DNA from: Actinomycetota bacterium
GTDB taxonomy: Bacteria > Actinomycetota > Acidimicrobiia > Acidimicrobiales > JAJPHE01
Assembly: GCA_027315345.1 (NCBI GenBank)
Contig: DAHUYE010000059.1
Coordinates: 1-49,390 of the forward strand
Direction of reading: 5' to 3'
Length of the DNA stretch: 49,390 nucleotides
Positions 1 through 49,390 of this stretch are shown one piece after another. Position 1 is the stretch's first letter, and every line of letters begins with the position of its first letter. The notes beneath the pieces are model-generated. The model was not told the origin of the DNA and did not search any database. It worked only from the letters and a program-made list of their open reading frames with translations. The translations under genes were made by a program, and so were the position numbers.

Positions 1-37
1 GTTGTCCCCCGGGTTGTTGAAGTGAGGCGGTGGTCCC
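1..37. repeat. Left inverted repeat of the IS element
   Basis: The sequence matches the reverse complement of 1425-1461 at about 26 of 37 positions. Shared blocks are TGTCCC near the outer end, TGTTGAAGT in the middle and GGCGGTGG at the inner side. Imperfect terminal repeats of this length are normal for the IS256 family. Confidence 0.7.
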
Positions 38-108
38 CCGCCTGAGACCTTGCTTTTGGCAGGGTGTCGGGCGTCCTACCAAGACAACCCAACAGGAGGA
101 GGACCACC

Positions 109-1416
109 GTGAAGAAGAAGGTACCTGTCGTGAGCGTCGCCGAGGTGGAGACGGCCAATCTGGCCGGTCTGCCGCTGGAAGCGACCGTGGCGCTGGCCGA
201 TCTGGCCGGCGCGGTGAAGGAAGGACTGCTCGGCTTTTGTGCCGATGTCGGTCTGATGGTGATGGCCCAGATGCTCGACGCCGAGATGACCGCCCGGGTA
301 GGGCCCAAGCACGCCAAGATCCCTGGACGCCAGGCGAACTGGCATGGAAGCACTGATGGCCCGGTCGTGCTGGGCGGCCGGGAGCTGACCGTGGCCCGGC
401 CCCGAGGCCGGACCGTCGAGGGCAAGGAGATCGAGCTGGACGCCTGGGAGGCGTTCTCGTCTCGGGATCTGCTCGACCGCCTCACCGTGGAGCGGATGCT
501 GGCCGGGGTGGCCACCCGCCGGCATGTGGACGTGGCCGAACCGCTGGGCGCTGAGGTGGAGACCAAGGCGAAGGCGACCGGGCGGTCCTCGGTCAGCCGC
601 CGGTTCAAGCGGGCCACCGAGGCCGCCCTGGCCGAGTTGATGGCCCGGGATCTATCCGGCCTGGACGTGGCCGTGATCATGATCGACGGGCTCGATGTGG
701 CCGGCCAGTGCGTCGTGGTGGCCTTGGCAATACTGACCGATGGGACCAAGGTGCCGGTCGGGCTGTGGCTGGGCGACACCGAGAACAAGACCGTGGTGAC
801 CGCGCTCTTGGCCGATCTGGTCGCCCGCGGCCTGTCCGGCGATGGCGGTCTCCTGGCCGTGCTGGACGGGGCCAAGGCGCTCGCCGCTGGGGTCAAGAAG
901 GTCTTCGGTGAGCGGGCCCAGATCCAACGGTGCACTTTGCACAAGCGCCGGAACGTCAAGGGGCATTTGCCCAAAGAGCTGGGATCGAAGATCGACTGGC
1001 GCCTGGCCCGAGCCTTCGCCGATCCGAACCCGGCCAAGGGTCTCGAGGCGGCCAAGCGGGTCGCCGGCGAGCTCAAGGCCGATCATCCCGACGCCGCGGC
1101 CAGCCTGCTCGAAGGGCTCGAGGAGATGTTCACCGTCCGCCGGCTCGGTGTCAGCGGTCGCCTGGCTGCCACCCTGACCAACACCAACTGCATCGAGTCG
1201 ATGATCTCGGTGGCCCGCACCACTATGGGCAACGTCAAGAGCTGGAAGGACGGGTCGATGAAGAAGCGTTGGGTGGCCGCCGGAATGCTCGAAGCCGAAC
1301 GCAACTTCCGCCGTGTCCGTGGCTGCAAGGAGATGCCCACCCTCGTCGCTGCTCTGCGCCGCCACTCCGCCGGCGAGACCGTCACACCGACCAACTACGA
1401 TCAGGCTGCTGCCTGA
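109..1416 (+). CDS. IS256-family transposase
   Basis: Predicted cut-and-paste DDE transposase of the IS256/mutator family, about 435 residues, a normal full length. The catalytic triad appears as D193 (in MIDGLD), D253 (in VLDGAK) and E363 (in NCIESM), followed by the conserved KSWKDGSM-like region. I chose the GTG at 109 because an AGGAGGAGGA ribosome-binding site lies just upstream; an in-frame ATG at 64 lacks such a site and would place the start closer to the inverted repeat. The reading frame is open throughout, so the element looks potentially active. It is the only transposase recognised in the window. Confidence 0.93.
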   Translation: MKKKVPVVSVAEVETANLAGLPLEATVALADLAGAVKEGLLGFCADVGLMVMAQMLDAEMTARVGPKHAKIPGRQANWHGSTDGPVVLGGRELTVARPRGRTVEGKEIELDAWEAFSSRDLLDRLTVERMLAGVATRRHVDVAEPLGAEVETKAKATGRSSVSRRFKRATEAALAELMARDLSGLDVAVIMIDGLDVAGQCVVVALAILTDGTKVPVGLWLGDTENKTVVTALLADLVARGLSGDGGLLAVLDGAKALAAGVKKVFGERAQIQRCTLHKRRNVKGHLPKELGSKIDWRLARAFADPNPAKGLEAAKRVAGELKADHPDAAASLLEGLEEMFTVRRLGVSGRLAATLTNTNCIESMISVARTTMGNVKSWKDGSMKKRWVAAGMLEAERNFRRVRGCKEMPTLVAALRRHSAGETVTPTNYDQAAA

Positions 1417-2012
1417 TCAACGCAGTGGCCACCGCCGAACTTCAACAGAAGGCGGGACATCCTCGCCAGGAAGGGTCCGGTCGGTAGCGACACGGCCAGC
1501 AGCACCCGGGCGCCGGCCTCGGCTATCAGGCCGGCGCCCCACGCCGCCGTAATGAGGCGGAAGGTGCGGGGAGCGGTCGGCATCTCCCACAGTTCGTCAT
1601 AGGCAGCCGTCTTGGCCGGGTCATCACCGGCGGACAGGGCCCGCCCGATGAAGAACATCAGCGGACGCCGGGCCCACAGGGAACTCAGGCAGATCAGCCC
1701 GAACATGGCCGTGAAGGCGGAATCCCTGACCTTGAGCACGAAGGCGCTGCCCCCCAACAGGAGAGATGCGATGATCCCGGCCACGAACCCGAACAGCACG
1801 ATGCAGCCGATCGGGTCGATGCGCCGCCGCCGCAGCCACTCGAAGGCCACCCAGGCCGCCGCCGGCGCCCCGGCGATCATCAGAGCCGGGGCGTCCCCAT
1901 TCACATGAGGCCGCACCAGGTAATAGACGGCCAGGGGTACCACCGCACCACCGATGGCCCCCGGTCCCATGGCCCGCAGGGACGGTGCCCCCGGCTCCCA
2001 GGTGCCGGTCAT
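1401..2012 (-). pseudogene. VC0807-like membrane protein, 3' end replaced by the IS
   Basis: Integral membrane protein of about 203 residues as it now reads, with several hydrophobic segments (for example IVLFGFVAGIIASLLLGG and ITAAWGAGLIAEAGARVLLA). It resembles the VC0807 family of poorly characterised membrane proteins, which usually run to about 220-240 residues. The start ATG overlaps the stop of the upstream oxygenase gene by one base (TGATG), so the two are translationally coupled. From about 1461 the frame enters the IS right repeat and ends with roughly 19 IS-encoded residues (...LKFGGGHCVDQAAA). The native C-terminus is therefore lost. Function is unknown; whether the truncated protein works cannot be told from the sequence. 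Confidence 0.7.
1425..1461. repeat. Right inverted repeat of the IS element
   Basis: Reverse-complement partner of 1-37, beginning 8 nt after the transposase stop codon. The outer boundary near 1459-1461 is where sequence homologous to the left end stops. The frame of the neighbouring minus-strand gene reads straight into this repeat. Confidence 0.7.
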
Positions 2013-3019
2013 CAGGAGGCGGTGCTCGGCTCGGCCGAGGTCGAGGCGGGCGTCTCCGCCCACAGGCCCAGCGCCCGCCAGAGCCGGCGGTAAGCCGGGC
2101 CGGCCAGGCCGAGCTCGGTCCACAGGCGGCGGATCTTGGCCATGGAGGCCAGCGACTCGGCGTGGTGCTGGGGGTTATCGGTGAAGGCCTGCTGGATGAC
2201 CTCCTTCGGAATCGAATAGCGCCGGACCAGCTGGCGAGAGGGCCGCAGCATCATCTGGGCCATGGTGGCCAGGATGAAAGGCGCCCCGATGGCCAACTCG
2301 GCCCGGCGGACGAAGCCCAGGGTGGGGACGGTGCGCTTCAGATAGTGCCGGGCGAAGGAGAGGTGCCTGGCTTCCTCGGTGACGTGGATGCGCATGATGC
2401 GCTCGAGGAGCGGGTGGATGTCCCGTCCACTGCGCAATTCCCGGCGCTGTACGTAGTCGATCGGATCCTCTCCACCCAGGACGAAGGCGAAGAACAGGGG
2501 CGGGAACCGCCGGCCCAGGCTGACGATGAAGCGAGCGGCGGCCTGATCGGCCCGGCCGAGTCCGCGGGCGTCGAAGCCGCTGCGGTTGACGAACTCCTGG
2601 AACATCAGGGAGTGCTGGGCCTCCTCGATCACCTCGTGGTAGGCATAGCGGAACTCGCCTGACCCGTTCGGCAGCCGGGTGGCGAACTCGAGCAGGCCCC
2701 GCTTGAGCACGCTTTCGAACTCGAGGCCGATCTTCATCTTCGAGGCCACGGTCTCCAGGCCGAGGCGGGCCCGCTCCGGCTGGGGGAGGTTCCGATACCA
2801 GTCGGTCGCGCCCAGCGGATCATCGGAGTCGAGTTCCCAGCGGGGGTCGGCCGGATCGATCCGGTGTTCAGGGTCGTCCCAGGCCACGTCGGCGTAGGCG
2901 TCGAAGTGCTTGGTCACCGACTGCCGGCTCAGCCGGGCCACCAGGGCCTCGAACTCCCCGGGTCGCTCGGACTCCTCCCCCGGGACGTCGGCGGACATGA
3001 GGTCGAACGTGCTGGTCAT
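2012..3019 (-). CDS. AurF-like diiron oxygenase
   Basis: Predicted soluble non-haem diiron oxygenase of the AurF (p-aminobenzoate N-oxygenase) family, 335 residues. The four-helix-bundle ligands are visible as E100 (GLEFE), E132/E133 with H136 (EEAQH), E184 (GGEDP) and E215/E216 with H219 (TEEARH). Family members oxidise arylamines or related substrates using two irons and O2; the substrate here is unknown. It starts opposite a divergent TetR gene with a shared operator at 3051-3078, so control by that repressor is likely. The stop codon overlaps the start of the downstream membrane-protein gene. The purine-rich run just upstream of the ATG can serve as a ribosome-binding site. Confidence 0.82.
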   Translation of the reverse strand: MTSTFDLMSADVPGEESERPGEFEALVARLSRQSVTKHFDAYADVAWDDPEHRIDPADPRWELDSDDPLGATDWYRNLPQPERARLGLETVASKMKIGLEFESVLKRGLLEFATRLPNGSGEFRYAYHEVIEEAQHSLMFQEFVNRSGFDARGLGRADQAAARFIVSLGRRFPPLFFAFVLGGEDPIDYVQRRELRSGRDIHPLLERIMRIHVTEEARHLSFARHYLKRTVPTLGFVRRAELAIGAPFILATMAQMMLRPSRQLVRRYSIPKEVIQQAFTDNPQHHAESLASMAKIRRLWTELGLAGPAYRRLWRALGLWAETPASTSAEPSTAS

Positions 3020-3050
3020 CTGGCTTTCCCCCAGGAGAAGGTGACTTAGC

Positions 3051-3078
3051 GGTCACCGCATAGTGACCCATCGGTCAC
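3051..3078. promoter_or_regulatory. Palindromic TetR-type operator
   Basis: Three GGTCAC/GTGACC half-sites occur in tandem between the divergent oxygenase and TetR genes. GGTCAC at 3051 and GTGACC at 3063 are spaced by 6 nt; GTGACC at 3063 and GGTCAC at 3073 are spaced by 4 nt. Such overlapping palindromes are typical TetR-family binding sites. A -10-like GATACT follows at about 3095 on the plus strand. Binding by the adjacent TetR protein is inferred. Confidence 0.7.
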
Positions 3079-3133
3079 CATCAGGTCAAGCGTTGATACT
3101 GTGACCTCCACCACATGGAGGTGTTCCGGGCCG

Positions 3134-3733
3134 TTGGCCAATGCGAGGCTGAGTCGGGAGGAGCGGCGTAGCCATATCCTGGCGGCGGCCTCCAACGTCT
3201 TCGGGCGCCTGGGCTTCGAATCCGCCCGCATGGACGACGTGGCCAAGGAAGCCGGCATCGCCAAGGGCCTGCTGTACAAGCACTTCGCCTCCAAGGACGC
3301 CCTGTTCCGAGCCCTGGTCGACCGGCAGGGCAACTCCTACGCCGCCGACCTGCGTTCGGCCCTGGCCGATCCCGGGCTTTCGGCTGACCCCTCCGAGGTC
3401 CTGCGGGCCGGTCTGGCCTTCTGGCTGCGGATGGTCAACGACAAAGAAGCCAGCTTCAACCTCACCGACCCCGGAGTACACGACGCCTACGAGGGGCTCC
3501 GGGAGTCCCTGCGATCCGTGATCGCCGACGCCGTCCGGGCCGCCGAGCCGGACGTGCCCGAGCCGTTCCCCCGTTACGTTGCTGCCCTGATCCAGGGGGC
3601 GGCGGAAAACCTGGGGCTGGTTTGGCGGGACGACCCGGCCGGAGTGGGCGAGGAGGACGCCTTGGCCATGTTGACCGCCTTCTGTTGGGGCGGCCTCAGC
3701 CAGTTGGGCGCTTCTCGTCCCCCGGCCGGCTGA
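3134..3733 (+). CDS. TetR/AcrR-family transcriptional regulator
   Basis: One-domain repressor of about 199 residues. The N-terminal helix-turn-helix is clear (SHILAAASNVFGRLGFESARMDDVAKEAG, split here as a continuous family match, followed by GLLYKHFASKDALF). The C-terminal ligand-binding domain is not informative about the ligand. The start is uncertain. A GTG at 3101 sits on or beside the likely -10 element, so the TTG at 3134, preceded by GGAGG, is preferred. It is divergent from the diiron oxygenase and shares the palindromic operator, suggesting local autoregulation and control of that operon. Confidence 0.85.
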   Translation: MANARLSREERRSHILAAASNVFGRLGFESARMDDVAKEAGIAKGLLYKHFASKDALFRALVDRQGNSYAADLRSALADPGLSADPSEVLRAGLAFWLRMVNDKEASFNLTDPGVHDAYEGLRESLRSVIADAVRAAEPDVPEPFPRYVAALIQGAAENLGLVWRDDPAGVGEEDALAMLTAFCWGGLSQLGASRPPAG

Positions 3734-3847
3734 GCCGACCGGGCCGGATGGGCTGAACCAGCCTCAGAGAAGGCCAGCGGTCTTCCGTCGGGCGAAGAGC
3801 ATTGCTGCAGCCCAGGCGTCGGGTTCTGCCAACCGCGGCGACGGCGC

Positions 3848-4798
3848 TCAGATCCGCTCGGGCAGGGCCGAATCCCCGATGAAGGCGCCGAAGCCTCCCG
3901 AGGCGCTCACCCTTCCGTCGGAGGTGACCACCAGGCCCTCGGCCCCGGTGCCCCGCAGGACCGTCAGAGGCTCGGGCGACCGGTTCAGCATGACCGCCTT
4001 GGTCAGCACCTCGGCCAGCCAGGCCTCGCTGGCGACCACGGTGGCGAACTCCACGGGCCCGGCTGACGGCACGCCCGTGACCGGGTCGATGAGGTGGTGC
4101 ATCTGCTCCCCGTCCAGCGACCACCGGCGCAGCAGGGTGGTGGAGGTGGCCATCCCCCCGTCGGCCAGTCCCACCAGGGTGAGGGGCGAGCTCAGCCGGG
4201 GATGATCGACGGCCGCCGTCCAGCCGCCCCCTGCCGGTCCGGCTCCGGAGACCCGGATGTCCCCGCCCAGATTGATGCAGGCCCCCGTCGCCCCGGCTCG
4301 CAGGGCCTGGAGAGCGACCAGATCGGCGGCCAGGCCTTTGCCGAGGCCCCCGGAGTCGAAGCCGGTCCCGGCCGGAAGGCGGACGGCGCCCTCCCGGATG
4401 ACGATCCCGCCACAGCCGGCGCCAAGGTCGCTCCGGCCCCGGGCCGGGCCGGCCGCCACCGCATCGAAGTCCCGGTCGTAGCCGGCCCGGATCAGCGGTC
4501 CCAACAGGGTGGGGTCGAAGACGCCGCCGGTCTGCTTCCAGCCCTGGATGCCGCGCCGGATCAGGGTCAGGGTGTCCTGGGACACCTCCATGAACTCCTC
4601 GGGCGACGCGTTCAGCCGGCTCAACTCGCTGTCGGGGCGGAAGCGGCTCCACCGCCAGTCGAGCTCATCGACCCGTTGCCGCAAGGTGTCGAGCAGCCCC
4701 TCCGGGCCACCGGTGACGATGAGGTGGCAGGCCGTCCCCATGGCCCGGAATCTGACCTCGGCGAAGCGACCCTCGGATTCAGGAGTTCCGGTGCTCAC
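3848..4798 (-). CDS. apbE: FAD:protein FMN transferase (ApbE)
   Basis: ApbE-family flavin transferase, about 316 residues from the chosen GTG. ApbE covalently attaches FMN from FAD to a Ser/Thr of target redox proteins. Family features include FRAMGTACHL at the N-terminus, FDPTLLGPLIRAGYD, the glycine-rich FDSGGLGKGLAADL, CINLGGDIRVSG and HHLIDPVTGVPS. No lipobox or signal peptide is visible, so it may act in the cytoplasm, unlike many ApbE proteins. The frame stays open upstream through a hexanucleotide repeat that would encode an Ala-Val run, so an earlier start is possible. It is the last gene of the redox operon with the ferredoxin, NuoF-like and ferric-reductase-like genes. No FMN_bind target domain was recognised in the window. 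Confidence 0.9.
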   Translation of the reverse strand: MSTGTPESEGRFAEVRFRAMGTACHLIVTGGPEGLLDTLRQRVDELDWRWSRFRPDSELSRLNASPEEFMEVSQDTLTLIRRGIQGWKQTGGVFDPTLLGPLIRAGYDRDFDAVAAGPARGRSDLGAGCGGIVIREGAVRLPAGTGFDSGGLGKGLAADLVALQALRAGATGACINLGGDIRVSGAGPAGGGWTAAVDHPRLSSPLTLVGLADGGMATSTTLLRRWSLDGEQMHHLIDPVTGVPSAGPVEFATVVASEAWLAEVLTKAVMLNRSPEPLTVLRGTGAEGLVVTSDGRVSASGGFGAFIGDSALPERI

Positions 4799-4805
4799 CG
4801 CGACC

Positions 4806-4831
4806 GCTACTGCTACTGCTACTGCTACTGC
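4806..4831. repeat. GCTACT hexanucleotide tandem repeat
   Basis: Four perfect GCTACT copies plus GC lie across the end of the ferredoxin gene and the region before the apbE start. On the minus strand the repeat reads CAGTAG, so in the ferredoxin frame it supplies the stop and three further in-frame TAG codons. In the apbE frame the same bases read as Ala-Val. The unit is a multiple of three, so changes in copy number would alter spacing without shifting frame. Confidence 0.95.
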
Positions 4832-5031
4832 ACATCGGCCAGGCGCAGGGCCAGCGCGGGGCAGTTGGCCACTGCCCACTTGGCCTGGTCCAGGAGGTGA
4901 GCCGGGATGACCTCGGGGCGGACGATGGGATAGCCCCAGTCATCCAGGCGGATCCATTCGTGGAACAACTCGGCGCAGATGCCGTGTCCGACGCAGGCGA
5001 TGGGGTCGACCCGCAGGATGTTGACGCTCAT
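4825..5031 (-). CDS. Small ferredoxin
   Basis: Small ferredoxin of 68 residues, the compact type often partnered with actinobacterial oxidoreductases. The cysteines visible are in CVGHGICAEL and NCPAL, giving a C-x5-C spacing plus a distal Cys-Pro. This pattern suggests a 3Fe-4S cluster, because the middle cysteine of the 4Fe-4S motif is a glycine or histidine here. The ATG at 5031 follows GTGAGGA; an alternative in-frame ATG at 5046 overlaps the NuoF-like gene. It lies between the NuoF-like gene and apbE, so it probably carries electrons for the same complex. Its TAG stop is inside the hexanucleotide repeat. Confidence 0.87.
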   Translation of the reverse strand: MSVNILRVDPIACVGHGICAELFHEWIRLDDWGYPIVRPEVIPAHLLDQAKWAVANCPALALRLADVQ

Positions 5032-5036
5032 GTTCC

Positions 5037-6347
5037 TCACCGCCATGTCTTGCCGGGCGGCGGGACGCGCAGGACGGGCCGGCCGTTGCCCCTGCACTCG
5101 CCCGTGCTCATGTGCCGGGTCAACTCATCGGAAAATACGGTGAGGGCGCTGCGGACCAGCCGTGCCGCCCCGTCCGGGTGCTTGCAGGCTCCCCGGCCCT
5201 CGATCTCCCCGGCCCAGCGCCGGACCGTCTCCAGGTCGTCCCGGTTGGCCCGGGCCGCCGCCACCTGGGCGAACAGTTCGGACAGGTCGGCCAACCCGAA
5301 GATGCACGGACCGCACTGGCCGGCGCTCTCCCCGGCGTACCAGGAGACCACCCGGGCCGTCTCGGCCAGGCCGCACGCCGAGGCCGGCAGGGCCAGGACC
5401 ACTCCGGCCCCGGGGCTGGCCCCGAGGGGGAGCAGGCCGGCCCGGCTGTAGGGGGTGTCCAGGGCGTCAACCGGAAGCCAGGTCCCGTAGAAGCCGCCGA
5501 CCATGACCGCCGACAGTTCCGCCGCCGGCCCGCCCACGGCGTCGATGAGGGCGCCTATGGGTGTACCGATGGGCGCCTCGACCACCGCCGGCTGGCCCAC
5601 GGCGCCGCTGACGGTCACGAGTCGCCCCCCGGGCTCGTCCGGGGTGCCCAGTTGGCGGAACCACTCCGGCCCGTGCCGGGCGATCAGGGCCATGGTGGCC
5701 AGGGTCTCCACGTTCTGGACCAGGGTGGGCCGCCCGGCCACCCCCTTCTCGAAGGGCCGGGGCGGAACGCTGGTCGGCATGGCCGGCCCGCCGTTCATCC
5801 ACTGGACCAGGCCGGTCTCCTCCCCGGCCACGTAGCGCGACGGCGTGCCGGCCAGCCGCAGGTCCACGCCCAGTCCTTCGGTCGAGGTGCGCTCGGCCAG
5901 CGCCGCCCGCATGGCCTCCAGGGCCCGGCGGTGGGCCCGGTCCACCCCGATGAGGACCTGGCTGGCCCCCACGGCGGCGGCGGCCAGCACGGCCCCGTCG
6001 ATGACCAGATGGGGATTGTGGGTCATGAGCGTCTGGTCCTTGGCACTGGGGGGTTCACCCTCGGTGCCGTTGGCCACCACCACCCGGGGCCCGGGCCCGT
6101 CGGCCACCGCCTTGAGCTTCCTGGCGGTGGGGAAGCCGGCGCCGCCTCGGCCCAGCAGTCCGGCCGCGCCCATGAGGTCTATGAGGCTGTACCTGGGCTG
6201 GGCGGACGGAGGCGGGGGCAGGGTGTAGGTCTTCCGGTGGGTGGCCAGACCGATGTAAGAGTCGGGACTGGCGCCGGCCAGGAGCCGGGAGGGGGGCAGG
6301 GGGCGGGTCTTGCGGGCCGGGGCCGTCCGCCCGGTGGCGATGGTCAT
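5037..6347 (-). CDS. NuoF-like NADH/flavin and iron-sulfur oxidoreductase subunit
   Basis: Homologue of the 51-kDa NADH-binding subunit of complex I (NuoF), 436 residues. The FMN/NADH glycine-rich stretch appears as LLGRGGAGFPTARK, followed by VVANGTEGEPPSAKD, and then the SLBB and iron-sulfur regions. The cluster site is unusual: ESAGQCGPC replaces the usual ES-C-G-x-C-x-x-C, so one of four cysteine ligands is Ala, while a distal Cys (ACKHPDG) is kept. The ATG overlaps the stop of the ferric-reductase-like gene by 4 nt. The gene order suggests NAD(P)H oxidation here, with electrons passed to the membrane haem protein or the ferredoxin. It is not part of a nuo operon. Confidence 0.85.
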   Translation of the reverse strand: MTIATGRTAPARKTRPLPPSRLLAGASPDSYIGLATHRKTYTLPPPPSAQPRYSLIDLMGAAGLLGRGGAGFPTARKLKAVADGPGPRVVVANGTEGEPPSAKDQTLMTHNPHLVIDGAVLAAAAVGASQVLIGVDRAHRRALEAMRAALAERTSTEGLGVDLRLAGTPSRYVAGEETGLVQWMNGGPAMPTSVPPRPFEKGVAGRPTLVQNVETLATMALIARHGPEWFRQLGTPDEPGGRLVTVSGAVGQPAVVEAPIGTPIGALIDAVGGPAAELSAVMVGGFYGTWLPVDALDTPYSRAGLLPLGASPGAGVVLALPASACGLAETARVVSWYAGESAGQCGPCIFGLADLSELFAQVAAARANRDDLETVRRWAGEIEGRGACKHPDGAARLVRSALTVFSDELTRHMSTGECRGNGRPVLRVPPPGKTWR

Positions 6348-6955
6348 CGGCTCACCGGCCTGGAGGCGTTGACCCGGCGGTGGGCCGGGCGCCGGTCGGG
6401 GGTGCGGACCGGCGCCGCCATGACGTCGTGGCTCTCCGATTTGGCGATGCGTACCGCCGCCAGGGCGATGGCCACCGTCAGCACCCCGAGCATCCCGTAG
6501 CGCAGAACGACGGTGTGCCGGTCGGTTCCGGCCGTGAGGGCATGCAGCGTTCCGAGGGCGAGTAGGGGGAAGGCGGCGTAGTGGGTCGCCCTCCACAACT
6601 GGGGCGACAGCCGGGTGCGCAGCAGGCTGGTCAACTCCACCGCCACCATCAGGTACATGGCCACGATGCCCCAGGCCACCGCGACCGGATGCCATGAACC
6701 GGTGAGGGGGATCAACAGGCTCACCGGACCGAAGTGGACGTAGGTGTCCAGGGAGATCGAGGTTATGTGGATGCCGAGGAAGACCAGGGCGGCCCCACCC
6801 AGGAACCGGTGGAGGTCGAGGATCCACGCCGGCCGGGGCCGGCGCCCGAAGGCCCGGGTGGTCAGAGCCAGGCCCCAGATGACGCTGGCGGCCAGGAGGG
6901 CCCAGGTCACAATCCCGCTGGAACGGGCCATGTACCAGATCAACTTCGACGTCAC
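6344..6955 (-). CDS. Ferric-reductase-like transmembrane protein
   Basis: Membrane protein of 203 residues with about five or six hydrophobic helices and the ferric-reductase-like/YedZ haem-binding pattern. Candidate haem ligands are H in LHRFLGG, H in GIHIT, H in THYAAF and H in TLHAL. Proteins of this fold move electrons across the membrane through b-type haems. It heads a four-gene minus-strand operon with a NuoF-like protein, ferredoxin and ApbE. It has no fused flavin/NAD domain, so the NuoF-like partner probably supplies that function. The acceptor outside the cell is unknown. Confidence 0.87.
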   Translation of the reverse strand: MTSKLIWYMARSSGIVTWALLAASVIWGLALTTRAFGRRPRPAWILDLHRFLGGAALVFLGIHITSISLDTYVHFGPVSLLIPLTGSWHPVAVAWGIVAMYLMVAVELTSLLRTRLSPQLWRATHYAAFPLLALGTLHALTAGTDRHTVVLRYGMLGVLTVAIALAAVRIAKSESHDVMAAPVRTPDRRPAHRRVNASRPVSR

Positions 6956-7145
6956 GGTCTGCTCGTCATCGGGTTCTGCATCTGCCCTCCGGGCTGTCCT
7001 GCCCGCGCTCGGGTCCGGTCACCATCTTCGAGGCTGAGGCTCCGAGCGGTCTGAGAGGTTCCTGGGAAACCCATGGGACATCCCTATACGGGCGCAGCGT
7101 ACGATGCCGTGTGGCCGGAGCCGGGGGGACGGGGCAGGTGCCGGC

Positions 7146-8480
7146 GTGACCCGGATCACCGCCATGGACGTCTTCGACGTCCGGTTTCCGACTTCCTTGA
7201 GCTCGGCCGGGTCCGACGCCATGAACCTGGATCCGGACTACTCGGCCGCCTACGTGGTGCTGCGCACCGACGGCGCCGGCCCCGGTGACGGCTCCGGAGA
7301 CGGCCCGGGCCGCGCCCTGGAGGGCCACGGGCTCACCTTCACCATCGGGCGGGGCACGGAGTTGTGCGTGGCCGCCGCCAGGGTGTTGGAGCGCTTCGTG
7401 GTCGGTATGGACGCCGAGGAACTCTTCGGGGACATGGGTGGCTTCTGGCGGCGGATCACCGGGGACAGCCAATTGCGCTGGATCGGACCGGAGAAGGGTG
7501 TGATCCACCTGGCCACGGCGGCGGTGGTCAACGCCGTCTGGGACCTCTACGCCAAGGCCCGGGGCGTGCCGCTGTGGGCTCTGCTGGCCGGGATGAGCCC
7601 GCGCCGGCTGGTGGAGCTGGTGGACTTCAGGTACCTGCGCGACGCTCTGGACGAGGACGAAGCCGCCGACCGCCTGGCCGCCATGGCCCCGGGCCGGGCC
7701 GAGCGCATCCGGCACCTGGAGGCCGAGGGTTACCCGGCCTACGTCACCTCGGTGGGCTGGATGGGATATGACGAGACCCGGGTCAGGAGGCTGTGCGAGA
7801 CGGCCCTGGCCGAGGGATGGACGGCCCTCAAGATGAAGGTGGGCCGGGCCGCCGAGGATGACGCCAGGCGGGCCGGCCTGATCCGGTCCGTGATCGGTCC
7901 CGAGGTGCGCCTGATGATGGATGCCAACCAGGTCTGGGACGTCCCCGAGGCCATCGCCCGCACCCTGGACCTGGCCCGCTTCGATCCCTATTGGATGGAG
8001 GAGCCGACCTCTCCGGACGACATCCTCGGCCACGCCGCCATCGCCCGGGCCGTGGCTCCCATCCGGGTGGCCTCCGGTGAGCACGCTCACAACCGGGTGA
8101 TGTTCAAACAGCTGATGGCGGCCGGTGCCATCTCGGTATGTCAGCTGGATGCCTGCCGGTTGGCCGGGGTCAACGAGGTGGTGGCGGTGCTGTTGCTGGC
8201 CGACAAGTTCGGGGTACCGGTGTGCCCCCATGCCGGCGGTGTCGGATTGTGCGAGTACGTGCAGCACCTGTCCGCCTTCGATTACATAGCCGTGTCCGGT
8301 TCGCTGGAGGGACGGATGACGGAGTACTCCGAGCATCTGCATGAGCACTTCGTCGACCCGGTGCGGGTGGCGGGGGGTCGTTATCAGCTGCCGTCGGTCC
8401 CGGGTTACAGCGCCGAGTTGCTGGGCCCGTCGCGCTCCGACCACCTCTTCCCCACCGGGCGGATCTGGGCCGGGTCATGA
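7146..8480 (+). CDS. L-fuconate dehydratase (enolase superfamily)
   Basis: Enolase-superfamily sugar-acid dehydratase, 444 residues, closest by motif and length to L-fuconate dehydratase, which turns L-fuconate into 2-keto-3-deoxy-L-fuconate. The barrel residues are visible: Lys in KMKVGR, Asp in MMDANQVWD, Glu in WMEEPTSPDDILGH, Glu in ASGEHAHNR and His in CPHAGGVGL. The GTG at 7146 (VTRITAMDVF) fits the family start. The stop overlaps the next ATG by 4 nt. It is the first gene of a four-gene operon whose other enzymes fit the non-phosphorylating deoxysugar pathway. Related substrates such as L-galactonate or D-arabinonate cannot be excluded. Confidence 0.88.
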   Translation: MTRITAMDVFDVRFPTSLSSAGSDAMNLDPDYSAAYVVLRTDGAGPGDGSGDGPGRALEGHGLTFTIGRGTELCVAAARVLERFVVGMDAEELFGDMGGFWRRITGDSQLRWIGPEKGVIHLATAAVVNAVWDLYAKARGVPLWALLAGMSPRRLVELVDFRYLRDALDEDEAADRLAAMAPGRAERIRHLEAEGYPAYVTSVGWMGYDETRVRRLCETALAEGWTALKMKVGRAAEDDARRAGLIRSVIGPEVRLMMDANQVWDVPEAIARTLDLARFDPYWMEEPTSPDDILGHAAIARAVAPIRVASGEHAHNRVMFKQLMAAGAISVCQLDACRLAGVNEVVAVLLLADKFGVPVCPHAGGVGLCEYVQHLSAFDYIAVSGSLEGRMTEYSEHLHEHFVDPVRVAGGRYQLPSVPGYSAELLGPSRSDHLFPTGRIWAGS

Positions 8481-9559
8481 CCCTGCGCCTGGCCCTGGTG
8501 GGCGGACCCATGTACGACGGGCTCTACGAGGCCCTGGCCGGATGCGATGTCGAGGTCATCGTGCACGCCGACCACCCCAGCCTCAACCGGGAGGTGGCCG
8601 GCCGGCTGGGAGCGGGTGAGCGGTTGGACGTGATCTCGACCCACTCCAAGTACGCCCCGTCCCAGGCCGGATGGCTTCGGCCCCTGGATGAACTGGTCTC
8701 CACCGGGACGGTGGCGGCCCTGGCCCCGGCGGCGGTGGAACTGTGCCGCTTCGGCGGCCGCCTCATGAGCCTTCCCCGCAACATCGACGTCCGGGTGCTG
8801 TGGTGGCGGACCGATCGTATGGATGCCCCGCCGTCGAGTTGGGCCGAGCTGGCCGATAAGGACTGCGGCTTCGGCTTTCCCGGCCGGGAGTCGGGCCTGT
8901 TCGGCACCTTCTTCGAACTGGTGGCGGGTAACGGCGGGCGGCTGTTCAGCCCCGAAGGAGCGCCGGCGGTGGCTTCCGATCTGGCCGTGGAGGCGGTGGA
9001 GACGCTCTGCCGGCTGGCCGCCCGGGCCCCCTCGGACCTGCCCGGCTGGCATTACGACCAGGTCGATCAGGCGCTGTTGGAGGGGAGGATCTGGGCGGCG
9101 GCGGCCTGGCCCGGCGCCTACGGATCCATCCGCTCCAGCCCGTTGGGGTCGCTCCTGGCCCCGGCCCGCTATCCGGCCGGGCGGGAGCGGTGGGTGTCCT
9201 ACTCGGGCTGTCACTCCTGGGCCATCCCGGCCACGTGCGGAGACCTGGACGGGGCTCTGGCCCTGCTGGAGAGGTTGGCCTCGGAGCCCACCGCCCGCCT
9301 GGACGCCGAGGGCGGGTCGGTCCCCGCCCACACCCGGGTGTTGAAGAGCCTCCCGGCCGCCGACGATGTCGACGCCCACCGGTTGGCCCTGACCCGCACC
9401 ACCATCGAGGAAGCCATGATCACCTACCCCGCCCTGCCCGCCTTCCCCTCCATCGAGGAGGCCGGGTGGCGGGCCATCAACGCCGCCCTGACCGGCCACT
9501 GCTCAGCCGAGGAAGCCGTGGCCCGCATCCAGCAAGCCGCCCAGGAGGCCCTGTCGTGA
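8477..9559 (+). CDS. Sugar-binding-protein-like protein without signal peptide
   Basis: Protein of 360 residues resembling family 1 extracellular solute-binding proteins (MalE-like): a beta-strand start (LRLALVGG), a binding-cleft segment (DVISTHSKYAP), then LPRNIDVRVLWWRTD and SSWAELADK. Such proteins normally carry a secretion signal, but here the N-terminus begins directly with the first strand and has no hydrophobic leader or lipobox. No ABC permease or ATPase lies beside it. The gene overlaps fuconate dehydratase by 4 nt, so it belongs to the same operon. It may be a cytoplasmic ligand sensor or have been repurposed; an upstream leader in the dehydratase frame is not available. Confidence 0.75.
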   Translation: MTLRLALVGGPMYDGLYEALAGCDVEVIVHADHPSLNREVAGRLGAGERLDVISTHSKYAPSQAGWLRPLDELVSTGTVAALAPAAVELCRFGGRLMSLPRNIDVRVLWWRTDRMDAPPSSWAELADKDCGFGFPGRESGLFGTFFELVAGNGGRLFSPEGAPAVASDLAVEAVETLCRLAARAPSDLPGWHYDQVDQALLEGRIWAAAAWPGAYGSIRSSPLGSLLAPARYPAGRERWVSYSGCHSWAIPATCGDLDGALALLERLASEPTARLDAEGGSVPAHTRVLKSLPAADDVDAHRLALTRTTIEEAMITYPALPAFPSIEEAGWRAINAALTGHCSAEEAVARIQQAAQEALS

Positions 9560-9569
9560 AGGGGATGTC

Positions 9570-10316
9570 ATGAGATTGGAAGGCCTGCGGGCCGCCGTAA
9601 CCGGGGCCGGCTCGGGCATCGGCCTGGCCACGGTGGAACTCATGGTGGCCGAGGGGGCCCAGGTGGCGGCCCTCGACCTGAAGCCGCCCCCGGGGTCGGA
9701 CCGGGTCGTGCCGGTGGAGGCGGATGTGACCGACTCGGCCTCCATGGAGGCCGCCGCCAGCCGGGTGGCCGAGAGCCTGGGCGGCGTCGACCTGCTGGTT
9801 TGCAACGCCGGCATCGGCTCGGTGGGAACGGTGGAGGACAACCCCGATGAGGAGTGGCACCGGGTCTACGACGTCAACGTCGTCGGCATCGTGCGCACGG
9901 CCCGGGCCTTCCTGCCCCTGCTGCGCCGGTCCCGGCACGGCGCCATCGTCAACACCGCCTCGGTGGTGGCCACCACCGGGCTGCCCCGCCGGGCCTGTTA
10001 CGGAGCCAGCAAGGGGGCCGTGCTCGCCCTGACCATGGCCATGGCCGCCGATCACGTCAGTGAAGGCATCCGGGTCAACTGCGTCTGCCCCGGCACCGTC
10101 GACACCCCCTGGGTCGGCCGGCTGCTGGGAGCGGCCGATGACCCGGACCGGGCCCGGCGGGACCTGGTGGCCCGCCAGCCCATCGGGCGGCTGGGGACGG
10201 CGGCCGAGGTGGCCGAAGCCATCGTCTATCTGGCCTCTCCCGGGGCCGGCTACACCACCGGCACGGCCCTGGCCATCGACGGCGGCATCACCGGGTTCTC
10301 CGTCCCGAGGGGATGA
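9570..10316 (+). CDS. SDR-family dehydrogenase, probable 2-keto-3-deoxy-L-fuconate dehydrogenase
   Basis: Classical short-chain dehydrogenase/reductase of 248 residues. It has the cofactor motif TGAGSGIG, CNAG in place of NNAG, a catalytic Ser in NTASVV and the YGASK pair. An acidic residue after the second strand (ALDLKPP) suggests NAD preference. Operon position after fuconate dehydratase suggests oxidation of 2-keto-3-deoxy-L-fuconate, although SDR substrate assignment from sequence is weak; L-fucose dehydrogenase is an alternative. An AAGGGG site precedes the ATG, and the stop overlaps the aldo/keto reductase start by 4 nt. Confidence 0.87.
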   Translation: MRLEGLRAAVTGAGSGIGLATVELMVAEGAQVAALDLKPPPGSDRVVPVEADVTDSASMEAAASRVAESLGGVDLLVCNAGIGSVGTVEDNPDEEWHRVYDVNVVGIVRTARAFLPLLRRSRHGAIVNTASVVATTGLPRRACYGASKGAVLALTMAMAADHVSEGIRVNCVCPGTVDTPWVGRLLGAADDPDRARRDLVARQPIGRLGTAAEVAEAIVYLASPGAGYTTGTALAIDGGITGFSVPRG

Positions 10317-11236
10317 GCCCCCGTCTGGGGCTGGGGGCGGCTCCCCTCGGCAACCTGTACGAGCCGGTCGGGGAGGAGGACGCCCGGGCCACGGTGGATG
10401 CCGCCTGGGACGCCGGCATCCGGGACTTCGACGTCGCCCCCCTCTACGGCCACGGGCTGGCCGAGCGCCGGCTCGGTGACGCCCTCCGGGGCCGGCCCCG
10501 GGATCAGTACCGCCTGTCCACCAAGGTGGGCCGCCTCCTGGTGGAGGGCCGGGATGAGGCCAGCATCTTCGTAGGCGCCCCGGCTCTGCGGCCGGTCTTC
10601 GACTTCAGCTACGACGGGGTCATGCGGTCCCTGGAGGCCAGCCTGGAACGGATGGGGCTGGACCGGGTCGACACCCTCTTGGTCCATGACCCGGATGACC
10701 ATGCCGAGGAGGCCCTGACCGGGGCCTTCCCGGCCCTGCGCCGGCTGCGGGAGGAAAAGGTCGTCTCCGCCATCGGGGCCGGCATGAACCAGGCCCCCAT
10801 GCTGTGCCGCTTCGTGCGTGAGGCCGACATCGACTGCGTACTGGTGGCGGGCCGGTGGACCCTGCTCGACCGCCGGGCCGGGGAGGAACTGCTTCCGCTC
10901 TGCCAGGAGCGCGGCGTTGAGGTAACCGTCGGCGGGGTCTTCAACAGCGGCCTGTTGGCCCGGCCCACGGACCAGGCCAGCTTCGACTACGCCGCCGCCC
11001 CGCCGGCCCTGGTCGAGTCGGCCCGCCGTCTGGAGGCGGCCTGCCGGGCCGAAGGGGTGGACCTGGTCACGGCGGCGGTGAACTTCCCCGCCCGCCACCC
11101 GGCGGTCGGCACCGTCCTGGTCGGGGCCCGTTCGCCCGCCGAGGTGAGTGAAAACGCCACCGCCTTCGGCGCCGTCGTTCCCGAGGGACTGTGGGCGCGT
11201 CTGGAACGGGAGGCGGCGCGCCACTGGCGCCGTTAG
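10313..11236 (+). CDS. Aldo/keto reductase, probable L-fucose dehydrogenase
   Basis: Aldo/keto reductase of 307 residues related to the L-fucose/D-threo-aldose dehydrogenase group. The fold markers are LGLGAAPLGNLY at the start, the catalytic Asp and Tyr in FDVAPLYGHGLAE, Lys in LSTKVGR and His in LLVHDPDD. The predicted reaction is oxidation of L-fucose to its lactone, the step before fuconate. No fuconolactonase was recognised in the operon, so hydrolysis may be spontaneous or encoded elsewhere. Its stop codon overlaps that of the convergent TetR gene (shared TTAG at 11233-11236), leaving no room for a terminator. Confidence 0.85.
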   Translation: MSPRLGLGAAPLGNLYEPVGEEDARATVDAAWDAGIRDFDVAPLYGHGLAERRLGDALRGRPRDQYRLSTKVGRLLVEGRDEASIFVGAPALRPVFDFSYDGVMRSLEASLERMGLDRVDTLLVHDPDDHAEEALTGAFPALRRLREEKVVSAIGAGMNQAPMLCRFVREADIDCVLVAGRWTLLDRRAGEELLPLCQERGVEVTVGGVFNSGLLARPTDQASFDYAAAPPALVESARRLEAACRAEGVDLVTAAVNFPARHPAVGTVLVGARSPAEVSENATAFGAVVPEGLWARLEREAARHWRR

Positions 11237-11934
11237 TCCGACAGGCTGAGAGCCGTCGCCCACAGTTCGGCCAGGAGCCGGCCGGTCTCGGCCGGGTCGG
11301 GCGGCCCGCCGGCGGGGGGGTCGAAGACGTAGGAGACGTAGCAGTAGCGGTCGGTCATGGCGCACAGGGCCCGGGACGTCTCCACCGGGTCCAGGCCCCG
11401 GCGGATGCGGCCGGCCCGCTGGCCGGTCCGGATGGCTTTCTCCACCGACGCCTCGAACAGATGGCTCAGGGTCCGGCGCAGTTCGGCCATCTCCTCGTCG
11501 GTGTGGCTGACCTCCTCCCACACCCTGACTACGTCGGGGGCTTCGGCAAAGCCCACCGCGTAGTTGGTCAGGATCCGCTCCAGCCCGGCCATCCCCTCGG
11601 CGGGCCGCCAGGTGGTGTCGGTCCGGGTCAGCAACTGGTGCAGGGCCTGCTGGATGATGGCAACGACCAGGTCGGAGCGGTCCCGGAAGTACTGGTACAC
11701 CGTCCCCTGGCTGACCCCGGCGGCCAGGGCCACGTCGACCATGCTGGTGCGCTGGTAGCCCTGGCGGTCGAACTGGGTCCGGGCCGCCGCCAATATCAGC
11801 TGGCGGGTGCGCCTGGCCTTGGGCCCGGCCGGGCGGTCCTCACCGGACTCTCTGCGCACCACCCGGCCGGCGAAGATGGCGTCCAGGCTCCCCGGCTCCC
11901 TCTCCACCTCCGGGCCGGGTCGGCGGGCGCTCAT
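11233..11934 (-). CDS. TetR/AcrR-family regulator
   Basis: TetR-family regulator of 233 residues with an N-terminal extension of about 40 residues before the helix-turn-helix (RQLILAAARTQFDRQGYQ, then VALAAGVSQGTVYQYF). The C-terminal domain has the DRYCYVSYVF segment of actinobacterial TetR proteins. Its ATG overlaps the stop of the upstream lipoprotein gene by 4 nt, so it is the last gene of the MoxR operon rather than a free-standing regulator. No operator could be assigned. It could sense envelope stress or a lipid, but this is only inference from the neighbours. Confidence 0.88.
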   Translation of the reverse strand: MSARRPGPEVEREPGSLDAIFAGRVVRRESGEDRPAGPKARRTRQLILAAARTQFDRQGYQRTSMVDVALAAGVSQGTVYQYFRDRSDLVVAIIQQALHQLLTRTDTTWRPAEGMAGLERILTNYAVGFAEAPDVVRVWEEVSHTDEEMAELRRTLSHLFEASVEKAIRTGQRAGRIRRGLDPVETSRALCAMTDRYCYVSYVFDPPAGGPPDPAETGRLLAELWATALSLSD

Positions 11935-12515
11935 GTCAGGCTCGGCAGAGGTTCGGGATGGAGCAGACCGGTGGTCTGCTGGTAGTTGATGATGGCGGTC
12001 AGCACCGCCTCGGGGTCGACCCGCTGGTCATCCAGCTGCAGGACCTCGAAGACCTCCCGGCCGAACCACACGTACAGGGTCCGCTCCGGCGCCGAGGCCA
12101 CCGCCACGCCGACGCCGGACACGTGGATGGAGACCGGGACGGCGCCGACCATGGCGCCGTTGAGGATCTGGCTGCGGTCCCCACTGCTGGCCAGGGTGAC
12201 GTCGTTGGTGACGGTGGCGATCTCGAGCGTGCCCACCAGAAGGTGTCCGAGGTGGATCTCCCAGAGCCGGCCGTCGGCCACCAGCGAGTCCCGGCCCGCC
12301 TGGGCGAAGGCCTTGCGGTCCCCGCTGTACTCGGACAGGGTGAGGCCGCCGGTGATCCCGGCCGGGGCCAGGGTGACCGGGACCCGGGCCGGGGCGGCCA
12401 GGCGGGCCGGACCTGAACAGGCTGTCACGGCCAGGGCCAGGACCAGGCCGAGGCCGGCGCCCCGGACGCCGGCGCCCCGAAGGGCGCTTCTGACGCAGCC
12501 CCGGCGCCGGATCAC
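11931..12515 (-). CDS. Predicted lipoprotein, unknown function
   Basis: Protein of 194 residues with an arginine-rich N-terminus, a hydrophobic stretch and the lipobox AVTAC, predicting a lipid-anchored exported protein. I do not recognise a domain in the mature part, which is rich in short beta-like segments (GTLEIATVTNDVTLASSG). It overlaps its neighbours by 4 nt on both sides, between a second lipoprotein and TetR. It was probably made together with the MoxR-DUF58-transglutaminase-like proteins. Function is unknown. Confidence 0.75.
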   Translation of the reverse strand: MIRRRGCVRSALRGAGVRGAGLGLVLALAVTACSGPARLAAPARVPVTLAPAGITGGLTLSEYSGDRKAFAQAGRDSLVADGRLWEIHLGHLLVGTLEIATVTNDVTLASSGDRSQILNGAMVGAVPVSIHVSGVGVAVASAPERTLYVWFGREVFEVLQLDDQRVDPEAVLTAIINYQQTTGLLHPEPLPSLT

Positions 12516-13639
12516 TCGGGATGCACCGAGTTGAGGGTGGAGGTGTAGTTGAGGTCGACCACGGTGGCGCTGCCGCTCGAGGTGTAGGTGGTGGTGGTGT
12601 CGATGTGCTGACGCACCATGATCCCCCCGAACTGGGGGGCGATCTCATAGACGTTGGGATCCGAGGTGTTGGTGGCCGAGGTGAACCCCGACTGGGTATT
12701 GCTGATCTTTTCGTTGGACACCACCCGGTAGGCCTCCACCACCCGCCCGCAGACGTCGACGTTGTCGATGGCCTTGATGGAGCCCTGCACGGTCATGATG
12801 GTCCCGGTATTGGTGTCCACCCCGACCGAGTTCCAGGAGTCGCCCACCCCCTTGTTGAAGGCGACCATCTCCACCGGGGAGCTGGGTTGAAAGGTGCTGG
12901 TGCCCTGGGAGTTCTGGACCACCTGTTTGACCAGGTCGAGCTCACCGGTGGTGCCCGGCCCGGTCCCCGCCTCCAGTTGGGCCTTGTTGACGGCGCTGCC
13001 CTGCACGATGTGGTCCCGGTAGGTGGTGGTGGTCTCGCTGCCGTCCACCCCGACCTCCACCAGGTCGTAGTAGAAGTCGGTGACCGTGCCGTTGGGCCCG
13101 GCCTCGCCCTGGACCGGCGTCGAGTCGGTGGAGCTGTCCGTCTTTTCGTTCTGGATGGTGTATTCGCCCTGGGCCGGGTACTGACCGGACAGGGAGAGTC
13201 CGTCTTCGACCAGGGTGAACCGGCCCGTGTTGTGCTCGGTGTACAGACCCGGGGCCGGCGGCTCGGTCACCAGTACCTTGATCGGCTGGTCCGGCCGGGC
13301 CCCGGGCCCGGCGGTGGGACAGGTGGGGTGCGGCCGCAGCGGGGACAGTCCCGGGGGCTGGGCGCCGTTGACGGTCTGGACGTTGTCCAGGTTGGAGATC
13401 TGAGCGAGGAAGGCTCCGTAGCCGGCCACCGGCTCGGGCAGCAGGTGCACGACCCGGGTGGTGAGCAGAGATCCGTTGGCAAAGGCCAGGTTGACCCCGA
13501 CCTGTTTCACGCCGACTTGGAAACCCCGGCCGGCGTTGAGGCCACAGCCGGTCAGGACCAGTCCGGCCGCGGCCACCAGCGCGGCGGTGCGGACCGAGCC
13601 GTCCCGGCCGTGCGCGGAGAGGGGAAGGAGGTGTCTCAT
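12512..13639 (-). CDS. Predicted lipoprotein, unknown function
   Basis: Exported protein of 375 residues with the lipobox LTGC after a short hydrophobic leader. The mature region is rich in Thr, Ser and Val (for example TSATNTSDPNVYE) and looks mainly beta. No known family is recognised. The ATG overlaps the stop of the transglutaminase-like gene by 4 nt and the stop overlaps the next lipoprotein. The pair of lipoproteins after a MoxR-DUF58-transglutaminase set suggests an envelope complex, which is inference. Confidence 0.78.
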   Translation of the reverse strand: MRHLLPLSAHGRDGSVRTAALVAAAGLVLTGCGLNAGRGFQVGVKQVGVNLAFANGSLLTTRVVHLLPEPVAGYGAFLAQISNLDNVQTVNGAQPPGLSPLRPHPTCPTAGPGARPDQPIKVLVTEPPAPGLYTEHNTGRFTLVEDGLSLSGQYPAQGEYTIQNEKTDSSTDSTPVQGEAGPNGTVTDFYYDLVEVGVDGSETTTTYRDHIVQGSAVNKAQLEAGTGPGTTGELDLVKQVVQNSQGTSTFQPSSPVEMVAFNKGVGDSWNSVGVDTNTGTIMTVQGSIKAIDNVDVCGRVVEAYRVVSNEKISNTQSGFTSATNTSDPNVYEIAPQFGGIMVRQHIDTTTTYTSSGSATVVDLNYTSTLNSVHPE

Positions 13640-16053
13640 GATCGGCTCCCGCTGAGGAGGGGCAGGCGCAGCCGCCGCCTGGTGGTCTTGACCGGCCGCC
13701 CCCCGCCCGTAAGCCGACCCCGGCCCGAGGCCCGGTGCAGCCGCCGGGACAGGGGATGGGAGGGCAACTCCCGGTTGTAGGGATCGCGCAGGGAGTTGCG
13801 GGACAGGAAGGCCAGCACCCTGGACTGGACGGGCTGGGCCCCGGCCAGCCGGCGGCGCAGCGAGCGGGAGTAGGCCCGGGCCACCTCCAGGTCCTCCGGC
13901 CCGGCCGTCCCCGCCATGTCCCCGTACAGGCTGCGGGTGACCAGCCAGGCCAGTTCCTGGTGCTCATCGTCCTCGGCCAGGTGGTCGAGGAACTCGATGG
14001 GGGTGGCGTAGGGATCGCCCAGGCCGAGGTCGCAGGCTGCGTCCCGCAACTCGCAGTATTCGGCCAGGATGGCCGTCTCGGTGGAGCGGGCCGCCGCCCA
14101 GCGCCGCCGCCGCCGGCGGCGCAGGGTACGCAACAGGCTGGGCTCGACCAAATACAGCGCCACCAGCCCGCCGATGATGGGGGACAGGCCCAGCAGCACG
14201 TCGCGCACCTGTTGGTACAGGGCGGTCAGGTTCTGGATCTTGACCGGTACGTAGATGGACACGGCCACGTCGGTGCCGGGCTGGATGAGCGGGTTGAACT
14301 TGACGTTCTTGTTGTTGTCCAGGCTGGCCTTGGCCCGGGGTGGAGTGGTGACGATGGGGATCCAGCCGTGACCGGGGAAGTAGACCTCCAGCCACTGGGC
14401 CGCGTCCCGGGGCCGGACCGTGTCCAGCCCGTTGACCTGCTCCACGCCATCGAAGCCGAAGCCGATGCGGGCCGGCACCCCCGCCCACCGGGCCAGGAGG
14501 GCCTCGGTCGCCACCAGTTCGAAGGGGCTGCCCTGGTGGTTACCGGCCAGGATGCGCTGAACCGTCGATGGCGGCACCGGCACCGGGGAGCCTCCGCCCA
14601 CGGCCACCTCCACCGCGCTCTCCTTGCTCAAAAGAAAGCTCAGTCGCTGCCACGGGTTGTCGGGGGCCTGCAGCAGCAGGGCCCGCACCGCCCGAGGGGC
14701 CTTGGGCACATACAGGTAGGTACGGTCGAAGTTGCGGGGCAGCGGCCCGGCGCTCTCGAGCGAAGTCGGTGACGGGTAGGTGGGAAGGGTGACGGTGTAG
14801 GTCAGCCCGGCCGGGACCCGGCCGGTGGCCTCCCGGAAGGTGCCGTCCCGGCGGTCGTAGATGAGCTTCTGGCCGGCCACGGCTATCGAGGTGGCCCCGA
14901 CCACGCTGGGCAGGACCGGGGTGGTGCCCAGATCCCGGACCGTGAAGGTGACGGTGGTGGCCGGCTTCGGGGTGCTGCCGACCCGCCCGTTGGCGGGGAG
15001 TGCCTCGATGTCCTTGTTCAGATACGGGGGCAAAAGCCAGTTGGAGCCGTCGTAGGTGTCGAGGTCCCCGGTCTTCCACGGTCCGGTGATGGTGCTCTTG
15101 ACCTCGAAGAGGTCGGCGTCGGTGATGGCCGACAGCGGCACGGCCTGAGGCTTCTGGGGCTTGGACTGGGGGTTGTAGGTCGGCTTGGGGAAGAGGAAGG
15201 AGGTCTGGTTGAGGGCGATGATGGCGGCCACCGCCGGCACCATCAGGGCGCCGCCCCGGAGGGCCCGGCGCAGCTCGAAGGACCGGGTCAGGTTGGCGGC
15301 GCTGCGGCCGTCGCCCCCGAAGGTGACGGCCAGGGCCCCGACCAGGGGCACGAAGGCCAGGATGCCGGCCAGCAGTTGCTGGTTGCTGGGTTGGGATATG
15401 GCCGCCAGTAGCAGCAGCGGGATGGGGATGACCAGGGCCAGCTGCATCCGGCCCAGGGCGGCCCCCACCCAGGCGGTGGCGAAGCCGAGCAGCAGGAAAA
15501 TGAGAACGAGCAGGGGCCGCCAGCCCGGATCGAAGGGAACCGGCGGCCGGAGCAGGCGCCCGGCCCGGACGGCTGCCTGCATGAGGGACAGCGGCCCGCC
15601 GCTGGTGTTGCCGCCGCCGATGACCAGGCTGGCGGCGGCCAGGACCAGGGCCAGGGGAACCATCCCGATCTGCACCAGAGCGCGCCGTTGGGGCCGGCGC
15701 ACGCCCAGGCCGGCCCAGGCCACCCCGACGCCTACGGCCACCACACCCAGCAGCCGGGCCGGCCAGGACCCGAAGATGCCCCCGGTGGTGAGAGCAGCCG
15801 CCGCCGCCGACAGGAACGCCACCGCCAGGGGCCGCAGCCCCCCCACCGGTTCGCCAAGCCCGGCTGGCGCTCCGGGCCCGGACGGGGCGGCGGTGGTGGG
15901 ATGGGCGGCCCCGGCGTCCGGGCCCCCGGATCCGGTCGGGCCCGGTCCGGCGGCGCCCCGGCCGGCATCATCGGGGCCGGCCCCCAGCAGGTTGGGGGCC
16001 ACCACCACATCGCCGTCGGCCGGCGCCCCGGTCGGCTCGAGGACCTGGGTCAT
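13636..16053 (-). CDS. Transglutaminase-fold membrane protein lacking the catalytic triad
   Basis: Membrane protein of 805 residues of the TgpA/DUF3488-transglutaminase type. After a Gly/Pro/Ala-rich N-terminus come several transmembrane helices (about residues 70-290), an extracytoplasmic domain, a transglutaminase-like core (about 490-580) and one more helix (about 615-640) before an Arg-rich cytoplasmic tail. In the core, family positions for Cys, His and Asp read Pro510 (GSPFELVATEALL), Ala552 (AAQWLEVYFPGHGW) and Val568 (PIVTTPP), so the enzyme appears inactive. The fold signature GVPARIGFGF is kept. The ATG at 16053 overlaps the DUF58 stop by 4 nt. It may be a structural or binding protein working with MoxR and DUF58. 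Confidence 0.85.
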   Translation of the reverse strand: MTQVLEPTGAPADGDVVVAPNLLGAGPDDAGRGAAGPGPTGSGGPDAGAAHPTTAAPSGPGAPAGLGEPVGGLRPLAVAFLSAAAAALTTGGIFGSWPARLLGVVAVGVGVAWAGLGVRRPQRRALVQIGMVPLALVLAAASLVIGGGNTSGGPLSLMQAAVRAGRLLRPPVPFDPGWRPLLVLIFLLLGFATAWVGAALGRMQLALVIPIPLLLLAAISQPSNQQLLAGILAFVPLVGALAVTFGGDGRSAANLTRSFELRRALRGGALMVPAVAAIIALNQTSFLFPKPTYNPQSKPQKPQAVPLSAITDADLFEVKSTITGPWKTGDLDTYDGSNWLLPPYLNKDIEALPANGRVGSTPKPATTVTFTVRDLGTTPVLPSVVGATSIAVAGQKLIYDRRDGTFREATGRVPAGLTYTVTLPTYPSPTSLESAGPLPRNFDRTYLYVPKAPRAVRALLLQAPDNPWQRLSFLLSKESAVEVAVGGGSPVPVPPSTVQRILAGNHQGSPFELVATEALLARWAGVPARIGFGFDGVEQVNGLDTVRPRDAAQWLEVYFPGHGWIPIVTTPPRAKASLDNNKNVKFNPLIQPGTDVAVSIYVPVKIQNLTALYQQVRDVLLGLSPIIGGLVALYLVEPSLLRTLRRRRRRRWAAARSTETAILAEYCELRDAACDLGLGDPYATPIEFLDHLAEDDEHQELAWLVTRSLYGDMAGTAGPEDLEVARAYSRSLRRRLAGAQPVQSRVLAFLSRNSLRDPYNRELPSHPLSRRLHRASGRGRLTGGGRPVKTTRRRLRLPLLSGSRS

Positions 16054-17444
16054 CGCATCATTCCCGCCCCCACCTGGTGGCGGAAGGCGATGGACAAGGG
16101 AACCCGGGGCCGGACCTCGACCACGGAGGCGCCCAGGGCGGAGGCGCGGGCGAGGGAGTCGAAGGATTCTTCGCCGTAGAGGAGGGCCACCACCAGGACG
16201 GACAGGCCGCGCTGGAGGAGCAGGTCGAGAGCGGCGGCGGCCTTGGGGTCGAGGCGGGGCGTGATGAGCACCAGGTGCTGGTTCCGGGCCACCCGGGCGG
16301 CGGTGCGCTGGATGGCCTCGTGCAGGGGGGCGTTGCGCACCCGCTCGACCCGGGCCAGGGCGTCGAGGTACTCGACCCGGGCGCTGGAACTGCGCAGCGG
16401 CGCCAGCAGAGGCGCCTGGCTGCCCTCCAAAGTGATGGAGAAGCCGTCGCGAAGATGGCGCACCCCTACCGAGGCGGCCGCTTTCACCCCGGCCTCGAAG
16501 GAGGCACTCGGGTTTCCACTGGTGTGGTTGGCGGCGTCCTGGTCGAGGAGCACGGTCACCCGGTCGGTGATGCCCTGCTCGGCTTCGCGCACCAGCAGCT
16601 GTCCGGTGCGCGCATAGGCCCGCCACACGATGCGGCGGATGTCGTCTCCGGGCGAGTAGCGGCGCATGCCGTAGAACTCGAGGCCCTGGGGCCAGGGCCG
16701 GGAGATGGGCGGGCGGACCGGCGGGTCCTCGAACATGCGGGTGAGGGGGCGGTCCTCGGCCATCTCCACACCGGGATGCACGAGCAGCTCGACCGTGTCG
16801 GCCAACACCGCCTCCCGGCGGGTGAGGCCGAAGGGGTCGCCCCAGCGCACCACCAGGGGGCCGAGTTCATAGGAGCCCCGGCGCCGGGCCGTCAGGGGAT
16901 AGGTGAAGGCGACGGGCGCGCCGGCTTCGGCCACCGGCACCGGCACCCGGACGGTGTCGCCCAGGGCGGCCGGCATGCGCTCCTCCAGGATGAAGGTGCT
17001 GAGGCGGCGGCCGGCGTGGAGGACAACGGTCATCTCCACCGTCTCCCCCTCGGACAGACGGGGCCGGGCCGCCGAGCGCTCGCCCTCCAGGGCCAGCGGG
17101 CGCCGACCGGCCACGAAGGAGAAGATCAGTACGGCCAGCAGGCCATAGGAGATGAGGTAGAGGGGACGGCCCCCGACCACCCGGCCCAGTAGCCAGCACA
17201 GGACCATCACCACCACCAGGGCCAAGCCGGACCAGGTCAGCCCGGTCCGGCGCTCGATGGTCCGGCGGGCCCGGGCCAGGGCGCCGCTGGCGGCGGCCGA
17301 ACGGGCCACGGCCAGGGCGACCGGCTCGGCCGCCACCGCCTGGCCGGCGGCCGTCTCCCCCGTCTCCGCCACCGCCTCGGCGGCGCGGGTGCCGGACGTG
17401 GCGCCGGTGCCCGTGGTCGTCCCGATCGGGTCGACCAGGGTCAT
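16050..17444 (-). CDS. DUF58 domain protein
   Basis: Protein of 464 residues with two hydrophobic helices near residues 73-110 and a DUF58 (von Willebrand A-like) domain. The family signature is clear in GLEFYGMRRYSPGDDIRRIVWRA (residues 240-265 roughly), with a MIDAS-like VTVLLDQDA segment following. DUF58 proteins are the usual partners of MoxR ATPases and transglutaminase-like proteins; their activity is not settled. It overlaps both neighbours by 4 nt (ATGA). The N-terminal 60 residues are low-complexity Ala/Thr/Glu. Confidence 0.9.
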   Translation of the reverse strand: MTLVDPIGTTTGTGATSGTRAAEAVAETGETAAGQAVAAEPVALAVARSAAASGALARARRTIERRTGLTWSGLALVVVMVLCWLLGRVVGGRPLYLISYGLLAVLIFSFVAGRRPLALEGERSAARPRLSEGETVEMTVVLHAGRRLSTFILEERMPAALGDTVRVPVPVAEAGAPVAFTYPLTARRRGSYELGPLVVRWGDPFGLTRREAVLADTVELLVHPGVEMAEDRPLTRMFEDPPVRPPISRPWPQGLEFYGMRRYSPGDDIRRIVWRAYARTGQLLVREAEQGITDRVTVLLDQDAANHTSGNPSASFEAGVKAAASVGVRHLRDGFSITLEGSQAPLLAPLRSSSARVEYLDALARVERVRNAPLHEAIQRTAARVARNQHLVLITPRLDPKAAAALDLLLQRGLSVLVVALLYGEESFDSLARASALGASVVEVRPRVPLSIAFRHQVGAGMMR

Positions 17445-18508
17445 CGCGTCCCTGCGGCCGCCGGCCGGCGGCGGGGGGCGGCCCGGCGGGGAGCGGCGGC
17501 CGCGCTCCCGTTGGCGCCGCCGCCATCGGGGCCGGCGCCGAGCCCGGAGGCCGAGCCGGTGCCCGCCGCCATGGGAGGCTTGATCCGGCCCACCACCCGC
17601 TCGAGGATGTCGGTCACGGTGTCGCCCCGCAGCACGGCGTCGGGGGTGAGCATGACCCGGTGGCCGATGACCGGGGTCAACAGGGCCTTGACGTCCTCCG
17701 GGTAGACCTGGGAACGGCCGTCGGCGGCGGCCATGACCCGCGACGCCTTGGCCAGGGCGATGGAGGCGCGGGGCCCGGCGCCGAGCAGCAGGGCCGGCTC
17801 GTTCCGGGAGGCCTGGGCGATCTCGAGGATGTAGGTCTCCACCGCCGAGGACAACTTGACCTCGGCGGACAGGGCCATCATCTCCAGCACCTCCTTGGCC
17901 GTCATGACCGGCTCCAGGCCCTCCACCTCCAGGGAGGAGACGTTGCCCCGGATGACGGCCCGCTCCGCCTCCAGGTCGGGATAGCCCATGGTCAACTTGA
18001 AGAGGAACCGGTCCAGCTGGGCCTCGGGCAGGGGGAAGGTGCCGGCCAGCTCCACCGGGTTCTGGGTGGCCAGTACCAGGAAGGGCCGGGGCAGGGCATA
18101 GGTGGTCCCGTCCACGGTGACGTTGCGCTCGGCCATGGCCTCCAGCAGGGCCGACTGCGTCTTGGGCGTGGCCCGGTTGATCTCATCCACCAGGACCACG
18201 TTGGCGAAGACGGGACCCGGACGGAAGACGAACTTCATCGACTTGGTGTCGATGATGGAGGAGCCGGTGATGTCCCCCGGCAGCATGTCCGGCGTGCACT
18301 GCACCCGCGACATGTCCGAGCGCATGGACGCGCCGATGGCGCGGGCCAGCATCGACTTGCCCACGCCGGGGACGTCCTCGAAGAGGATGTGGCCTCCGGC
18401 CACCACCGCCACCAGGGAGAGCCGGACGACGTCGTCCTTACCGTGGATGACGGAGTTGACGTTGTCCACGAAGGCTTCGAAGAGGGTGTGGAATCGCTTG
18501 ATGTCCAT
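17441..18508 (-). CDS. MoxR-family AAA+ ATPase
   Basis: MoxR-type AAA+ ATPase of 355 residues, a chaperone-like protein that typically activates or assembles partner proteins. Walker A is in EDVPGVGKSMLA, Walker B in VVLVDEINRATPKTQ, and sensor 1 in LATQNPVE. The C-terminal 40 residues are an Ala/Gly/Arg-rich extension not needed by the family. It starts 28 nt after the MFS-Liv fusion gene, with an AAAGGAA site, and leads into DUF58 by a 4-nt overlap. Confidence 0.95.
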   Translation of the reverse strand: MDIKRFHTLFEAFVDNVNSVIHGKDDVVRLSLVAVVAGGHILFEDVPGVGKSMLARAIGASMRSDMSRVQCTPDMLPGDITGSSIIDTKSMKFVFRPGPVFANVVLVDEINRATPKTQSALLEAMAERNVTVDGTTYALPRPFLVLATQNPVELAGTFPLPEAQLDRFLFKLTMGYPDLEAERAVIRGNVSSLEVEGLEPVMTAKEVLEMMALSAEVKLSSAVETYILEIAQASRNEPALLLGAGPRASIALAKASRVMAAADGRSQVYPEDVKALLTPVIGHRVMLTPDAVLRGDTVTDILERVVGRIKPPMAAGTGSASGLGAGPDGGGANGSAAAAPRRAAPRRRPAAAGTR

Positions 18509-18536
18509 TAGCGGGTTGTTCCTTTCGGGTCTGACG

Positions 18537-21497
18537 TCACCGGACGGCTCCGACAGAACGGTTGATGGCTTCTTCGCTGGTTCCGAGGTAGGAGGCGACC
18601 ACCCGGGGGTGCTCGAGCACCTCCTGGGCGGGCCCGCTGGCGATCACGGCCCCTTGTTCGAGGGCGATCAACTGCGGCGCCACCGAGAGCAGGAGGGGCA
18701 TGTCGTGTTCGATGACCAGCATCGAGCAGCCCGCCTCCTGGCCGATGCGGCGCAGCAGAGGGCCGAGCTCCTCGGCCTCGCGTTGGGCTATGCCCGAGGA
18801 CGGCTCGTCCAGCAGCAGCACCTTGGGCTCGGCCGCCAGGACGCAGGCCATGTCCACCAGCCGGCGCTGGCCGGTGGACAGCTCCCGGACGAACTTGTCC
18901 CGCAGCCCGCCCAGGGCGAAGGTCTCGATGAGGCGGTCCACCCGGCGCTGCACGCGGGCCTCGCCCCGGCTGACGTTGGGCAGGTGGAGGGCGGCCATGG
19001 CGGCGCTGCGGGTGGGCAGCTGGCGGTCGAGGGCGACGGCCAGATTTTCGGCCACGGTGAGAGCGGGGAAGAGCCGGGCGTCCTGGAATGACCGCAGCAG
19101 GCCCAGGGCGGCCCGCTGGTCGGGGCCGAGGTCGGTGACGTCCTGGCCGAAGAGGACCACCCGACCGGCGTCGGGCCGGGTGAAACCGCTGACCAGGTCG
19201 AACAGGCTGGTCTTACCGGCCCCGTTGGGCCCGATGAGGCCGAGGACGGCGCCGGGCTCCAGGGTGAGACTGACGTCGTTGACGGCGGTGACCCCGCCGA
19301 AGGACTTGCGCAGGCCGGCCAGTTCCAGGGCCGGACCGGCTTCCTCATCCCCGCTGTCGGTGAAGGAAGCTCCGGCCGTCAGGCTGCGGGCCCGGCCGGT
19401 CCCTTTCAGGTAGACGGAGCGGAGGATGTCGCTGCGCTCCATCAACTCGGCGGTGGGCCCGCTGAAGCGGATCTCCCCCTTCTCCATGAACACGGCCCGG
19501 TGGGCCATGGTCAGGGCCACGTTCACCGACTGCTCCACCAGGATGACGGTCGTTCCCTGGGCGTGGATGGCCTTGATGACCTCGATGAGCCGGCCCACCA
19601 CCGCTGGGGCCAGGCCGAGCGACAGCTCGTCGATCATGAGGAGGCGGGGCCGGGACAGGAGGGCCTGGCCCAGGCCGACCATCTGCTGCTCCCCGCCCGA
19701 GAGGCTCCCGGCCGCCAGGTTCAGATAGGCGCGCAGCTCGGGGAAGATCTCCAGGACCTCCTCCTGGCCGGTGGACCCCTCCGATCCGTCCAGCTGGGCC
19801 AGGCGAAGGTTCTCGGCCACGGTCAGGGAGGGGAAGGTGGCCTTGCCTCCGGGCATGGTGACGATGCCTCGCACGGCGTGCTCGTGGGCGGGCAGGTGGG
19901 TGACGTCCTCCCCGTCGAAGAAGACGGCGCCGTTGGCCGGGGAGCTGAGCCCGCCGATGGCCCGCAGGAGAGTGGACTTTCCGGCCCCGTTGGTGCCGAG
20001 CAGGGCGACCACCTCGCCCTCGGCCACGTCGAAGTCCACGTTGAAGAGCACCTGGAGCGGTCCGTAGCTCACGTCCAGGTCGGTGACCACCAGCAGCTTG
20101 GCCCTGCCCTCGGCCTTGGCCTCCCGGGAGATCTGGGCGGCCAGGGCGGCGGCGGTGGCGGAACGGATGTCGGCGGCCACGCTGGTGGCGGCCGTTCCCA
20201 CGATGACGGCGCCCAGGGCCAGCACGGGGGTAAGCACCGCCATGCCGGCCCGGATGCCGGCGTGGTCGCCGATCACGCTGGCCAGGAAGAAGAAGGCGTA
20301 ACCGGGGATGACAGCCAGGGCGCCCAGGGACAGGGCCAGGCCCCGGGCCCGGGGCGGTATGACCAGAGAGAGCACAGCCAGGCTGGCCGGGCCCAGGATG
20401 GTGATGGCAAAGGCCAGGGCGCAGCTGAGGGCCACCGCCACCGCCAGGTCGGGAGCCAGGGCCATGCCCAGCACCATCACGGCGGCCACCACTCCCATGA
20501 CCCCGGTGTAGGCGATGACCCGGGCCGGCCGCTCCTGCAGGAACCGGTTGGCGGCTATCCCGCCGACTATCAGACCGGCAAAGGCGAAGGGTTGGGGCAG
20601 GGCCAGGAGCACGCCCCGCAGACCGGGGCCGACGTTGAAGACCTGGTCGTAGTACACCGACGACAGCGTGGCCAGGCCCACGCCGGCGCCGGCCAGGAAC
20701 GGCAGGGCGTAGATGATCCGGCGCAGGGTCCGCACGCTCCAGGCGATGCGCACCGACTCGCCGAAGGAGGGGGGCCTCTCCTCCTCCATGACCTTGTCCT
20801 CGGCCAGGCCCTGGGCCCGGCGCTCCTGTTCGCCCCGGGCCGGCTCCCGCAGCCGGACGAAGGCCACCGCGGCCAGCACGCCCATCGGGATGGCCTCGAT
20901 CACGAAGGTGAACTGCCACAAGGTGATGGCGGCGATGGCTCCGGAGAGGATCGGCCCCAGGGCACTCCCGGCCTCGATGGCCATCTGGCGGAAGGCGAAG
21001 ACGCCCGGGCGCACCGCCGGCGGGTACCAGTCCGAGATCAGGGAGTAGTGGGCGGCGTCGGTGGACTTGTTGAGGCTGGTGCCGGCCCGGGCGATGGCGA
21101 AGAGGAGGATGCTCGGCACCACCCCGCTCATGCCGGCAAAGACGGCCAGGCTCAGGGCCCCGGCACCCGCGATCCAGGTCCGACGGCGCCGGTCGGACAG
21201 GTAGCCCACCGGGACGGTGAGCAGCAGGGTGACCAGGGAGGCCAGGACCACCAGGAGGCTGACCTCGGTCAGGTCGATTCCGAAGTAGTCCTGGATCTCG
21301 GGGGTGAGGGTGGCCAGGGCGCCCTTGTCGAACTGGTCGAGGAAGGTGATGCCGGCCAGGACCATGAGGGGAAGGCCGGGGGCGCCCCCGGTCACGACCG
21401 ACGGGCGCAGGTTGTTGATGAGCCGCCGAGCCGGGCTGCTGGCGGGGTCGGCGGCGGCGGGAACGGGAACGGTCAAAACGTCGCTCAGAACGTCCAC
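18537..21497 (-). CDS. MFS transporter fused to LivF- and LivG-type ABC ATPases
   Basis: Single frame of 986 residues with three parts. Residues about 40-440 form a major facilitator superfamily transporter (FLDQFDKGALATLTPEIQDYF, GYLSDRRRR). Residues about 460-690 form a LivF-type ATPase with Walker A at 501-509 (GTNGAGKST), signature LSGGEQQM and Walker B LLMIDELSLGL. Residues about 715-970 form a LivG-type ATPase with Walker A at about 756 (GPNGAGKTS), signature LSTGQRRL and Walker B VLLLDEPSSGI. Both ATPases look catalytically complete. The GTG start overlaps the LivHM fusion gene by 13 nt. Together with that gene and the binding protein it makes a full importer. What the MFS half does is unknown. 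Confidence 0.92.
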   Translation of the reverse strand: MDVLSDVLTVPVPAAADPASSPARRLINNLRPSVVTGGAPGLPLMVLAGITFLDQFDKGALATLTPEIQDYFGIDLTEVSLLVVLASLVTLLLTVPVGYLSDRRRRTWIAGAGALSLAVFAGMSGVVPSILLFAIARAGTSLNKSTDAAHYSLISDWYPPAVRPGVFAFRQMAIEAGSALGPILSGAIAAITLWQFTFVIEAIPMGVLAAVAFVRLREPARGEQERRAQGLAEDKVMEEERPPSFGESVRIAWSVRTLRRIIYALPFLAGAGVGLATLSSVYYDQVFNVGPGLRGVLLALPQPFAFAGLIVGGIAANRFLQERPARVIAYTGVMGVVAAVMVLGMALAPDLAVAVALSCALAFAITILGPASLAVLSLVIPPRARGLALSLGALAVIPGYAFFFLASVIGDHAGIRAGMAVLTPVLALGAVIVGTAATSVAADIRSATAAALAAQISREAKAEGRAKLLVVTDLDVSYGPLQVLFNVDFDVAEGEVVALLGTNGAGKSTLLRAIGGLSSPANGAVFFDGEDVTHLPAHEHAVRGIVTMPGGKATFPSLTVAENLRLAQLDGSEGSTGQEEVLEIFPELRAYLNLAAGSLSGGEQQMVGLGQALLSRPRLLMIDELSLGLAPAVVGRLIEVIKAIHAQGTTVILVEQSVNVALTMAHRAVFMEKGEIRFSGPTAELMERSDILRSVYLKGTGRARSLTAGASFTDSGDEEAGPALELAGLRKSFGGVTAVNDVSLTLEPGAVLGLIGPNGAGKTSLFDLVSGFTRPDAGRVVLFGQDVTDLGPDQRAALGLLRSFQDARLFPALTVAENLAVALDRQLPTRSAAMAALHLPNVSRGEARVQRRVDRLIETFALGGLRDKFVRELSTGQRRLVDMACVLAAEPKVLLLDEPSSGIAQREAEELGPLLRRIGQEAGCSMLVIEHDMPLLLSVAPQLIALEQGAVIASGPAQEVLEHPRVVASYLGTSEEAINRSVGAVR

Positions 21498-23713
21498 CCC
21501 CTCGTCTTCTGGCTGCCGCCCGCCACCCGCACCCGGGAGGGCAGCCGGTAACGGAAGGGCACCTCGGCCGGCTCAGCGGCGGCGGCGGTGCGGGGCAGGA
21601 GCGGGGCCCGGTCGGTCCCGCCCCCCAGCAGCATGCGTTCGGGCAGCAGGCTCGGCACCCAGATGCGCCGGCGGATGGCGATGCGGCGCAGCACGGCGTC
21701 GCGGCCCGAGTAGGCCAGTGAGCCCAGGCCGCCCGGCAGGAACAGCAGGACCAGGAGGACCCCGACCGAACTGGCCAGGAGCTGGCCCACCGCTCCCGGG
21801 ATCACGAAGTCGACCACGGCGAAATACAGCGCCCCCAGCAACGCCCCCTGGATCGATCCCAGTCCGCCTATGACGGCGGCTATGAAGATCTGGATGCTCT
21901 GGTCGGCGCCGAAGCCGTAGGGGCTGACACCTCGCTCGTCCACGGCCAGCAGCACCCCGGCGAAGGCGGCCATGAACCCGGACAGGGCGAAGGTGGCCAG
22001 GCGGGTGCGGACCAGGTTGACCCCGAGGGCCTGGGCGCCCCGCTCGTTCTCCCGCATGGCGATGAGCACCCGGCCGGTGCGGCTGCGGCGCAGCCCGATG
22101 GCCGCCCACCACATGGCGATGAGCGCGGCCAGGCAGACGTAGTAGAAGACCCGGTCGTCATTGGTGCGGATGGAGAAGAGCGACGGGCGGTTGATGTTGG
22201 GGGCGATGAGCCCGCCCAGGTACTTGCTCTTGAGGCCCTCGTTGGACATGACCACGGCAAAGGCCAGGGTGGTCACCGCCAGGTAGACGCCCCGCACCCG
22301 CAGAGCGGTGAAGCCCAGGATGACGGCCACGACCGAGCCGGCCAGGGAGCCGATCAGGAGGGCGAGGAGGAACGGCATGTGGGTCTCGGCGTAGAGGCCC
22401 CCGCCGATCACGGCCCCCACGGCCACGAAGGCCCACTGGCCCAGGCTGACCTGGCCACCCCAGCCGGTCAGCACCACCAGGGAGATGACGACTATGCCGT
22501 CGATCAGGAAGCTGGAGCCGAGGCCGGTCTGGCTGGTGGACATGACGAAGGGGAAGCCGAGGACGACCAACCCGAGGGCGACGGCCAGACGGCGCACGCC
22601 GGTGCGGACGACGGGCAGGGAGGCCAGCTCGGCCGGGATGGGCCGGACCTCCTCGGTGGCGGCCCAGGAACTGGTGGAGGCCTCGTCCACCCGGCTCAGG
22701 CTCCTGCGCTTGAGCAGGAGGGTGACCACGATGGCCAGCAGCACGAAGACGTCGACGGCGTCGGTGTTGTGGAAGATGAAGAAGACGACCTGCTGGAAGA
22801 CGGCTATGGCCACCGAGGCCACCACCGCCGTGGGCAGGTCGTCCATGCCCGCCACCACCGCCGCCAGCAGGGCCAGAAGGAGCGCCCCGGTGCCCACGCT
22901 GGCCCCGGCCGTCACGCTGCTGTAGCCCACGATGGGCACCTGCAGGACGGCCCCCAGGCCGGCCAGGGCGCCGGAGAGGGCCCACACCAGGGTGGAGAGC
23001 GACCGGGTGTTGACCCCGAGCAGGGAGGCCCGGTCGGCGTTCTCGGCGGCCCCCCGCACCGCCACGCCCTTGCGGCTGGTGCGGAAGAAGACGGCCAGGC
23101 CGGTGAAGGCCGCCAGCGACGCCGCCACCAACAGGAGGTCGTCCCCGCTGAACACGACCGGAAAGGCCTGCCAGTGGAAGTGGGTGAGCGGCGTGGTGGG
23201 CTGGCCGGGCTGGAAGTTGGAGTCCCCCAGCAGGGCGGGAACGCCCCCGGCCAGTCCGGACAGCAGCTGGCCGATGCCGATGGTGACCACCGTGACCACC
23301 AGGCGGGGAGCGGTGAAGAAGCGCCGGATCAACAGCAGCTCGGCCAGCATGGCCAGGACGGCGGCGGCGGCGATGGCGGCCGGCAGAGCCACCCAGTATG
23401 GGAAGCCGACGTAGCTGACCAACTCGTAGAACAGGGCCGCCGCCACCACCCCGAAGGCGGCGTGGGCGAAGTTGATGACCCGGCTGGCCCGGTAGATGAG
23501 CACGATGCCGACGGCAAAGAGGGCATCGGCCAGACCGAAGACCGTGGCGTAACCGAGCACGGGGATGTCGCTGCGGCCGGTGCCGATCCGCAGGGCGAGG
23601 GCCCCGGCTCCGTAGATGACGACGATGGCCAGACCGAACCAGGCCAGGCGCCGCAGTCGGGCGCGGGCCGCGCTGGCCTTGACGGCTCGACCCTTCAGGG
23701 CGCCGGCGGTCAA
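21485..23713 (-). CDS. Fused LivH-LivM branched-chain-amino-acid-type ABC permease
   Basis: Membrane protein of 742 residues joining the two permease subunits of a Liv-type importer. The first half is LivH-like (YRASRVINFAHAAFGVVAAA, residues about 75-95) and the second LivM-like (LTGWGGQVSLGQWAFVAVGA, with GVYLAVTTLAFA). The linker around residues 345-380 is polar. The start is a TTG at 23713 overlapping the lipoprotein stop as TTGA. Liv-type systems take up amino acids, but also amides, urea and aromatic acids; the substrate is unknown here. The ATPases are in the overlapping downstream gene. Confidence 0.92.
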   Translation of the reverse strand: MTAGALKGRAVKASAARARLRRLAWFGLAIVVIYGAGALALRIGTGRSDIPVLGYATVFGLADALFAVGIVLIYRASRVINFAHAAFGVVAAALFYELVSYVGFPYWVALPAAIAAAAVLAMLAELLLIRRFFTAPRLVVTVVTIGIGQLLSGLAGGVPALLGDSNFQPGQPTTPLTHFHWQAFPVVFSGDDLLLVAASLAAFTGLAVFFRTSRKGVAVRGAAENADRASLLGVNTRSLSTLVWALSGALAGLGAVLQVPIVGYSSVTAGASVGTGALLLALLAAVVAGMDDLPTAVVASVAIAVFQQVVFFIFHNTDAVDVFVLLAIVVTLLLKRRSLSRVDEASTSSWAATEEVRPIPAELASLPVVRTGVRRLAVALGLVVLGFPFVMSTSQTGLGSSFLIDGIVVISLVVLTGWGGQVSLGQWAFVAVGAVIGGGLYAETHMPFLLALLIGSLAGSVVAVILGFTALRVRGVYLAVTTLAFAVVMSNEGLKSKYLGGLIAPNINRPSLFSIRTNDDRVFYYVCLAALIAMWWAAIGLRRSRTGRVLIAMRENERGAQALGVNLVRTRLATFALSGFMAAFAGVLLAVDERGVSPYGFGADQSIQIFIAAVIGGLGSIQGALLGALYFAVVDFVIPGAVGQLLASSVGVLLVLLFLPGGLGSLAYSGRDAVLRRIAIRRRIWVPSLLPERMLLGGGTDRAPLLPRTAAAAEPAEVPFRYRLPSRVRVAGGSQKTRGWTF

Positions 23714-24768
23714 GGGGCCACCTCATGGATCAGGTCGCCCAGAGACGACACGGTCACGACCTGTTGGGGGCCGGGGGCGGGGGGAGGGACGGAAGCGGCG
23801 CCGGCGGAGGACCCGATGACCAGGCTGACGATGAGCAGGGCCTGGGTGTCCGGGTCGAGGCGCTGGGTCATGACCACCGACAGGCCCCCCAGGGTCCCGC
23901 CCGGTCCGAGCCAGACCGCCCCGGGGAAGACCGGGGTGCTGCCGGGCACGGCGTTGGCCGTCATGATCTTGGCCACCGCCTGCTTCTGGGCGTCGGTCAG
24001 GCCCTTCTCCGCCTTGTCCAGGCCGAAGTTGGCCCGGTAGGCGGTGGTGCCCGGGGGGACCAGGGCCCGCAGGGCCCGGCCGGAGGCGCCGGCCGAGCGG
24101 TCCGAGCTGATCGGCTCCACGCTGCCGGTCAGCACGCCGCTGGCCAGGCGCAGGACCAGGGTGGGGCTGATGGCCAGGCTGCCGGCTTCACCGGTGCGGT
24201 TGCGGGAGGACAGGGCCCCGTAGTCCAGGGCCAGCCAGGGCCGGGACTGGACCGAGACGGCCTGATAGCCGGTGGGCGCCGTCGGAGCCGAGCCGGCCCC
24301 GCCGGCGCCGGCACCCGGACCGGCCGGGACGGCGGCCGCCTTCAGCAGGGGGATATTGCTGGGGGCCGCCCCGGTGGAGGCGAGCAGGGCCGCCGCTCCG
24401 GCCGAGGGGTTGGCCGGGCGCCGCTCGTACATCCAGTTGCCGCTGAAGATCAACTGGGCCGGGCCGCCGGGTGTCCCCGAAACCGCCGATCGCCCGCTGC
24501 TCAGATCGATGGTGAACGGGAGGGGCCCGGCCTGGGCCGCGGCGATACGTCCGGGTCCCGGAGGCGCCGGGCGCCGGGGCGGGAGTGGCACAACGGCCGT
24601 GTACAACACGCCGCTGACTTGCCCGGTGGCGGTGGTGCGCGCCAGGGCGGCGCTGATGACATCGGCCCGGGCCTGGCGGGCCGCCAGCCCGCAGCCGCTC
24701 ATGGCCACGCCGGCGGCGCCGGCCACGGCCAGGGCCTTGACCAGTTGGGGGCGAGCTGAGGTGGTCAT
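23710..24768 (-). CDS. Predicted lipoprotein in the Liv-type operon
   Basis: Protein of 352 residues with a lipobox (MSGC) after a short hydrophobic leader, so probably membrane-anchored outside the cell. The mature part includes an Ala/Gly/Pro-rich stretch and DKAEKGLTDAQKQAVAKIM. No family is recognised. It resembles LppX/LprG-like mycobacterial lipoproteins in length and beta-rich character, but that comparison is weak. It overlaps the binding-protein gene by 4 nt and the permease by 4 nt, so it is probably an accessory of the importer. Confidence 0.75.
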   Translation of the reverse strand: MTTSARPQLVKALAVAGAAGVAMSGCGLAARQARADVISAALARTTATGQVSGVLYTAVVPLPPRRPAPPGPGRIAAAQAGPLPFTIDLSSGRSAVSGTPGGPAQLIFSGNWMYERRPANPSAGAAALLASTGAAPSNIPLLKAAAVPAGPGAGAGGAGSAPTAPTGYQAVSVQSRPWLALDYGALSSRNRTGEAGSLAISPTLVLRLASGVLTGSVEPISSDRSAGASGRALRALVPPGTTAYRANFGLDKAEKGLTDAQKQAVAKIMTANAVPGSTPVFPGAVWLGPGGTLGGLSVVMTQRLDPDTQALLIVSLVIGSSAGAASVPPPAPGPQQVVTVSSLGDLIHEVAP

Positions 24769-26459
24769 GTGCCGGGCTGCAGCGCGATGCCGCTCTGGAA
24801 CAGGCCGGGGGTGGGGCCGGAGGGCCACTGGCCGAAGGTGTAACGCCGGCCGTTGTCCATGAACCGGTAGGTGCCGACCTGGCCATCCGAGCCGGTGGCG
24901 TTGGGGTCCCACCAGATCTCCGCCGCGTACTGGGGGAAGGTGTGCTGGGACGGGCTGTAGCTGCCGGCCATGTGCCAGGGCGGGTCGGGCGGGAGCGGCG
25001 CCTGGTTGAACAGGGCCTGCTTGAAGCTCTGCACGGTCAGGTGCGGGCCGGCTTCCTGGAACCCGCCGAAGAGCTGCACCATGTCGCCCCACATGTAGGT
25101 GCACATGCCGCTGTCGGGGTCATCGTTGGGGTCGACGGAGTGGAAGGCCTGGTAGCACTCCGTCTCCTCGTCCGGGGCGGGGATCTCGTAGAAGGAGAAG
25201 CCGAAGGCGTGGGCCCACTCATAACCGTTGTAATCCCGCCCGATGTGGCCGGTGTCCACCCCGCCGAAGCCGGGGATGTACCACTCCGGGAAGTAGTTGT
25301 TGGAGTAGGCGGCCTCGGTGAAGACGGCCGCGCTGAGGAGGTCGCCCAGATAGAACACGGTGGTGACGCCGGCGGCCCGCAGCGCCACCATGTCCGAGGC
25401 CAGGCCCGAGCTACCCGAGGCAGTGCTGCCCAGGTCGTACTGGACGACGGCCGCCGGCTTCACCCCGCACTCGGACTCCAGCAGATTGGAGGCCAGTCCG
25501 GCCATGTTCCCGTACTGGGGGGTGTCGAGGACGATGAGACCGACCTTCCGGGGCGCCTTGTAGTTGAAGGTCTTGTCGTTGGTGTAGATGGGGGGGCGAC
25601 CGGCCAGCTTCTTGCAGTAGTACTCGACGCCCATGTTGATGGCGTTGGTGGCCGAGGGGGTGAAGCTCCAGATGTAGGGGTCCTTGGACTGGAAGTAGGA
25701 CTCGGGTAGCTGGGCCAGGGTGTAGGTCAGTACCTGGTCGCGGGCCAGCTCATCGAGTTCGTCCGGGTTGGTCTCCTGGATGGCGGCGAAGCAGTGGTCG
25801 GTCTGCTTGGCCTTGTCCGCCCGGGCGTAGGCCTCGGCCGTGGTGGACTCGCTGTTGCCCGCCGAGACGTAATAGAAGCGGAGCTGGCGGCCGTAGAGCT
25901 GGTAGCGGGAGTTGAAGTACTGCTCCAGCACGGTATAGGTGCGGGCCACACTGCTCTCCCCGGGCTGGACGGTCTGGGGCTGCTCCCCATCCGTGCCCGA
26001 GGCCCCGGTCAGCTGCATGAGGAAGCAGATGTTGATGGTGTTGGCGGTGACGCCGTAGGCCGTGGCGCCGCCGTTGTTGCCCGTGAAGGCCGGGGCGCAG
26101 GCAGGGGCGTAGACCGAGGCGATCTGGCGGGGCGGGTTGCCCACTCCGTAGGGACAGGCGCTGGCCTCCAGTTGGGGCACGCCCGGCGGGACGGTGGTGG
26201 TGGGGGCCACGGTGGTCCCGGTGGCCGAGACCGCCGACACCCCGGCAAAGGCGCCGCTGGTGGCGGCGTGGGCGCCGGCGTAGATGGTCTGGTTCCGGTT
26301 GTTGGGAGCGTTGGGGGAGAAGGCGCCGCTCTGGTCGGGTTGTTGCAGGGGTGGCCGCAGGGCGCTGGGCAGCAGGACGACGGCCAGGGCCAGGGCCGCG
26401 CCGAGGTAGAAGACCGGCGTGAACTGATCGAGCCGTCCCCTCCCGGCCCGGCGGGCCAT
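24765..26459 (-). CDS. Liv-type periplasmic binding protein
   Basis: Substrate-binding protein of 564 residues resembling the Leu/Ile/Val-binding (Peripla_BP_6) family. An N-terminal hydrophobic helix (VFYLGAALALAVVLLP) without a lipobox suggests an uncleaved signal anchor. The family's typical elements are visible as VTANTINICFLMQLTGASG and KVGLIVLDTPQYG. The domain is longer than the usual 370-400 residues because of a Thr/Pro linker and extra loops. The ATG overlaps the deacylase stop by one base (TGATG), and the gene is followed by lipoprotein, permease and ATPase genes. Confidence 0.87.
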   Translation of the reverse strand: MARRAGRGRLDQFTPVFYLGAALALAVVLLPSALRPPLQQPDQSGAFSPNAPNNRNQTIYAGAHAATSGAFAGVSAVSATGTTVAPTTTVPPGVPQLEASACPYGVGNPPRQIASVYAPACAPAFTGNNGGATAYGVTANTINICFLMQLTGASGTDGEQPQTVQPGESSVARTYTVLEQYFNSRYQLYGRQLRFYYVSAGNSESTTAEAYARADKAKQTDHCFAAIQETNPDELDELARDQVLTYTLAQLPESYFQSKDPYIWSFTPSATNAINMGVEYYCKKLAGRPPIYTNDKTFNYKAPRKVGLIVLDTPQYGNMAGLASNLLESECGVKPAAVVQYDLGSTASGSSGLASDMVALRAAGVTTVFYLGDLLSAAVFTEAAYSNNYFPEWYIPGFGGVDTGHIGRDYNGYEWAHAFGFSFYEIPAPDEETECYQAFHSVDPNDDPDSGMCTYMWGDMVQLFGGFQEAGPHLTVQSFKQALFNQAPLPPDPPWHMAGSYSPSQHTFPQYAAEIWWDPNATGSDGQVGTYRFMDNGRRYTFGQWPSGPTPGLFQSGIALQPGT

Positions 26460-28150
26460 CAGCCGGCGGCTCGGACCAGGCGGCCGGGCCTGGCCCCGGT
26501 GGCCCGGCCCTTCTCGAAGGTGACCTGGCCGGCCACGATGGTCAGGTCGTAGCCGTCCACGTCCTGGACCAGGCGGCGGCCCCCGGCGGGCAGGTCGAAG
26601 GCCATGCGGGGGGCGTGCAGGCGCATGCCGTCGAGGTCGATCAGGTTGAGGTCGGCCCGCTTACCGGGGGCGATGACGCCGCGGTCGTCCAGCCCGTAAA
26701 CCGAGGCGGTGCGCCCGGTCTGGAGGTGCACGGCTGTCTCCAGGGCCAGCTTCGGGCCCCGGGTCCGGTCCCGGACCCAGTGGGTGAGCAGGTAGGTGGG
26801 CATGGAGGCGTCGCAGATGAGCCCGCAGTGGGCCCCCCCGTCGGACAGGCCGAGCACGGTGCGGGGGTGGCTGATCATCTCCCGGATGGCCTCGAAGTCC
26901 CCGTCGGCGTAGGACGCCAGGGGTGCGAAGAGCAGGGCCTGGCCCTCCCGTTCCAGCAGCCATTCCAGGGCCACCTGGCGGGGGTCCCGGCCCTGGCGGG
27001 CCGCCACCGCCGCCACGCTGGAGGAGGGCTCGGGCTCGTAGTCGGGCGGGTCGCCCAGGGGGAAGATCTGCTCCCAGCGGGACATGAGGAACCGGGCGAT
27101 GGGGTTGTGGGTGGCGGGCTCCTCGGTGACCAGCCGAGCCGCCACCTCGGGCCGGCTGAGCTGGGCTGCCCGTTCGGCCAGGGGCAGATGGGCCAGGGCC
27201 TGGTAGGTCGGATGGGTGATGAACGGGTGCAGGGAGGACTGCAGCCCGAACAGCATCCCGGTGGGCCGGCAGGAGACCTGGGGGACTACGTCGATCCCCT
27301 CGGCCGAGAGGCGCTCGGCGTCCTCCAGGGAGGCCCGGTAGGCGGTCGGATCCCCCGGCCCCTGGGCCAGGGCGTAGGTGACCTTCACGCCCGTTTGGGC
27401 GGCCAGTTCGATCATCCACTCCCGCTCCGTGGGCGTGCTGGCGTGGTCGGAGACCATCTCGAAGATGCCGTGGCCGGCCCGGGCCATGGCCCGACCGATG
27501 CTGCGCAACTCGTCCGCCGGCGCCGCCGTGCCGGGTACCAGGCCGTGCTTGGAGTTGTGCAGGATGGTGCGGGAGGTGGTGAAGCCGACGGCGCCGGCCC
27601 GGAGGGCCTCCTCCACCAGGCCGGCCATCTCCTCCACCTCCTCGGTGGTGGCATCGTCGTGGGCCCGCTCGCCCATGACGTAGGCCCGCAGGGCGGCATG
27701 GGGGATCTGGGCGGCCACATCCAGAACCCGCGGCATGGCCTCCAGGGCGTCGAGGTATTCGGGGAAGGACTCCCACTGCCAGTCGATCCCCTCGTGCAGG
27801 GCCGTGCCGGGGATGTCCTCCACCCCTTCCATCAACTCGATGAGGAAGTCCTCCGAGCCCTTGCGCACCGGGGCGAAGCCCACCCCGCAGTTGCCCATGA
27901 CCACGGTGGTGATTCCGTGCCAGCTGGACGGGGAGACCTCCGGGTCCCAGGTGACCTGGCCGTCGTAGTGGGTGTGGATGTCTACCCACCCCGGGAGCAG
28001 GTGGCGCCCGTCGGCGTCGATCTGGCGGTGGCCGGGGCCGACTTCACCGATCTCGGTCACCAGGCCGTTGTCGACGGCCACATCACCGGCCCGGGGCGGG
28101 GCCCCGGTTCCGTCCACGATCACCGCGTCCTTGATCACCAGTTCGTGCAT
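26459..28150 (-). CDS. N-acyl-D-amino-acid deacylase-type amidohydrolase
   Basis: Amidohydrolase of 563 residues, most like N-acyl-D-amino-acid deacylases (D-aminoacylases). Metal-binding residues are seen in WVDIHTHYDGQ (HxH), GNCGVGFAP, SDHASTP and LGLSDGGAHCG. The ATG at 28150 follows a strong AGGAGG site. Family members release acyl groups from D-amino acids or act on dihydropyrimidines and D-glutamate derivatives. Coupling to a Liv-type importer suggests uptake and deacylation of N-acyl amino acids, possibly from peptidoglycan or glycoconjugates. The exact substrate cannot be fixed from sequence. Confidence 0.85.
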   Translation of the reverse strand: MHELVIKDAVIVDGTGAPPRAGDVAVDNGLVTEIGEVGPGHRQIDADGRHLLPGWVDIHTHYDGQVTWDPEVSPSSWHGITTVVMGNCGVGFAPVRKGSEDFLIELMEGVEDIPGTALHEGIDWQWESFPEYLDALEAMPRVLDVAAQIPHAALRAYVMGERAHDDATTEEVEEMAGLVEEALRAGAVGFTTSRTILHNSKHGLVPGTAAPADELRSIGRAMARAGHGIFEMVSDHASTPTEREWMIELAAQTGVKVTYALAQGPGDPTAYRASLEDAERLSAEGIDVVPQVSCRPTGMLFGLQSSLHPFITHPTYQALAHLPLAERAAQLSRPEVAARLVTEEPATHNPIARFLMSRWEQIFPLGDPPDYEPEPSSSVAAVAARQGRDPRQVALEWLLEREGQALLFAPLASYADGDFEAIREMISHPRTVLGLSDGGAHCGLICDASMPTYLLTHWVRDRTRGPKLALETAVHLQTGRTASVYGLDDRGVIAPGKRADLNLIDLDGMRLHAPRMAFDLPAGGRRLVQDVDGYDLTIVAGQVTFEKGRATGARPGRLVRAAG

Positions 28151-28178
28151 GAGTCCTCCTGGTCGTCCGGTTGGTCCG

Positions 28179-29129
28179 CTACTCGATGCCGACGACGGGC
28201 TTGGCCTGGTCGTCGAGTTGGTGCAGGTATTCGCTGATGCCGTAGCCCTGGCGGCCCTCGTAGGTCCAGGCGGCCAGGCCCTCGTTGACGATGGTGGTGT
28301 TGGGGCGCAGGCCGGCCGGGCCGGGCTCGACCCGCAGCATCCGGCCCTCAAGGCGGTGGGTTCCCCCCGCCTTGTCCGTCACCACCAGCCTGGTCACGGC
28401 GTGGGTGACCCCGTCGTCCTCCAACTGACTGGAGACGTCCCAGCGCTCGACCGAGGCCAGGGCGCCGTCCCGCCAGACCCAGCCCCGGTGCAGGTCACCG
28501 GCGTCGGTGCCGATGCGGATGCCCCCGAAGTGGGTGCCGGGATCGATGTTGATGGAGAACCATCTCCACATCCGGGGTCCGCCCCAGCGCCTCGGCCCCC
28601 AGGACTTGTCCCGGTTGCCCATGGTGTCGGGGCCCAGTTCCACCCGGGTTCCGTCCATCTCGATCCAGCCCGACCACCGGCCGGCCTGCTCCAGGTGACC
28701 TTTGCCCACGATGGAGCGGGTCTGGGCCGAGGCGCCCTCACCGGCGGAGTCCTGTCCGTCGGCCCCGATCAGGGGGGTCAGGGCCTCGAAGGTCACCTCC
28801 ATGGCCAGGTTCTGGGCCGAGCCGTCGGCGGTGAGCAGCCAGCGCCGGCCCGGCTCCAACATCCGGTAGCGCACCGGACCGACCTCGAGGTCGGCGTCGA
28901 TCATCTCGGTCTGGGGCCGGACGTGGCCGACCCGGGTCAGGCCCCCGCCCGGCTTCCACACCGACAGGCCGACGTCGATGGTGCCGTCGTTGGGCCGCAC
29001 CCCGATCCGGGTGAAGAACCCGCAGTCCCCCTTCGGGTCGTAGCAGTTGAAGTAATAGGACTCCGACCAGGCCCCGTCCGATTCCACCGGGTGGGCGTAG
29101 TCGTGCTTGTGGTCAAGAACCGGGCTCAT
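28179..29129 (-). CDS. CrtC/AttH-like (DUF7064-type) protein
   Basis: Soluble protein of 316 residues with two lipocalin-like halves, resembling the CrtC/AttH and DUF7064-type families found near actinobacterial catabolic genes. The motif GNRDKSWGPRRWGG matches the conserved RDxSWGxR. No signal peptide is visible. The start overlaps the amidohydrolase stop by 4 nt. These proteins are usually uncharacterised hydratase-like or binding proteins. I can only suggest a role in the same pathway as its neighbours. Confidence 0.7.
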   Translation of the reverse strand: MSPVLDHKHDYAHPVESDGAWSESYYFNCYDPKGDCGFFTRIGVRPNDGTIDVGLSVWKPGGGLTRVGHVRPQTEMIDADLEVGPVRYRMLEPGRRWLLTADGSAQNLAMEVTFEALTPLIGADGQDSAGEGASAQTRSIVGKGHLEQAGRWSGWIEMDGTRVELGPDTMGNRDKSWGPRRWGGPRMWRWFSINIDPGTHFGGIRIGTDAGDLHRGWVWRDGALASVERWDVSSQLEDDGVTHAVTRLVVTDKAGGTHRLEGRMLRVEPGPAGLRPNTTIVNEGLAAWTYEGRQGYGISEYLHQLDDQAKPVVGIE

Positions 29130-30289
29130 GGGCGCTCCGATGCGTTGGCGGGGTTGGCGGTGGACGGGGCGACAGGCAGGCCGAGCAGGGCGGCGGCGTT
29201 GTCTCCGAGCACGGCCCGGCGCCGGGCCGGGGTGAGATCGGCCAGGCCGGCCCGGATCAGGCGGGGGGCGTCCAGGGTGGAGTCGATGTGGGGATAGTCC
29301 GAGCCCCAGAGGATGCGGTCCTCACCGACCAACTCGAGCATGGCCCCGATGGTCCGCTCCTCCGGCTCGGCCACGTACCAGACGTTGCGGGCCAGGTAGT
29401 GGCTGGGCTTCTCGGCCAGCGGGGCGGGGGAGAGGGCGCCCAGCACCGACCACTTCTCGTCCAGGCGGTCCATGAGGTGGGCGGCCCAGCCGCAGCCGGC
29501 CTCGACGCAGAGGACCTTGAGATCGGGCACACGCTCGAAGACGCCGTCGAGGACCAGGGTGGACAGGGCCGGGAGGATCTGGCCCGGGGCGCCCAGGGCG
29601 AATCCGAAGGTCATGCCGGCCCCGGATAGGTGCCAGGCGGCGTAGGGCACGGCCGCCCCCCCGAAGCGCACCACCACGTGCAGGCAGACAGGCAGGCCGG
29701 CCTCGGCGCAGCGGCGCCACAGGGGGTCGAAGTGGGCGTCGCCCGGGCGGCGGGCCCCGATCGGCTCGGGAGGCAGGAAGACGGCTTTGAAGCCGGCGTC
29801 GATGCACCACTCCAACTCGGTGATGGCCTCGCCCAGGTCGGCCAGGTTGAGGTGGGCCACCGCCATGGCCCGGCCGCCGGTGGCGGCGGAGAAGTCGGCC
29901 TGCCAGCGGTTGTAGGCCCGGCAGTAGGCCGAGACCAGCTCCTGGTCCTGGGCCGGGAAGGGCAGGATCCCAATGGTCGGAAAGACCAGCCCGGCGTCCA
30001 CCCCCCACTCCTCGTAGAGGGCCACCCGGGCGGCCGGGTCGTAGCTGGCGGGGGGGCAGCCGTCCTGATAACGCAGCCCCCCGGTGAACATGCTGGTCCG
30101 GTCGAGGTGGACCCCGCCCAGGCCGACCAGGTTGCCCGCCATGACCACTTCCCCGCCCATGATCAGTTGCTCGACGCCGTCGGTCTCCACGATGCGGATG
30201 GCCCGGTCCCGGTAGCGGGGCTCCAGATATCTCTCCCACAGGTCGGCCGGCTCCAGCACGTGGGAGTCGGCGTCGATCACCGGGCTCAT
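29126..30289 (-). CDS. ACMSD-like amidohydrolase
   Basis: Amidohydrolase of 387 residues of the COG2159/ACMSD type. The N-terminal metal motif is DADSHVLEP, with only one His, as in many actinobacterial members. Later markers are CLHVVVRFG, KVLCVEAGCGW and LWGSDYPHIDST. Family members are non-oxidative decarboxylases or hydrolases. The sequence differs from fuconolactonases (COG3618), so it probably does not fill that gap in the fucose pathway. It is co-translated with the fucosidase (4-nt overlap) and the DUF7064-like gene. Confidence 0.83.
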   Translation of the reverse strand: MSPVIDADSHVLEPADLWERYLEPRYRDRAIRIVETDGVEQLIMGGEVVMAGNLVGLGGVHLDRTSMFTGGLRYQDGCPPASYDPAARVALYEEWGVDAGLVFPTIGILPFPAQDQELVSAYCRAYNRWQADFSAATGGRAMAVAHLNLADLGEAITELEWCIDAGFKAVFLPPEPIGARRPGDAHFDPLWRRCAEAGLPVCLHVVVRFGGAAVPYAAWHLSGAGMTFGFALGAPGQILPALSTLVLDGVFERVPDLKVLCVEAGCGWAAHLMDRLDEKWSVLGALSPAPLAEKPSHYLARNVWYVAEPEERTIGAMLELVGEDRILWGSDYPHIDSTLDAPRLIRAGLADLTPARRRAVLGDNAAALLGLPVAPSTANPANASERP

Positions 30290-31593
30290 CCGGCCTCCCG
30301 GGGTGGGGCCGCAGGGTGGAACTCGACGGCCACGACTGTGGCGTCACCATCGAGGAGATCCTCGGGAACCTTGATGGTGAGGGTCCCGAGCGGATCGGGC
30401 AGGACGGCGCCGAGGATGCCGGTGTGGGTGCGGAAGGACAGCTCCCGGCCGCTGGCCAGCTCCCGCACCGAGCGGACCCGGCGGATGTAGACGTCTCGCA
30501 CGTCGATCGTGTCGTAGGGCCGCATGAGCAGGTGCAGGTAGGTGGTATCCCCGGCCCGGGTGCTGGGCCCGTAGAACTGGGCCGCCTCCAGCCCCGCTCG
30601 TGTCCCGCGGATCGAATCACCGTTGGCGGCCATCCAGCGGCCGATGGCGCCCAGGCGCTCCACCTGCTCATCCGGCAGGCTGCCGTCACCCTTGGGGCTG
30701 ACGTTGAGCAGCAGGTTCCCACCTTTCCCGGCCACCTCACAGAGGGTGTGGACGAGTGAGCGGGCCGACTTGTAGGCGGTGTCGCCCGGGTTCCAGCCCC
30801 AGCTCCGGTTCATGGTCAGGCACGTCTCCCAGCGCCCGGCCGGGGCCTGGGCCGGGACGAACTGCTCCGGGGTGGTGTAGTCCCCGACTCCGGGCAGCCG
30901 GTCGTTGAGGATGATGTCCGGCGCCAGGGACCGGATGTGGGCCTCCAGCCCGGCCGCTCCCCAGTCCGGTCTCTCCCAGCCGCCGTCGAACCACATCAGG
31001 TCGATGGGGCCGTAGTCGGTCAGCAACTCGGTGATCTGGCCCCGCATGTACTCGAGGTAGCGGGCCCAGGTCTCATCGTCGGGCCGGGGCGGGGAGGAAC
31101 CGAACATGTAGGGCTTGTGGGCCTCGGTGAAGGCCGGGTAGTCCGGGTGGTGCCAGTCGGACAGGGAGAAATACAGCCCCACCTGCAGGCCCTCGGAGCG
31201 CATGGCCTCCACGAACTCACCGACCAGGTCGCCCCCGTAGGGAGACCGGGCGATGGACCAGTCCGACAGCCGGGTGGGCCACATGGCGTAGCCGGAGTGG
31301 TGCTTGGCCGTGAGAACGGCGTAACCCATGCCGGCCTCCCGGGCCGTGCGGGCCAGGGCTTTGGGGTCCCAGGCCCTCGGGTCGAAAGTGGCGGCCGAGG
31401 AGTGGTACTGCTCCACCGACACCGGCTGGGCCGCCGGCAGGGCGAACACGCCCCCGACCAGGGGCCAGGAGGTCTCCAGGCCCTGCTGGCTGGCGTGGTC
31501 CCAGTGGATGAACATCCCCAGGCGGGCCTGATCGAACCAGGCCCAGGGCGAAGCCCCGGTGTCCTCGCCCTGTCGCGTTTCGGATCCGGCCAT
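30286..31593 (-). CDS. GH29 alpha-L-fucosidase
   Basis: Glycoside hydrolase family 29 alpha-L-fucosidase, 435 residues. Typical features include FDQARLGMFIHWDHAS, YAVLTAKHHSGYAMWPT and SDWHHPDYP. The catalytic nucleophile is probably Asp in DLMWFDGGW, and GKGGNLLLNVSPKGDG is the conserved late segment. No signal peptide is present, so the enzyme probably works in the cytoplasm on imported substrate. It is the first gene of the long minus-strand operon. Released L-fucose could enter the oxidative operon at 7146-11236. Start ATG at 31593 has a weak G-rich upstream site. Confidence 0.9.
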   Translation of the reverse strand: MAGSETRQGEDTGASPWAWFDQARLGMFIHWDHASQQGLETSWPLVGGVFALPAAQPVSVEQYHSSAATFDPRAWDPKALARTAREAGMGYAVLTAKHHSGYAMWPTRLSDWSIARSPYGGDLVGEFVEAMRSEGLQVGLYFSLSDWHHPDYPAFTEAHKPYMFGSSPPRPDDETWARYLEYMRGQITELLTDYGPIDLMWFDGGWERPDWGAAGLEAHIRSLAPDIILNDRLPGVGDYTTPEQFVPAQAPAGRWETCLTMNRSWGWNPGDTAYKSARSLVHTLCEVAGKGGNLLLNVSPKGDGSLPDEQVERLGAIGRWMAANGDSIRGTRAGLEAAQFYGPSTRAGDTTYLHLLMRPYDTIDVRDVYIRRVRSVRELASGRELSFRTHTGILGAVLPDPLGTLTIKVPEDLLDGDATVVAVEFHPAAPPREAG

Positions 31594-31658
31594 GAACCCC
31601 CCAGGCTCCCCCGACCGGTCCGGGCGCCTCAGGCGGTCCAGTTCGGTCTACCGAGGCA

Positions 31659-31687
31659 AATCTGACATCACTCTCAGGTTTTGTCAA
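31659..31687 (-). promoter_or_regulatory. Candidate sigma70-type promoter for the fucosidase operon
   Basis: On the minus strand TTGACA (31687-31682) is followed after 17 nt by CAGATT (31664-31659), about 65 nt before the fucosidase start. The -35 is a consensus match and the -10 is weak. A small inverted repeat CTGA-N8-TCAG lies in the spacer (31662-31677) and could be an operator. This is the only obvious promoter found at the head of the 20-kb gene string. Confidence 0.5.
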
Positions 31688-31735
31688 TCCGCCTCGGGCG
31701 CCCCCCTGACCGAGCGGAGGGGCCCGACGGCGGGC

Positions 31736-34700
31736 TCAAAGGGAGGTGACGGCCTGGCGGAAGCGCTCCACGTTGGCCAACTTGATCTCCTCGTAGCCGC
31801 GCACCATGTCGGGCAGGCCGGCCCGGCGCACCGCCTCGGCGAAGTTGGCCTCACTCAACTCGGCCGTCGCCTTCCCCATCATCTGGCGGTATTCACGGAT
31901 GAGGGACCGCTCCGTGCGTCTCACCTGGGTGTGCCCAAAGGGATCCAGGGCATGGCCCCGCACCGGGCGCAGGGCGTAGAGGGCCTTGAACACGTAGCGG
32001 AACCAGGGCCCGACGCTGATCTTCTCGTCCCGGCCCAGGGCCTTCATCAAGGGAGGATGGAGCCGGTAGTGCATGCGGACACCGTCGGGGAACTGCCGGG
32101 CCAGGGACTCATCGAACCGGCGGTCCAGGTAGAGACGGGCCACCTCGTACTCGTCCTTGTAGGCCATCAGCTTGAACAGGCCCCGGGCCACGGCCAGCGT
32201 CAGCTCGGTGCTGGCCGGGCGCACCCGCTGCTCGGCCTCCAGCACCCCGGCCAGCTCATCGGCATAGGAGCGGCCCAGGGCGTGGTTCTGGTAGCGGATG
32301 AGCTCGGCCACCCGTTCCTCGACCGGCGTCCCCAGGATGCGCAGTCCCCGGGCCGCCACGATGGCGGCGGCTTCGGCGGCGGCGGCGTCGGCCTGTCGGG
32401 CCTTGGGAGCGGTCTGCTCGAAGCGCGCCCGGCGGGCGGCGTCGACCCGCTCCGGGTCGGACACCAGCAGCCGGCCCCAGCGGAAGGCGGCCCGGTTGAG
32501 CTCCACGGCCACGCCATTGACCTCGATGGCCTTTTCGATGGCTTCGGCGCTGATGGGGACCACCCCGGACTGATAGGCGGCCCCGAGCAGCAGGATGTTG
32601 GCCCCGACCTCATCTCCGACCAGGTCCCCGGCCAGGGCGGCGGCGTCGATGAACACGTTGCGCCCGGGGGAGGTGGCGGCATCGACCACCGCGCCGATCC
32701 GCTCCAGGTCCGGCGCCGGAACCGACACGTCGCTGACCATGGGTCCGGTCGGGGAGGGGGTGGTGGACACCACCGCCACCGTCCGGTCCGGGCGGACCAT
32801 GCCCAGGTGGGCGGGGTCGGCCGCCACCAGCAGGTCGAAAGCGAGCAGGCAGTCGACGTGGCCGGCCGACAGGCGCCGGGAACCGGATTGGACGGCGTGG
32901 GACAGCTTGAGATGGGAGACGACCGGGCCGGCCTTCTGGCTCAGGCCGGTCTGGTCCAGGCCGGTGACCTCCAGCCCGTCCATGCCGGCGGCCACGGCCA
33001 TGATCTGGTTGACGGTTACGACACCGGTGCCGCCGATGCCGGTCAGGTAGAAGCCGTATTCCTCGTCCTCGATGGTCCGCCGTCCGGCCGGCTCGGCCAG
33101 CGTCTCCTGCAGGAGGGCGCGGTCGGGGGGGGCCAGGGACACCGTGATCGGGGAGGCCGAGGACGCCGCCTTGCCCCGGCGCCGGCGCCGCCAGCGGGGC
33201 TCGACGGTGATGAAGGACGGGCAGTTCCCGTCGATGCAGGTGTAGTCCTCGTTGCAGGAGGCCTGGTGCACCTGGGTCTTGCGGCCGTACTCGGTTTCGA
33301 CCGGATGCAGGGAAAGACAGTGGCTCTTGGCCCCGCAGTCCCCACAGCCCTCGCACACCGACTCGTTGATGAAGACGCGCATGGTGCGGGCCGGCTGCAG
33401 GCCCCGCTTGCGCTTGCGCCTGGCCTCGGCCGCGCACTGCTGGTCGTAGATGAGGACGGTCACGCCCCTCACCTTGGCCAGTTCCTCCTGAGCCTCCTCC
33501 AGGCGGTCCCGGGGCCATACGACCGTGCCCTCGGCCCAGGTGGAGTCGGAGGGGAAGCGGTCGGGCTCCTCGGCGCAGACGATGATCCGGCTGACCCCTT
33601 CGGCGGCCAGGAGCCGGGTCACGTCGGGGACGTCCTTGCCCCCGGTCGGATCCTGCCCGCCGGTCATGGCCACGGCTCGGTTGAACAACAGCTTGTAGGT
33701 GATGTCAACGCCGGCGGCCACGCAGGCCCGGATGGCCAGGGTGCCGGAGTGGAAGAAGGTGCCGTCCCCGAGGTTCTGGAAGGAGTGAGTGGCGGAGCTG
33801 AAGGGCTCCTGGCCGATCCACTGGGCGCCCTCCCCGCCCATCTGGGTCAGGGCCAGTCCCCGGCGCCGGGGCTCGGTGGAGAGCTGGACCATGGTGTGGC
33901 AACCGATGCCCGAACCGATGATGGATCCATCCGGGGCCAACGTGGAGCGGTTGTGCGGGCAGCCGCTGCAGAAGAACGGGACCCGGTGGGTTATCTCGAC
34001 GCCGGCCGGCGTGGCGGCCGGAAGGGCGGCGGCCTGGGGCAGACCTTCGATCCGGCGGGAGAGGATGCGGCGCAGGAGCGGCCGGAGGCGGTCGGCGGTC
34101 AATTCCCCATCCGGGGGGATGAGCGGGCTGCCCTCGGTATCGCGCTTGCCCATCACCGTGGGCCGTCGGGCCAGGTCGTACAGGCAGTCCCGTACGGCCG
34201 TCTCCAGGAAGGGCCGCTTCTCCTCCACCACGAGGATCGATTCCAGCCCGTCGGCGAATCGGCGCACCGCCCCCGCCTCCAGCGGATACAGCATGCCGAC
34301 CTTGAACAACCGGATGCCGCGCCGGGCCAGATCGGCCGGAGGGATCCCCAGGTCGGCCAGAGCCTGGCAGACGGATTGATAAGAGGTGCCGGCCGCCGCT
34401 ATCCCGAGCCACGCCCCGTCCCCGGCGCCGCCGATCCGGTTGATGTCGTTGGCGGCGCTGTAGGCCTCGGCCGCCGCCAGCCGCTGGTTGAGCAGCTCCC
34501 GCTCGGAATCGAGGCTGTCCGGGGGCAGGGTCACCAGTCGCTGCCGGGGCCGCCAGGGTCGGCCGTCGATCTCCAGCACCGGGTCGGTGATCTGGGGCTG
34601 GTCGTTGGCCAGGTCCACGGCCCCGATCCCGTCGGCCACGTCGGTGATGATCTTGAGCCCGACCCAGAGGCCCGACCACCGCGACAACGCCACGGAGTGC

Positions 34701-35227
34701 CGGGTCAGGTCCACCAGGTCCCGACTGCTCCCCGGGAAGATCACCGGCATGCACAACTCGGCCAGGGTCATCTCGCTGGCGCTGGGCAGGGTGGAGGACT
34801 TGGCCGCCGGATCGTCCCCGGTCAGAGCCACGGCTCCGCCGTTGGGCGCCGTCCCGACGAAGTTGGCGTGTCGCAGCGCATCCCCCGCCCGGTCCAGACC
34901 GGGGGCCTTTCCGTACCAGAAGCCGACCACCCCGTCGTAGCGGCCGTCGGGGCGGGGGATGGTCTGGCTCCCCCACACGCTGGTGGCGGCCAGTTCCTCG
35001 TTGACCCCGGGGACATGCACGATGTCGGCGCCGGCCCGCACCCGGCGGTGGCGGGCCAGGGCGGTGTCGAGACCGCCCAGGGGCGAGCCCTCGTAACCGG
35101 ATATGAACACGGCCGTGTGCAGGCCCCGGACGGCGTCGAAGTCGGGCTGACCCGTGATGAGCTCGGTCAGCAGGGAGATGCCCGAGTAGACCTCAACCGA
35201 TCCGGTTCGTTCCGTCGTGAGCCCCAG
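31736..35227 (-). CDS. Fused indolepyruvate ferredoxin oxidoreductase
   Basis: Large TPP- and iron-sulfur-dependent 2-oxoacid oxidoreductase carrying both the IorA-like and IorB-like parts, about 1163 residues. It oxidatively decarboxylates aryl or branched 2-oxoacids to acyl-CoA with ferredoxin. Visible are FISGYEGSPLGGLD (start of the TPP-enzyme core), HRVPFFCSGCPHNRST, GGEGAQWIGQEPF and a cysteine-rich ferredoxin segment (VCEGCGDCGAKSHC ... CIDGNCP). The C-terminal half has GIGGTGVVTVNQI. The first canonical start is a GTG at 35110, which would remove about 39 residues of family N-terminus. The frame upstream has no ATG, GTG or TTG, so CTG at 35227 is given as a tentative start. Confidence 0.88.
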   Translation of the reverse strand: MGLTTERTGSVEVYSGISLLTELITGQPDFDAVRGLHTAVFISGYEGSPLGGLDTALARHRRVRAGADIVHVPGVNEELAATSVWGSQTIPRPDGRYDGVVGFWYGKAPGLDRAGDALRHANFVGTAPNGGAVALTGDDPAAKSSTLPSASEMTLAELCMPVIFPGSSRDLVDLTRHSVALSRWSGLWVGLKIITDVADGIGAVDLANDQPQITDPVLEIDGRPWRPRQRLVTLPPDSLDSERELLNQRLAAAEAYSAANDINRIGGAGDGAWLGIAAAGTSYQSVCQALADLGIPPADLARRGIRLFKVGMLYPLEAGAVRRFADGLESILVVEEKRPFLETAVRDCLYDLARRPTVMGKRDTEGSPLIPPDGELTADRLRPLLRRILSRRIEGLPQAAALPAATPAGVEITHRVPFFCSGCPHNRSTLAPDGSIIGSGIGCHTMVQLSTEPRRRGLALTQMGGEGAQWIGQEPFSSATHSFQNLGDGTFFHSGTLAIRACVAAGVDITYKLLFNRAVAMTGGQDPTGGKDVPDVTRLLAAEGVSRIIVCAEEPDRFPSDSTWAEGTVVWPRDRLEEAQEELAKVRGVTVLIYDQQCAAEARRKRKRGLQPARTMRVFINESVCEGCGDCGAKSHCLSLHPVETEYGRKTQVHQASCNEDYTCIDGNCPSFITVEPRWRRRRRGKAASSASPITVSLAPPDRALLQETLAEPAGRRTIEDEEYGFYLTGIGGTGVVTVNQIMAVAAGMDGLEVTGLDQTGLSQKAGPVVSHLKLSHAVQSGSRRLSAGHVDCLLAFDLLVAADPAHLGMVRPDRTVAVVSTTPSPTGPMVSDVSVPAPDLERIGAVVDAATSPGRNVFIDAAALAGDLVGDEVGANILLLGAAYQSGVVPISAEAIEKAIEVNGVAVELNRAAFRWGRLLVSDPERVDAARRARFEQTAPKARQADAAAAEAAAIVAARGLRILGTPVEERVAELIRYQNHALGRSYADELAGVLEAEQRVRPASTELTLAVARGLFKLMAYKDEYEVARLYLDRRFDESLARQFPDGVRMHYRLHPPLMKALGRDEKISVGPWFRYVFKALYALRPVRGHALDPFGHTQVRRTERSLIREYRQMMGKATAELSEANFAEAVRRAGLPDMVRGYEEIKLANVERFRQAVTSL

Positions 35228-35258
35228 ACTACGTCCGTCTATGGCCCGTCCGGTGCAC

Positions 35259-36890
35259 TCAGAGGCGGCGCTGGCGGCGGGCCCGGGTGTTGACGTGGCG
35301 GTCGGCGGCCAGGATGGAGACGATGAGGGCCAGGCCCCCGACGGCGGCGGCGATGAAGCAGGCCAGGGCCACGCTGGGATAGGAGCGGCTGATGATGGCC
35401 GCCCCCAGGACCAGGGCGGCTATGACCAGGCCCATGGTCACCCGGTTGGCCACTTTCTGGATGCCCCGTAGCAGCTCGGCTTCATCGAAGGCGTCCACCT
35501 TGACGGTCAGTTCCCCATCCACCAGGGCGTCCATGAGCCGGCCCACCCGGCCGGGCAGGGCCTCGGCGAAGTCCCGGGCATCCACCACCGCCGAGAGCAG
35601 ACCGGAACGGGAGCTCTGCATCTGGGCACTGGCCAGGCGGGGCCCGTTCTCCCGGATGGTCTGGCCCGGATCGAAATCCGGGGCCAGGGCCTTGGCCACG
35701 GCGTCGAGGCTCATGAGGGCGCGGGCCAGCATGGACAGCTCGGGGGGCGGCCGCAGGCCGCACTCCCCGCACAGGCGGGCCAGGTCGGCCATGAGGGTGC
35801 CCACCCTGACCTCGCCCAGGGTGGATCCGGCCGTCCGGCTGACCACGGTCGCCACCTCCCGCAGCAGGCGCTCCTGGTCGAAGTCCTCCAGGTGCCGGCC
35901 CAGGTCGGCCAGGATCCGCCCGGCCGCCTCGCCCCGGCCCTCATCGGCGGCCAACAGCAGCTTGATCAGCTGGGTACGCAGCTCGGGCCGGACGTGGCCG
36001 ACCATCCCCAGGTCGATGAGTCCCATCCGCCCGTCCGGGGTGATCAGCACATTGCCGGGGTGGGGGTCGGCGTGGAAGAAGCCGTCGATGAAGATCTGGT
36101 CCAGGTAGGCCTTGACCATGGCCTCGGCCAGAGCCGATCCGTCCAGCTCCAACCGGGCCAGGGGGCCCAGGTCGGTGACCTTCCGGCCCGGGATCTCGTC
36201 CATGGTGATGACCCGGCGGGTGGTGAAGCTCATGACCGGGCGGGGGACGACCATCAGCTCGTGATCGGACAGGGTCTCGGCCAGGCGCTCGAGGTTGGCC
36301 GCCTCGCGGGTGTAGTCGAGCTCGTCGTTGAGGGACTGCTCGAACTGGTGGAGCAGATCCTGGAACCCGTAGCGCCGGCCGGCGTCGGTGTGGGTGTCGA
36401 TGGCCTTGCTGATCTCTCCCAGGGCGGCCAGGTCGTCAGCGATCTGGTCCTCGATGCCGGGGCGCTGGATCTTCACCACTACCGACCTCCCGTCCCGCAT
36501 CCGGGCCCGGTGGACCTGGCCCAGGGAGGCGGCGGCCAGCGGTTTCATGTCGAAGGAGGAGAAGACGTCGGTGACCCCGGCGCCGACTTCGGCCTCGAAG
36601 ATGGCGGCCGCCTCCTCGGCCGGGAAGGGTTCGACGTCGTCCTGCAGGCGGGCCAGGGCCTCCAGGTGGGCGGGGGGCATCAGGTCGGGCCGGGTGGAGA
36701 GCAGCTGGCCCAGCTTGATGAAGGTGGGGCCCATCGACTCCAGGTCCTCGGCCAGTGACTCGGCGTCCTTGGCCACGTCGGCGTCGCTGCGCCCGCCGGC
36801 GCCGGGTCCGTCCCGCAGGGTCGGCCCGTGCCTGACGATCAGCTTGGCCAGCGCCGCGTACCGGCCCGCCTGGGAGACTTTTAGTGCCAC
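35259..36890 (-). CDS. ABC1/UbiB-family atypical kinase-like protein
   Basis: UbiB/ABC1-type protein of 543 residues. The family motifs are clear: KLGQLLSTRPDL (KxGQ), AAASLGQVHRA (Ala-rich loop), VVKIQRPG (Lys), DELDYTREA (ExD), HADPHPGN (catalytic loop) and LIDLGMVG (metal-binding Asp). Two hydrophobic helices near residues 480-535 anchor it to the membrane. Family members support quinone or lipid metabolism in a kinase/ATPase-like manner. The GTG start is at 36890. It lies upstream of the oxidoreductase gene, with a divergent gene set on the other side. Confidence 0.93.
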   Translation of the reverse strand: MALKVSQAGRYAALAKLIVRHGPTLRDGPGAGGRSDADVAKDAESLAEDLESMGPTFIKLGQLLSTRPDLMPPAHLEALARLQDDVEPFPAEEAAAIFEAEVGAGVTDVFSSFDMKPLAAASLGQVHRARMRDGRSVVVKIQRPGIEDQIADDLAALGEISKAIDTHTDAGRRYGFQDLLHQFEQSLNDELDYTREAANLERLAETLSDHELMVVPRPVMSFTTRRVITMDEIPGRKVTDLGPLARLELDGSALAEAMVKAYLDQIFIDGFFHADPHPGNVLITPDGRMGLIDLGMVGHVRPELRTQLIKLLLAADEGRGEAAGRILADLGRHLEDFDQERLLREVATVVSRTAGSTLGEVRVGTLMADLARLCGECGLRPPPELSMLARALMSLDAVAKALAPDFDPGQTIRENGPRLASAQMQSSRSGLLSAVVDARDFAEALPGRVGRLMDALVDGELTVKVDAFDEAELLRGIQKVANRVTMGLVIAALVLGAAIISRSYPSVALACFIAAAVGGLALIVSILAADRHVNTRARRQRRL

Positions 36891-36986
36891 GCCGCCTCTT
36901 TACCCCTGGTGCGGATGCCCAACCGGAGCTACCTTCGCCGTTCTGGGCACTGGGGCGTGGGGCCGGCCCGGCGGGAGGCAGAGAAT

Positions 36987-37325
36987 ATGGACACAGGCAA
37001 CGTGGTGGCCGGCGCGGCCGGACCGGGGCCGGCGCCGGCCGGAGGCGTGATCCAGGTCCGGGCCGAGGAACTGTCGACCGGGACGGCCCGGCTCCGGAAC
37101 GCCGCCGGAGCGGCCGATGGGCTGGCCGCCGCCAGCCGGGACGCTGCCGCCCTGGCGGCGTCAGCCGGGTGCCCTCCGGCCGCCTCGGCCATCGAGTCTT
37201 TCCTGCAGCGGTGGTCCTACGGGCTCGGGCACATGAGCGGTGATCTGCGCAGCCTGGCGTCTCTGTTGTCCCGCGCCCTGCGGTCCTACCAGGACGTCGA
37301 CCGGGCGGTGGGCGAGGGTCCTTGA
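36987..37325 (+). CDS. ESX/WXG100-like small helical protein
   Basis: Small Ala-rich protein of 112 residues with an all-helical pattern, resembling EspC/WXG100-type proteins of type VII secretion. A W-x-x-G-like turn is visible (RWSYGLG) between helices, and SYQDVDRAV fits a YxxxD/E secretion signal. The ATG at 36987 follows GGGAGG. An upstream in-frame ATG at 36909 is less likely. No ESX machinery is present in the window. Its stop overlaps the possible TTG of the next gene. Family assignment is tentative. Confidence 0.65.
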   Translation: MDTGNVVAGAAGPGPAPAGGVIQVRAEELSTGTARLRNAAGAADGLAAASRDAAALAASAGCPPAASAIESFLQRWSYGLGHMSGDLRSLASLLSRALRSYQDVDRAVGEGP

Positions 37326-37357
37326 TTCGCGCCGCCGAGGCGGTCAGGCTGGCACGG

Positions 37358-37618
37358 ATGTCCCTTTCTGAGCGTGAACGCGCCATTCTCGACTGCGAGC
37401 GCTCCTGGTGGCAGCAGACCGGTTCCAAAGAGGCCGTCATCCGTGAACAGCTGGGCCTGTCACCCACCGGCTACTACCGGATCCTGGGCACCCTGGTGGA
37501 CTCACCCGAGGCGTGGGCCTATGACCCCCTGGTCGTCCTGCGCCTACGCCGGGACCGGGCCCGCCGCCGCCGGGAGCGCTTCCAGGGCGCCTCGTCCGAC
37601 GGTCCCCGCTCGAGGTGA
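37358..37618 (+). CDS. DUF3263 protein
   Basis: Small actinobacterial DUF3263 protein of 86 residues. The family core is MSLSERERAILDCERSWW followed by LGLSPTGYYRILGTLVD, a helix-turn-helix-like region with an Arg-rich tail. I chose ATG 37358 because it begins exactly at the conserved MSLSERE; a TTG at 37322, overlapping the upstream stop, is the alternative. It may be a DNA-binding protein, but no function is established. Its stop overlaps the next GTG (GTGA). Confidence 0.85.
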   Translation: MSLSERERAILDCERSWWQQTGSKEAVIREQLGLSPTGYYRILGTLVDSPEAWAYDPLVVLRLRRDRARRRRERFQGASSDGPRSR

Positions 37619-38127
37619 CCGAGCCCGAGGTGTCAGGACAGGGACCGAGGGGCCCGGTCCTACGGGGCGTTCTCCTGACGGCGCTGGCCGTGGCGGTGGG
37701 CATCGGGGTGCTGTCCTCCATCAGCCGGATCCACACCACCAACCCGGTAGCGGCGGTCAGCGCCACCAGCACGACCACCACCGCCGCGCCGGCCTCCACC
37801 ACGACCACCACCCTGGCCACCCACCCGCCTGCCTCGGTGCGGGTGCTGGTGGCCAACGGGACCTCCACCCCGGGGGCAGCCGGAAAGCTGGCATCCAAGC
37901 TGAACGGCGACGGCTACGACACCCTGGCCCCCACCGACACGACCAGCAAAGCCAGCGCCTCGGCCGTGTACTACGCCCCCGGCTATCAGGGTGACGCCGA
38001 TGCCATCGCCTCCGCCTCGGGCCTGACCGCTTCGGCCGTCCAACCCCTCTCCTCCTCCGTTCCGGTGACGGTGGGCAGCGCCGAAGTCGTGGTCATCATC
38101 GGGCCCGACATAGCCGCCAGCGTCTGA
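37615..38127 (+). CDS. LytR_C-domain membrane protein
   Basis: Protein of 170 residues with a short cytoplasmic N-terminus, one transmembrane helix (VLLTALAVAVGIGVLSSI), a Thr/Ala-rich linker and a LytR_C domain (VRVLVANGTSTPGAAGKLASK). Such domains occur with actinobacterial cell-wall enzymes of the LytR-CpsA-Psr group, and they are predicted to be extracytoplasmic. The start GTG at 37615 overlaps the DUF3263 stop. The repeated Thr tract (STTTTAAPASTTTTT) is probably a flexible wall-spanning linker. DUF3263 followed by LytR_C is a familiar actinobacterial pairing. Confidence 0.87.
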   Translation: MTEPEVSGQGPRGPVLRGVLLTALAVAVGIGVLSSISRIHTTNPVAAVSATSTTTTAAPASTTTTTLATHPPASVRVLVANGTSTPGAAGKLASKLNGDGYDTLAPTDTTSKASASAVYYAPGYQGDADAIASASGLTASAVQPLSSSVPVTVGSAEVVVIIGPDIAASV

Positions 38128-38939
38128 GCTCCGCCCCTCCCGCCGATCGCGACCAGCTGGTCGCCCTGCTCCGGGCCGAGCCGGCCTCCAGCTGCATCAT
38201 CACCGACTTCGACGGCACCTTGGCCCCGGTTGTCCCCGACCCGGCCAGGGCCCGCCCCCTGCCCGGCGCCGCCGAGGTGCTGGCCGCCCTCGCCCGGCGC
38301 TACGGCCGGGTGGCGGTGGTGTCGGGCCGGCCGGCCGCCTTTCTGGCCGAACACCTCGGGCCGGCCGGCGAGGCCGGTGCGGGCGGCGGAGGACCTTCGG
38401 CTCTGCGCCTGGTCGGCCTGTACGGGCTGGAGTCGGTCGGGACCGACGGCAGGGTCGTGGCGGTGGGAGAAGCCGAGCTTTGGCGCCCAGTGTTGGCCGA
38501 GGCCGCCCAACGGGCCGAGGCGTCGGCGCCGACCGGAGCCCGGGTGGAGCGCAAGGGCCTGGCCGTCACTCTCCACTGGAGGGACAGGCCCGAGCACGAG
38601 GGGTGGGGCACCGCCGAAGCCGGCCGGCTGGCGGCCGAACTGGGCCTGGTGGCCCACCCGGCCAAGATGTCCTTCGAGCTGCGCCCGCCACTGGAGATGG
38701 ATAAGGGCAAGGTCGTGGCCGAACTGGCCGCCGGCTTCGCCACCGTGGCCTTCCTGGGCGATGACGTGGGCGACCTGCCGGCCTTCGCCGCCCTCGACGC
38801 TCTGGCCGGCGCCGGCGTCAGGACGGCCAAGGTGGCCGTTTCGAGCCCGGAGGCGCCGCCCGATCTCCTGGCCTCCGCCGACGTAGTGCTGGACGGGCCG
38901 GAGGCGGCCCTGGCGCTACTGGCCGACCTGGCCCCCTGA
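38124..38939 (+). CDS. otsB: Trehalose-6-phosphate phosphatase
   Basis: HAD-superfamily trehalose-phosphatase of about 271 residues, converting trehalose 6-phosphate to trehalose. Motif I is DFDGTLAP, motif II is VVSGRP, the cap region has GLYGLE, and the C-terminal motif is FLGDDVGDLPAF. The first canonical start in the frame is TTG 38220, which lies inside motif I and would destroy the active site. No ATG, GTG or TTG precedes it in frame, so I propose a CTG start at 38124 that overlaps the LytR_C stop as CTGA. otsA is at 40379-41761 on the opposite strand. Confidence 0.85.
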   Translation: MSSAPPADRDQLVALLRAEPASSCIITDFDGTLAPVVPDPARARPLPGAAEVLAALARRYGRVAVVSGRPAAFLAEHLGPAGEAGAGGGGPSALRLVGLYGLESVGTDGRVVAVGEAELWRPVLAEAAQRAEASAPTGARVERKGLAVTLHWRDRPEHEGWGTAEAGRLAAELGLVAHPAKMSFELRPPLEMDKGKVVAELAAGFATVAFLGDDVGDLPAFAALDALAGAGVRTAKVAVSSPEAPPDLLASADVVLDGPEAALALLADLAP

Positions 38940-39035
38940 GCCAGCGTCCACATCACTCCGCCACCGAGCGGAACAACGACGGCCGGGAGGTCGGCGGGGC
39001 GGTGCCCTTCTGCGGCCGGCTGCCTAGGCGGTCAT

Positions 39036-39052
39036 ATATGCTGTGTGCATAT
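39036..39052. promoter_or_regulatory. Inverted-repeat operator over the XRE start codon
   Basis: A perfect inverted repeat ATATGC-TGTGT-GCATAT overlaps the start ATG (39051) of the XRE-family gene. A TATATG element just upstream could serve as a -10. The site's position suggests self-repression by the HTH protein and possibly a leaderless transcript. Both are inferred from the layout; AT-rich sequence is rare in this window, which makes the site stand out. Confidence 0.65.
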
Positions 39053-39662
39053 GTCAACAGGACTCGGAGGATTGATCCGCCGGACGCGGCTCGAGGCCAA
39101 TCTGACGCAGACGGAGTTGGCCACCCGCCTCGGCATCGCCCAGCCCAATCTGTCCGCCATCGAAACCGGGCGACGGAAGCCCAGGGCCGATCTCGTGGCG
39201 AGGGTCCTGTCCGAAACCGGATTCGAACTCGACGCCGTTCGTCTCGGGGAGGAGGCCCGTCCCCGCTACCTTTATCCGACCCTGGCCGAGACGGCGGCCG
39301 AACTGGCCGAGTGCCCCAGCGGGCCGACGCCGGACGGCCGCAGCCGATACCTGCTGGTATCGCTGTTCCTAGAGGGCTATCAGCGTTGTGAACGGGCCGG
39401 CCGCCCCGGGCTGATCGCCGCCGAGCCCGGTCCCACTGGCCACGCCGGCTGGGATGCCTTCATGGGCGGCCTGGCCGAACACGTCGCCTACCACGACGGA
39501 CTCCAGTGCCCCCGATGGGTCAACGGGCCCGGACGGTTCTCTCCCTGCTTCTTCTTCCCGCTGGATACCCCCTCGGTTCGGGCCGCTGCCCTGAGCGAGT
39601 CGCCACCCGCCTTCGCCCGACGGTCAGTGTTCATCGCCGCCGGCGCATTGGGGCGGGCATGA
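39051..39662 (+). CDS. XRE-family HTH protein, likely antitoxin
   Basis: Protein of 203 residues with an N-terminal XRE helix-turn-helix (LIRRTRLEANLTQTELATR, then IAQPNLSAIETGRRKPRA). The C-terminal region (WDAFMGGLAEHVAYHDG, then FFFPLDTPSVRAAAL) matches the domain seen in regulators paired with nucleotidyltransferase genes. The ATG at 39051 is within a palindromic operator; a GTG at 39045 is an alternative. The stop overlaps the next gene by 4 nt. The arrangement is that of an AbiE-like or type IV toxin-antitoxin pair, with this as antitoxin. Confidence 0.85.
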   Translation: MSTGLGGLIRRTRLEANLTQTELATRLGIAQPNLSAIETGRRKPRADLVARVLSETGFELDAVRLGEEARPRYLYPTLAETAAELAECPSGPTPDGRSRYLLVSLFLEGYQRCERAGRPGLIAAEPGPTGHAGWDAFMGGLAEHVAYHDGLQCPRWVNGPGRFSPCFFFPLDTPSVRAAALSESPPAFARRSVFIAAGALGRA

Positions 39663-40363
39663 GCCCCAAGCTGTTGTCAAGGGAAACTCTGGCCGAGGCC
39701 TTTGGCTGGATGGACCGCCTCCTGGCGGCGCGCGGGGTGCGGGGCGAGATCTATATGTTCGGCGGTTCGGCCATCGTCTTCTCCTACCGGGGCCGACCCG
39801 CCACTCTGGATCTTGACGGCCGTTTCGAGCCCCAGTCCGCCGTGCACGCCGTGGCCGTCGAGGTGGCCGACCGCCTGGGCATCGACCGGGGTTGGCTCAA
39901 CGACCAGGCGACCAGCTATCTCACGACCTCACTGGAGTCCGACAGCGCCCGCATAGTCGACCTGCCCAACCTGACCGTGGCGTCCATCTCCCCCGACCGA
40001 CTCCTGGTCATGAAAGTGGGGGCGGCCCGACCCTGGGCCGACTACGACGACATCGACATCCTGCTCACCTACCTGGGGTTGACATCTGCCCGGGAGGTTC
40101 TTGCCCTGTGCGAGGAACTCAACCCCGGCCAGGCCCTTCCGGAAGGTCGCGACCGGCTCCTCGCTGAGGCCCTGACCCGCCTCGAGGGCCCGGGAGCCCG
40201 AGCCAGCCGGGCTCAGATCGCGGCGCGCCTTTCAGCTTCCCTGGGCAGCCATGACGGCAGGTACCGCTGCCAAGCCATAACAGCCAACAACTCACAGTGC
40301 AGCATCGAGATCGACCCGGGCCAACGCTGTCCGGTTCACAACTGGATTGCGCCCCGGCTGTGA
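39659..40363 (+). CDS. DUF6036 nucleotidyltransferase-type protein, likely toxin
   Basis: Protein of 234 residues with the nucleotidyltransferase-like core seen in DUF6036/AbiEii/MenT proteins: FGGSAIVFSYRGRPATLDLD has the GS and DxD elements, and LLVMKVGAARPWADYDDIDIL follows as the second conserved block. The last 35 residues add a Cys/His-rich tail, C-x9-C-x9-C-x2-H (RCQAITANNSQC ... RCPVHN), which looks like a zinc knuckle that may bind nucleic acid. Overlap with the XRE gene suggests co-expression. Toxicity and target (tRNA or otherwise) are unknown. Confidence 0.8.
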   Translation: MSPKLLSRETLAEAFGWMDRLLAARGVRGEIYMFGGSAIVFSYRGRPATLDLDGRFEPQSAVHAVAVEVADRLGIDRGWLNDQATSYLTTSLESDSARIVDLPNLTVASISPDRLLVMKVGAARPWADYDDIDILLTYLGLTSAREVLALCEELNPGQALPEGRDRLLAEALTRLEGPGARASRAQIAARLSASLGSHDGRYRCQAITANNSQCSIEIDPGQRCPVHNWIAPRL

Positions 40364-40378
40364 TGGTGAGGCCCTGGC

Positions 40379-41761
40379 TCAGAGCGACTCGCCCACCGCC
40401 GCCAGCTGATCGTCCAGCCAGGTGTGCAGTGACCGGGCCGTGGAGGCGGAGCGGGCCGCCGCCGACAGGCGCCGGCGCTCCTCGGATCCCATGGTCAGGG
40501 CCAGTTCCAGGGCGTCGGCAGTGGCCTTCACGTCGAAGGGGTTGACGCCGATGCTGGCCTCGGAGAGTTCGTCCCACGCCCCGGCCTGGCGGGAGAGGAC
40601 AACTACTCCGTCCCTCTGGTTGAGGGCGGCTCCCTCCTTGGCCACCAGGTTCATGCCGTCGCGCACCGGGTTCACCAGGAGGGCGTCGTATCGGACCAGA
40701 GCGGCCACCGAGCGGGCGAAGTTGTCATCGGTGTGCAGAACCACCGGGGACCATTGGACCGTCCCCCAGCGATCGTTCACGGCGGCCGCCGCCGCCTCCA
40801 CGTCGGCGTTGTAGGCGACGTACTCGGACAGGGCCTCCCGGGAGGGATAGCAGAAGGCCATGAAGACGACCTGGCCCCGCAACTCGGGCCGGCGGTAGAG
40901 CAACTCGTCGTAGGCCTGGAAGCCCCGGACGATGTTCTTGGACGGTTCCATGCGATCGACCCGGACGATGAGGCGCCGGCCGCCCACCGCGGCGTCGATG
41001 CGGCTGCCTTCGGTCCCGCAGGCTTCGGAAGCGGCCATTGCATCCAGATCGTCCACCGCCGGCGGCAGGCCGGACACGAAGGTCGGCGGGGCGTGGCCGA
41101 GGACCTCCTCGCAACAGGACCGGAAGGAACGGGCCCAGCGGACCGAGTGGAAGCCGCAGGCGTGGAAGGCGGCCAGACCCTCCAGCAGCTGGCGGGCCCA
41201 CTCATCGGGCAGCACCGACAGCCATTCCGGCTCGGCGAAGGGCGTGTGGTGGAAGTGCACCAGCTTCAGATCCGGACGCTTGGCGGCCAACTCGGAAGCC
41301 AGGAGGCTGAGGTGGTAGTCCTGCACCAGGACCACGGCGCCGTCGGGCGCCTCATCGGCCACCGCTTGTCCGAAGATCTGGTTGTAGGCCCGGTATCCCT
41401 CCCAGGCCTCGTACCACCCGCGGTCGATGACCGGCCGGCGGGGCAGGTCGAAGAGGTGGTGGTGAACGAACCACAGCGCCGAGTTGGCGATGACGTCGTA
41501 GGCCATCCGGTAGGTGTCGGCGTCGATGTCCAGGCAGCGGTAGCGCAGCCCCGAGGTCTCCACCACGCCGCCGGCCGTCGCCTCCCGGTCGGCGTCGCTC
41601 ATGGCCGCCCCCACCCAGGTGGCCCCGGTTCCCTCCACCAGCGGCGCCATCGAGGCCACCAGACCACCCCCGCCCCGCTTGGTCACCAGCGCCCCGGACG
41701 AGTCCCGGGTGAAGGAGACGGGGCCGCGGTTGGCGGCTATTACCAGGCGGGAACCATCCAT
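40379..41761 (-). CDS. otsA: Trehalose-6-phosphate synthase
   Basis: GT20-family trehalose-6-phosphate synthase of 460 residues, joining a nucleotide-sugar glucose and glucose 6-phosphate. Signature segments are VIAANRGPVSF, the nucleotide-binding VDRMEPSKN, and the DGMNLVAKE loop with acidic catalytic surroundings. The acceptor-site segment VQDYHLSLL is also present. It is convergent with the DUF6036 gene, which ends 15 nt away. With otsB it makes trehalose, an osmoprotectant and cell-envelope precursor. Confidence 0.95.
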   Translation of the reverse strand: MDGSRLVIAANRGPVSFTRDSSGALVTKRGGGGLVASMAPLVEGTGATWVGAAMSDADREATAGGVVETSGLRYRCLDIDADTYRMAYDVIANSALWFVHHHLFDLPRRPVIDRGWYEAWEGYRAYNQIFGQAVADEAPDGAVVLVQDYHLSLLASELAAKRPDLKLVHFHHTPFAEPEWLSVLPDEWARQLLEGLAAFHACGFHSVRWARSFRSCCEEVLGHAPPTFVSGLPPAVDDLDAMAASEACGTEGSRIDAAVGGRRLIVRVDRMEPSKNIVRGFQAYDELLYRRPELRGQVVFMAFCYPSREALSEYVAYNADVEAAAAAVNDRWGTVQWSPVVLHTDDNFARSVAALVRYDALLVNPVRDGMNLVAKEGAALNQRDGVVVLSRQAGAWDELSEASIGVNPFDVKATADALELALTMGSEERRRLSAAARSASTARSLHTWLDDQLAAVGESL

Positions 41762-41812
41762 GACCGGGCGAACTTACCCAGTCCCCGCCGCCCAGCCGAC
41801 ACACTGGATCCG

Positions 41813-42823
41813 ATGCCCCATCTCCTGGCCGCCCCCGACAAGTTCAAGGGAACGGCCGGCGCCGCCGAGGTGGCGGCGGCCATCTGCGCCGCGGCCGAGT
41901 CCGCCGGCTGGTCCTCGGAGGCGGTCCCGCTGGCCGACGGCGGCGAAGGGACTCTCGACATCCTGGGCGGCCCCAACCGCCGCAGCCGGGTCACGGGACC
42001 CCTGGGCGAGCCGGTGGAGGCGGAGTGGCGCCTGGACGGCAACGGCGCCGTCATCGAGATGGCCCGGGCCTCCGGCCTGGGCCTGGTGGGCGGGGCGGAA
42101 GGCAACCGGCCCCTGGAGGCGAGCACCCGGGGCACCGGGGAGCTGATCCTGGCTGCCGTCGGGGGCGGGGCCCGCCGCATCACCGTCTGCGTAGGGGGCT
42201 CGGCCACCACCGACGGGGGTTGGGGGGCGGTGGAGGTCCTCGACGGCCGGCTGTCCGGGGTCGATCTGGTGGTGGCCTGTGACGTGCGCACCGAGTTCCG
42301 GCGGGCGGCGGTGGACTTTGCCGCTCAGAAGGGGGCGTCGGACTCGGAGGTGACCATGCTGGAGCGCCGCCTCGACCGGCTGGCCCAGGTCTACCGGGAC
42401 CGCTACAGCGTGGACGTGACCGCCCTGCCGGGGGCCGGGGCCGCCGGCGGGCTGGCCGGCGGGCTGGCGGCCCTGGGGGCCCGACTGGTCCCGGGCTTCG
42501 ACCTGGTGGCCGACGCCGTCGAATTGGACGAGCGGGTGACCCGGGCCGACCTGGTCGTGACTGGGGAGGGCTTCCTCGATGAGCAGTCCTTCGAGGGCAA
42601 GGTGGTGGGGGGAGTGGCCGAGCTGTGTGGGGAAGCGGGCGTGCCTCTACTGGTGGTGGTGGGGGAGGTCTATTCCGAGCTGAGCGGCCGGGGTGGCTCG
42701 GTGACGGTCGTTTCTCTAAGCGACAGTTTCGGTGCGGACCGGTCCATTTCGGACCCGGCCGGCTGCGTCGAGCGGGCCGTGTCCGCCCATCTGTCGGGAG
42801 TCCGGAGCCGGCCGACCCGATAG
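41813..42823 (+). CDS. Glycerate kinase
   Basis: Glycerate kinase (GarK/GlxK type) of 336 residues, phosphorylating glycerate. The family start APDKFKGT, the ADGGEGTLDIL segment, GGSATTDGGWGAVE and the glycine-rich GAGAAGGLAGGLAALGA are all present. The ATG at 41813 lies 51 nt from the divergent otsA start and has no clear ribosome-binding site, so it may be leaderless. A product of 2- or 3-phosphoglycerate links it to central carbon metabolism and, by location, to the glucosylglycerate genes at 45718. Confidence 0.93.
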   Translation: MPHLLAAPDKFKGTAGAAEVAAAICAAAESAGWSSEAVPLADGGEGTLDILGGPNRRSRVTGPLGEPVEAEWRLDGNGAVIEMARASGLGLVGGAEGNRPLEASTRGTGELILAAVGGGARRITVCVGGSATTDGGWGAVEVLDGRLSGVDLVVACDVRTEFRRAAVDFAAQKGASDSEVTMLERRLDRLAQVYRDRYSVDVTALPGAGAAGGLAGGLAALGARLVPGFDLVADAVELDERVTRADLVVTGEGFLDEQSFEGKVVGGVAELCGEAGVPLLVVVGEVYSELSGRGGSVTVVSLSDSFGADRSISDPAGCVERAVSAHLSGVRSRPTR

Positions 42824-42865
42824 TTGTCGGAATGTTGTTGGGCCGTCGCGTGCGCGCCGGCCGGG

Positions 42866-44558
42866 TCAGCGGGCCTTGACCGAGACGGCGTTGGAGGTGG
42901 CCCTGCCGGCCGAGTTGGAGGCCACCACCTCATACCAGTAGGTCTTCCCGCTGCTGGTGCTGGTGTCCCTGGCGGTGCAGCCGGTGGAGCTGCATTGGAT
43001 GTTGAGACCGCCGGGCTTCTGGGGATTTTTGTTCAGGCCGGACTGAGTGGTCGACCGCAGGACCAGGTAGCCGCTGGTGGCCGTGCCTGATGACAGGGTC
43101 CAGCTGAGGTCCACCCCCTTGGTCGGGTCGGTGGTGGCCTTGAGGGTGAAGGGGCCCGGAGGGCTCACCGTGCCGCCCGTGCCGGTCCCGCCTGAGCCTC
43201 CGCCCGTGCTCCCGCCGCTGTTGGAGCCGATGAAGGCGGCCGTCCCCAGGGGCGTCCCCAGCCCGGTGGGGCCGTCGTAGCCGGTCACGGCCGTGCAGAG
43301 GTAGGTCCCCCCGCAGCTGCCATTCGACCCGGAGACGATGTCGGTGAGGGAGCCCGCCGGGGCGGCGTAGGGCCAGGCCTCGGTGGGGTTGGTGGCCGTG
43401 GCCGTACCGGCGCTACCGCCGAGGGCGAAGAAGGAGGCGATGATGGGCGAGGCCACGCTGGTCCCGCCGAAGATCATCCACGGCCCGGAACCGCCGTAGG
43501 TGTCGTAGACCCAGACGCCGGTGTTGGGATCGGCGTCGGCGGACAGGTCGGCCACGGTGCGCCGGGCACAGCCGGCGTCGTGCTGCCAGGCCGGCTTGGG
43601 ATCATAGGCGCTGCAGCCGCTGCCGGCCCCGCTCCAGGCCGTCTCGGTGGCGTTGCGGGTCCCGGTGTTGCCGGTCTGGATCAGGGAGGTGCCTCCGGCC
43701 GCCGTCACGTACTCCGAGGCGGCCGGGAACTCCACCCCGTAGCCGCTGTCGCCCGAGCTGGCCACCACGGCCACGCCAGGATGGTCGTAATAGCTGGTCG
43801 AGTAGGTGTCCTCGGAGCCGAATTCGGCCCCGCCGTAGCTGTTGCTGACCACCTTGGCCCCCAGGCTTACCGCCGTGTTGACGGCCTTGCCCAGATCGAC
43901 ATAAATTTAGGACGCGCTGCTGGCCTCCACCAGCAGAATGCTGCAGCGCGGGCAGATGGCCGAGACCATGTCCAGGTCCAGGGAGATCTCCTGGGCCCAG
44001 CCCGAATCGGGGGCCGGCAGGGCCGAGCCGCCCGTCTCGTTCACCTTGCGGAAGCAGCTCCCGGTGCAGGCCGGCAGTCCGAAGCCGGAGCGGTAGGCGG
44101 TCAGGTCGGAGGCGGCGTTGGGATCGTCATAGGCGTCGACGATGGCCACCGTCTGGCCCGCCCCTCCGGCTGCATTGAAGACCCCGTAGGCGGACTGGAG
44201 GTAGGACGGGTCATAGGCGCCGTTGTTGCCCAGGGTGGCGGCCGCCCCGGCCGTGGTGGCGGCCATGCCGGGCGAGGTATCGGTGGCCGGCGCCTCGGAC
44301 CGGGCGGCGGCGTCGGTTCGCCGCCAGGACAGGCACCGGGCGAAGCCGGGGGCGGTGGATCCGCAGACCTGGGAGGCCGTCTCCTGGCTGGCCGAATTGG
44401 TGCTGCCCTGACTGCCGGCCCCGGCCTGGCTTCCGGAATGGGCGCTGCCGGAGGGCGAGGGTGCCGCCAGCGCCGGCACGGCCGCCGCCGTCAGGGTGCC
44501 CAGGCACAGCAGGACCGGTCAAGGCCAAGCGGGACGCGCCGAAAGGAGCCGGGTTCAT
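42866..44558 (-). pseudogene. Broken secreted S53 (sedolisin) peptidase with FN3 domain
   Basis: Remains of a secreted serine-carboxyl peptidase with a C-terminal fibronectin-III domain. Catalytic Glu and Asp are in WAQEISLDLD and the nucleophile Ser is in FGGTSVASP. Two lesions are visible. First, the signal peptide frame needs one base removed near 44515-44516 to join MNPAPFGASRLALT to VLLCLGTLTAAAVP. Second, an in-frame TAA at 43907-43909 splits the peptidase, after which the same frame continues (IYVDLGKAVNTAV). The stop sits in an all-AT nonamer (43901-43909). Sequencing error is possible, but two separate errors in one gene is less likely. Confidence 0.82.
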
Positions 44559-44705
44559 GGGACCTCGAATCGGCAGCTCCCGGGCTCATCTGAGGAAGCG
44601 ACGTGAGTACACCGGGTCCTTTTAGGCCGATCCGACCGCCGGAGGGAGGCGGCCCCTGACTGCATCCAGAGAGGGTCCGGTCGAACCCGGAGTCCTTGGG
44701 GGCCG

Positions 44706-44724
44706 CCGGCCGTCGATCGGCCGG
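44706..44724 (-). terminator. Hairpin after the GAF-ANTAR gene
   Basis: CCGGCCG at 44706-44712 pairs with CGGCCGG at 44718-44724 around a 5-nt loop, immediately after the minus-strand stop codon. There is no U-tract, so it would be a hairpin-only terminator or an mRNA stabiliser. Confidence 0.4.
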
Positions 44725-45453
44725 TCAGGCCGGGGGGGTGGTCCAGGCCTCGGGGTCGAGCTGATTGTCCAGGGCTGCCTGGGCCACGTCGGTGAGACGC
44801 AGATTGTGGCGCCGGGCGTAGGAGCGGAGCCGGGAGAAGGCCTCGGCCAAGCTGATGCCGCCGCGCTCGGAGATCACCCCTTTGGCCTGTTCGATCATGA
44901 CCCGGCTGGTCAAAGCGGTGGACAGCTGCTCATTCAGGCGCTGGGCGTCGATGGAGGCCCGGTGCTGGAGGATGGAAAGAGTGGCCAGGTCGGCGAAGGC
45001 CTTGGCCACCACCAGGTCGTCCTCGCCCATCGGGGTGGTGGTGGCGCCGAGCAGATTGAGGGCGCCCACCGTCTTGTCCCGCAGGCGCAGGGGCAGCGCC
45101 GACGCCGAGACGAAACCTGACTCCAAGGAGGCGGTTGCGAACCGGGGCCAGCGTCCCGCCCCGGCCGTCAGGTTCTCGTGCTCCACCGGCTGGCCGGAGT
45201 GGAAGGCGTCCAGGCAGGGTCCCTCACTGGCTTCCAGCTCGAAGAGCTCCAACAGGCGCATGGCCTCGCTGGAGGAGGCCACCAGGCGCAGCTCCCCGCT
45301 GGGCCCGGCCAGCATCACTCCGGCGGCGGTGATGCCGAGCAGGGCCACGCAGCGGTCGGTGAGAACGGTGAGCAACTCGATGACGTCGTAGTCCTCGACC
45401 AGGGTGTCGGCCATCTCCACCAGCGACCGGACCACGTCTGCTTCCCTGCTCAT
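44725..45453 (-). CDS. GAF-ANTAR domain antitermination regulator
   Basis: Regulator of 242 residues with an N-terminal GAF domain (residues about 20-155, ending in GALNLLG) and a C-terminal ANTAR RNA-binding domain (RVMIEQAKGVISERGGISLAEAFSRLR). ANTAR proteins bind paired hairpins in nascent RNA and allow transcription past terminators. The ATG at 45453 follows a GGAGGG site; the GTG just before it is a close alternative. It is common in actinobacteria and has no obvious target here. Confidence 0.93.
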   Translation of the reverse strand: MSREADVVRSLVEMADTLVEDYDVIELLTVLTDRCVALLGITAAGVMLAGPSGELRLVASSSEAMRLLELFELEASEGPCLDAFHSGQPVEHENLTAGAGRWPRFATASLESGFVSASALPLRLRDKTVGALNLLGATTTPMGEDDLVVAKAFADLATLSILQHRASIDAQRLNEQLSTALTSRVMIEQAKGVISERGGISLAEAFSRLRSYARRHNLRLTDVAQAALDNQLDPEAWTTPPA

Positions 45454-45717
45454 CACGTCACCCTCCTCGCCCCGGGATCGCTCCTTGACCAGCGCGACCG
45501 AACCGGGACTGGATGGGCCCAGCCTAAATGCTTCGAACTTGTGGTTCTACTGTCGCGGTCCGTGGGCGGCTTCGTGATCAAGGGGGGCCGCATTCTCGAG
45601 ACCCTCTTCCCCGTCCTGGAGGAGGTCCTGGGCCTGGACTGCCCGGACCAGGGCACCGGTTAGGGCCGGCCCCCGGTCGGTTCGCGCTCGGCCGGCTCGC
45701 GTCGGCTCAGCCCAGGT

Positions 45718-46617
45718 TCAAGCCGTCTGTTCGGCCGCCTGGGCTGCTCTCACCTCGGCCAGCGGCGGGTGCAGGCCGGTCCGGACCACCACCAACTCCC
45801 CGGAGGGGCGCTCCAGCACGGCGTGGTCCCCGGCGGCGGTGGCGCCGACCCGGTCCAGGGCGGCCCGCAGCACGGCGGTGGCCTGGGCCGACAGTTCCGA
45901 CAGAGGCCGGTTGCGGTGGGTGCGCACCCCCAGGTCGACCTGGGCCAGGACATCGGTGCCGAAGGCCTCGGCCAGGTCCACCAGCAGGCCCAGCTCGACC
46001 CCGTAGCCGTGGGTGAAGGGAAGCTGTTCGAGCACCTCCCGGCGGGCGGCGCACTCCCCGGCCAGGGGCTGGACGACGCCGGCCAGTTGCGGGAACAGGG
46101 TCGAGAGCAACGGGCGGGCCAGCAGTTCGGTGACCCGGCCCCCCTCCCCGGCCTGGCCGCCGAGCGGACGGTCGTAGAAGGCCTTGACGAAACCGATATC
46201 CGGGTCAGTCAGCAGCGGGCCCAGCAGCCCGACGGCGAAGTGACCCCCGAAGTTGCACACGTCGGCGTCCAGATAGACCAGCACGTCCCCGGAAGCGGCA
46301 AACAGGCCCTCCCACATGGCCCGCCCCTTCCCCGCCCCCCAGCCCCGGTCCTCCAGCAGTGATCCGGCCCTGAGCACCCTGGCCCCGGCGGCCCGGGCCA
46401 CCCGGGCGGTGCCGTCCGAGGACCCGTCATCGATGACCAGCACCTCATCCACCAGCCCGGCCGGGACCAGCTCATCGACCAGGGTGGCCACGATGGCCCC
46501 GATGGTCGCCTCCTCGTCCCGGGCCGGCAGGCACACGGACACGACCGTGTCCGCCTTGGCCTCCAGCAGCTCGGCCAGGGTGAAGTCGGAGTAGTGGTAT
46601 CGCCGCGGGCCGCTCAC
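45718..46617 (-). CDS. gpgS: Glucosyl-3-phosphoglycerate synthase
   Basis: GT81-type glycosyltransferase of 299 residues, the first step in glucosylglycerate and methylglucose lipopolysaccharide synthesis, from NDP-glucose and 3-phosphoglycerate. Visible motifs are VSVCLPARDEEATI, VIDDGSSDGT and the metal-binding YLDADVCNF. The family start is at RRYHYSDF, so GTG 46617 was preferred to earlier starts in the frame. Glycerate kinase at 41813 is a plausible metabolic neighbour. The divergent threonine synthase begins about 200 nt away. Confidence 0.9.
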   Translation of the reverse strand: MSGPRRYHYSDFTLAELLEAKADTVVSVCLPARDEEATIGAIVATLVDELVPAGLVDEVLVIDDGSSDGTARVARAAGARVLRAGSLLEDRGWGAGKGRAMWEGLFAASGDVLVYLDADVCNFGGHFAVGLLGPLLTDPDIGFVKAFYDRPLGGQAGEGGRVTELLARPLLSTLFPQLAGVVQPLAGECAARREVLEQLPFTHGYGVELGLLVDLAEAFGTDVLAQVDLGVRTHRNRPLSELSAQATAVLRAALDRVGATAAGDHAVLERPSGELVVVRTGLHPPLAEVRAAQAAEQTA

Positions 46618-46668
46618 CCCGAGAGTCTTACCCGTCCCGGCCCTATCCGGAGCCGCCGATATACCGCT

Positions 46669-46698
46669 TTGACGGTCGGGCCGGCCTGGGGCACCATT
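46669..46698 (+). promoter_or_regulatory. Candidate promoter for the riboswitch-thrC transcript
   Basis: TTGACG at 46669-46674 and a weak ACCATT at 46693-46698 are spaced by 18 nt. The predicted start of transcription is near 46704, just ahead of the first riboswitch helix. The -10 is a poor match, so this is a moderate prediction. Confidence 0.45.
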
Positions 46699-46703
46699 GA
46701 TGC

Positions 46704-46810
46704 AGTCATCCAGAGCGGTCGAGGGACGGGCCCTGCGAAGCCGCGGCAACCAGTGGTACCCCAGATAGGGGGCCGCCAGGTGCCAATGCCCGGTCGATGA
46801 GGAGGAAGCT
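46704..46810 (+). ncRNA. SAM-I (S-box) riboswitch
   Basis: The leader of threonine synthase carries the S-box consensus: CCAGAGCGG, GAGGGA, GGCCCTGCGAAGCC, GCGGCAACC and AGGTGCCAATGCC. The P1 helix is formed by TCATC (46706-46710) and GATGA (46796-46800). The ribosome-binding site GGAGGAAG follows P1 directly, with the GTG start at 46811. When SAM stabilises P1, the Shine-Dalgarno could be hidden, implying translational repression; the switch direction is inferred. This riboswitch class normally controls methionine and SAM genes. Confidence 0.9.
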
Positions 46811-48058
46811 GTGGCTTTTGTCGAAGGACTCCGGTGCCGCGAATGCGGGCACCAGTACCCGGCCCAGGCGCTGCACGTCTGCGATTTCTGTTTCGGGCCC
46901 CTGGAGGTGGCCTACGACTACGACGCCATCGCCAAGGTCATCAGCCCGGAGCGGATCGCGGCCGGGCCCCAGTCCATCTGGCGCTATGCCGATCTCCTGC
47001 CGGTGGACGCCACCGCCCCGGTCGACCTGGGGGCCGGCTTCACCCCCCTGGTCCGGGCCGACCGCCTGGCCGCCGAGTTGGGCCTGGGCGAGCTGTGGAT
47101 CAAGAACGACACCGTCAACCCGACCGGTTCGTTCAAGGACCGGGTCACCTCGGTGGCCCTGACCAAGGCCCGGGAGCTCGGCTTCAAGGTGGCCGCCTGC
47201 GCCTCCACCGGGAACCTGGCCTCCTCGGTGGCCGCCCACGCCGCCCGGGCCGGGATGCAGTCGGTCGTTTTCATCCCCCATGACCTGGAGGCGGCCAAGA
47301 TCCTCATGGCCGCCGTCTATGGCGGCCAGGTCGTGGCCGTGGAGGGCAACTACGACGACGTCAACCGCCTCTGCGCCGAGCTGACCTCCGAATACCCCGA
47401 CTTCGCCTTCGTCAACGTCAACGTCCGCACCTATTACGCCGAGGGCTCCAAGACCCTGGCTTTTGAAGTGGCCGAGCAGCTGGGCTGGACCGTGCCCGAC
47501 CACGTGGTGGTCCCGGTCGGTTCGGGCAGCCAGCTGACCAAGATTCACAAGGGCTTTCACGAGCTGGCCAAAGTGGGCCTCATACATGGCGATCCCTCCG
47601 AGATACGCGTATCCGGCGCCCAGGCCACCGGCTGCTCACCCGTCGCTACGGCTTTTGCCGAGGGCAGCGACGCCATCCGGCCCCAGAAGCCCTCCACCAT
47701 CGCCAAGTCGGTGGCCATCGGAAACCCGGCCGACGGCTGGTACGCCCTGGACGTCGTGCGCCAGACCGGCGGCGGCTTCGGGTCGGTGTCCGATGACGAG
47801 ATCGTGGAGGGCATCCGGCTGCTGGCCCGGACCGAGGGCATCTTCGCCGAGACGGCCGGCGGCGTAACCATCGCCACCCTGGCCCAGCTGGCCCGCTCCG
47901 GGGTGGTCCGCCCCGATGAGAAGGTGGTGGCCTACGTGACCGGCAACGGTCTCAAGACCACCGACGCCGTGGCTCCCCACGTGGGGCCCACCGCTACCAT
48001 CCAGCCCACCATCGAGTCGTTCGAACGAGAAGTCAGCCTGGAGGACCGGGGCCGTTGA
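46811..48058 (+). CDS. thrC: Threonine synthase
   Basis: PLP-dependent threonine synthase of 415 residues. A zinc-finger-like N-terminus (CRECGHQYPAQALHVCDFC) precedes the PLP core with Lys in NPTGSFKDRV and the phosphate-binding STGNLASSVAAHA. It converts O-phosphohomoserine to threonine. The GTG start follows an S-box riboswitch and GGAGGAAG. The stop overlaps the TTG of a sulfur-carrier gene (TTGA). Control by SAM is unusual for this enzyme and suggests a link with methionine or homocysteine supply, since both pathways share O-phosphohomoserine. Confidence 0.92.
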   Translation: MAFVEGLRCRECGHQYPAQALHVCDFCFGPLEVAYDYDAIAKVISPERIAAGPQSIWRYADLLPVDATAPVDLGAGFTPLVRADRLAAELGLGELWIKNDTVNPTGSFKDRVTSVALTKARELGFKVAACASTGNLASSVAAHAARAGMQSVVFIPHDLEAAKILMAAVYGGQVVAVEGNYDDVNRLCAELTSEYPDFAFVNVNVRTYYAEGSKTLAFEVAEQLGWTVPDHVVVPVGSGSQLTKIHKGFHELAKVGLIHGDPSEIRVSGAQATGCSPVATAFAEGSDAIRPQKPSTIAKSVAIGNPADGWYALDVVRQTGGGFGSVSDDEIVEGIRLLARTEGIFAETAGGVTIATLAQLARSGVVRPDEKVVAYVTGNGLKTTDAVAPHVGPTATIQPTIESFEREVSLEDRGR

Positions 48059-48330
48059 GCATCAAAATCCGCATCCCCACCCAGCTCCGCCAGCTCACCG
48101 GCGGCTCCGGCGAAGTCACCGTCGACGGCTCCACCGTCGGTGAGGCCCTCAAGGCCCTCGATGCCCAGTTCAACGGCCTGGGCGAGCGCCTCTTCGACGA
48201 CGCCGGCCAGCTCCGCCGCTTCGTCAACGTCTTCCTGGCCGATGAGGACGTCCGCTTCCTGGACGGCCTCAACACCCCCGTCACCGACGGCCAGACCCTC
48301 TCCATCGTCCCCGCCGTAGCCGGGGGTTAG
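48055..48330 (+). CDS. ThiS/MoaD-like sulfur carrier protein
   Basis: Ubiquitin-fold sulfur carrier of 91 residues ending in VAGG, the di-glycine needed for thiocarboxylate formation. The start TTG overlaps the thrC stop by 4 nt. The family includes ThiS, MoaD, CysO and the homocysteine carrier HcyS. No partner E1-like activating enzyme or cysteine synthase lies nearby. Co-expression with thrC under a SAM riboswitch suggests a role in sulfur amino-acid synthesis, which remains an inference. Confidence 0.88.
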   Translation: MSIKIRIPTQLRQLTGGSGEVTVDGSTVGEALKALDAQFNGLGERLFDDAGQLRRFVNVFLADEDVRFLDGLNTPVTDGQTLSIVPAVAGG

Positions 48331-48350
48331 CACTCTCGCCCCCCGAGCGC

Positions 48351-48378
48351 TTGCGCCGGGGCCGCCGACGTGGAACAC

Positions 48379-48379
<1 letters not shown>
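48351..48379 (+). promoter_or_regulatory. Candidate groEL promoter
   Basis: TTGCGC (48351-48356) and AACACT (48374-48379) are spaced by 17 nt just upstream of the CIRCE element. The position places the transcript start within the operator, as in other HrcA-controlled heat-shock genes. Confidence 0.5.

Positions 48380-49390
<1,011 letters not shown>

Follow-up and report, generated by a model that had tools for sequence, protein, structure and literature searches.

Among the flavinylation systems described by Meheust et al. 2021 (PMC8238504), the sections of that paper on which we draw report 31 MsrQ-like clusters in which a PF01794 haem protein is found together with a PF10589 NuoF-like protein and an ApbE enzyme, Actinobacteria being the dominant carriers. 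For clusters containing a NuoF-like protein NAD(P)H was proposed there as the electron donor, and about 4% of the genomes in the set were noted to have an ApbE without known substrate. The criterion applied, as given in the same sections, was the presence of at least one of ApbE, FMN_bind, DUF2271 and DUF3570 with a signal peptide or lipidation site. As regards the substrates of ApbE, a seven-residue motif was reported to be sufficient for the enzyme, its last Ser or Thr being the modified residue and the N- and C-termini being the places where it works best; replacement of the motif Asp (D-to-A) had minor effects only (PMC12052999). FMN_red proteins with a flavinylation motif in a C-terminal extension have also been described as ApbE substrates (PMC11334425).

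The window analysed here, that is the whole stretch of 49,390 nucleotides, carries on its minus strand an operon of four genes in the order FRTM, NuoF-like protein, ferredoxin and ApbE, each with a Pfam match, in agreement with the types, place and order that a first-pass annotation of this DNA had given them. The FRTM gene (6344..6955) has a GTG start and codes for a ferric-reductase-like transmembrane bis-haem protein of 203 amino acids with about five hydrophobic segments, whose score against PF01794 (28.5 bits) is just above the cut-off of 28. Its reading frame shares 4 bp (ATGA) with that of the NuoF-like NAD(P)H/FMN protein (5037..6347; 436 amino acids; PF01512, PF10589 and PF10531). These are followed by a small ferredoxin of the 3Fe-4S type (4825..5031; 68 amino acids; CxxHxxC(x)nCP; Fer4_15, 35.7 bits) and by ApbE, the FAD:protein FMN transferase (3848..~4798; PF02424, 156.6 bits), which is without signal peptide. 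A (TACTGC)n hexanucleotide repeat, read directly at 4796..4830, covers the ferredoxin stop codon and the gap up to the ApbE start, and its length could vary. Next to the operon (2012-3733) lies a diiron oxygenase of AurF type, its gene divergent from that of a TetR regulator, and a transposase-like ORF, of IS256 type by appearance, is found at the window's left end (64-1416).

Relatives were taken as the best 80 in GTDB genomes, two search patterns being used, and the four-gene set was found to be co-conserved in about 60 of these 80, in Actinomycetota, Chloroflexota and Dormibacterota; related species were counted separately, so that the loci cover three phyla but are not independent. ApbE lies beside NuoF in 63 of the best 80, FRTM in 73 and ferredoxin in nearly all; many of the loci missing a module gene are at contig ends, and some carriers have no ApbE adjoining the module. 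The commonest order is ApbE>FRTM>NuoF>Fd. Conservation of the four genes together, which the first-pass annotation had put forward as a check, is thereby borne out, and the four genes are a widely conserved bacterial module. A second set, in the usual order, is present in the same genome on contig C86, with a NuoF 43% identical to that of the window. Of the 59 relatives with enough sequence, 40 have an OmpR-type response regulator and a HAMP histidine kinase flanking the module, and the C86 set is likewise preceded by such a two-component system; its presence beside most copies hints at induction by an envelope or redox signal. Two further neighbours were observed: a recurrent membrane protein without Pfam match, which may be a further haem protein (L027:8223-9140 and 16 other loci), and a VIT-family iron transporter, which adjoins the module in L136 and L137 (Rhodococcus and Cnuibacter plasmids) and in 3 of the 80 genome loci.

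The NuoF-like protein matches Complex1_51K (PF01512) at 130.9 bits and NADH_4Fe-4S at 69.6 bits, with an SLBB domain also found, and the GRGGAGFP of the FMN/NADH-binding domain is conserved among its relatives. Its closest solved structures are Nqo1/NuoF, with 2fug chain 1 as the best, and its score against the NCBIfam NuoF profile (233.5) is far below the cut-off of 558.65. The N3 ligand set of complex I NuoF, C-x2-C-x2-C-x(~40)-C, is not found in the window protein, which has Ala342, Cys345, Cys348 and Cys388 at these positions (ESAGQCGPC...GRGAC against the usual ESCGxCxPC); the Ala in place of one Cys ligand had been noted in the first-pass annotation. Cys325 and Cys418 are conserved in addition. 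Ala occupies the first N3 position in 86 of 94 relatives and mostly Ser does so in the remainder, the figure of 86 being biased upward because Ala was itself part of one of the two search patterns. The swap of Cys for Ala is a family trait. Cys345, Cys348 and Cys388 are invariant among the relatives, and the extra Cys325, 17 residues upstream, is present in 93 of 94 and absent from Nqo1. Judged from this pattern of conservation, Cys325 may serve as the swapped fourth ligand of the Fe-S centre.

In FRTM, His49, His63, His125 and His138 are invariant among 84 aligned relatives, the pattern that would be expected for two bis-His haems. The motif of the window ferredoxin reads C13-x2-H16-x2-C19...C57-P58; it is kept in relatives, in the alignment of which Cys is absent from the common residues at the second motif position. 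On a Rhodococcus pyridinivorans plasmid (L141:4450-5930) a NuoF-like protein and a ferredoxin are found within the operon of a Rieske ring-hydroxylating dioxygenase, with no haem protein; since the pair sits in such an operon, this arrangement supports a role of the NuoF-like protein and ferredoxin as a putative NADH:ferredoxin reductase. The L141 pair would be an unusual reductase for a Rieske dioxygenase.

With NAD(P)H as donor, the module probably moves electrons across the cell membrane. NAD(P)H would reduce the FMN of the NuoF-like protein, and the electrons would then reach the small ferredoxin through the Fe-S centre of that protein, go on to the two FRTM haems and arrive at the membrane's outer face. 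The anatomy, with an FMN/NADH domain of NuoF type, a ferredoxin and the four invariant His residues that would bind haem, fits the NAD(P)H-driven transmembrane route suggested in the first-pass annotation, which stays a probable one. It is unlikely that the flow is instead reversed, from an outside donor or quinol through the haems to ferredoxin/NAD+, or that cytosolic oxygenases, the neighbouring AurF for instance, are the main recipients of electrons from the NuoF-like protein and ferredoxin. The AurF-type gene does adjoin the window operon, the pair is known from the dioxygenase operon above and a P450 lies close to the L118 relative, but FRTM stays with NuoF and ferredoxin in the 73 relatives already mentioned, and AurF itself is outside the operon and divergent from TetR.

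The outward route from NAD(P)H to the haems leaves the role of ApbE to be accounted for. As had been remarked in the first-pass annotation, the operon contains no FMN_bind gene. A motif search of its four proteins found [ST]GA[ST] in none. The genome has exactly one FMN_bind protein (contig C63; SGATYTS), located beside a ferric-reductase/FNR fusion, and a second AurF-like gene seems, by eye, to be close to this locus. No DUF2271 was found in this genome, and hence no DUF2271 substrate there. An FMN_bind protein always co-occurring, with the four genes not co-conserved, had been named beforehand as what would speak against the initial reading; among the 50 genomes carrying the module, 20 are without FMN_bind. 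Six of these 20 (G060, G073, G075, G086, G087 and G095) have exactly one ApbE. The carrier genomes are mostly drafts, so that a single absence is weak, but FMN_bind is also absent from isolates, Nocardia seriolae and the complete chromosome of Phytohabitans flavus among them. FMN_bind as a universal partner of the module is ruled out by these absences. Since FMN_bind is often absent and its genes usually adjoin a different, compact type of ApbE, the module ApbE most likely has another substrate. We regard it as very unlikely that the module ApbE serves an FMN_bind protein from another part of the genome, the C-terminal tags described below being unrelated to flavinylation; the single protein on C63, with its motif and its ferric-reductase/FNR neighbour, would be available for this, but the genome also has one ApbE of the compact type (contig C82), and the FMN_bind-less carriers would have no such protein to offer.

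A substrate other than FMN_bind is suggested by the gene immediately 5' of apbE in relatives, which mostly overlaps it by 4 bp (ATGA/GTGA) and codes for a short protein with no credible Pfam match. Its N-terminus is basic (RDxGLRRxRRxTxW); a single hydrophobic helix follows, and then a tail of 41-133 residues rich in Pro, Ala, Ser and Thr. Its net charge is +4.4 ahead of the helix and +0.4 beyond, and by the positive-inside rule the tail should therefore face outward. An exact C-terminal [ST]G[AG][ST] was found at 42 of the 60 loci with intact ApbE, and at two more with one extra Arg, while as a control the same motif was found at 4 of 2392 internal 4-mer positions of the same tails. Asp is present at position -6 of the motif in 4 of 61 cases, and four members, from Micromonosporaceae, have DxxSGGS, which matches the published ApbE consensus in full except for Gly in place of Ala. 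Tagged proteins were also found beside FRTM/NuoF without ApbE, and elsewhere as second copies. At L044:879-1892, FRTM is fused with an extra helix and a tail carrying two tags, VVVSGGS and VVATGGS, in the manner of a Rosetta-stone fusion. Two tagged proteins (HATTGASAAG... and HATTGASGAP) are encoded just upstream of the C86 set; the relatives of this set, L127 and L128, carry TTTGATVVIP, VTGASGAH and ATTGASGVP. Other tail ends are found in about one relative in four: RSAGS, TTKGS and TTTRAS in three plasmid copies, and ...SG..C[YHW] in a subset of Acidimicrobiia. In L072, L090, L092, L095, L097 and L101, tails encoded upstream of ApbE end in ...TTTT[VI]C..[PA]SG...C[YHW] and are matched by an ApbE subclass of their own (VNHIIDPRTG).

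The [ST]G[AG]S ends might conceivably not be flavin sites at all, being instead a by-product of the overlapping apbE start or ribosome-binding site, or a docking or sorting peptide, and to this we attach a low probability. The overlap with apbE does favour TCA or TCG (Ser) as the final codon in most genes, and the plasmid relatives lose the Gly yet keep [ST]x[GA]S. Gly is nevertheless coded in the tags by each of its four codons and Ser/Thr by several, and a Shine-Dalgarno-like string is found in only 6 of 40; since the codons vary synonymously and such strings are rare, the tag peptide itself is under selection. The motif is moreover kept without overlap (L068 and L084), in tags far from ApbE and in the fusion with FRTM. 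A Shine-Dalgarno artefact as the source of the motif is ruled out by codon use.

With the tags read as flavin sites, the acceptor at the outer face would in most relatives be an FMN covalently put by the operon ApbE on the Ser/Thr that ends a flexible, membrane-anchored tail, and this tethered FMN would pass electrons on to an extracytosolic acceptor. We infer the electron path, its direction and the flavinylation of the tag from gene content, co-conservation, the conservation of ligands and tag and the absence of FMN_bind, and we think it likely that this is a transmembrane electron-transfer module which ends, in most relatives, at an ApbE-attached flavin on a tail protein. As the ApbE is predicted to lie in the cytosol and the tail outside, this reading requires that the tail be modified before or while it is exported; the same conflict of inside and outside applies to the FMN_bind protein of this genome and its signal-less ApbEs. 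No reports of C-terminal tag proteins were found in the open-access literature, and they are apparently an undescribed kind of ApbE partner. It also seems rather likely that they make up a class of ApbE substrates, namely one-helix membrane anchors, each with a long, disordered tail on the outside and one covalent FMN on its last residue, which would serve as a tethered shuttle from a membrane haem protein to outside acceptors in three phyla and account for some of the ‘orphan’ apbE genes.

The copy in the window departs from this picture. The first-pass annotation had left the flavinylated protein unnamed; relatives now supply a candidate in the tail ending [ST]G[AG]S beside ApbE, but no tag gene was found next to the window copy, nor a clear one in its nearest relatives L117 and L118, the latter of which has a similar one-helix protein with the motif absent. 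The [ST]GA[ST] DNA pattern occurs 15 times in the window against 15.8 expected, which is chance level, and we therefore claim no tag there. A search of this genome with an N-terminal profile gave no convincing further tag protein (best E 0.37). The window ApbE begins VSTGTPESEG, with no hydrophobic stretch, and the module ApbEs of relatives are likewise without signal peptide. Where the D..T metal/catalytic motif is usual it reads AEVLTKAVML, with E for D and K for T by comparison with relatives and solved ApbEs, while the ApbEs of tag-linked relatives keep both D and T. This altered active site and the missing tag, together with the lack of a two-component system, could indicate a decayed paralogue, which we consider doubtful: the four frames are intact, the redox ligands are conserved, and the E/K signature defines a small ApbE subclass common to the window, C86, L118, L127 and L128, three of the last four having tags. 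Given the missing adjacent tag gene and the signature held in common with C86, we tentatively propose that the window ApbE works in trans on the C86 tag proteins, a possibility that we put somewhat short of even; its substrate may alternatively be an unrecognised protein.

The combination of PF01794 protein, NuoF-like protein and ApbE is already published, as the sections of PMC8238504 cited above make plain, and the tag proteins are the new part; no mention of a C-terminal-tag protein was found in those sections. The window resembles the MsrQ-like system described there in having a PF01794 protein near ApbE and the four-His bis-haem pattern. It differs in that no signal peptide or lipidation site of the kind specified there is found in the operon, and in that FMN_bind, the typical partner in the clusters treated in those sections, is missing, a ferredoxin is added and relatives have the C-terminal-tag protein. 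The NuoF-like protein is like complex I NuoF/Nqo1 in its FMN- and NADH-binding domain, SLBB and N3-type domain, but has Ala at the first N3 Cys, the new Cys325 and an operon without NuoE partner, suggesting a ligand swap at the Fe-S site. The ferredoxin is similar to the CXX?XXC(X)nCP ferredoxins found in actinobacterial P450 systems (PMC6237146) in its CxxHxxC(x)nCP motif, size and single cluster of [3/4Fe-4S] type, but its partners are a membrane haem protein and a reductase of NuoF-like type rather than a P450. As with the engineered flavin-tag (Tong et al. 2021, as cited in PMC12052999) and FMN_red (PMC11334425), a short ApbE motif on a flexible terminus would suffice. In contrast to the engineered tag, as it is summarised there, the carrier here is natural, a membrane anchor of one helix whose disordered tail has the motif as its very C-terminus; FMN_red, for its part, is a folded flavoprotein. 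The tag proteins are a precise and widespread candidate ApbE substrate, of relevance to ApbEs without known substrate, and suggest a minimal electron wire made from one tethered flavin, in which nature would also use the flavin-tag that was devised by engineering.
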